A stretch of DNA of 30,860 bases from a virus: the IMG/VR virus record IMGVR_UViG_3300009506_000270, positions 1 through 30,860 of that record. One strand, given 5' to 3'. Positions within the stretch are counted from its first letter, which is position 1. Each line of letters begins with the position of its first letter. The notes under the pieces are model-generated. The model was given only the letters and a program-made list of their open reading frames with translations. It had not been told where the DNA came from and did no database searches. This document shows positions 1 to 30,860 of the stretch, in pieces. Position numbers and translations under genes: made by a program.

Positions 1-123
1 CTGTCGCACGACGACTTACCTGATGCGCTGGCCTATGTTGACCAGATCAGCAGTGCAGTCTACTCGACCCACGACATACAAGTTGACGAGTGGCAGCCTC
101 TTGACGAGGTAGCCGGATACTAG
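1..123 (+). CDS. Terminase large subunit, C-terminal end (partial)
   Basis: The window opens inside a reading frame that is open from base 1 to a TAG at 121-123. It encodes 40 residues including HDDLPDALAYVDQ. An acidic pair followed by a DAL(A/G) helix near the C-terminus is typical of the RNase H-fold nuclease domain of phage terminase large subunits, which cut and pump DNA into the prohead. The position directly before a portal gene, with an 10-bp gap, is the usual order (terminase, then portal). The start and ATPase domain lie outside the window, so the identification rests on this short tail and on context. Confidence 0.75.
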   Translation: MSHDDLPDALAYVDQISSAVYSTHDIQVDEWQPLDEVAGY

Positions 124-133
124 AGGATAACCA

Positions 134-2173
134 ATGCCAACGAATGACACTGAACAAGTTGAGGAGATGAACGAGGCGAAGTCCGCGCAAACCGCGCTTG
201 TTCAGTGGGTAATGAGCAATGTGACGCAGTGGCGCAATGACCGCGACCGCACGCACAAGGAGCGTTGGGAGGAGTACTACCGGCTGTGGCGTGGAATATG
301 GGCGGCGGAAGACAAGACCCGCCAGTCTGAGCGCAGCCGCTTGATCACGCCCGCACTGCAGCAGGCGATCGAATCCGTGACCAGTGAGATCGAGAGTGCC
401 ATCCTTGATAAGCCGGAGTTCTTCGATGTGGTAGACAACCGCACCGATACGGAACCGGCAACATTGATAAAGCTCCGTGCTCAACTGCGGGATGACCTTG
501 AGGAGGCTGACTATGCGCAGGCCCTCAACCAGATATTCCTTCAGGGTTCGATCTTTGGCACCGGCATTGGCAAGATCGACGCGAACGACGTGGACATCCC
601 TACGATTGTGCAGTCACAAGACGGCATGACAGTAGAGAAGTCCAACCGCTTCTTGTGTTCGCTGATTCCGGTCTTGCCTCAGGAGTTCGCCATTGACACG
701 GCAGCGTCCAACATCGAGGACGCCCTTGGCTGTGCGCATGAGTATGCAACTCCACGCCATGAAGTCGTAGCCTTGCAGGACTCGGGCACCTACATGGACA
801 ATGAGATCGCCGCTCCGGCGACGCCGACTGATCCGATCCTATCAGACGAGACCAAAGATGCGAATAGCAACTCGGTCAATATCTGCGATTACCGCGGTCT
901 TGTGCCAAGAGCGTTGCTCGAAGCAGCTCAGCCGCTTGGTGAGAACGAGGTGATGATCAGCCTGTACCCGGAGGATAGCCCGGAGGACGAGCAGGCCGAA
1001 GGCGAGACTGAAGGCGCTTACGACCCGGACGATATGGTTGAAGCCCTGATCGTTATCGCGAACGAAGGCACTCTGCTGAAGGCGATCGAGAACCCACTGC
1101 TGCTGAAGGATCGACTGTTCGTTGCCTACCGGCACGAGATCGTTCCTGATCAGTTCTGGGGCCGGGGTGTTGGCGAGAAAGGCTACAACTCGCAGAAGGC
1201 GCTCGACGCCAGCATGCGTGCCCGCATCGACGGGCTGAGTCTTACCGTGCATCCAATGATGGGTATCGACGGAACGAAGATGCCACACGGTTTCAAGTTC
1301 AGTGTCTCTCCCGGCAAGTCGATCGTGACAAACGGAGACCCGGACACTGTACTGCGCCCGGTACGCTTCGGAAACATCGACCCCAATGTCTTCACAGACA
1401 ATGCCGAGCTTGAGCGCATGGTCGCTATGAGCACGGGCGGTATGGACATGGCTGCCCCGGTCAAGGCTAACAACAGGAATGAAACGGCATCCGGTATGAG
1501 TATGATGCTCGGCTCAATGGTCAAACGTGCGAAGCGGACGATCCGCAATATCGAGCGCGAGATGATCATTCCGCTGATCACCAAGACTCACCGGGCCTAC
1601 ATGCAGTATGAGCCGACCTTGTACCCGGCGATGGATGTGACTTATCGTGTAACGTCTGTGCTTGGAACAATGGCGCGGGAGCTTGAGCAGCAGCAGTTCG
1701 CCACCATGCTCAACACGGTAGACCAGAACAGCCCGGCCTACTGGATGCTGATGAAGTCGATCTACTCGACTAGTTCACTCAGCAACCGGGAGGACATGCT
1801 GCCAATGATCGACCAGAAGTTGCAGCAGGCAATGCAGCCGCCTCCTCCTGATCCGTTACTGGAACTGAAGAAGCAAGAGCTGGTCGCGAAGATAAAGAAC
1901 CAGCATGCCGCTATTCAGGTACAGTATGTACGGGCACAGGCTGAAGTAATACGCGCCGCCAATGACGCACGTCAGGCGCCATCGAAGGAAGCGCAGGCTG
2001 AAAGCCAAGCGATCCTGAACCTTGCAAAGGCACAGGCGGAGTCCATGAGCGTGTCGATGCAACAACTGGAAGGACAGCTTACACGCTTGGAAGCGTCAAG
2101 TGTGGCTGACCAAGGGCTAGCAGAGAGGTTGATAAACGATGTCACAGCGGGAACAGCGGGCGGAGGAGCTTGA
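134..2173 (+). CDS. Portal protein (head-tail connector)
   Basis: This 679-aa protein is the right length and position for a podovirus portal, the dodecameric ring at the capsid vertex through which DNA enters and leaves and on which the tail is built. The N-terminal third has the mixed helical sequence seen in portals (WEEYYRLWRGIW near residue 46, then ITPALQQAIESV). The middle has a DPDDMVEALI segment and an RHEIVPDQFWGRGVGE motif. The C-terminus (about 560-660) is a long Gln/Ala-rich coiled-coil helix, like the barrel of P22-type portals. An AGAGG motif precedes the ATG. The 3' end overlaps the next gene by 35 bp. The function is inferred from family resemblance and from the neighbours (terminase before, scaffold and capsid after). 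Confidence 0.85.
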   Translation: MPTNDTEQVEEMNEAKSAQTALVQWVMSNVTQWRNDRDRTHKERWEEYYRLWRGIWAAEDKTRQSERSRLITPALQQAIESVTSEIESAILDKPEFFDVVDNRTDTEPATLIKLRAQLRDDLEEADYAQALNQIFLQGSIFGTGIGKIDANDVDIPTIVQSQDGMTVEKSNRFLCSLIPVLPQEFAIDTAASNIEDALGCAHEYATPRHEVVALQDSGTYMDNEIAAPATPTDPILSDETKDANSNSVNICDYRGLVPRALLEAAQPLGENEVMISLYPEDSPEDEQAEGETEGAYDPDDMVEALIVIANEGTLLKAIENPLLLKDRLFVAYRHEIVPDQFWGRGVGEKGYNSQKALDASMRARIDGLSLTVHPMMGIDGTKMPHGFKFSVSPGKSIVTNGDPDTVLRPVRFGNIDPNVFTDNAELERMVAMSTGGMDMAAPVKANNRNETASGMSMMLGSMVKRAKRTIRNIEREMIIPLITKTHRAYMQYEPTLYPAMDVTYRVTSVLGTMARELEQQQFATMLNTVDQNSPAYWMLMKSIYSTSSLSNREDMLPMIDQKLQQAMQPPPPDPLLELKKQELVAKIKNQHAAIQVQYVRAQAEVIRAANDARQAPSKEAQAESQAILNLAKAQAESMSVSMQQLEGQLTRLEASSVADQGLAERLINDVTAGTAGGGA

Positions 2174-2432
2174 AGCTCTAAGTAAGATGTTCATGTCGAA
2201 GGGCTGGAAGATTGTGGAGAACGATCTTGTTGGCTCATTGAACATGATGGTAACAACCAAGTGGCACGCATGCAAGACCGGCGAGGAGCTGATGCAGGCT
2301 AAGGGCGAGATCGAAGCTCTGGCCCGCATGGTGAACTTCAAGGCACTGATCGCCAGCGAGATCGAGAACTTCGACAAGCTGCAGTTCGCGGACGAGGAGC
2401 AGCCCGATCAGAAGAACTCGCTGGAGGAATAG
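2139..2432 (+). CDS. Small protein of unknown function between portal and zinc ribbon
   Basis: This 97-aa protein starts inside the last 35 bp of the portal gene, so its translation is probably coupled to it. The sequence is charged and mostly helical. The first 24 residues are rich in Glu, Lys and Met, and the C-terminal 15 are acidic (ADEEQPDQ). No signal peptide, membrane segment or metal motif is visible. Small open frames in this position are common in podophage head operons, but I do not recognise the family. A role in head assembly is only a guess from location. The frame is in good register with its neighbours, ending 2 bp before the next ATG, which supports it being a real gene. Confidence 0.7.
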   Translation: MSQREQRAEELEALSKMFMSKGWKIVENDLVGSLNMMVTTKWHACKTGEELMQAKGEIEALARMVNFKALIASEIENFDKLQFADEEQPDQKNSLEE

Positions 2433-2434
2433 AC

Positions 2435-2683
2435 ATGCGAGTCTATGACTACACTTGTGAGAGTTGCGGAGCTACTCACGAGTGCTTCGTCGCGAACAGT
2501 GAGGTGGACACCGTAGCTTGCAAGAGCTGCGGTGGCACCGCACAGCGACAGGTATCCGCACCCCGGTTCAAACTTCCCGGTGATGACCCCGGCTTTCCCG
2601 GCGCGTGGGACAAGTGGGGACGTGAAGCTACCAAGCGACACAGAGCCGCCGACAAGAAGGCCCGTGAAAACGGTGAACTGTAA
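2435..2683 (+). CDS. FmdB-type zinc-ribbon protein
   Basis: The 82-aa protein starts MRVYDYTCESCG, the signature opening of FmdB-family zinc ribbons (PxYxYxCxxCG). Two CxxC knuckles, at residues 8-11 and about 29-32 (CKSC), would bind one zinc ion. A VSAPRFKLPGD stretch follows, then a basic tail (KRHRAADKKAR). FmdB-like ribbons occur in head operons of many podophages; their role there is not established, with regulation or assembly both suggested. The gene lies tightly between the small protein and the scaffold gene, with a GGAGGAAT ribosome site overlapping the upstream stop region. Confidence in the fold is high, in the function low. Confidence 0.8.
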   Translation: MRVYDYTCESCGATHECFVANSEVDTVACKSCGGTAQRQVSAPRFKLPGDDPGFPGAWDKWGREATKRHRAADKKARENGEL

Positions 2684-2719
2684 CTTATCCTACAACCCCA
2701 CGGGGCAGGAGCATTTGTA

Positions 2720-3532
2720 ATGACTGACAAAAGTGATAGCACTACCGAGCAGCAAGAGGAAACTGTAAACTTGTTCTCTGACGGTTTCGACGACAAGAGC
2801 CTTGTGGCTCCCGCCGAAGGCACCGGAGATGGTGAGCAGAAGCAGGAACAGAAGGAAGTGACTGCTGAAGCCGACGACAATGTGCCCGACAAGTACAAGG
2901 GCAAGTCGCTGGTGGACGTGATCCAGATGCACCAAGAAGTCGAGAAGGCTTACGGGCGCGGCCAGAATGAGCTGGGCGAGCTTCGTCAGTTGACCGACCA
3001 GATTCTCAAGCAGCAACTCGGTGAGACTACCGCAGCGCGTAAGAAGCTCGAAGCTGACACCTTGCTCGAAGACCCGGATTCCGCCATCAATGGCGCTGTC
3101 GCGGACAACCCGAAGATCAAGGAACTGGAAGCGAAGCTGACTGCGCGAGAGCGTGCCGACAACCTTGCAGCGTTCAATCGGAAGCACCCGAAGGCGGGTG
3201 AGATCGTCAATGATCCACGATTCATCAAGTGGGTAGGCGAGTCTCCGACGCGCAGTAAGTTGGTCGCGCAGGCTGACCAGACCTTTGACTACGAGCTTGC
3301 ATCGGAGATCATCACGATGTTTGAGCAGACCCACCTTGAGCAGGGTGAGTCCAAGGAGGAGGGCAAGCAGGCCCTCAGTAACGCGAAGCCCAGCAAAGGA
3401 AGTGCTACGGGGGGCAAGCGTGTTATCTTCAAGCGGTCTGAGCTGATGCGTCTCAAGATGGAAAACCCCGATCGGTACGAAAAGCTGCAACCTCAGATCA
3501 TGTCGGCGTATGCCGAAGGTCGGGTGCGGTAA
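2720..3532 (+). CDS. Capsid scaffolding protein
   Basis: A 270-aa, very acidic and hydrophilic protein lies immediately upstream of the major capsid gene, the classic place for a podovirus scaffold. It directs prohead assembly and then leaves or is degraded. The first 60 residues are Asp/Glu/Gln-rich and probably disordered. VPDKYKGKSLVDVIQMHQEVEKAYG (about 54-78) is the helical segment seen in many scaffold proteins, followed by a coiled coil. The C-terminus is basic (GKRVIFKRSELMRLK onwards), as expected for the capsid-binding tail. GCAGGAG lies about 10 nt before the ATG. The call rests on composition, position and the conserved KYKGKS-type segment. Confidence 0.8.
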   Translation: MTDKSDSTTEQQEETVNLFSDGFDDKSLVAPAEGTGDGEQKQEQKEVTAEADDNVPDKYKGKSLVDVIQMHQEVEKAYGRGQNELGELRQLTDQILKQQLGETTAARKKLEADTLLEDPDSAINGAVADNPKIKELEAKLTARERADNLAAFNRKHPKAGEIVNDPRFIKWVGESPTRSKLVAQADQTFDYELASEIITMFEQTHLEQGESKEEGKQALSNAKPSKGSATGGKRVIFKRSELMRLKMENPDRYEKLQPQIMSAYAEGRVR

Positions 3533-3558
3533 CATTCACTTAGTCTAGGAGCATTACA

Positions 3559-4488
3559 ATGGTTTATCCTTCCGGTGGTTTTCAGACTGTAACCACGAAC
3601 GCCAACTTCATCCCCGAACTGTGGTCCGATGAAGTCATTGGTGTGTACAAGAACAGCATCGTGGCTGCACAACTGGTCAAGAAGTATCCTTTCAAGGGCA
3701 AGAAGGGCGATGCCGTCAATGTGCCGAAGCCTGCGCGTGGTTCTGCCAACGCCAAGGCCGCGAACACTGCCGTCACCCTGAACGTCGACACGGCGGGCAC
3801 TCTGCAGATTCTCGTTGACAAGCACTACGAGTACTCGCGGGTTATCGAAGACATCGCCGAAGTGCAGTCGCTGGCCTCTGCCCGCGCCTTCTACACCGAC
3901 GACGCTGGCTACGCGCTGGCGAAGCAGGTTGACACCGACATTCTGGCGAACGTCGCTACCTTTCAGGGTGGCACAGCTTACTCGCTGGCTTACGACGGTG
4001 CCGTTGGTACGGCTGCATGGGACCCGAACGCCAACACCAATACTGGTAACGGTGCGAACCTGACCGACATCGGTCTGCGGCGCCACATCCAGCGTCTCGA
4101 CGACGCAGACGTGCCGAACGATATGCGTTCCCTGATCATCAACCCCGGTCAGAAGAACGTCCTGTTGGGCATCGACCGCTTCAACAGCCGCGACTTCGTT
4201 GGCGACAGCATGAAGGGCGTACAGACCGGCAAGTTCGGTGAAGTGTATGGCGTTCCCGTCTACGTCTCGACCAACCTTGCGACCCTGACTGCAACTGACA
4301 CGACCACCAATTACAAGGTGTGCGTGCTGATGCACAAGGATGCAGTCGTTCACGCCGAGCAGTTGGCTATCCGCTCGCAGACTCAGTACAAGCAGGAGTA
4401 TCTCGGTACTCTGTACACTGCGGATACCATCTACGGCACCAAGACCTACCGCGCCGAGAACGGTGTGGGTATCGTGGTTCCGGCCTAA
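3559..4488 (+). CDS. Major capsid protein
   Basis: This 309-aa protein follows the scaffold gene and a strong TAGGAG site. It starts MVYPSGGFQTVTTNANFIPELWSDEV, typical of podovirus capsid proteins in which an N-arm is followed by (F/V)IPExWSxEV. KKYPFKGKKGDAVNVPK (about 46-62) and the DKHYEYSRVIEDIAEVQS spine-helix segment (about 90-107) also fit HK97-fold coats of this type. The gene ends at TAA 24 bp before a strong terminator hairpin, consistent with a highly expressed, separately terminated transcript. No cleavage motif or decoration domain is obvious. Confidence 0.9.
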   Translation: MVYPSGGFQTVTTNANFIPELWSDEVIGVYKNSIVAAQLVKKYPFKGKKGDAVNVPKPARGSANAKAANTAVTLNVDTAGTLQILVDKHYEYSRVIEDIAEVQSLASARAFYTDDAGYALAKQVDTDILANVATFQGGTAYSLAYDGAVGTAAWDPNANTNTGNGANLTDIGLRRHIQRLDDADVPNDMRSLIINPGQKNVLLGIDRFNSRDFVGDSMKGVQTGKFGEVYGVPVYVSTNLATLTATDTTTNYKVCVLMHKDAVVHAEQLAIRSQTQYKQEYLGTLYTADTIYGTKTYRAENGVGIVVPA

Positions 4489-4512
4489 GACTAGCCCCTT
4501 AGGCTGATCGTT

Positions 4513-4548
4513 GCGGCCTCTGTCCTTAGGGACAGGGGTCGCTCTTTT
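4513..4548 (+). terminator. Rho-independent terminator after the capsid gene
   Basis: A 13-bp stem (4513-4525 with 4530-4542, including two G-U pairs) closes a TTAG loop and is followed by TCTTTT. This is a canonical intrinsic terminator directly downstream of the capsid gene. Its apex is an exact copy of the dispersed 12-bp palindrome (4522-4533). Confidence 0.85.
4522..4533. repeat. Dispersed palindrome, copy 1 (intergenic)
   Basis: GTCCTTAGGGAC, exact match to GTCCYTARGGAC, extended to a 14-bp palindrome by flanking T and A. It forms the upper stem and loop of the terminator after the capsid gene. Confidence 0.9.
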
Positions 4549-4560
4549 AAGGAACATGGT

Positions 4561-4736
4561 ATGACAGGACACAACGTACATGAACGGGCCGCTGATGTAG
4601 CTGCGGCAACCTCCGCTGCTTGTGCAGGGAGTACGTGGCTGATCACGACCAACGAGGTACTGCAAGTGCTGGCAAGCACCGTGGCTATTATAGCCGGGCT
4701 TGCTGGTATCACATCAAGAACGCACGTAAGTTATAG
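4561..4736 (+). CDS. Holin-like membrane protein, apparently frameshifted into the tail-fibre frame
   Basis: From an ATG preceded by AAGGA, the frame encodes a short polar, Ala-rich N-terminus (ERAADVAAATSAACAG) and one hydrophobic segment (VLQVLASTVAIIAGLAG, about residues 33-49), the architecture of small one-helix phage holins, which open the inner membrane at lysis. In the sequence as given, this frame has no stop and runs into the tail-fibre gene. In the -1 frame the same DNA reads WYHIKNARKL and stops at TAG 4734-4736, which overlaps the AGGAG of the next gene. That basic ending is typical of holins, so I suspect a missing base (or programmed slip) near 4695-4706, giving about 58 aa. 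Alternative: a genuine N-terminal extension of the fibre. Confidence 0.5.
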
Positions 4737-4746
4737 GAGAGGCAGT

Positions 4747-5820
4747 ATGGGGACGTTTCGAGGCTCGGGCACTCCCATCTCGGGAGCCGACGTTTATGAT
4801 CAAGATGCTCTCGACACCGCTGTCACTGAGGCAACGGCACAGGCGAGTGCTGCCGCAGCGTCCGCTACTACCGCCTCCACTGCAGCAGCTAATGCTGCTA
4901 CTTCTGAAATTAACGCGGCGACGAGCGAGACTAACGCCGCTGCTTCTGAGGCTGCTGCTGCAACCTCGGAGACGAACGCTGCTGCGAGCGAAGCTGCTGC
5001 GGCTACCAGTGAGACCAATGCTGCCGCCAGTGAGGCGGCTACTGCGGCTGACGCTGTTGCAACCGCTGCTGACGTAACGTATGCCGCAGAGTGGGCCATC
5101 AAACCCGAGGACACTCTGGTATCTGTGGCTGCTGGTGGTGATGGTGTCAGTGACTACTCGGCTCTGCACTGGGCTGCCAAGGCACTGGCTGCGGCCACTC
5201 CAGCGGTCCCGTCTGGTAGTGTGATGCTGTTCTACCAAGCTGCCGCCCCGACCGGGTGGACGCAGAACACCACGCTGACTGGACTGACGGGTGCATCCAT
5301 TCGGATGACCACTGGTTCCGGTGGCGGTGCTGTATCAGGTACGCATAACCTTGAAAGCCCACCGAGTATTGACCACACGCATACCGGCCCGAGTCACACG
5401 CATACGGCACCCAGCCACGCGCACACTGGCCCGAGCCATACGCACTCAACGCCCAATCACACGCACACCATGGCGCATACGCACACCATGGCGCACACCC
5501 ATGACACGACGCTGCCCGCTGATGGCTGGGTGGCGACCACGGCAGCGAACGCCCGTTCCCATTGGGCTGCGTCTTCGGCCAACCGTGTGGCGGCGCGTAC
5601 TCTGACCTCGGGAGCTGCAAGCACCTCAACGACTTCAGGTTCGAGTGCAGCGAACACCGGCAGTGGTGGTGCCAGCACGACTGGTGCTGCTGGTACAGGA
5701 CTCACCGGCTACGCAGGTGGTACGGCTACGAGTGCTGCTGGCACAGGTGCAACCAGCTTAGCAACTCTGACTGCGTTCGCCCCTAAGTACATCAACTGCA
5801 TCCTCTGCACGAAGGACTAG
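4747..5820 (+). CDS. Tail fibre with Ala/Ser coiled-coil repeats and His-rich tip
   Basis: I chose ATG 4747 because AGGAGAGG precedes it at ideal spacing; the frame is open back to 4561. The 357-aa product has four parts. A short head (MGTFRGSGTPISGADVYDQ) comes first. Next is a coiled-coil shaft with three 14-residue repeats (TSETNAAASEAAAA type). Then comes a collar-like domain (VPSGSVMLFYQAAAPTGWTQ, about 155-175). Last is a tip with at least nine HxH motifs (about 208-252) and the end FAPKYINCILCTKD. HxH arrays in the gp12/gp37 type of fibre tip bind metal along a trimer axis, and the tip usually contacts the host receptor. It probably forms a trimeric receptor-binding fibre. Confidence 0.85.
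   Translation: MGTFRGSGTPISGADVYDQDALDTAVTEATAQASAAAASATTASTAAANAATSEINAATSETNAAASEAAAATSETNAAASEAAAATSETNAAASEAATAADAVATAADVTYAAEWAIKPEDTLVSVAAGGDGVSDYSALHWAAKALAAATPAVPSGSVMLFYQAAAPTGWTQNTTLTGLTGASIRMTTGSGGGAVSGTHNLESPPSIDHTHTGPSHTHTAPSHAHTGPSHTHSTPNHTHTMAHTHTMAHTHDTTLPADGWVATTAANARSHWAASSANRVAARTLTSGAASTSTTSGSSAANTGSGGASTTGAAGTGLTGYAGGTATSAAGTGATSLATLTAFAPKYINCILCTKD
4921..5046 (+). repeat. Three tandem 42-bp repeats in the tail-fibre shaft
   Basis: Units 4921-4962, 4963-5004 and 5005-5046 each encode a 14-residue TSETNAAASEA-type repeat, with a half unit just before (4900-4920). The DNA copies differ mostly at synonymous sites while the protein is nearly constant, so the shaft sequence is held by selection rather than by recent duplication. 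Confidence 0.8.
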
Positions 5821-5830
5821 GCGTAAAGCA

Positions 5831-6148
5831 ATGAGCAACACACTTGACGACATCGAGGTTGTACTGACCTGCCCCTTGGGCCATGTCTGCCAGAAGGTAG
5901 TCGATGGCAAGATTGAACGCTGCATGGCGTTCGTTCACTTCGAGGGCAAGGACGGTGAGGGTAAGGATGTAAACGAATGGGGCTGCACAGTCTTCCGGTA
6001 CAACACGCGTCTCCTGCTGGAGGCAACTGAAACAAACCGTGGACAGACGGCTGCCATTGAGTCCTTCCGCAATGACATGCACTCCGACAACGCTCAGTTC
6101 CTTACGATGGCTGCTGGCGCTGCCCATCGACAACTTACAAAGGTATAG
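5831..6148 (+). CDS. Conserved-looking small Cys-containing phage protein, unknown function
   Basis: The 105-aa protein contains a compact Cys motif, TCPLGHVCQKVVDGKIERC (about residues 13-31), followed by an aromatic strand and a further Cys in DEWGC-like NEWGC. The second half (ETNRGQTAAIESFRNDM onwards) looks helical. Proteins with CPLG.xC....C and a later EWGC segment are seen in several phage groups, next to tail genes, but I know no assigned function. The three or four cysteines might bind a metal. It begins 10 bp after the tail-fibre stop and ends 24 bp before the adaptor gene, so it is co-transcribed with virion genes. Confidence 0.7.
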   Translation: MSNTLDDIEVVLTCPLGHVCQKVVDGKIERCMAFVHFEGKDGEGKDVNEWGCTVFRYNTRLLLEATETNRGQTAAIESFRNDMHSDNAQFLTMAAGAAHRQLTKV

Positions 6149-6172
6149 AACACGGACTCGTAAGGAGTAAAC

Positions 6173-6829
6173 ATGAATTACTTGCAACTGGTCAATAAGG
6201 TGCTTATCCGCCTGCGCGAAGATCAGGTTGCGGCTGTCAATGAATCGGACTATTCCTCGTTGATCGGGGAGTTTGTCCAGCATGCCTTGAGTGAAGTCGA
6301 GGATGCGTGGGACTGGAACGTCCTGCGTGGGACCATTCAGGTGACTACCGCAGCAGACAACTTTAGCTATGTGCTTGATGGTGCCGGGATAGGATTCAAG
6401 GTCTTCGATGTCCACGAGGACAACAATGACTATGATCTGAACAAGGCCACCTATCACCAGATGAACCACTGGCTGCTGAGTGCAGACAATATGGTGACTG
6501 GCGCACCCCTGTACTATGACTTCAACGGCAAGGATAGCACTGGTGATCCGGTAGTAAACTTCTTCCCGGTGCCAGACGGAGAATACAAGATCAACTTCAA
6601 CATGAAGATGAAGACTGACCTATCGGCGGATTTGACTGGCACAACGATCATCATGGTGCCGTGGCTGCCGGTGGTGCTGAAAGCAACAGCATTAGCTATC
6701 AACGAGCGTGGCGAAGACGGCGGCTTAACGGTGGCTGGTCTCTCGACACAATACGACTCTGTGCTCGCTAACGCAGTATCTTATGATGCAGCGTTGAACG
6801 CAGACGAAACAATGTGGGAGGTCGAGTAA
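6173..6829 (+). CDS. Head-tail adaptor (gp4/tail-tubular-A-like)
   Basis: This 218-aa protein begins with MNYLQLVNKVLIRLRE and ALSEVEDAWDWNVLRGTIQVTT. That is the typical opening of podovirus head-completion or tail-tubular-A proteins: an N-terminal helix pair, then a (D/E)xxxxxW(D/N)W motif and a beta segment. These form the dodecameric ring that docks onto the portal and begins the tail. TAAGGAG lies about 6 nt before the ATG. It is directly followed by the nozzle gene (1-bp gap), the expected partner. The exact subfamily (P22 gp4 or T7 gp11) is not resolved by eye. Confidence 0.75.
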   Translation: MNYLQLVNKVLIRLREDQVAAVNESDYSSLIGEFVQHALSEVEDAWDWNVLRGTIQVTTAADNFSYVLDGAGIGFKVFDVHEDNNDYDLNKATYHQMNHWLLSADNMVTGAPLYYDFNGKDSTGDPVVNFFPVPDGEYKINFNMKMKTDLSADLTGTTIIMVPWLPVVLKATALAINERGEDGGLTVAGLSTQYDSVLANAVSYDAALNADETMWEVE

Positions 6830-6830
6830 C

Positions 6831-8378
6831 ATGAAGCCATTGGCTCCGTTCCCGTTCTACACGCCCGGTGTGTTCGGGCTTAACAAACAGGGCGAGACTA
6901 CCATCCTCGGCCCGGAGTGGGCAACGCGAGCCACCGATCTCGTGATCGACGACAAGGGGCGCTTAGCTAATCGCGGCGGATACCGGGCATACTCCAGCGT
7001 GAAGACTGCGTTGGGTGGCCGGACGATCGTAACGCAGTTCGTTGGCATCAACGCGAGTGGCACCAAGACGCGCTATTGCTCGGACACGAGCGGTCGCCTG
7101 TACGAGCTGAGCGGTTCGACATGGGTGGATCGCTCCGGCGCTATCACGCTACCCAGCAATGGCGACTGGCAGTTCGTGAACTTCAACGGCAAGGTGATCG
7201 CGCTGCATGCAGACGGTCGCCTCGTTGTTCAGTCGGCTGTAGGCGCGAACTTCGCCAACATCGTTGCGACGGTGGGCGCTGTGCCGACCACGGGCAAGGC
7301 TATGCTGTCTGCCTTTGGGCGGCTATGGATCATTGACAATACCACGATTTACTACAGTGGTCCGCTCATCGAGACAGATTGGGGCAGCCCAGCTAACACG
7401 ATGGAGATGCGCTACCTGTGGCCCAAGGGTGCAGACGTAGCTACCGGCATAGCCGAGTTCAACGGTAGGCTGGTGATCTTCGGTGAGACTAGCACGGTAT
7501 TCCTCACGAACACATGGACAGTGACCACGATGGGCGCGACCGGAGCAACACTGGAAGACACGCTGCAGAACATTGGCTGCATCAATCGCAACACGATACA
7601 AGCTGTAGGAACTGACATCATGTTCCTATCGCACGTCGGCCTGCAGTCTCTTGGCCGCGTGATCCAAGAGAAGTCGCAGCCTGTTACGGACGTGGTTCCA
7701 CAAGTCAAGGACTATGTGGCGAGCGCCTATGCTTCCAGCGTGGAGACGAGCGTCAAGTCGGCTTACGCTTCTGACTACGGATTCTATCTGCTGTCTCTAG
7801 CGAACACTACGATCTGTGTAGACACCCGCATCAAACTACCGAATGGCGGCTTCCGCGTCACGGAGTGGGTGCCGATGGGCGCTGTGTGGGACGATGCGAA
7901 CGGTGGATTACTGCTTAGCCATAGTGACGAAGCGGAGTATTATACGGGGACGTATGATGCTGTTGCTTATGATGGAACTGGTGGGTCTTCGGTGGAAGGA
8001 GACTATGAGTCGGGATGGCAGGATTGGGAAGCTATCGCTCAAGGTGCCGGGGCATTAAACAAGTTCCTGAAGCGAATGAAAGTGTTTGTCTCTGGGGGAT
8101 CGTCCGCTACACTTCAGATGAAGTGGTACTTCAACTATGGAGAATCGCCGACTACTCGATCCATCTCCATACCTGCCGCTCCAAATGCGGCGCAGTATGG
8201 TGTAGCGCAGTACGGCATCGACAAGTACGGCACATCCCTCGACATCACGGAGTTGAGCAGACCGGGCGCCAAGGGCGGACGAGTGCTCAAAGTAGGCTTG
8301 AAGGTGGTAGGGTCCACGTCGAGCTTCGCACTGAATCAGATGACCCTCTACGCAACCACTGGAAAGCAGGGGCACTAG
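6831..8378 (+). CDS. Tail nozzle / DNA-stabilisation protein
   Basis: The 515-aa protein follows the adaptor gene by 1 bp. Its start (FPFYTPGVFGLNKQGETTILGPEWATRATDLVIDDKGRLANRGGY) resembles proteins that form the tail nozzle or packaged-DNA stabiliser of podoviruses (P22 gp10 or T7 gp12 role). The rest is beta-rich with repeated short blades (FVNFNGKVIALHADGRLVV, FNGRLVIFGETSTVFL), consistent with a propeller-like ring. No enzymatic motif is seen. It would close the portal channel and carry the fibres. Assignment is by order and general resemblance. Confidence 0.7.
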   Translation: MKPLAPFPFYTPGVFGLNKQGETTILGPEWATRATDLVIDDKGRLANRGGYRAYSSVKTALGGRTIVTQFVGINASGTKTRYCSDTSGRLYELSGSTWVDRSGAITLPSNGDWQFVNFNGKVIALHADGRLVVQSAVGANFANIVATVGAVPTTGKAMLSAFGRLWIIDNTTIYYSGPLIETDWGSPANTMEMRYLWPKGADVATGIAEFNGRLVIFGETSTVFLTNTWTVTTMGATGATLEDTLQNIGCINRNTIQAVGTDIMFLSHVGLQSLGRVIQEKSQPVTDVVPQVKDYVASAYASSVETSVKSAYASDYGFYLLSLANTTICVDTRIKLPNGGFRVTEWVPMGAVWDDANGGLLLSHSDEAEYYTGTYDAVAYDGTGGSSVEGDYESGWQDWEAIAQGAGALNKFLKRMKVFVSGGSSATLQMKWYFNYGESPTTRSISIPAAPNAAQYGVAQYGIDKYGTSLDITELSRPGAKGGRVLKVGLKVVGSTSSFALNQMTLYATTGKQGH

Positions 8379-8379
8379 C

Positions 8380-8931
8380 ATGAGTGATTACACAAAGAGC
8401 ACGAACTTCACGGCGAAGGATACCGCGCACGATACGATCCTCGGCGCGGACTTCGACACGGAGCTGAGTGCGGTGCAGAACATGAGCACCACGAAGGCGA
8501 ACAAGGTAAGCTCGCCCACTACGGATAACATCGCCAAGCTAACCGGCACGGGTGACGTAGCAGACTCCGGTATTGGCGCGGCCAACGTAGCTGACGTGAG
8601 CGACACGGTGATCTTCCAGAAGGATGCGGTGTTCGACGCGGTGGTCTCCACTTCGGGAGGTACAGGCACGATCGACTTCTCGGCAGGCAACAAGCAGACA
8701 CGAACGCAGACTGCGAATGGTACACTCACGTTTACTGCTCCGGGTGGTCCCTGCTCTCTAGTGCTGAAGGTGCTGAACAGCGGCGGCTCCCGCACGATCA
8801 CATGGCCCGCAACGGTCAAGTGGCCGGGTGGTGTTACTCCAACGCCGTCAGCGACAAGTAAGTATGATGTCTACTCGTTCTTCTACGACGGAACTAACTA
8901 CTGGGGCGCGGCAGCGTTAAACTACACATGA
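8380..8931 (+). CDS. Tail appendage protein
   Basis: The 183-aa protein is rich in Thr, Ser, Asp and Gly, like short phage fibre or adaptor proteins. The N-terminus (MSDYTKSTNFTAKDTAHDTILGADFDTELSAVQ) matches a common opening of podovirus tail appendages in which a TKxxxFxxKD segment precedes an interaction helix. The C-terminus ends SKYDVYSFFYDGTNYWGAAALNYT, a beta ending typical of trimeric fibre tips. It begins 1 bp after the nozzle gene and overlaps the next gene by ATGA. It is probably an accessory fibre or an attachment point for one. Confidence 0.65.
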   Translation: MSDYTKSTNFTAKDTAHDTILGADFDTELSAVQNMSTTKANKVSSPTTDNIAKLTGTGDVADSGIGAANVADVSDTVIFQKDAVFDAVVSTSGGTGTIDFSAGNKQTRTQTANGTLTFTAPGGPCSLVLKVLNSGGSRTITWPATVKWPGGVTPTPSATSKYDVYSFFYDGTNYWGAAALNYT

Positions 8932-9545
8932 GCACCGTAGCCAATACTAATGCCACAACGGAGTATCGGTACATAGCTGGACCCTCCGATATAACGCCGG
9001 TCGCAACGACTTACGATACGGCACTTTGCGTGTGGCAGCGCTCCGGGTCAGGCTATCGGGCGTATGAAGCCTTCCTCGCGTTCGACGTGTCGAGCATACC
9101 GCTGGGGTCGAAGATAGTCTCGGCCACTCTGAAGCTGAACGGCATTGACTACGCAACGAACCCAAACTCGCAGGACATCGAAGTATTCGTGGCTGGTAAC
9201 TGGGATGGTGTAGCTACTCTCGCGACGAGTCACTGGGATGACTTGTCAGCACTCAGCTCAAGCGACTGGGCTACTGATGCAAACTACTCGTTCCCTACCG
9301 GATCATACGGCGACGTGACGAACAACCTTACCGCCGCCTCGATTGCCACCTTGCAGGCAGCAGTTGAGCCGGGTGGTAGTGGTGTACTTCCCTTCATGCT
9401 GGCGAATACATACGCCGTTGCTGGTACGGGTGGACTTTCGTTTGATACGTGGCAGGCGGCAGTAGACGTGACCGCTGTTCCTGTTCTTGCTATAACTTAT
9501 GAACCGGCTGGTGGCATGGGTATTGCCCTCGGCGCTAACTTTTAA
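8928..9545 (+). CDS. Appendage protein with DNRLRE/CBM-like beta domain
   Basis: The 205-aa protein shares ATGA with the upstream stop. Residues about 46-70 (EAFLAFDVSSIPLGSKIVSATLKLNG) follow the pattern of DNRLRE-type, carbohydrate-binding-like jelly rolls, where (L/F)xFDLSSIPxGAxIxSAxLxL is the hallmark. Later strands (DTWQAAVDVTAVPVLAITYEP) fit the same fold. In a tail operon this suggests binding to a surface glycan or decoration of the fibre; that role is inferred. No catalytic residues stand out. The protein ends MGIALGANF just before the ribosome site of the ejection-protein genes. Confidence 0.65.
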   Translation: MSTVANTNATTEYRYIAGPSDITPVATTYDTALCVWQRSGSGYRAYEAFLAFDVSSIPLGSKIVSATLKLNGIDYATNPNSQDIEVFVAGNWDGVATLATSHWDDLSALSSSDWATDANYSFPTGSYGDVTNNLTAASIATLQAAVEPGGSGVLPFMLANTYAVAGTGGLSFDTWQAAVDVTAVPVLAITYEPAGGMGIALGANF

Positions 9546-9554
9546 GGAGGCACC

Positions 9555-10508
9555 ATGTCTGGAGCTAACATCATTCGCCGCGAGAGCGAACAGGCTGCCA
9601 AGGCAATCGGTCAAGGTACTGGTCCGGTAGACTTGGGTGTGCAGGGTCTCGGCAATCTGTCGTGGGCCGACAACAAGCCCATCTATACAGCAGACCCAGC
9701 GACTCAGGCTTTAGGTGGCGCGTACCGGGGCTTGCTTGGTCAACTGTCCGGCACACTGCCGGGTATGGCACAGCAGGCCGCGCAGTTTGCGGGCCGGGCG
9801 CAAGGTGCTTCGGGCAGCTTGTTCGATCAGCTCAACCAGTTCGATCCGATCGCCGCCGCGCAGGAACGCTTCGGCAACCTGCAGCAAGTGATAGCACCGC
9901 AGCGTGCAGCACAGCAGGATCAGCTCGATCTTCGTCTGTTGCAGCAGGGTCGCCTCGGTGGCCGGGCTGGTAACGAACTGACGGCAGCTCTTGCCGGTGA
10001 GCAGCAGAGGCAGGATGTATCGCTGGCTGACCAGCTCTACGGTCAGGCGGAGCAATCGCAGCGCAACATGCTAGCCGATGCGCTCGCCGCAGGCGGAGCA
10101 GCTAACACCGCATACGGTGGGCTGTTTGGTCAGCTTGGTCAGGCGGGTCAGGGCATGCAGACCGCATACGCTCAGCCGTTCTCACAACTGTTGAACATGA
10201 GCACGGGTATTGGCAACAACCTGCTTCAGCAGCAGCTCGCACGCTCGCAGGGTATCAACGCTTACAATACCGCTATCGCGGGCAGCTCCGGCGCAAGCAA
10301 GGGCATGTTCGGGCAGATGGCTCCGGGCCTGCTTCAGGGTGGACTCATGGCGGCGGGCACCATCTTCGGTGGGCCGATGGGTGCCGCTGCGGCGGGTGCT
10401 CTTGGCGGCATGGGCGGTAACACGATGACCCCAAGCGCAGGGCAAGCGGCCATGTTCGGTGGCAGCCCTTACGGTCAGGGTTCTTTCTGGAATACGATGG
10501 GGAGCTAA
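9555..10508 (+). CDS. Internal virion / DNA-ejection protein (first of three)
   Basis: This 317-aa protein is Gln/Ala/Gly-rich and largely helical, with AAQERFGNLQQVIAPQRAAQQDQLDLRL and later QSQRNMLADALAAGG segments. It ends with a small-residue hydrophobic stretch (GLLQGGLMAAGTIFGG then GAAAAGALGG, about 262-290) that could insert in a membrane. Position and composition match podovirus internal core proteins (P22 gp7/gp20/gp16 or T7 gp14-16 roles), which leave the head and form the conduit for DNA through the cell envelope. An AAGGAGG site precedes the ATG. Individual homology is not recognised; the call is from order and architecture. Confidence 0.7.
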   Translation: MSGANIIRRESEQAAKAIGQGTGPVDLGVQGLGNLSWADNKPIYTADPATQALGGAYRGLLGQLSGTLPGMAQQAAQFAGRAQGASGSLFDQLNQFDPIAAAQERFGNLQQVIAPQRAAQQDQLDLRLLQQGRLGGRAGNELTAALAGEQQRQDVSLADQLYGQAEQSQRNMLADALAAGGAANTAYGGLFGQLGQAGQGMQTAYAQPFSQLLNMSTGIGNNLLQQQLARSQGINAYNTAIAGSSGASKGMFGQMAPGLLQGGLMAAGTIFGGPMGAAAAGALGGMGGNTMTPSAGQAAMFGGSPYGQGSFWNTMGS

Positions 10509-10509
10509 C

Positions 10510-11532
10510 ATGGCGGGACTATTCGACAGCTTGGGTAATGACCCGTTGCTGGCCGCTCGACTGGCGGATCAGAAGCGGCAGCAGGAACTTATGCAGACCG
10601 CTTCCGCTGGGTTCTCCGATCCTTGGGGCAAGGTGGGCGCCACGGCTGGTGCCCTCCTCGGCTCGCTCGGCGCACGCTGGGCGAATCAGAAGCTCGGCTA
10701 CGTGTCGCCTGAGATGCAGATGGCACAGAAGCAGACCGACGTTATCAAGGCATTGCAGGGTGCAGACCTGTCCACAAGCGCAGGACTCACCGATGCAGCT
10801 AAGTCCGTGCGCGACCTCGGCGACAACGTGACCGCACTGAAGCTGGCGCAGAAGGCAAGCGAGTACAAGTTAGCGGAAGCTAAGCTGGCTCGTGAGCAAG
10901 CGCAGCAGCAGAAGGAGACGGAGCTGAAGCAGTGGAATGGATTGCCGGAAGGTGTGAAGTCCGAGATCATTGCGGCGAATCCCAGCAAGGCCGCTGAGTA
11001 CGGGGGCATCACAGACCCGAAGCAGCTCAAGGCTATTCAGGACAGCATAGCAGAACGCAATGCTTTCCAGAAGGCGAAGCTGGAGAAGGCAGCCAAAGAC
11101 TTGAAGAAGACTACCGGCGTGGATGTAACCGGCAAGGACGAGGCGCTTGCTCTGAGCTTCATCAAGAGCGCGACGAAGCAGGCCGATTGGGGCAGCGGCA
11201 TCAAAGAGAAGGACATGGAAGCCCCGAGTAAGTGGCTGGCCTATGAGTACAAGTCTCTTGAAGCCGCCGCTCGTGATCGCGGCGAGACGATTAACCCAAC
11301 CGCACTTATGCAGCAGGCATGGCAGAACTCCCTGAGTAACGGAGTGATCCGTATGGATAAGGGCTGGTGGGGACACAACCTGTCGGTTGACGCGAATGCT
11401 GCGAGCGCTCCGGCTGCACCTGCAGCAGAGGCCGCGCCTGCGGTAACTCCGCGACAAGCGCCCGATGGCAACTGGTATACACCCGACCCTGCAAGGCCGG
11501 GAAAGTATCTTATGGTTCCAGCACCCAAGTAA
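10510..11532 (+). CDS. Internal virion / DNA-ejection protein (second of three)
   Basis: I chose ATG 10510, one base after the TAA of the previous gene, with GGGGAGC just upstream. The frame is open to 10459 but that part overlaps the upstream gene. The 340-aa product starts MAGLFDSLGNDPLLAARLADQ and has a long charged helical middle (AEAKLAREQAQQQKETELKQW, then KLEKAAKDLKK). It ends in an Ala/Pro linker (about 297-317) and a short aromatic tail. Such helical proteins between the first core protein and the large lysozyme-bearing one are typical ejection proteins. There is no membrane segment. Confidence 0.7.
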   Translation: MAGLFDSLGNDPLLAARLADQKRQQELMQTASAGFSDPWGKVGATAGALLGSLGARWANQKLGYVSPEMQMAQKQTDVIKALQGADLSTSAGLTDAAKSVRDLGDNVTALKLAQKASEYKLAEAKLAREQAQQQKETELKQWNGLPEGVKSEIIAANPSKAAEYGGITDPKQLKAIQDSIAERNAFQKAKLEKAAKDLKKTTGVDVTGKDEALALSFIKSATKQADWGSGIKEKDMEAPSKWLAYEYKSLEAAARDRGETINPTALMQQAWQNSLSNGVIRMDKGWWGHNLSVDANAASAPAAPAAEAAPAVTPRQAPDGNWYTPDPARPGKYLMVPAPK

Positions 11533-11544
11533 TTAGGAGGCCAC

Positions 11545-14500
11545 ATGGCTGAAGGTACACCTGTAGAATATGATCCGTTTGCTGGCGCACCCGTGCCGGT
11601 AGACCATGATCCGTTCGCGGCTAGTGCAGGTCCCACGCCGGTCGAGTACGATCCGTTTGCGTCTGTCCCTAAGGACATTCCTGCGGACCTTCCATTGACA
11701 GACGAGGAGCTGGCGGCACAGGGGCAGAAGCCGGACATGAAGAAGCCGGAAGCCTCTGTTCCCGAGAAGATCAAAGGCACGGCGGAAGCTACCGCCGCGC
11801 TCGTTTCGGGTGCCACTACTGGTGCGATCGGTGGGGTGAAGGGCTTTGCTACTGGATTGGCACACGAGATACTGAACGGCACGTTCGGGACTCAGGAATC
11901 GGTTGACCGGGTAGCCAATAGTATGGAACAGGGCATGGCGAACTGGACGTTCGCACCTCGGACGGCGGAAGGTCAGCGACAGACGCAGGCGCTTGGTGAG
12001 TGGGTAGGCGAGAACGTCCCGGCTGTTATGCCGATGGGCGTGGAGCTGGAAGTCGCAACGCGCATGGCTACTCCGCTGGCGCGTGTACAGGCCGGAAAGG
12101 TAACGAAGTGGGTGGGAGATCGTGTCAAGAAGAAGGGCGTGATCGACGTGCCTGAAGTGGAAGCTGAGCTGCAGAAGGCGAAGCTGCCCGTGCCGGACGA
12201 CAGTGCTCTGCGTAAGATGACGGAACAGATGGACGAGCTGCGTGTGCAGCAGGCGGTTGAGGAACACGCTGCCACTCTGGCAAAGCGTGAGAAGGAACTT
12301 GCGAGCGCTCCGGCTGAGCAGGCCAAGCTGTTCAATCGCGCCATGACGGACGCTGAGCGTAAGGCTGTGGCAGACTATAAGGCTACTCCGGTGGATGTTG
12401 CCCGGCTGCGTGCCCGTGATCGTCAGCGGCAGTTGGCTGAGCTGGAGCTGAAGCTGCGCACGGAGCAGGAGCGTCATGCTGTAGCGCAGAAGACGTATCA
12501 GGAAGCGTTGAAGCTGCAGAAGGAAACAGAGGCAAAGCAACTGGTGATCGACGCTGGTACTGGCGGCAACGTGATCCACGGTCGCGCTACTCCCTCGAAG
12601 CTGAGCACTATACTCAATGATGTGCAGTCTCGCGTAGAGCAGATCAGCCCTGAGTTGGGTATGGCATTGCGGCGTGTAACGCAGCGGACTGCCACGCGCA
12701 CCAATGATGCGATCAAGCAGTTCGATAAGTTCTACGGATCACAGCAGTACAAGTCGCTGAGCAAGAACACCAAAGCTATGCTCGACGAAGCGTTGGCTAA
12801 CGGCGATACGGAACTTACGGACAGCATACTGGCAAGTCGTGAGGGATTGGCAGACCTGTACCACAAGAACGTGCGCAAGCCGCTGGAAGCGGTGCAGAAA
12901 GAACGCATTGCCGGTGGACAGGACGGCTTCATTGAATCGTACTTCCCGCGCGTTGTCCGCGACGTGAAGGGACTGCGCAAGGCGCTAGGTCGGGAGAATG
13001 GAGACAAGCTGCGTCAAGCGCTGGCCGACGCGCAGCGAGAGAAGAACGCGACCACACACGCTGGTCCGCTGACTGAGCAAGAGATTGCTTCTGTTGTCGG
13101 GCGCATGGTGGGCGGGCGTCCGGTCAAGGTGCTGAAGGATCGGCGCATTCGTGCTGTGACGCCGGAGCTGCGCAAGTACTACTCCAGTAGCCGCGACGCA
13201 TTGATCGACTACTTCCACAACCACAACGCGGGTAAGGCAACAAAGGAGTTCTTCGACAATACACTCGGGTATGAAACGAAGCTGGGCGAAACGGTTGACG
13301 CCAACAAGCTGACTAAGATCATAGGCAACTCGATCAAGGCCGGTACGCTCACGGGAGAGCAGGCCGACGAGTTAGTGCCGCTGCTCGCGGCTCAGTTCGG
13401 TATCGGTCGCCACGGAGTAGGCGGAACCCAGCATGCGTTTAAGAACCTGTTTACGATGGGAACCCTCGGTAGCCCGCTGTCTACGCTTACGCAGTTCGGC
13501 GACTTGGCTCCGGTGATGAAGCAGATGGGTGTGGTAGATACCTTCCGCGCCATGCTGCCTAGCAACCGGGCGTTGTCGGTGTACGACGTAGGTGTGCGTG
13601 AACTGAGCAAGGACTTGCGTACTGCGCACGGGACTGCGCTTGCTGTTCGGCGTGTGCTCCGGGCTATCAAGTTCGACCAGCTCGATACAGTCATGGCGAA
13701 GACGGGCGTGAATGCCTCGTTCTTGAAGTGGCGAAAGGCTGCAAAGAACATTACGCCGGAGTTGACTCGGAAGCTGAATGATCTGTTCGGTGAGGATGCG
13801 GCGGCGGTGACTCGGGACTTGCAGAAGGGAGAGTTGACCGATAACGTGAAGTCATTGCTCTTGTGGGACATGGGCAAGATCAGGCCGGTGGGAAGGGAAG
13901 ACATGCCGCTGTTCTATCAGCAGCATCCTAACTTGCGGTGGGCCTTCAGCTTGCAGTCGTGGACGCTGAAGCAGTTGAACCTTATGCGCAACCAAGCGTT
14001 CGAGGACATGCGATTGGGTAGGAAGTCTGAAGCTGTCAAGAACTTCTTAGCGTTCACGGTGCTCATGGGAATTACCAACGGCATCACACAGGACGCCAAG
14101 GACTTCATCCGGGGGAAGGAGATCGACCCCATGAGTAACTTTGTGACGGGTGCGTTCTCGCTTGGTATGTCTGGCAAGTACGTGATCGACGCATTGAATC
14201 GTGGCAAGGGTGAGCAGGCTATCGGCTCGATCATCCCGGTCGTAGGCATTGGCATCGACGCAATGCAGAACGCATGGAGCGGATTCGTTACGGGCCAGAA
14301 GCCGATGGATGACGCAGTAATAGAGATGTTCCCGGCCACTCGTAACTGGAAGGCGCTGTTCGACTCAGGCATCCCGCAGGGTATCGCGGGAGCTGCGTTG
14401 AACATGGTCATGCCGGAAGCGGGCGCAGCTTATGCTCCGCCTGCCAACTACTCGGCTGTCCCTAAGGACGCTACGCCTCTGGCTCCGCAGCCGGTAGCGG

Positions 14501-15060
14501 CAGAGAACAACCTGCCTGCTGGCTGGGAGCCTCTGGCTGATCCGTTCGGTGGCGGGCCTAAGACTCGCGTGCGGAGAATCACTACGCCAAAGTCCGCACC
14601 TGTTGCGGAGAAGTTCAAGGCGAGCAAGGAACTGCTAGTCGATCGGGAGGGTGATGTAGGTGAGACGTACCAACACAAGATGGCAGACGGCACGCTTGAC
14701 AAGCCCACGGCTGGCATCGGTCACGTCCTCAGTGAGACGGAGCTTAAGAAGTACCCGGTCGGTACGCCGATCCCTCAGGCTGTACGTGATGAATGGTTCA
14801 AGAAGGACAGCGCTAAGGCATTTGCGGCGGCGCAGAAGCAGGCAAAGGAGATTGGCCGACCGGACATGGTGCCGGTACTAACCTCTGTCAACTTCCAGCT
14901 CGGGACGGACTGGAATGGCAAGTTCAAAAAGACGTGGAAGTTACTCAAGGATGGGCAGTGGCTAGAGGCCGCTGATGAAGCAGCTCGATCGAAGTGGAAC
15001 GAGCAGACTCCGGTCAGGGTGCAGGACTTTCAACGTGCGATCCGTGAGGGGATCGAGTAG
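11545..15060 (+). CDS. Large internal virion protein with C-terminal GH24-type lysozyme domain
   Basis: The 1171-aa protein is the largest in the window. Three VEYDPFA-like repeats occupy residues 6-40. A long helical body (about 200-330) is Glu/Gln/Lys-rich. A Pro-rich linker lies at about 968-1025. The last ~140 residues resemble T4-type (GH24) lysozymes, with E1035 in DREG as the likely catalytic Glu and T1055-H1060 (TAGIGH) matching the TIGIGH motif. It would digest peptidoglycan during DNA injection, as in T7 gp16-like core proteins. Since no other endolysin is visible, a role in lysis is possible. Two dispersed palindromes encode VPKD at residues 41-44 and 972-975, both beside the linkers. 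Confidence 0.8.
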   Translation: MAEGTPVEYDPFAGAPVPVDHDPFAASAGPTPVEYDPFASVPKDIPADLPLTDEELAAQGQKPDMKKPEASVPEKIKGTAEATAALVSGATTGAIGGVKGFATGLAHEILNGTFGTQESVDRVANSMEQGMANWTFAPRTAEGQRQTQALGEWVGENVPAVMPMGVELEVATRMATPLARVQAGKVTKWVGDRVKKKGVIDVPEVEAELQKAKLPVPDDSALRKMTEQMDELRVQQAVEEHAATLAKREKELASAPAEQAKLFNRAMTDAERKAVADYKATPVDVARLRARDRQRQLAELELKLRTEQERHAVAQKTYQEALKLQKETEAKQLVIDAGTGGNVIHGRATPSKLSTILNDVQSRVEQISPELGMALRRVTQRTATRTNDAIKQFDKFYGSQQYKSLSKNTKAMLDEALANGDTELTDSILASREGLADLYHKNVRKPLEAVQKERIAGGQDGFIESYFPRVVRDVKGLRKALGRENGDKLRQALADAQREKNATTHAGPLTEQEIASVVGRMVGGRPVKVLKDRRIRAVTPELRKYYSSSRDALIDYFHNHNAGKATKEFFDNTLGYETKLGETVDANKLTKIIGNSIKAGTLTGEQADELVPLLAAQFGIGRHGVGGTQHAFKNLFTMGTLGSPLSTLTQFGDLAPVMKQMGVVDTFRAMLPSNRALSVYDVGVRELSKDLRTAHGTALAVRRVLRAIKFDQLDTVMAKTGVNASFLKWRKAAKNITPELTRKLNDLFGEDAAAVTRDLQKGELTDNVKSLLLWDMGKIRPVGREDMPLFYQQHPNLRWAFSLQSWTLKQLNLMRNQAFEDMRLGRKSEAVKNFLAFTVLMGITNGITQDAKDFIRGKEIDPMSNFVTGAFSLGMSGKYVIDALNRGKGEQAIGSIIPVVGIGIDAMQNAWSGFVTGQKPMDDAVIEMFPATRNWKALFDSGIPQGIAGAALNMVMPEAGAAYAPPANYSAVPKDATPLAPQPVAAENNLPAGWEPLADPFGGGPKTRVRRITTPKSAPVAEKFKASKELLVDREGDVGETYQHKMADGTLDKPTAGIGHVLSETELKKYPVGTPIPQAVRDEWFKKDSAKAFAAAQKQAKEIGRPDMVPVLTSVNFQLGTDWNGKFKKTWKLLKDGQWLEAADEAARSKWNEQTPVRVQDFQRAIREGIE
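11665..11676. repeat. Dispersed palindrome, copy 2
   Basis: GTCCCTAAGGAC, exact, in frame as V-P-K-D at residues 41-44 of the large ejection protein, right after the DPFA repeats. Confidence 0.9.
14458..14469. repeat. Dispersed palindrome, copy 3
   Basis: GTCCCTAAGGAC, exact, in frame as V-P-K-D at residues 972-975 of the large ejection protein, in the linker before the lysozyme domain. Confidence 0.9.
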
Positions 15061-15067
15061 GAGAGAC

Positions 15068-15094
15068 GGGGGCCGCAAGGCCCCCTTCTCGTTT
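15068..15094 (+). terminator. Terminator between converging units
   Basis: A perfect 7-bp GGGGGCC/GGCCCCC stem with a GCAA tetraloop (15068-15085) is followed by TTCTCGTTT. It lies 8 bp after the stop of the ejection-protein gene and ends just before the last minus-strand gene, so it most likely ends late transcription. The minus-strand side lacks a T run, so termination in that direction is doubtful. Confidence 0.75.
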
Positions 15095-15098
15095 GTGG

Positions 15099-15377
15099 TT
15101 ACTTCCCTTGGCGCATGGCGATCAGCCGTTCGCGCCCCTGCTCCAGCCTCGTCACGAGTATGGCAGCAGCTTCCTCATGCCCGTTCTGGCGCATGAGTGT
15201 CCCCGCTTCCTTCACTTTATCAAGCAGGAATAGCGCACCATTGGCAGCACGTGTTGCCTGCTGGTGATACCATTCAGCCTGCTTGTACTGCTCGACGCAT
15301 TCTTTCTTGTACCCGTGTGCCATGAGTACTGCGTAACCGGCGATCCCGGCAAGGATGATGATAGCTGCAAGCATCAT
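15099..15377 (-). CDS. Small membrane protein, possible inner-membrane spanin
   Basis: The 92-aa protein has an N-terminal hydrophobic segment (MLAAIIILAGIAGYAVLMA, residues 2-20) with no Cys lipobox, then a soluble helical, charged part (YKQAEWYHQQATRAANG, then KVKEAGTLMRQNG). This N-in, single-anchor, periplasmic-helix layout is that of an inner-membrane spanin (Rz-like), although 92 aa is short and no Pro-rich tail is present. It shares ATGA with the holin-like gene upstream, which supports a lysis role. No outer-membrane partner is clear. Last gene of the minus-strand block, read towards the terminator. Confidence 0.6.
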   Translation of the reverse strand: MMLAAIIILAGIAGYAVLMAHGYKKECVEQYKQAEWYHQQATRAANGALFLLDKVKEAGTLMRQNGHEEAAAILVTRLEQGRERLIAMRQGK

Positions 15378-15787
15378 TGGTGATTACCCCCGTAACCAAA
15401 GTAGAGGCCGACAACAGCGGCCAATGTATGAGTATCAAGCGGAGTGATCGGTACTCCTGCCACTGTGTAGTACACCGTACCTGCGGACGAGGAGAATAAG
15501 CCCCACAAATACGAGACCTCCGGTCCCGACGTAAAGACTACTACGGGTGCGCCACCCAGCGCTGCCAGCTTGGGCAGTAGGATCACAGCAAACACTACCG
15601 TCAGTGCGATCGTCCGGCGTGTGAACTGAAAGGTCTTGGTCCCGCTGTTGCTTCGGTCGATGGCGTTCTGGTTCAGGGACGCAAGCATATCCCTCTGCGC
15701 TCGCGCCTTCGTCTCCAGATACTTGCCAACCATGCCGACTACTGCCGAAGCTCCCATAGTCAGCATTTCCAATGGTATTGGAACCAC
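15374..15787 (-). CDS. Holin-like membrane protein
   Basis: The 137-aa protein begins with a GTG (15787), with GGGGGAT about 5 nt upstream and overlapping the previous stop. An amphipathic N-terminus (MLTMGASAVVGMVGKYLETKARAQ) and a charged middle are followed by two hydrophobic segments (TIALTVVFAVILLPKLAAL, about 60-78; LAAVVGLYFG near the end). The C-terminal TPLDTHTLAAVVGLYFG resembles a phage membrane protein often annotated as a holin or holin-like structural protein. It sits in a lysis-like position beside the spanin-like gene. This is one of two holin candidates in the window, the other being at 4561. Confidence 0.6.
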   Translation of the reverse strand: MVPIPLEMLTMGASAVVGMVGKYLETKARAQRDMLASLNQNAIDRSNSGTKTFQFTRRTIALTVVFAVILLPKLAALGGAPVVVFTSGPEVSYLWGLFSSSAGTVYYTVAGVPITPLDTHTLAAVVGLYFGYGGNHQ

Positions 15788-15789
15788 GG

Positions 15790-16269
15790 CTAATCCCCCC
15801 GATGCTGCACGCTGACAGCATCATACACGTCGCCAGCACCGTCGCGAGTGAGACCGATGTACGAGCCATTGTCAGCAGCCCCGATCTTCAAGGGTATGAT
15901 GTCCAGCGAGAGCGGCAGCGAGGGCCGCAGCGCTGCGAAAGGGTCGGACAGCGGCACCTCCGGTGCCGCCTGCTTCTCCAGCGTCTTCTCCAGCATAGCC
16001 AGCGCACGCCATGCCACCTTGGCAAGATGGGGCACGCCGTCCGTATCCATAGGCACGTTGGCCGCATGGTCGGTGAGGTGTCGCATCAGGGCATCCAGCT
16101 CGTCCCCCGACTTACTGCGATCCCAATGGAGCGGGGAGCCGGGGTTGTGCTGGTCGTTGCCGATCTTTGAGAGACGAGCCACTTCTGCCAGCGCGTTGGG
16201 AAAGTAGGCAATGCAGCCTGAGTAGATCGGGATTGCTTTGCGTTCTTGTGCATCAGTAGGTAAACTCAT
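15790..16269 (-). CDS. dATP/dGTP diphosphohydrolase N-terminal-domain (DUF5664-type) protein
   Basis: The 159-aa protein has the pattern RKAIPIYSGCIAYFPNALAEVA, then SKIGNDQHNPGSPLHW, then DALMRHL and PHLAKVAWRALAMLE (about residues 11-99). This matches a small helical phage domain annotated as dATP/dGTP diphosphohydrolase, N-terminal. A link to nucleotide-pool management is family knowledge and uncertain; no catalytic proof is visible here. The last 50 residues look unlike the domain and are probably flexible. It overlaps the upstream gene by ATGA, and its stop lies within the ribosome site of the holin-like gene. Confidence 0.65.
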   Translation of the reverse strand: MSLPTDAQERKAIPIYSGCIAYFPNALAEVARLSKIGNDQHNPGSPLHWDRSKSGDELDALMRHLTDHAANVPMDTDGVPHLAKVAWRALAMLEKTLEKQAAPEVPLSDPFAALRPSLPLSLDIIPLKIGAADNGSYIGLTRDGAGDVYDAVSVQHRGD

Positions 16270-16967
16270 GGTTGTCTCCAGTAGTCTGCTGTCTGCGGGG
16301 CCAGCCCCCGTGTGATGACTTCTTTGTCGATGGCCGACATGACCTTTGCTGCTTGCTTCTCGCGCTCGTCCTGCATCATACGCACCGCTTCTTCACAGAT
16401 GAAGTCTCGGTGATGGGCATCGAAGATGATCTCCTCCGGCACGCTCTGCGCCCACGATAGGCGACCAAACAGCGGATCGTCGTACATGGCATGAATCATC
16501 CACGCAACTCGTTGGATGTCGTATTGAGTGTCCCAATGGAGCTTGCGCTTGTCGAACGCGAGGATGTCCAAGCGATGCAACCATCGGTGCAAGTCAAGCA
16601 GATCATCGTCATCGTAGTACTGGTCGGGATTCAGGGGAAGCTGCACCTCCAGCATGTGCAGCGTAGCGGGTGTGATTGATACACCCCTCGGGGAAGCGAT
16701 GATCGGCCCGACCTTTGGTATGGTCAGCCTGTCACCCAGCTTTCCGAAGTCCATTGCCTTGCCCCACTCTGCTGTCGGACTTGGTGGCATCCTTGCCACC
16801 GCTGTCTCGAAGCCTATCTTTGTGTTAGACTGAATGTCACCGCCTGTTGCCATTGCCATTGCCGCCCTTTGCACTTCGACCGCTGCCGGAGTGTCCGACA
16901 TGGCTAGGTCCCTTGCCGCCCGTGTCAGCAGGTCTCGATACGTGAGTGGCGGTTTTGTCTTCGGCAT
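16266..16967 (-). CDS. Unknown 233-aa phage protein
   Basis: I do not recognise this protein. The start at 16967 is supported by a perfect AGGAGG (16974-16979) at ideal spacing. The middle has an acidic Tyr/Asp cluster (DQYYDDDDLLDLHRWLHRLD, about 133-152) followed by Trp-rich helices (DTQYDIQRVAWMIHAMY). Nothing suggests a membrane or secreted protein. The first 131 bp overlap, in a different frame, the end of the gene at 17157-16837, an unusually long overlap. It sits between lysis/nucleotide genes and small coiled-coil genes, which does not reveal a role. Confidence 0.7.
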   Translation of the reverse strand: MPKTKPPLTYRDLLTRAARDLAMSDTPAAVEVQRAAMAMATGGDIQSNTKIGFETAVARMPPSPTAEWGKAMDFGKLGDRLTIPKVGPIIASPRGVSITPATLHMLEVQLPLNPDQYYDDDDLLDLHRWLHRLDILAFDKRKLHWDTQYDIQRVAWMIHAMYDDPLFGRLSWAQSVPEEIIFDAHHRDFICEEAVRMMQDEREKQAAKVMSAIDKEVITRGLAPQTADYWRQP

Positions 16968-17157
16968 CAGGAACCTCCTGATAGTTATCCTGCGGGCGGA
17001 TGACTCCCGCCGCGTGGGACTCGGATACGGTGATGAACTTGCTCGGCTCGTTCTCCCGCAGCTCTTTCAGCTCGGCTTTGGTGTAGTTGACCCGGACCAC
17101 TTCCACGTAGTCGCCGTGATCAATCTGCTTGGTCTTGCGCTTGATGAATGTAGGCAT
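16837..17157 (-). CDS. Unknown small protein with low-complexity Gly/Ser/His tail
   Basis: The 106-aa protein has an ordered N-terminal half (MPTFIKRKTKQIDHGDYVEVVRV, with KAELKELRENEPSKF) and a low-complexity C-terminus (GGKGPSHVGHSGSGRS, then GGNGNGNRR). The tail is encoded by DNA that also encodes the start of the 233-aa protein. Start support is moderate: GGAG lies about 10 nt upstream, and the previous gene ends 7 bp before. The tail could be a by-product of the overlap. Unknown function. Confidence 0.65.
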   Translation of the reverse strand: MPTFIKRKTKQIDHGDYVEVVRVNYTKAELKELRENEPSKFITVSESHAAGVIRPQDNYQEVPDAEDKTATHVSRPADTGGKGPSHVGHSGSGRSAKGGNGNGNRR

Positions 17158-17163
17158 TGCATG

Positions 17164-17427
17164 TTACTCCACGAGTGCAGCGATCTTGTCAGAGAGGGCC
17201 TTGGCCTTGCGGGCGTCGTGTTCGTACTGATCCATCTTGTCCTCGAAGTCCATGACCTTCTCGTGCATTTCCATTTCGAGCTTCACAATCTTCTCGTGAG
17301 TCTCACGCTCCAGCTTCTCGGCGGCAGCCTCGGCCTTCTCGGCGAGAGCGATCTGTGCGTCGGCGGCGGCGGCGAGCTTCTTGTTCAGGAACGACAGGAC
17401 AGCGAAAGCGATCTTGTATACATACAT
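17164..17427 (-). CDS. Small coiled-coil protein
   Basis: The 87-aa protein has a short hydrophobic N-terminus (MYVYKIAFAVLSFLNKKL) and then an almost continuous Ala/Glu/Lys coiled coil (EKAEAAAEKLERETHEKIVKL and on to residue 85). The hydrophobic part is only about 12 residues, so a true membrane anchor is doubtful. An AAGAGG lies about 10 nt before the ATG and overlaps the end of the small membrane-protein gene. A spanin-like or structural coiled-coil role is possible, but I do not assign one. Confidence 0.7.
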   Translation of the reverse strand: MYVYKIAFAVLSFLNKKLAAAADAQIALAEKAEAAAEKLERETHEKIVKLEMEMHEKVMDFEDKMDQYEHDARKAKALSDKIAALVE

Positions 17428-17433
17428 GGTAGT

Positions 17434-17610
17434 CTACCTCTTGAACTTGTTGGCGGCGGAAGCGATAGCGAGAGCACCCAGCAGTCCGACGACTGCAAGG
17501 ATGATCAGCGGGATCAGTGACGGGAGGATCACGAAGAACCAACTCCAGTCAATGTAGCCGGTCAACTTGAGACCGACAAACAGCAGGGTCAACGCATGGA
17601 TCAATGGCAC
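17434..17610 (-). CDS. Small membrane protein, fragile-X-F-like phage family (GTG start)
   Basis: A 58-aa protein with a GTG start is preceded by AAAGGAG at good spacing. The sequence FVGLKLTGYIDWSWFFVILP (residues 11-30) matches the (F/L)xxLKLxGxIxWSWxWVxxP pattern of the phage transmembrane Fragile-X-F-associated family (TMF). It is followed by a second hydrophobic helix (LIPLIILAVVGLLGALAIA) and a basic end (NKFKR). Family members are common in phages and have no known function. The gene is co-directional and tightly packed between the metallophosphoesterase and the coiled-coil gene. Confidence 0.75.
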   Translation of the reverse strand: MPLIHALTLLFVGLKLTGYIDWSWFFVILPSLIPLIILAVVGLLGALAIASAANKFKR

Positions 17611-17623
17611 AGTATACTCCTTT

Positions 17624-17635
17624 GTCCTTAGGGAC
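17624..17635. repeat. Dispersed palindrome, copy 4 (intergenic)
   Basis: GTCCTTAGGGAC, exact, in the 26-bp gap between the metallophosphoesterase stop (17637) and the ribosome site of the small membrane-protein gene. Read as minus-strand RNA, it would sit just upstream of that ribosome site. Confidence 0.9.
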
Positions 17636-17636
17636 G

Positions 17637-18443
17637 TTAGTCGATGATGATGTGACGGTCGGTCTTGGTCAGGAACTCGCGCAGCGGCATGTCTTCATAA
17701 CGCTGGCATAGGCTGTCGAGTGAGATAACCTTGATGTCGTAGTCGCCCGCTTGGACTCCGTACTTCATCACGATACCGTTCCAGTGGTCGTGTCCCTGCG
17801 GCCCAAGATACTTCTCCCGGTGCAGATAGCAGCTCCCTGCGATCAGCCCGTGCTGCCGCCGACCGTTGCTGAGAACACGCATGCCGTAGTCGATACCTTG
17901 GCAGTGGCCTGCGGTGAACGAGGTTCCCACGTTCTTGAGCTGGGTCTGGATCATCCCGCCCCACGGACGCCCGGTCTTCGGGTTGTAGAAGTAGTGCGAG
18001 TACGTCACACCGTCGATCGTTACTGGCACGAGGAAGTCATGCACGTGATCGTAGTACTCTTTGTACTTCAGGTGCTCGACATCAACAAAGCCAGCCAGCT
18101 CGGGATTGTCCTGCACGAAGCGGTCGATGCGTCCTTGATCGTGGTTGCCATATAGGATGTGGGACTCGATGTCTTCCCACGCTCCGCTCTCCCACCACGG
18201 ATTGACAAGCAGCTCGTTGGCCGCGATGGCCGCTTCCACGTCCTTCTTGAAGCGGCGCCCCTCGAAGTCCATCTTCTTGCGATCCCAGCCGGACAGGCTA
18301 GGCATGTCGGCATGGTCGCCAAGGTTCATTACGACGTTGGGTCGCTTCTCCTCGATGTACTTGCCGATCCACTCGCAGTGGTTCAGCGGCACGCCGGGTT
18401 TCGTCTGCAGGTCTGGTATGATCAGGTGGCGTATGCTTTGCAT
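17637..18443 (-). CDS. Metallophosphoesterase (calcineurin-like)
   Basis: I chose ATG 18443, with GAGGAAG 6-10 nt upstream; the longer frame to 18614 is an overlap with the neighbouring gene. The 268-aa product has the metal-site order of calcineurin-like phosphoesterases: IIPDLQ (residues 8-13, Asp at motif I), NLGDHAD (motif II), LYGNHDQ (motif III, GNHD), and a late AGHCQG. The usual DxH and GHxH are DLQ and GHCQ, as in the phage PDxQ(T/V)KPGVP subfamily. It should hydrolyse phosphate esters or cyclic nucleotides with a two-metal centre, but the substrate is unknown. The start codon overlaps the upstream stop (TAATG). Confidence 0.8.
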   Translation of the reverse strand: MQSIRHLIIPDLQTKPGVPLNHCEWIGKYIEEKRPNVVMNLGDHADMPSLSGWDRKKMDFEGRRFKKDVEAAIAANELLVNPWWESGAWEDIESHILYGNHDQGRIDRFVQDNPELAGFVDVEHLKYKEYYDHVHDFLVPVTIDGVTYSHYFYNPKTGRPWGGMIQTQLKNVGTSFTAGHCQGIDYGMRVLSNGRRQHGLIAGSCYLHREKYLGPQGHDHWNGIVMKYGVQAGDYDIKVISLDSLCQRYEDMPLREFLTKTDRHIIID

Positions 18444-18706
18444 TATGTCTTCCTCTTGACGTAGTGGTGGTGTAGGTACATGGCGAGCATCGCGCCGCAC
18501 CCGGCACCCGCTCCCATTCCCAATACAGCAAGGACCGCGTAGCCCTTCGCTGCGATCACAGAGATAACGTACACCTCCGTCGCAGCCATGCCCATGCTGG
18601 TTGGGAACACCCACTTGTAGTTATCGAACGCGACGTTCCTCTGCTGGAATGCCTTGAGGAATACGAACACGAACGATGCGCCGAACAGTGTAGCCGCGTG
18701 TATCAT
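18443..18706 (-). CDS. Small multi-pass membrane protein
   Basis: I prefer ATG 18706: GAGGAG precedes it by 8 nt and it forms an ATGA overlap with the upstream gene, as at most junctions in this block; a GTG at 18715 is the alternative. The 87-aa product has an N-terminal hydrophobic segment (AATLFGASFVFVFLKAF) and two later ones (AATEVYVISVIAA, then YAVLAVLGMGAGAGCGAMLAMYL), ending in LHHHYVKRKT. Similar proteins occur in other phages without known function. A role in the envelope is likely from topology only. Confidence 0.7.
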   Translation of the reverse strand: MIHAATLFGASFVFVFLKAFQQRNVAFDNYKWVFPTSMGMAATEVYVISVIAAKGYAVLAVLGMGAGAGCGAMLAMYLHHHYVKRKT

Positions 18707-19107
18707 ATCAACCACTCCTCGGGGACACTGGAGCCAAAGGCGCAGATGAACCCGAACTTGTCACACCACGCCTGCAGCTTTGCCATTTGCGGACGGCTGG
18801 TCTTTTGAAACAGGATACGCACGTCGAGGAACTCATTGCTGCGCTTCACGTCCCGCATCTTGCTACGGTCGGTGGAAGGGAAGCGTCCTTTGGTCTCGAC
18901 GTACATATCGTACTGCGGCAGGTAGAAGTCCGGGGTGTACTTGCGCAGCTTGCCACACTTCTTGCTGCCACACCCCATGCAGAACCCGCCGCGCACAGTA
19001 CTCACGTACTCGAACGTGGCTGTCTCGTACTGGAACGGAATGTTGCGGTCACGCAGGTCGTCGGCCACCTGCCCCTCGAAGCCTGATCTGTAGAAGTTAC
19101 GAGTCAT
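18703..19107 (-). CDS. Endonuclease I (Holliday-junction resolvase, T7 gp3-like)
   Basis: The 134-aa protein matches T7 endonuclease I: RSGFEGQVADDL (Glu11), YTPDF (Asp60), YVETKGRF (Glu71, Lys73), and the end QAWCDKFGFICAF. These are the equivalents of the E20, D55, E65 and K67 catalytic set. The enzyme resolves branched DNA during replication and packaging and can help degrade host DNA. Unlike T7, it has a Cys cluster (C43, C46, C51) in the loop before the catalytic Asp, perhaps a small zinc site. GGAGGTGA precedes the start and lies inside the upstream gene, which it overlaps by 11 bp. Confidence 0.9.
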   Translation of the reverse strand: MTRNFYRSGFEGQVADDLRDRNIPFQYETATFEYVSTVRGGFCMGCGSKKCGKLRKYTPDFYLPQYDMYVETKGRFPSTDRSKMRDVKRSNEFLDVRILFQKTSRPQMAKLQAWCDKFGFICAFGSSVPEEWLI

Positions 19108-19288
19108 GCTTCACCTCCGGGTCAGGCGGGAAACCATACCGCTTGAGCATGGCATTCCTGTTGGCTTGGAACACCACTCGCTCCTCGGCACTGCGCACGC
19201 AGTTGTCCTCGTAGCAGAATGGTCCCTCGTCCGGGTCAGCATTGACGCTGTGGTTCGGACACTCGATGTAGTAGCACTCGATAGTCAT
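19097..19288 (-). CDS. Small Cys-rich protein
   Basis: The 63-aa protein starts MTIECYYIECPNHSVNADPD and continues FCYEDNC, giving four closely placed cysteines and one His in the first 30 residues, consistent with one zinc site. The C-terminal half is charged and helical (SAEERVVFQANRNAMLKRYG). Similar mini zinc proteins are found beside replication genes in phages, function unknown. The gene overlaps its neighbours on both sides (ATGA with the exonuclease gene, 11 bp with endonuclease I), which supports that it is translated. Confidence 0.7.
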   Translation of the reverse strand: MTIECYYIECPNHSVNADPDEGPFCYEDNCVRSAEERVVFQANRNAMLKRYGFPPDPEVKHDS

Positions 19289-20094
19289 GCGCTTGGCCTC
19301 TCGTTGAGTAGCATGACGAGTCGTGCATTCAGCTTGAACTCCTCAGTGCCCTGCTTCTCGTCGTCGCCCCATGCTTTGATGTATGCAGCGAGTGTAGCCT
19401 GCAGCATCTCCTCCTCAGTGGTAGCGTCCTTAAGGACAGTCTTCGCCTTGGCCGGGCCGATCTTCGGGCAGCCCTTGATGTTGTCCACACTGTCGCCCAT
19501 GAGCACGTGGGTATAGAACGTGCGCCACGCCTCCATCGGTTCCACCTTGACGATGGCTCCCTTCTTGCGCCAGTCGTAGTGGTAGGTAGGGAGCTGACGC
19601 ATATCCTTATCAACCGACACGATCACTACGTTCTCGAAGCCCAGCTCGAACGCCCGGATGGCAAGCATGTCGTCTGCCTCCATACCGCTGACAACTACGG
19701 CACCCAGCTTCTTGACTGCGTAGCGGCGCAGTGCTTCAAAGTGTACGGGCTTGATCACGTTCTTCCGGTTCGCCTTGTACTCCGGGTATAGCTCGAAGCG
19801 GAAGTTGCTCTTGTCGGTCGGAGACAGGTACGCCTCGAAGTCGCTGCATCCCGCCTCATTCACTGCGGCCTGCACGATCTGCTTGAGGATACCGATAGCA
19901 TGCGCTGCTGGCATGGCGTCGACCTTGCGCTCGATGTCGCCTCGGTCTGCTCCGTGCGTGTCACAGTAGTCATTGGCCTGCGTCTTGTTATCGAAGCGGA
20001 CCTCTCCTACCACGTAGTAGACCTCCTCCCCGAGAGCACCAGCAGCGATGACCATGCTGTCGATGTCGAGAAGTGCTGTCTTATTCGCACTCAT
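19285..20094 (-). CDS. 5'-3' exonuclease (FEN family, T7 gp6 role)
   Basis: The 269-aa protein has the flap-endonuclease/5'-exonuclease motifs: LLDIDSM (Asp10, Asp12), YPEYKANRK (104-111), MEADDMLA (E139, D141, D142), VSVDKDMRQL (D162, D164), and GDSVDNIKGCPKIGPAKA (D201, D204 and the helix-three-turn DNA-binding loop). These form the two-metal site. It would remove RNA primers and process ends in replication and recombination. It lies between the SSB-like gene and the Cys-rich gene. A dispersed palindrome encodes VLKD at residues 220-223, in the loop after the helix-three-turn. Hairpins upstream may affect its translation. Confidence 0.9.
   Translation of the reverse strand: MSANKTALLDIDSMVIAAGALGEEVYYVVGEVRFDNKTQANDYCDTHGADRGDIERKVDAMPAAHAIGILKQIVQAAVNEAGCSDFEAYLSPTDKSNFRFELYPEYKANRKNVIKPVHFEALRRYAVKKLGAVVVSGMEADDMLAIRAFELGFENVVIVSVDKDMRQLPTYHYDWRKKGAIVKVEPMEAWRTFYTHVLMGDSVDNIKGCPKIGPAKAKTVLKDATTEEEMLQATLAAYIKAWGDDEKQGTEEFKLNARLVMLLNERPSA
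19426..19437. repeat. Dispersed palindrome, copy 5
   Basis: GTCCTTAAGGAC, a perfect palindrome, in frame as V-L-K-D at residues 220-223 of the exonuclease. Confidence 0.9.
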
Positions 20095-20101
20095 TGTGTC
20101 A

Positions 20102-20128
20102 CCTCATATTGAGGCACATCCTTGTGCC
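20102..20128 (-). promoter_or_regulatory. Two adjacent hairpins before the exonuclease gene
   Basis: CCTCATATTGAGG (20102-20114) and GGCACATCCTTGTGCC (20113-20128) lie back to back in the 42-bp gap between the SSB-like and exonuclease genes. On the minus-strand RNA the first would pair CCUCA with UGAGG, and that UGAGG is the Shine-Dalgarno sequence of the exonuclease gene. This could lower or control its translation. No T run follows, so a terminator is less likely. Confidence 0.5.
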
Positions 20129-20136
20129 GTGATGTC

Positions 20137-20664
20137 TTACTTGCCCAAGAACGAGGACAGGGCAGACTTCTTCTGCGCCTGCTCGGGTTCCGGCTCCGGT
20201 TCCGGCTCGGGTTCAGGCTCGGGTTCCGGCTCCGGCTCGACTTCCTCCGGCGCACCCAGCTCGATCAGCCCCTTGACGTATGCGGTGAACAGGTCCGCAG
20301 TGCGCAGCGTCTTCTCGATGTTCTCCGCGTAGTCGCCGACCAGCTCGTTGCTTCCGGTCAGGAACTTGATGGACTCCTCCAGCGCAGTCGTGCGCATGAT
20401 CTCGTCCGGGCTGCGGAAGTCGCTGGCCTTGGCACCGCTCTTGAAACCGCCGCCACCACCGCTGCTGCCCTTGGTGATCTTGACGGACTTCTCGTCGCAG
20501 TTGATGAACCGACCGTTGCGGCTGAAGTCAGCCTCAAGCGTATCGCCCTTTGCCACGTCGCCGAAGGCGCTGGCGTTGCGGACAGTGTACCACTCGTCAT
20601 TGACCTTGACGCCCTTGCGGTCGCCACGCACTGCCTGCACTGTGCCCTTGATGTGCTCGCTCAT
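20137..20664 (-). CDS. OB-fold single-stranded-DNA-binding-like protein
   Basis: The 175-aa protein has an N-terminal beta-rich domain (IKGTVQAVRGDRKGVKVND to about residue 64) that looks like a small OB fold. A Gly/Ser linker (SSGGGGGFKSG) and a helical segment follow, then 19 residues of alternating Glu-Pro and a short basic end (KKSALSSFLGK). An OB domain with an acidic flexible tail is the general plan of phage ssDNA-binding proteins, and it sits between polymerase and exonuclease genes, which fits. The classic SSB acidic tip is not present, so the assignment is tentative. It shares ATGA with the polymerase gene. Confidence 0.65.
   Translation of the reverse strand: MSEHIKGTVQAVRGDRKGVKVNDEWYTVRNASAFGDVAKGDTLEADFSRNGRFINCDEKSVKITKGSSGGGGGFKSGAKASDFRSPDEIMRTTALEESIKFLTGSNELVGDYAENIEKTLRTADLFTAYVKGLIELGAPEEVEPEPEPEPEPEPEPEPEPEQAQKKSALSSFLGK
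20182..20238 (-). repeat. Glu-Pro coding tract
   Basis: Fifty-seven bases encode nine Glu-Pro pairs plus one Glu. The DNA is a varied 6-bp repeat (combinations of GGTTCC, GGCTCC and GGCTCG on the plus strand), so its length may vary between relatives through slippage. Confidence 0.8.
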
Positions 20665-22697
20665 ACTGTTATGGTCTCCATGTTACGCCAGTTCACACCG
20701 ACATCTACGTCGGCGCTGATTGGCACGTTGAAGTCTACACCCCACGTGTCCTTAAGGACAGATATGGGATACGTGATGAAGTGTTCCCGCAGGCTTGCGC
20801 CCAATGTTGGCAGGTCGACCCAGCTTGGAACATCGAAGATCACTGAGTCGTGAACAGTGTTGACCAGCAGCACGGGTTCGGCCTCGGGGAAGATGCTGTT
20901 GAACGCGGCTACCTTGGCCCGCAGTTCGGACAGTATCATCTTGAGGATGTCTGCTGAGAAACCCTGTATGGGGTAGTTCTTGATGCACGTAGGCTTGTAG
21001 TCCTTGTGACCGTTGAAGTCGTCCTGAAAGAAGCGGTACTCCACACCGATCGGCGTAGTGAGTATACCGCAGGTCCTTCCGTCGCGAACTCGCGTGGACT
21101 TCTTGACCTCAGCGATCCAAGCCTCTTGGGTCTTGGGCACGTTCGGGTAGTTGGCGTCTTCCGCATCCATGAACGCTTGCACCTCGGCCTTCGACAGGCC
21201 GGTGGTGGCGCTTATCTTCTTAACTCCCGCGCCGTATGCCTTCTGGAACGATACGATCTTTGCGCCCTTCCTGATCTTTGACCAGTGCTTGTGTTGCGGA
21301 TGTGTGTTGTCGTCTACTGCCTGCTTCACCTCCCAATAGTCTGCGCTGTGTGCGAACGCTGCACGCTTCGAGTGAAAGTCGATACCGTTCTCGATGTCGT
21401 GGATCATGTTGGTATCAGCAGACAGGAACGCCTGCACCACCACTTCGATCTGCGACAGGTCTACCTCCATTAGGTGCCCGTCCTTGTACCGTGACGTGAA
21501 GTGCTCACGGATGGGACTATGCCCGGCGTTCTGCAGGTTAGGGTTGGTGCTGGACAACCGGCCCGTCGCTGTGATGGCGTGGTTCAGGTTCCCGTGAATC
21601 ATCCCGTCGCTCCACGTCAGCTCGGCATAGCCGGTGAAGTAGGTGCGCTCCTGCTTCTGCCCATCCCTGAAGTTGATTACCTCTTGAAGGAAGTCCTGTA
21701 AGTCTTGCGGGCACTTCGCATGCTCCATGATCTTGCCCAGCGCTTCCTCGTCGCTGCCCTCCAGAATGAGCGGAGAGAATGGCTTATCAATGATGCGCTC
21801 GAACTCCTGCCACTTCTTCCGGGGTTCGCCCTTCTGCTTGCCAGACTTGAAGTAGACCGGAGTGCCGTTCTCGTCGAGCATCGGGTGTTGCTCCTTCCAC
21901 TTGACCACACCCCCATAGAGCACTGACTTGAGGAACGATGGCGAGCCGGGGTTAATAGCAGTGACAGGGAGATCAAACACTTTCGATCCCAGCGCGATGG
22001 CATTCTTCTCCGCCTGCTCTCGGAGCGGGGCAATAACTTCATCTCTCACCTTCAATGCAACGTCTGCCTCGAAGTGCATGCCGTTCAGTTCCATGACCAG
22101 CGTAGTGAGGCGGGACTTCATCTCGATCCGCAGCATGTCAAGCATGCCACGGGCCTGTGCCTGCATCAGTTGATCCTTGAACAGGGCAGCCGTGGACCGC
22201 ACGTCATGCTTCAGATACGGCTCTACTTCTTCATCGGGTATCTCCTCTGTACTGATCCCGGCCTGCCAGTACTCTTTCATCTTGCCGGGCTTAAGGTCCC
22301 ACCCGCGCCTCTCGCAGCACGAGTCGAGTGACGGACTGATCTCGGTCTGTCCACTCAGCCGGTACTCTGCAATCTGAGTATCCCAGATCAGTGAGTCGGG
22401 ATGATTGAGCCAGTCGATCCATTCCTGCCTGCTCTTGTTGGTTCCATTGCACAAGTGCAGGATGTCGAACCCTACGTTATGGCCGATGATCAGGTGATCG
22501 GTGCCGGGGCAGTGAATGTCAACGTCCTTAGGGACAGCGAACTTCATGGTTGCTGGCCTGCCGGGATTGAAGTCTGAGTCAAGCGCGACCACGCCCAGCC
22601 ACACGATCCAGTTGTCTCGGCACATCGGATGCGCGAGGAACTTCCCGACCTCCCGATTCTTCAGGCTCGTCTCGGTGTCCAGCACGAATGGTGTCAT
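20661..22697 (-). CDS. DNA polymerase, family A, with 3'-5' exonuclease
   Basis: The 678-aa protein is the replicative polymerase. The proofreading domain has Exo I (D7, E9 in VLDTETS), Exo II (N74 and D78 in GHNVGFD) and Exo III (Y161xxxD165). The polymerase domain has TATGRLSSTNPNLQN (376-390), motif A D413LSQIE, the O-helix R476/K480/F484/Y488 (FQ in place of the usual FG), and motif C VHDS (H616, D617, S618), where the common HDE has Ser for Glu. The length suits a T7-like phage polymerase. Two dispersed palindromes lie inside, at V55-D58 (VPKD) and V647-D650 (VLKD). It overlaps neighbours by ATGA on both sides. Confidence 0.95.
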   Translation of the reverse strand: MTPFVLDTETSLKNREVGKFLAHPMCRDNWIVWLGVVALDSDFNPGRPATMKFAVPKDVDIHCPGTDHLIIGHNVGFDILHLCNGTNKSRQEWIDWLNHPDSLIWDTQIAEYRLSGQTEISPSLDSCCERRGWDLKPGKMKEYWQAGISTEEIPDEEVEPYLKHDVRSTAALFKDQLMQAQARGMLDMLRIEMKSRLTTLVMELNGMHFEADVALKVRDEVIAPLREQAEKNAIALGSKVFDLPVTAINPGSPSFLKSVLYGGVVKWKEQHPMLDENGTPVYFKSGKQKGEPRKKWQEFERIIDKPFSPLILEGSDEEALGKIMEHAKCPQDLQDFLQEVINFRDGQKQERTYFTGYAELTWSDGMIHGNLNHAITATGRLSSTNPNLQNAGHSPIREHFTSRYKDGHLMEVDLSQIEVVVQAFLSADTNMIHDIENGIDFHSKRAAFAHSADYWEVKQAVDDNTHPQHKHWSKIRKGAKIVSFQKAYGAGVKKISATTGLSKAEVQAFMDAEDANYPNVPKTQEAWIAEVKKSTRVRDGRTCGILTTPIGVEYRFFQDDFNGHKDYKPTCIKNYPIQGFSADILKMILSELRAKVAAFNSIFPEAEPVLLVNTVHDSVIFDVPSWVDLPTLGASLREHFITYPISVLKDTWGVDFNVPISADVDVGVNWRNMETITV
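20748..20759. repeat. Dispersed palindrome, copy 6
   Basis: GTCCTTAAGGAC, a perfect palindrome, in frame as V-L-K-D at residues 647-650 of the DNA polymerase, close to its C-terminus. Confidence 0.9.
22524..22535. repeat. Dispersed palindrome, copy 7
   Basis: GTCCTTAGGGAC, exact, in frame as V-P-K-D at residues 55-58 of the DNA polymerase, between Exo I and Exo II. Confidence 0.9.
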
Positions 22698-22876
22698 GTC
22701 TGTCTCCTGAGCTTGGCCTTCGCCCGCTTGTATATCGTATGCGGGTGAGGCACTTGCTTCGCCAGTTCATACATGTCAGCGCCGGAGCTGGCTGCCAAGG
22801 CGGCGCAGTCTTCGAGCTTCTCCATAAAGACTATCTTTGCTGCCCGTCGCAGCTTCTTTGCTTGCTTCGCGTTCAT
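22694..22876 (-). CDS. Small basic protein of unknown function
   Basis: The 60-aa protein begins MNAKQAKKLRRAAKIVF and is strongly basic and helical, with KRAKAKLRR near the end and an HPHTIYK segment. MNAKQAKxLRxxA openings are common in small podophage proteins that sit near polymerase genes; no function is known to me. Both ends overlap neighbours by ATGA, so it is probably translated as part of the operon. Nucleic-acid binding is possible from charge. Confidence 0.7.
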   Translation of the reverse strand: MNAKQAKKLRRAAKIVFMEKLEDCAALAASSGADMYELAKQVPHPHTIYKRAKAKLRRQT

Positions 22877-23016
22877 CGTGCTACACCTATGGTGCGCAAG
22901 GCCCGCCTCATCATCTGCGCAAGCCGGTGTGAACTGGTGCCGTAGTACTCGGCATCATCCAGCCGTTGCAGTATGCCCGAGAACTCGGCGCACTTACGTT
23001 CAAGTAACTTAGTCAT
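22873..23016 (-). CDS. Very small protein between helicase and 60-aa gene
   Basis: This 47-aa frame (MTKLLERKCAEFSGILQRLDD start, ending RTIGVAR) fills the only gap between its neighbours. Its ATG lies 8 bp inside the end of the helicase gene and its TGA forms an ATGA with the next start, exactly as at other junctions in this operon. The product is charged and helical with no motif. I include it because of the fit, not because I recognise it. Confidence 0.6.
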   Translation of the reverse strand: MTKLLERKCAEFSGILQRLDDAEYYGTSSHRLAQMMRRALRTIGVAR

Positions 23017-24277
23017 CGAACCTCCCCTTGTCGAAGTTGGGCGTCACCTCAAAGAATCCATGCCGCAGTGCCCGGTCTCCGGGTGTCGGCAGTTTGTTCT
23101 TAGGGACATAAAGGTAACGCATCTGTGGTAGGTTCAAGTCCCTGCCTATGGTGACAATGGCGTCAAGCTCACCCTGCACAGCCTGCTGTGATCCTGCGAG
23201 CTGGTGCATCTCGATCTTGGTACAGCCGTTGGCGTCGCCGCGTGCTTGATGTACCGCGATCACAGGGCAGTTCTGCTTCGCGAGCTGCCGTCCATACTCG
23301 AAGATGTCCTGCAGTTGGCCCAGCTTGTCATCACCGTACCGCTTGAAGCCCCGTATCTTATAGAGCTGGTCGAACACCATCAGCCCTACGTCATACTCAC
23401 GCAGCTTCTTGCGGATCACGCCGGGAGTAATCGGGGACTTCTCGCTGTCCACCACGATCACCTTGTCCGCGTCTCCACCCATCTGCTTCGTGTAGTTGCG
23501 CTCGGCCAGCTCCATGTTGCGCTCGATGTCCTCCAGCGTCCAGCCAATAGCAGACTGGATGATGCGCATCTTGACCGTCTCCCCCTCCTCCTCGTTATTG
23601 AAGTAGATCACCTTCTTGCCGGGCGGTAACTGCGTTGCCATATAGCTCGTCTCTTGTGCGGCGAGCGTTGACTTACCACTATCCACGAACCCGGCCAACA
23701 TCACGAAGTTGCCCTTGCGTATGGGACCAAGAGCCGACTCGATGCTCGGACTGCGCCAGTGTAGACCGTTGGCTAGGTTGGTCAGCTTCGATACCATCGT
23801 GCGCAGATCAGCAGTGACCTCGTTGCTATGCTGGTGATGCAGCCCGGCCTCAGTCTCCGCCTGTTCCACGTCGTCCACGATCTCGTCGAACAGTGGGAAG
23901 CTGGTATCGCCCGCACTGAAGCGGTCACACTTCTCTGCGATGCGGCCAGCATGGTCCCTAAGGACAAGAGACCGCAGCACCTCGGAAGCGTTGGCTCCAT
24001 TCGCCGCCTCGATTGCCCGCTTGATCAGTTCCTTGAACGCGGTGATCTTATCGTGTGCCCAGCCGACGTGCTGCACCAGCTTACAGAACTCCCAGAACAC
24101 GTCGATGTTGTCGGGCACTATGTTAGTAGCATGCGGATGCTTCGCGTACCAAGACGCAATGTCCTCGATAATGATCTTAGTCTCACCCTCCAGCAGGTGC
24201 TCGGGTGTTGTACCTGAGTATCGCTCGAACACATCACGCTTGGTCAAGAACAACCCGACCAGTGCGCTGTCGCTCAT
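23009..24277 (-). CDS. Replicative DNA helicase (RecA-fold, DnaB-like)
   Basis: I chose ATG 24277, preceded by GGGAGGAG. The 422-aa product has an N-terminal helical region (about 1-170) and a RecA-fold ATPase domain. The latter has Walker A G196FVDSGKST204, NNEEEGE after the next strand (Glu at 229-231 as candidate catalytic residue), Walker B LMVFD303, and the AVHQARG motif (H343, Q344) that is typical of DnaB-type helicases. It should unwind DNA ahead of the family A polymerase, working with the separate TOPRIM primase. Palindrome copy 9 encodes VLRD (105-108) and the near copy 8 encodes VPKN (391-394). Confidence 0.85.
   Translation of the reverse strand: MSDSALVGLFLTKRDVFERYSGTTPEHLLEGETKIIIEDIASWYAKHPHATNIVPDNIDVFWEFCKLVQHVGWAHDKITAFKELIKRAIEAANGANASEVLRSLVLRDHAGRIAEKCDRFSAGDTSFPLFDEIVDDVEQAETEAGLHHQHSNEVTADLRTMVSKLTNLANGLHWRSPSIESALGPIRKGNFVMLAGFVDSGKSTLAAQETSYMATQLPPGKKVIYFNNEEEGETVKMRIIQSAIGWTLEDIERNMELAERNYTKQMGGDADKVIVVDSEKSPITPGVIRKKLREYDVGLMVFDQLYKIRGFKRYGDDKLGQLQDIFEYGRQLAKQNCPVIAVHQARGDANGCTKIEMHQLAGSQQAVQGELDAIVTIGRDLNLPQMRYLYVPKNKLPTPGDRALRHGFFEVTPNFDKGRFDD
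23096..23107. repeat. Dispersed palindrome, copy 8 (one mismatch)
   Basis: GTTCTTAGGGAC, one base from consensus, in frame as V-P-K-N at residues 391-394 of the helicase. The frame agrees with all exact coding copies, so I count it as a degenerate member. Confidence 0.65.
23954..23965. repeat. Dispersed palindrome, copy 9
   Basis: GTCCCTAAGGAC, exact, in frame as V-L-R-D at residues 105-108 of the helicase, in its N-terminal region. Confidence 0.9.
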
Positions 24278-24467
24278 GTCTCCTCCCACTCCGCGTCTTC
24301 CTCCGCGGATCGAGTGCGGACTGCTGATCGTACAACTCCTGCTCGTCATTCATGTAGTCGGGCAGGTCGTCGGCGATGTAGTCAAGGCTGAAGGCGTGTG
24401 CCAGTGCGTCCTCGTCTGGCCCGCCATACTCGTCGGGTACTTCATGCCACGGTGTCTTGCCGATCAT
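24234..24467 (-). CDS. Small acidic protein of unknown function
   Basis: I chose ATG 24467 because it shares ATGA with the upstream gene and GAGGAG is close before it; the longer frame to 24626 lies over that gene. The 77-aa product begins MIGKTPWHEVPDEYGGPDED and is very acidic (ADDLPDYMNDEQELYD) until residue 53. Its last 24 residues are basic and come from DNA overlapping the helicase start by 44 bp. No motif recognised. A helicase loader or inhibitor of host function is conceivable but has no support beyond adjacency. Confidence 0.6.
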   Translation of the reverse strand: MIGKTPWHEVPDEYGGPDEDALAHAFSLDYIADDLPDYMNDEQELYDQQSALDPRRKTRSGRRHERQRTGRVVLDQA

Positions 24468-25123
24468 GCTGTCGGACTCCTCTCGATGTGGTGGTGCGGC
24501 AATCCCCATCCCATGAAGTCCGGGTCGCGAACTGCCCATGCGTCTACCTCGGCACCTTCGTTCTCCAGCGCCTTGTGCATTAGGCCGGGATGTTTCCCGG
24601 CGAAGCGGGCCTCGAACTGCTCCCACGTCTCGGCATGCACGTCGATGTCCCTAAGGACAGCGTTGTCGTTCTCGAACTTGCCGGTTGCCTGCTCGTCTGT
24701 GTCGGCGTCGTGGTCGATCACTAGCAGCTCGTCGGGATCAATGCCCGCCTCACGGATGCGGTCGATCAGGTCTTCCTGAGCCAGCACCTCGGCGAGCACG
24801 TCCGCCCCCAGCGGCACGATGACTCCGTTCTCGTAAGGCACATCGAGTGAATGGTGCGCCTTAGTGGCGATGTGTCCGTCGTCATTGTCGACACTCGGAC
24901 TGGCAGCGTGGAAGCGTGCGCTGCCGGAACCAAGGATCACTCCGCCAAGGAAGGACTCCATCATGTCAGCGATGCGGCGCTGTTGCACCAGCCCTCGACC
25001 TGCGAGTATGTTGCTGACCGTGTTGCGGTGTATGCCCAGCTCCGCAGCGATGTCGTTGTTCGATACGCCGCGGTCATGCATGCTGCGTATCCGGTGTGCT
25101 ACTACCAGTGTCGTGTGACTCAT
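24464..25123 (-). CDS. Helix-turn-helix DNA-binding protein
   Basis: The 219-aa protein has an N-terminal HTH (about residues 11-43, RSMHDRGVSNNDIAAELGIHRNTVSNIL) resembling those of resolvases and small regulators: a helix, then SNNDIAAELG, then a recognition helix HRNTVSNIL. The remainder is acidic with an unknown beta/alpha domain (ADVLAEVLAQEDLIDRIREAG, ELLVIDHDADTDE). GGGAGA lies 7 nt before the ATG. It is the only clear sequence-specific DNA-binding protein in the block and so a candidate reader of the dispersed palindrome, one copy of which encodes its own VLRD at 156-159. This link is inference only. Confidence 0.7.
   Translation of the reverse strand: MSHTTLVVAHRIRSMHDRGVSNNDIAAELGIHRNTVSNILAGRGLVQQRRIADMMESFLGGVILGSGSARFHAASPSVDNDDGHIATKAHHSLDVPYENGVIVPLGADVLAEVLAQEDLIDRIREAGIDPDELLVIDHDADTDEQATGKFENDNAVLRDIDVHAETWEQFEARFAGKHPGLMHKALENEGAEVDAWAVRDPDFMGWGLPHHHIERSPTA
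24647..24658. repeat. Dispersed palindrome, copy 10
   Basis: GTCCCTAAGGAC, exact, in frame as V-L-R-D at residues 156-159 of the helix-turn-helix protein. Confidence 0.9.
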
Positions 25124-25168
25124 GCGTTATCTCCCTTCCCCATTCTATGTGACGAAACTTGTGCAAGG

Positions 25169-25840
25169 CTACCACTCCGGCTCGTACAGCTCACCGGCTT
25201 GCGCCGTGCAGCGGTCAATGTCGTAGCGCAGCACGAACTCCTGCCCCTCGTACTCAACGCCACGGATCACCTGATCCACTGCCTCTGCGATCCGCCAGTA
25301 GGTGCTGTTGACTGCGCCCTGCGAGTACCGGGCGAAGCGGCGGCGGGTCTTGACCACGCCCTTGCGCATGTAGTGTAGGGCAGCACGGCGGAACTCGTGA
25401 AGCCTGCTCCGGTCGATGTCACCTGATCCTTCCATGTCTCGGACTGCCATGCGCCAGCCTTTGCGAATCGCATACTCGAACTGATCATCGAAGTCGCAGC
25501 GATTGGTGCGGGGAACTGGAGTCTTGAAGTCGACGCCGTTGTGATAACAGCGGGCCAGCTCGCATATATCAGCCGACAGGTTATCCTCGACGCTGTGGTA
25601 ACTGTGCGGTCGCAAGTACCCGGTCTGCCCCCGAACCCACATCACTCCACCAAGCGCCTCAAGCTCGTCATCCACGCTGCCGATACTGCGCACGCCGTTC
25701 GGATGTTCGAGCAAGTCATGCGCAATCAGCAGCCCCTCGTTGGCTACCATCGGGTAGTCCATCAAGCGGACGCCCTCGACCAACAGGCCCAGCTCACCAG
25801 TTGCCCGGTCTTCGCGGGCGATCAACTTCACAGCTTTCAT
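25169..25840 (-). CDS. Unknown 223-aa phage protein
   Basis: I do not recognise a family. The N-terminus reads like a beta-rich domain (MKAVKLIAREDRATGELGLLV), followed by NEGLLIAHDLLEHPNG and SVDDELEALGGVMWVRG (about 34-70). A basic helical region comes later (RRAALHYMRKGVVKTRRRFARYSQG). The His-Asp in LIAHDLLEH and DDELEAL suggest a possible metal site, but I cannot name an enzyme. It lies 45 bp upstream of the helix-turn-helix gene; that gap shows no clear promoter or terminator. Confidence 0.65.
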   Translation of the reverse strand: MKAVKLIAREDRATGELGLLVEGVRLMDYPMVANEGLLIAHDLLEHPNGVRSIGSVDDELEALGGVMWVRGQTGYLRPHSYHSVEDNLSADICELARCYHNGVDFKTPVPRTNRCDFDDQFEYAIRKGWRMAVRDMEGSGDIDRSRLHEFRRAALHYMRKGVVKTRRRFARYSQGAVNSTYWRIAEAVDQVIRGVEYEGQEFVLRYDIDRCTAQAGELYEPEW

Positions 25841-26034
25841 AGGTGTACCTCCACGCCAATATGGCGGTTGATGAACTTGAATGCCAGCCTGAACCCGGAC
25901 ACGGGGTTATCCAGTGGTCGCGACAGGAACTCCGGCGTAGGCCGGGGAGGCTGGCAGCGCAGCGGCGTTATGATCACGCCCGGCGTCAGCGAGTAGCAGT
26001 GCATGCGATAGTTACAGGTCTTCACGATCTTCAT
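25837..26034 (-). CDS. Small protein of unknown function
   Basis: I chose ATG 26034, with GAGGAG 9 nt upstream; the longer frame lacks such support. The 65-aa product (MKIVKTCNYRMHCYSLTPGV start, ending FINRHIGVEVHL) has two cysteines near the N-terminus and a Pro/Arg-rich middle. It overlaps the downstream gene by ATGA and follows a 52-aa gene by 2 bp, so it fits the operon. No function can be proposed. Confidence 0.65.
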   Translation of the reverse strand: MKIVKTCNYRMHCYSLTPGVIITPLRCQPPRPTPEFLSRPLDNPVSGFRLAFKFINRHIGVEVHL

Positions 26035-26036
26035 GG

Positions 26037-26195
26037 TTATTGCTCCTCTACCGCACGCTTCGGGATATGAATCGTGGCACGCACCACATACTCGTCGCCC
26101 TCCTCCCACACATCCTCATACCAATTGTCGCCGACATTGATGCGGGTGTCGCATTCGTAGGCAAAGCGGGCAAGTTTCAATGCTTCGCTTTTCAT
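26037..26195 (-). CDS. Very small acidic protein
   Basis: A 52-aa frame (MKSEALKLARFAYECDTRIN start, then YEDVWEEGDEYVVRATIHIP) begins with an ATG that shares ATGA with the HD-protein stop and ends 2 bp before the next ATG. The sequence has the look of a small alpha-beta fold with a conserved-seeming WEEGDEY turn. It fills what would otherwise be a 157-bp gap. No family recognised. Confidence 0.65.
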   Translation of the reverse strand: MKSEALKLARFAYECDTRINVGDNWYEDVWEEGDEYVVRATIHIPKRAVEEQ

Positions 26196-26770
26196 CGGTT
26201 CATCTCCAGTATCAGGGTCGCCAGCTCCCGCAGCTCGGGACGGGCCAGCGTCAGGTTGTTTACAAGGCGGGCCTTCTCGCGCAGATACACTACTGAGAAG
26301 TCCGGGTCATATCGTGTGATGCTGCATGAGTTATCGCACAGGTCCGCCATCTTGATCGTCTGTACCTCCCAGCACTCTTGGCTGAGACGTACCCGCTCCG
26401 CATCCTTGCGTGTCTGTCGGTTGCCATGCACCTTCGGGTCAGTGTACACATCAGTCAGCCCTTTGACGAAGCGAGCCACTCGAAAGCTGAAGTGCTCGGC
26501 TATGTCGGCCTGCGTGACGTGCGTGTCCTCGACCACATCATGCAGATACGCGGCCTCAATCATGTCGATGTCTGGAAATACCTCGGCAACGAGGCGGGCC
26601 ACATTCATTGGATGCACGATGTATGGATCGTTTGTGTACTTACGGGTCTGCCAGCCATGCGCCTCGGCTGCAAACCGCAGCGCATGATCCAATGCCTCCG
26701 GCGAACGCGGCAGCACCTCACGGTGCCACCGTTCCTGATCCTCGATCAGTGCTAGTGTTTGCTCGTTCAT
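26192..26770 (-). CDS. HD-domain protein, (p)ppGpp hydrolase-like (SpoT/MESH1 type)
   Basis: The 192-aa protein matches the hydrolase half of RelA/SpoT-type enzymes: AAEAHGWQTRKYTNDPYIVHPMNVA (H38, H53), AAYLHDVVEDT (H77, D78, E81, D82), FSFRVARFVKGLTDV, then a late KMADLCDN (D143). These are the metal-binding and nucleotide-site residues of MESH1/SpoT HD domains. There is no synthetase or TGS domain, so it would be a small stand-alone hydrolase that lowers (p)ppGpp or a related nucleotide, possibly blocking the host stringent response. Substrate is inference. It shares ATGA with the ligase gene upstream and the 52-aa gene downstream. Confidence 0.8.
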   Translation of the reverse strand: MNEQTLALIEDQERWHREVLPRSPEALDHALRFAAEAHGWQTRKYTNDPYIVHPMNVARLVAEVFPDIDMIEAAYLHDVVEDTHVTQADIAEHFSFRVARFVKGLTDVYTDPKVHGNRQTRKDAERVRLSQECWEVQTIKMADLCDNSCSITRYDPDFSVVYLREKARLVNNLTLARPELRELATLILEMNR

Positions 26771-27642
26771 AAATCCCTCGCATCTCTGAAACCAATGAAC
26801 ACGGGGAAGCGCGGCTTGTCTTTCATTCCGCTTGGCTGGTACTTGAACTTCACCAGCTTGCCCCGCAGTTGCGGACGGTTGTACCAGATCATTGTGCGGG
26901 TAGCCTCGTCAAACCCGCTGCCAACTTCGAGCTGCCCCCACTGTGTATCCAGCACCAGCGCACCCAGCGTGTCCTTAGGGACAAGTCCTTCCTTCGACAT
27001 GCCACGCTTGCCCGTCACGGGGTCGGGTGGGTTGGTGTTCTCCATCTGTTCCACGTAACCCACGATCTTACCCTCGGCGTCCTCGAAGCGCTTGACCTTG
27101 AGCAGGATGCCCTCGTTCATGGTGCTGCGTCCCGCCTTGTATCTGCCTCCGGGGTCGCGGATCATTACACCCTCGTACCCATGCTGCACACAATACTCCT
27201 CGAACTCAGCCAGCTCGTCCGGGTTACTGCACCACACCTGCGGAATGACCTTTACGAACTCGTTACCTTCCACCTGATTCTTTGCAGCGTCTATGCGTGT
27301 AGTGAACTCCGCATCTATCACACCATCTCCGATGTGGTCGAAGACAAGGAACTCGAAGTGCGGAGTCCCAGTCCTGCGCATCACATCACCACTGCACACA
27401 TTGAAGGGATTTACTTGTCCGTCTTCATTCAGCGTCACAAGTTCACCATCAAGATTGGCAGCATTGTACATCGACTGCAGGGTATTGCGAATGAAGTCAT
27501 TGGCAATGGGTTTAAGATTACGGGACAGAGCTACGCCTTTGTAGGTCACGCATCTGATACCGTCCAGCTTCGGAGAAGCAAGTACAGGATACTTCACTTT
27601 CTCCAGTACAGCATTAACAGCAAGCAATGGTTTACTGAACAT
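26767..27642 (-). CDS. ATP-dependent DNA ligase
   Basis: The 291-aa protein has all core motifs of small ATP-dependent ligases: motif I K25LDG (Lys25 receives AMP), SRNLKPI, LDGEL (E67), FLVFDHI, YEGVMIRDP (motif IV), LLKVKRF (motif V), then an OB-like domain. It lacks the extra N-terminal DNA-binding domain of larger ligases, as in T7-like phage enzymes. It seals nicks between Okazaki fragments. GGAG lies upstream of the ATG, and the GTAC repeat block lies just before it. Palindrome copy 11 encodes VPKD at residues 221-224, in the linker to the OB domain. Confidence 0.9.
   Translation of the reverse strand: MFSKPLLAVNAVLEKVKYPVLASPKLDGIRCVTYKGVALSRNLKPIANDFIRNTLQSMYNAANLDGELVTLNEDGQVNPFNVCSGDVMRRTGTPHFEFLVFDHIGDGVIDAEFTTRIDAAKNQVEGNEFVKVIPQVWCSNPDELAEFEEYCVQHGYEGVMIRDPGGRYKAGRSTMNEGILLKVKRFEDAEGKIVGYVEQMENTNPPDPVTGKRGMSKEGLVPKDTLGALVLDTQWGQLEVGSGFDEATRTMIWYNRPQLRGKLVKFKYQPSGMKDKPRFPVFIGFRDARDL
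26971..26982. repeat. Dispersed palindrome, copy 11
   Basis: GTCCTTAGGGAC, exact, in frame as V-P-K-D at residues 221-224 of the DNA ligase. Confidence 0.9.
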
Positions 27643-27736
27643 CTCTTGTCTCCAGTTACAGAGCTACGCCTTTAGGGCTACGCTCTTAGCTACAGTACTA
27701 GTACTAGTACAGTACTTAGTTACTAGTACAGTACTG
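27643..27736. repeat. Intergenic block of direct and inverted repeats
   Basis: This 94-bp gap is the longest in the minus-strand block. It holds a pair of near-identical 13-mers (GCTACGCCTTTAG at 27663-27675 and GCTACGCTCTTAG at 27677-27689) and an exact 15-bp direct repeat, TACTAGTACAGTACT (27702-27716 and 27721-27735). It also holds the palindrome AGTACTAGTACT (27694-27705) and outer inverted arms ACAGTACT/AGTACTGT (27692, 27730). It is much more AT-rich than its surroundings. A promoter/operator, origin or recombination site is plausible; no clear sigma-70 promoter was identified by eye. Confidence 0.75.
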
Positions 27737-27934
27737 TTATGGTAATGGTATCTGCATGTCCCGTATTGCTTGGAACATATCCCATAGCAGCCGGATATAC
27801 TGCTCGTCCTTCTGTCCCTCGATGCGATACGTCTCCCGCATGAGGAACTGCCATTGTCCGAGTGTGTCACAGCGCTGCTCGATGTCAATAAGGTGCAGCG
27901 GTGACGCGCAGCACAGACGCTTACGCGCAGCCAC
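27737..27934 (-). CDS. Small protein of unknown function (GTG start)
   Basis: A 65-aa frame starts at GTG 27934 and overlaps the previous frame by 14 bp. The product has an N-terminal basic, Cys-containing part (ARKRLCCASPLHLIDIEQRC) and a helical part (YIRLLWDMFQAIRDMQ). The ribosome site is weak (GAGTGGGG at about 10-15 nt). It ends at the border of the GTAC repeat block. No family recognised. Moderate confidence from frame and packing only. Confidence 0.5.
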   Translation of the reverse strand: MAARKRLCCASPLHLIDIEQRCDTLGQWQFLMRETYRIEGQKDEQYIRLLWDMFQAIRDMQIPLP

Positions 27935-28211
27935 GGTACGTGCCCCACTCTCGGTCGTAGTCCTGCCAGCCCTCGGGGCATACGTCCTCGAACTTGTCCC
28001 TAAGGACGCCGGTCAAGTAGCCTCCATCCCCGAAGATAGGAGAAGTCAACAGGCTTGAATCTCCCCCGCTGCTCGTCGAAGTAATGCTGTCCAACAAAAG
28101 CATCGTCTGTCCTCGCAGCAGCAGGCCCACTTGCTCCTGCGTCAGGGTTATCATCAGTGCCGAGTAGCTCGTCAGCACTAGGGTCAGGCTCAGTATCAAT
28201 CGCTGTATCAT
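27921..28211 (-). CDS. Alternate-frame ORF whose end is probably the displaced C-terminus of the upstream gene
   Basis: The frame can start at 28211 (96 aa, hydrophobic N-terminus), but that half overlaps the well-supported gene at 28419-28000. Its last 40 residues (GYLTGVLRDKFEDVCPEGW, then YDREWGTYRGCA) read like a natural protein end. If one C of the CCCC run at 28028-28031 is removed, the upstream gene continues smoothly as FSYLRDGGYLTGVLRDKF, giving one 165-aa protein from 28419 to 27921. Palindrome copy 12 is in the usual VLRD register only in this frame. I therefore read it as the continuation of a frameshifted gene rather than a separate gene. Confidence 0.4.
   Translation of the reverse strand: MIQRLILSLTLVLTSYSALMITLTQEQVGLLLRGQTMLLLDSITSTSSGGDSSLLTSPIFGDGGYLTGVLRDKFEDVCPEGWQDYDREWGTYRGCA
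27996..28007. repeat. Dispersed palindrome, copy 12
   Basis: GTCCCTAAGGAC, exact. In the 27921-28211 frame it encodes V-L-R-D like the other copies; in the 28000-28419 frame the TAG stop lies inside it. Confidence 0.9.
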
Positions 28212-28419
28212 GTGTCACCTCGTCTTCGGTTGTGGTTCCGCAGAGTCCAGCACTGGCGCCCTGCGTCGGTTGCTGTGTGTCCTGCTGCTTTTGCAGTACT
28301 CGCACGGGCCGTTGTTCCTGCACCCGTTCGTGTATCGTTTCGACTTGTTGATCTTGCGGTGCTTCATGCTTACCTCCGATCGCCTCCTCGTACAATTCAA
28401 GGAACGTCTTGCGTGTCAT
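28000..28419 (-). CDS. Hydrophilic protein of unknown function, probably frameshifted near its end
   Basis: I chose ATG 28419, which shares TGATG with the upstream stop. The 139-aa product as encoded starts MTRKTFLELYEEAIGGKHEA and is rich in Gln, Thr, Asp and Pro with little predicted structure. It ends FKPVDFSYLRGWRLLDRRP at a TAG that lies inside palindrome copy 12. The last nine residues are likely an artefact of a one-base shift at the 28028-28031 C run; removal of one C gives a 165-aa protein ending YDREWGTYRGCA. Function unknown. A sequencing error, a real mutation or a programmed shift would each explain this. Confidence 0.6.
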   Translation of the reverse strand: MTRKTFLELYEEAIGGKHEAPQDQQVETIHERVQEQRPVRVLQKQQDTQQPTQGASAGLCGTTTEDEVTHDTAIDTEPDPSADELLGTDDNPDAGASGPAAARTDDAFVGQHYFDEQRGRFKPVDFSYLRGWRLLDRRP

Positions 28420-28745
28420 CACCATGTCCACTTGTACTTGACCACCACCATGTCGAGTGCGGTCTCGTGCTCGTCAGTGAACGGGAACCCACGCAGCCAG
28501 TTGCTCGTATGCTGGTAGAAGACTGACACGTTCTTCCACTCCCTACCCACCTCGAACTGTGCCACCGGATTGCTGCCCTTCCATGAATAGAGCTGCTCGT
28601 CCATCTGCTCAGACCACGGTGTCCGATGCGGAGCATAGCCCGCCGCCACGCTGGCGAACCACCGGCCATCGGCATGCGCCGGACTTGTGGCCCACATAAA
28701 CAGCAGTATAACAAACACCAGTACAGTGCCTCTCAATTTAACCAT
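28419..28745 (-). CDS. Exported protein with outer-membrane-like C-terminus
   Basis: The 108-aa protein has a clear Sec signal peptide (MVKLRGTVLVFVILLFMWATSPAHA, cleavage likely after residue 25, AHA/DG). The mature part of about 83 residues has alternating strand patterns (RWFASVAAGYAPHRTPW, VAQFEVGREWKNVSVFYQHTSNW) and ends VVVKYKWTW, with a C-terminal aromatic as in outer-membrane barrels. QHTSN followed by Glu 13-15 residues later echoes the HxSN...E arrangement of PagL lipid A deacylases, but the protein is too short for a full eight-strand barrel. GGGGAGG precedes the ATG. Surface modification or exclusion of other phages is possible. Confidence 0.65.
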   Translation of the reverse strand: MVKLRGTVLVFVILLFMWATSPAHADGRWFASVAAGYAPHRTPWSEQMDEQLYSWKGSNPVAQFEVGREWKNVSVFYQHTSNWLRGFPFTDEHETALDMVVVKYKWTW

Positions 28746-28759
28746 AGTTTAATCCTCCC

Positions 28760-28972
28760 CTACCACTCGATAGGCTTGCGGGGCCGCTCGTCCCTAAGGA
28801 CACGCAGCGTTACAATCGGCTGGTTCAGTACGTCGGCCACCTTGCGGGCGGTAACGCTGGCCTGCCACTCGGTCTTGTTGGGGATCAGGAAGTGTACGTT
28901 CCCCATGCTTCCAGCCGGATCGAAGCGGGTATAGAAGTTCTGCTTGTCGCCGACATTGATCTGTCTACTCAT
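28760..28972 (-). CDS. Small protein of unknown function
   Basis: I chose ATG 28972, which shares ATGA with the primase stop; AGGAGG lies about 10 nt upstream. The 70-aa product (MSRQINVGDKQNFYTRFDPA, then FLIPNKTEWQASVTARKVAD) looks like a small alpha-beta fold, with a final basic tail containing the palindrome-encoded VLRD. No family recognised. It lies in the primase-proximal part of the operon. Confidence 0.7.
   Translation of the reverse strand: MSRQINVGDKQNFYTRFDPAGSMGNVHFLIPNKTEWQASVTARKVADVLNQPIVTLRVLRDERPRKPIEW
28790..28801. repeat. Dispersed palindrome, copy 13
   Basis: GTCCCTAAGGAC, exact, in frame as V-L-R-D near the C-terminus of the 70-aa protein. Confidence 0.9.
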
Positions 28973-29793
28973 GGTGCAATGGCCTCCTGTACTTGGGCAC
29001 GTGTCCACTCCTTCGGGTCGGTGGCGTGCCCGGTTATCAGCTTGACCTCTCCGAACTGGCACAGCTTGCGCTGCAGCTTGCGCTGCTCCTGCTTCACTGC
29101 GGGGTTATCGTCGTCGAGGATAATCACGAAGCGCTTGAACCCCATACTTAGCAGGTCGTACACGTTCGCGTCACTCAAGTACACACCTAGCAGCGAGACA
29201 GCGTTGGCCTCTCTGCCTACTATTATAGCAGACAGTATGTCCTCTGTCAAGACTACCGTGCTGCTCGGGTTGTTGATTGTCCCTAGGAACATCGGATGCT
29301 TGACATCGGGTCGCCGTGCTGTAAGGTACTTCGGCCCGTCGTCATGCGGCATCACCTTACGGGTTTGGTATGCAACAAGCATGCCATCTTTGTTGAACAC
29401 AGGCAACACCACGCGACCAAGCGAAGCCGACCATCCAATCTGGTAGTGCTCACGCTCCGCTTGCGTCACGCCGTACTTACCCAGCCACACAGCAGCGTGC
29501 GGCGGCAGATCGTTGACGATCAGGTCATCGGGCAGGGTGATGCGCCACTCCACCACATTGCCGCTCGGCCTGCGGATGTGTGACTTCTGCCCTGTTCCCT
29601 TCGCTCCCTTCTGCTGGCAGTTGTGACAGAACCCAAGCAGTAGCCCGTTCTTGCGCTTGACGTACAGCCGTTGCTTCTTGTCAGCACCAGCCGGACAGCC
29701 GACGTGGTTCATGTTCACCTGCTCGCCCTCAGGTAGGGTCTTCAAGTGCGGGTACTGAGCAAGTATCTCTTGCCACTTGAGCCGCTCGTTCAT
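28969..29793 (-). CDS. DNA primase (zinc finger plus TOPRIM)
   Basis: The 274-aa protein has an N-terminal zinc-binding module (H30, C33, C56, C59 in GCPAG and FCHNC). A helical primase core follows, then a TOPRIM domain with VVLTEDILSAI (E184) and VIILDDDNPA (D227, D229), the metal-binding residues of DnaG-type primases. It is a compact stand-alone primase without a helicase domain; the helicase is encoded separately at 24277-23009. It makes RNA primers for lagging-strand synthesis. It overlaps its neighbours by ATGA on both sides. A near copy of the palindrome at 29279-29290 is in another frame here and is not counted. Confidence 0.85.
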   Translation of the reverse strand: MNERLKWQEILAQYPHLKTLPEGEQVNMNHVGCPAGADKKQRLYVKRKNGLLLGFCHNCQQKGAKGTGQKSHIRRPSGNVVEWRITLPDDLIVNDLPPHAAVWLGKYGVTQAEREHYQIGWSASLGRVVLPVFNKDGMLVAYQTRKVMPHDDGPKYLTARRPDVKHPMFLGTINNPSSTVVLTEDILSAIIVGREANAVSLLGVYLSDANVYDLLSMGFKRFVIILDDDNPAVKQEQRKLQRKLCQFGEVKLITGHATDPKEWTRAQVQEAIAP

Positions 29794-30080
29794 TGCAGCA
29801 TGCCATTCTCTACCATGAACTCACGGTAGTAATCAGCAAGTGGCTTATGCTTGCGCGGGGATGCAGGCAGCGGAGGCACCGGCTCGTCGTCACGCATGCG
29901 CCCATCGCATCCGGGGTATGCCTCGTGCTTGCTCCAGTACAGGCCCTCGAAGTCCCAGTCATGCAAGTCTCGTGCCGCTGCGCTCTTGCGCTTGCACTCA
30001 TCGCACAGGAACTCAAGCTCGGTCGTGCCCTCGATCTCTACCATGTCCATGTCATTACCGCATGCTTTGCATTTGATCAT
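29790..30080 (-). CDS. Zinc-ribbon protein
   Basis: The 96-aa protein begins MIKCKACGNDMDMVEIEG and continues FLCDECKRKSAA, giving two CxxC pairs (about residues 4-7 and 26-29) of a treble-clef or zinc-ribbon. The middle (HDWDFEGLYWSKHEAYPGCD) has further His and Cys, and the end is Pro-rich and then helical. GAGGTGA lies before the ATG; a GTG at 30083 is an alternative start. It shares ATGA with the primase gene. Role unknown, nucleic-acid binding likely. Confidence 0.7.
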   Translation of the reverse strand: MIKCKACGNDMDMVEIEGTTELEFLCDECKRKSAAARDLHDWDFEGLYWSKHEAYPGCDGRMRDDEPVPPLPASPRKHKPLADYYREFMVENGMLQ

Positions 30081-30089
30081 CACGTCACC

Positions 30090-30836
30090 TCACTTGAAAG
30101 GATTGTATTTGCGGAACTTATCACGCAAGCTATTTGTTGCTGCTTCGCCCGCCGACTTCGGCACTGGTTTCATTCCAGTCAGTTCGTCCTTAAGGACAAG
30201 CGTCGCACCATTACCCATGATCAGACTGTCGTGCACCCGGTTCTCGACGTGCGCCAAGTCCACTCCCAGCAGCACCCCGGCTTCGGGTTTGATCATCGCT
30301 GATCCATACAGTGCATTGAACATCATCGTCTTTCCAGACCTACGGGCGGCGCTCGCAGCGTGCCGCTGCTTGTCGATCTTATGGCGCACCCGCTCGACCC
30401 AATGCCATTGGTACTCTGGATCACGCTGACACAACTCAAGCTCATGTGCAGCCACTTCCGGGTCGCGTGTGAACTCAACGATATGACCCAGCAGTTCAAG
30501 GTCTTTGTCATCCAGCGTGCAGCCTGTGCGGTCAGCCATCGACTGCACCTCGGTCGTGCTTATGCTAAGCATAGAGCTAGTTGTATCGTCAGCCGTGCCC
30601 TGCATCATACGGCGCTGCTGCTCCATGAGCACCGCATCGAACTGCTGAGCCATACGCTCCGCGATCTCCTGTTGATAGCGTCGACGAACACTGGCCCCGT
30701 CCATCACAGCTTTACTCCAAAGCTCGGGAGTAAGAGCATCCGGCACAGCCCCGTCCTTAGGGACACTCGATGTAGTAGCGCTGCCATCCGTGGCAGTGGC
30801 GTTCAGTGCGTTTGCTATAAGCTCGTTGTCAGTCAT
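30090..30836 (-). CDS. Unknown 248-aa early protein
   Basis: I do not recognise this protein. It has a Thr/Ser-rich N-terminus containing VPKD (25-28). A helical middle follows (RRRYQQEIAERMAQQFDAVLMEQQRRMM), then a Trp/His segment (EYQWHWVERVRHKIDKQRHAA) and a basic end. A short RRSGKT is not a proper Walker A. GAGGTGA precedes the ATG. Two dispersed palindromes lie inside, one near each end (residues 25-28 and 214-217). It is the first gene of the block seen here; upstream sequence is outside the window. Confidence 0.65.
   Translation of the reverse strand: MTDNELIANALNATATDGSATTSSVPKDGAVPDALTPELWSKAVMDGASVRRRYQQEIAERMAQQFDAVLMEQQRRMMQGTADDTTSSMLSISTTEVQSMADRTGCTLDDKDLELLGHIVEFTRDPEVAAHELELCQRDPEYQWHWVERVRHKIDKQRHAASAARRSGKTMMFNALYGSAMIKPEAGVLLGVDLAHVENRVHDSLIMGNGATLVLKDELTGMKPVPKSAGEAATNSLRDKFRKYNPFK
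30186..30197. repeat. Dispersed palindrome, copy 14
   Basis: GTCCTTAAGGAC, a perfect palindrome, in frame as V-L-K-D at residues 214-217 of the 248-aa protein. Confidence 0.9.
30753..30764. repeat. Dispersed palindrome, copy 15
   Basis: GTCCTTAGGGAC, exact, in frame as V-P-K-D at residues 25-28 of the 248-aa protein. Confidence 0.9.
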
Positions 30837-30860
30837 AGCTCACCTCAGTATGATCCGAAG

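What the first reader, a model, noticed from the sequence alone, without database searches (positions are those of the whole stretch)
26192..26770. Phage-encoded (p)ppGpp-hydrolase-like enzyme in the replication operon
The protein keeps HD, ED and the late Asp of SpoT/MESH1 hydrolases without a synthetase half. In this setting it might remove host alarmones (or an immune signalling nucleotide) to keep replication going under starvation or defence. Small hydrolases of this kind are less often noted in short-tailed phages than MazG proteins.
Basis: partly seen in the sequence, partly recalled or inferred. Interest (0 to 1): 0.5.

Follow-up and report, generated by a model that had tools for sequence, protein, structure and literature searches.

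The report
Phage-borne small alarmone hydrolase
A small, probably short-tailed phage carries a well-preserved enzyme of a known kind that strips pyrophosphate from stress or toxin-made molecules in its host, and relatives joined to tRNA-repair enzymes hint that damaged tRNA, not only the stress signal ppGpp, may be what it cleans up.

Summary
Confirmed: the minus-strand ORF 26192-26770 (192 aa) encodes a complete small alarmone hydrolase (SAH). R43, H53, H77-D78, E81-D82, D143 and N147 are present. The AlphaFold2 model (pLDDT 94) superposes on human MESH1 at 1.7 Å (Z 23.9). No synthetase domain was found. The gene overlaps the DNA ligase stop inside the replication block.

The kind is known: PHROG 990, matches in 338 of 50,697 phage records, and a tested relative, PaSpo of phage SSU5 (48% over 138 aa). 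A short-tailed host phage would be unusual, but is only inferred.

The substrate is open. PaSpo is reported to remove the pyrophosphate that FaRel2 puts on tRNA. In metagenomic viral contigs I found SAH fused in one ORF with a CCA-adding tRNA nucleotidyltransferase and usually a HAD phosphatase, motifs intact (11 fused ORFs, 3 clusters). SAH lay near or in 4 of 17 CCA-enzyme clusters against 0 of 116 random viral loci, though the clusters were found starting from one fused protein. Phage SAHs may thus serve tRNA 3'-end repair against toxSAS/CapRel-type defence. For the window this is inference: its record shows no CCA enzyme or tRNA gene. Verdict: new member of a known kind; the fusion is the better lead.

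The parts
26192..26770 (-). Small alarmone hydrolase (HD_4 / PHROG 990), 192 aa, single domain, all eight expected catalytic and ligand residues kept
26767..27642 (-). ATP-dependent DNA ligase, 291 aa; its TGA overlaps the SAH ATG (ATGA), which suggests translational coupling
   Evidence: Pfam DNA_ligase_A_M 3e-16 and OB 2.5e-11, PHROG 114 1.6e-61; overlap read; coupling inferred
26775..26779 (-). GAGGG, Shine-Dalgarno-like, 4 bases before the SAH ATG
   Evidence: Read directly from the sequence printed; function inferred
26037..26195 (-). 52-aa ORF of unknown function directly downstream, again with an ATGA overlap (26195-26192)
   Evidence: Frame read
23009..24349 (-). DnaB-like replicative helicase on the same strand (context)
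   Evidence: PHROG 19 7.8e-46
20661..22697 (-). Family A DNA polymerase (context)
   Evidence: PF00476 4.3e-43

Best explanation
The gene encodes an active, metal-dependent (by family, Mn2+) small alarmone hydrolase, made together with the phage ligase and replication proteins. It removes the 3'-pyrophosphate that host RelA/SpoT-type enzymes or related toxins place on a 3'-hydroxyl. I think its most likely use is counter-defence: undoing the products of toxic small alarmone synthetases (toxSAS/CapRel type), above all the pyrophosphorylated CCA ends of tRNA and possibly (p)ppApp, so that translation continues in the infected cell; it would degrade (p)ppGpp as well. Shown here: gene, position, predicted fold, catalytic residues, kinship to PaSpo, and fusion or close linkage of related phage SAH domains with CCA-adding enzymes. 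Inferred: catalytic activity, co-expression, the order of substrates, and the benefit to this phage.
For: Fold and residues. [quoted passage not shown] the SAHs of phages SSU5 and PVP-SE1 are reported to relieve FaRel toxicity (PMC7644958, passage). Linkage: single ORFs of 1122-1428 aa (stop to stop) join SAH to a CCA-adding enzyme; three scanned with Pfam carry the head and RNA-binding domains and an NT5C/HAD phosphatase domain. In 11 of 11 fused ORFs of the second CCA set, several of them near-copies, twelve checked SAH residues equal the window's. In that set 14 of 80 loci (4 of 17 clusters at 80% identity, 3 of these fused) carry SAH, versus 0 of 116 random viral loci (Fisher p 1.9e-4 for clusters). 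In a 484-kb phage, SAH and a CCA-type enzyme lie about 2 kb apart.
Against: The link to tRNA is not shown for this phage. Its record shows no CCA-adding enzyme and no tRNA gene, though it is probably a fragment. Only 4 of 80 SAH-bearing viral records hold PF01743, against 0 of 80 random ones (p 0.06). The five enzymes behind the second CCA set were picked from hits of the fused protein L078, so the set leans towards relatives of its CCA domain, and its p value is only a guide. The random loci were shorter and not matched for genome size; SAH and CCA enzymes may both be commoner in large phages. The window protein lies on a long branch (1.16) outside the CCA-linked subclade of a softly resolved tree (43 of 95 inner branches under 80), so it could differ in substrate. 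PADLOC has no match for it.
Confidence: 0.5

Rival explanations
1. Plain (p)ppGpp hydrolase: it lowers host ppGpp during infection, keeping transcription, nucleotide synthesis and phage DNA replication going in starved or stressed cells.
For: The closest solved structures are MESH1 and SpoT/SAH enzymes; the gene sits in the replication block next to ligase, and in Agrobacterium phage OLIVR5 the SAH lies beside genes annotated as ssDNA-binding proteins; published prediction for jumbo phages (PMC7824862).
Against: The tested phage relatives are reported to undo toxSAS products, and fused partners of the family act on tRNA. Position beside replication genes is not a general rule: in the nine annotated phage loci I looked at, the neighbours of SAH are mostly hypothetical proteins.
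Confidence: 0.35
2. A different substrate: (p)ppApp only, NADPH, PAPS or another 3'-phosphorylated nucleotide, serving nucleotide or cofactor salvage.
For: MESH1 is solved with NADPH and PAPS; SAHs differ in base preference and no clear residue rule predicts it (PMC7644958 and PMC9765508, passages).
Against: None of the window proteins I scanned was named as a sulphur or NAD enzyme, but this was not a dedicated search; NADPH-motif residues were not tested.
Confidence: 0.1
3. Antitoxin half of a phage-borne toxSAS toxin-antitoxin pair.
For: Such SAH antitoxins exist (ATfaRel, PMC11782079, passage).
Against: No match to the synthetase domain PF04607 in the 30,860-base record, while the same search rings in 11 of 14 control genomes; the neighbours are ligase and a 52-aa ORF.
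Confidence: 0.05

Closest known systems
PaSpo, SAH of Salmonella phage SSU5 (phage-type SAH)
   Same: Single-domain HD hydrolase, 48% identical over 138 aa, all eight catalytic positions shared, phage-encoded
   Different: SSU5 is a 103-kb phage and its SAH is longer (213 aa); the window gene sits in a replication block of what is probably a small, short-tailed phage
MESH1 (HDDC3) and bacterial SAHs such as RelH of Corynebacterium and SAH of Pseudomonas aeruginosa
   Same: Same predicted fold (Z about 21-24, 1.7-2.4 Å); the HD, ED and late-Asp motifs align with MESH1
   Different: Only 22-30% identity; the phage-type group has its own GNRxxR (116-121) and I151/D155/F158 positions, kept in 89-91 of 91 aligned rows
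Hydrolase domain of long RelA/SpoT/Rel enzymes
   Same: N-terminal hydrolase region matches
   Different: No synthetase or regulatory domains; the six long-RSH rows in the tree split from the phage-type SAHs with support 98
Phage MazG pyrophosphohydrolases
   Same: Also proposed to lower ppGpp in phages (passages)
   Different: Unrelated fold (recalled); the same passages report phage MazG preferring dGTP and dCTP

Membership tests
Small alarmone hydrolase (SAH) | RSH-type HD-domain fold over the whole protein | tested here: met
   HD_4 61.2 bits against cut-off 27.2; model pLDDT 94.4, the best structural matches are SAH/RSH enzymes
Small alarmone hydrolase (SAH) | Conserved hydrolase motifs: R, H...HD...ED...D, N (residue roles recalled from RelSeq/MESH1 work) | tested here: met
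   R43, H53, H77, D78, E81, D82, D143, N147 present
Small alarmone hydrolase (SAH) | No synthetase or regulatory domain in the protein | tested here: met
   192 aa, one domain; PF04607 has no match in the record
Small alarmone hydrolase (SAH) | Mn2+-dependent release of 3'-pyrophosphate | not testable with these tools
   Needs protein and assay
Phage-type SAH, PHROG 990 | Match to the family profile and to its members | tested here: met
   1.7e-35, residues 23-179; places among phage-type SAHs in the tree
Full-length RelA/SpoT (TIGR00691) | Score above the curated cut-off of 499.2 bits | tested here: not met
   84.8 bits, positions 1-128 of 687 only
toxSAS toxin-antitoxin module | Synthetase toxin gene beside the SAH | tested here: not met
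   No PF04607 match in the record; neighbours are ligase and a 52-aa ORF
SAH linked to CCA-adding enzyme (tRNA 3'-end repair) | CCA-adding enzyme fused to or near the SAH | tested here: inconclusive
   None in the window record, but it may be a fragment; seen in relatives
MESH1-type NADPH phosphatase | Nicotinamide-ribose interaction motif | not tested
   Motif not compared residue by residue

The most novel reading that the evidence does not exclude
Phage-type SAHs are primarily tRNA 3'-end repair enzymes rather than ppGpp phosphatases: they strip the pyrophosphate that CapRel/FaRel2-type defence toxins put on the CCA end. Some phages have built the whole repair line into one protein (SAH, CCA-adding enzyme, HAD phosphatase). 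The window phage would carry the stand-alone first step in a genome too small for the rest.
Probability: 0.35. Interest if true: 0.7.

Novelty: new member of a known kind. Interest (0 to 1): 0.45.

Why it matters
Phage SAHs are widespread, yet what they are for is mostly guessed from their kinship to SpoT. A minimal, intact copy in what is probably a small phage suggests that the function can be worth keeping in a small genome. The fused relatives offer a testable clue that the target is the tRNA 3' end, which would make this family a general answer to toxSAS/CapRel-type immunity rather than only a way to switch off the stringent response.

Tried and rejected
These 80 were found through patterns RKYT.. 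and LHD.VE, so conservation of R43, K44, H77, D78 and E81 in them is partly built in; the nine-row alignment A1 was chosen by me from a tblastn list instead and gives the same answer, but is small. Megablast of bases 1-25000 (not the last 5,860) against phages: no match. Synteny: the SAH loci share only scattered single-gene matches with the window, so no close relative of this phage was found.

The first CCA-enzyme set used four query rows, all from SAH-bearing records (three with SAH fused or within about 2 kb); its 18 of 80 (four of the 18 are weak matches of 28-66 bits) is biased and I do not rest on it. The second set used five annotated phage enzymes that were not chosen by SAH, but they were taken from the hits of the fused L078 protein, so it still leans towards relatives of L078's CCA domain; it shares 15 loci with the first set and includes other cuts of the same contigs. 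The existence of the fusions does not depend on this; the rates and p values do. PF01743 was sought in 80 of the 116 random records only. Of the four SAH records with PF01743, L029 has its CCA gene about 27 kb away, and L044 and L049 are near-copies. Random loci were shorter (mean 9.4 kb) than the CCA loci (mean flank held 13.5 kb). 3 of 5 phages fetched for their CCA enzyme also hold a distant SAH-like match elsewhere (31-38 bits), but all three are 280-490 kb, so size may explain it. Ligase adjacency was not used as evidence: 10 of 80 SAH loci show a weak ligase match and several are near-copies. L042's 482-aa ORF was looked at and left unexplained. PADLOC: no match for the window protein.

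Literature: only passages were read of PMC11559606, PMC9712102, PMC12846349, PMC8515928, PMC7824862, PMC12671086, PMC9127768, PMC9765508, PMC7644958 and PMC11782079. Jimmy et al. 2020 (PMC7229694) is not held and is known here only through others. That I found no paper on the SAH-CCA fusion rests on two searches of the held library (0 papers; 3 papers, passages of two read, the third seen only in the listing).

Full report
WHAT IS THERE. The finding's coordinates hold a 192-aa minus-strand ORF. It is embedded in a tight minus-strand block: its ATG (26770) overlaps the TGA of an ATP-dependent DNA ligase (26767-27642), GAGGG lies four bases before it, and its own TGA overlaps the ATG of a 52-aa ORF (26037-26195). 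Primase-like, helicase, family A polymerase and exonuclease genes are on the same strand; structural genes (portal, major head protein, tail and tail-fibre matches, a 1171-aa protein with a C-terminal lysozyme-like match) are on the plus strand. The record is a linear IMG/VR virus record of 30,860 bases, often a fragment, so 'short-tailed' and 'small genome' are inferences. Capsid matches include cyanophages and Pelagibacter phages that I recall as podoviruses, but also Mycobacterium and Rhizobium phages; the polymerase's best matches are Vibrio phages such as ICP2.

WHAT THE PROTEIN IS. Pfam HD_4 (1.3e-16), PHROG 990 'metal-dependent phosphohydrolase' (1.7e-35), the N-terminal 128 positions of TIGR00691 RelA/SpoT (4.4e-24, far below that full-length model's cut-off), and human MESH1, Rel and SAH chains in the PDB by sequence. 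R43, H53, H77, D78, E81, D143 and N147 are identical in 9 of 9 rows (window and eight phage proteins), and D82 in 8 of 9 (the roles of these residues are recalled from RelSeq and MESH1 work). In a wider set of 91 rows (the window, its own copy L001 and 89 loci) the same eight are kept, D82 in 90 of 91, with the caveat that 80 of the rows were found by patterns containing some of them. AlphaFold2 from 46 rows (window and 45 viral proteins) gives pLDDT 94.4 and pTM 0.90. Foldseek and VIA-align put MESH1 first (Z 23.9, 1.7 Å, 167 residues, 30% identity), then bacterial SAHs and SpoT/Rel, with YpgQ-like HD enzymes well below (Z about 12). No synthetase domain was found in the record. It is an SAH by every test I could run; activity itself was not testable.

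HOW COMMON IT IS. 338 of 50,697 phage records match and at least 555 viral-contig stretches. Among the best isolates are Nonanavirus/Sashavirus coliphages (47-51% identity), Komagataeibacter phage phiKM1 and Salmonella phage SSU5. Of 60 records sampled evenly from the 338, 47 are 140 kb or longer, 4 are 47-78 kb and 9 are 26 kb or shorter; none is recognisable from its name as a podovirus. In a quick tree of 98 rows (20 of the 80 bacterial loci used) six long RSH enzymes are split from the phage-type SAHs with support 98; the window is on a long branch (1.16) beside viral contig L025 (support 91) and outside the CCA-linked subclade (support 93, eight rows); 43 of 95 inner branches are under 80. 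13 of the 80 bacterial loci score over 170 bits with the phage SAH profile; the other rows printed score 91-123 bits.

WHAT PHAGE SAHs MAY DO. Prior art in print: a prediction that HD-alarmone phosphodiesterases of jumbo phages target the alarmone (PMC7824862, passage); an SAH annotated in phage Adele (PMC12846349, passage). [quoted passage not shown]

THE UNEXPECTED LEAD. One of the 80 viral SAH loci, L078, is a single 1270-aa ORF with SAH near its N-terminus and a CCA-adding enzyme head plus RNA-binding domain further on. Looking from the CCA side, I found more such ORFs: 11 in the second set, 1122-1428 aa stop to stop, in contigs from 11 different IMG metagenome numbers. Three scanned with Pfam (L242, L243, L246) carry HD_4, PolyA_pol, PolyA_pol_RNAbd and a C-terminal NT5C (HAD) phosphatase. 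Motifs LHDTVED/KYADLISN and GGAVRD/DID(F/L)ATD/RRDLTYNA are intact in 7 of 7 printed, and DMDGVL in 6 of 7. 11 of 11 share the window's twelve checked SAH residues, several being near-copies of one another. In this second CCA set, drawn with five annotated phage enzymes, 14 of 80 loci (4 of 17 clusters at 80% identity) have SAH in the held flank: three clusters fused, one 3 kb away. In 116 random viral loci the same profile hits none; Fisher p is 1.9e-4 for clusters. The five query enzymes were not chosen by SAH but were taken from the hits of L078, so the set leans towards L078's kin and the p value is only a guide. From the SAH side, 4 of 80 records hold PF01743 against 0 of 80 random records (p 0.06). 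A 484-kb uncultured phage has SAH and a CCA-type enzyme about 2 kb apart. None of 575 matching phage records covered at least 80% of the L078 protein in one place, so the whole fusion was not seen in the isolate collection.

JUDGEMENT. For the window: a certain SAH gene, very probably active, in the replication block of a probably small and short-tailed phage; the kind is known. For mechanism I favour undoing toxSAS-type products, tRNA ends included (0.5), over pure ppGpp removal (0.35), because the tested relative is reported to do the former and the family's fused partners work on tRNA 3' ends. Against this: the window record shows no CCA enzyme and no tRNA gene, its protein is outside the CCA-linked subclade, 76 of 80 SAH records show no CCA enzyme, and the controls were neither matched for genome size nor free of an SAH-linked starting point.

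Noticed in passing
L242:8603-12250, L243:586-4020, L246:8339-12079, L419:3569-7852, L420:916-4281, L375:2817-6632 (all +): Single ORFs joining SAH, CCA-adding tRNA nucleotidyltransferase and (not seen in L375) a HAD-type phosphatase motif, with catalytic motifs intact; looks like a one-protein tRNA 3'-end repair line in metagenomic viral contigs.
   Followed up: partly
L091:1829-6687 (484-kb uncultured phage LR756508): Island with SAH and a CCA-type enzyme; between and before them ORFs that look like a Ro60/vWA-type protein and peptidyl-tRNA hydrolase 2 (these two names by eye, not by a call).
   Followed up: partly
L294:4974-6317, L299:4959-6374, L301:4941-6170 (bacterial contigs): Phage-type SAH domain followed by a Swt1-like HEPN domain (one just over the Pfam cut-off, two below it); HEPN domains often act on RNA (recalled).
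   Followed up: no
N-termini of ORFs in L078 (1673, 2056, 2823) and of the fused ORFs L242-L246: Short N-terminal peptides such as MRLHELTE, MKISDLTE and MRLHEFKIE recur and recall the capsid-targeting peptides of phage T4 internal proteins (recalled), so some of these enzymes might be packaged and injected.
   Followed up: no
L005:4971-5498 (phage TPWB-08): The only SAH of the nine-row alignment with Ala in place of the Asp of the ED motif (position 82).
   Followed up: no
L006:3839-4546 (Agrobacterium phage OLIVR5): The record annotates the (p)ppGpp hydrolase CDS on the opposite strand from where the protein match lies.
   Followed up: no
window 20137-20664 (-): Protein encoded between the polymerase and exonuclease genes with a long Glu-Pro repeat tail (PEPEPEPE...), perhaps a single-strand binding protein with an acidic tail.
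   Followed up: no
window 15790-16269 (-): Short protein matching part of PHROG 801 (dATP/dGTP pyrophosphohydrolase) and PHROG 27780; a possible second nucleotide enzyme.
   Followed up: no
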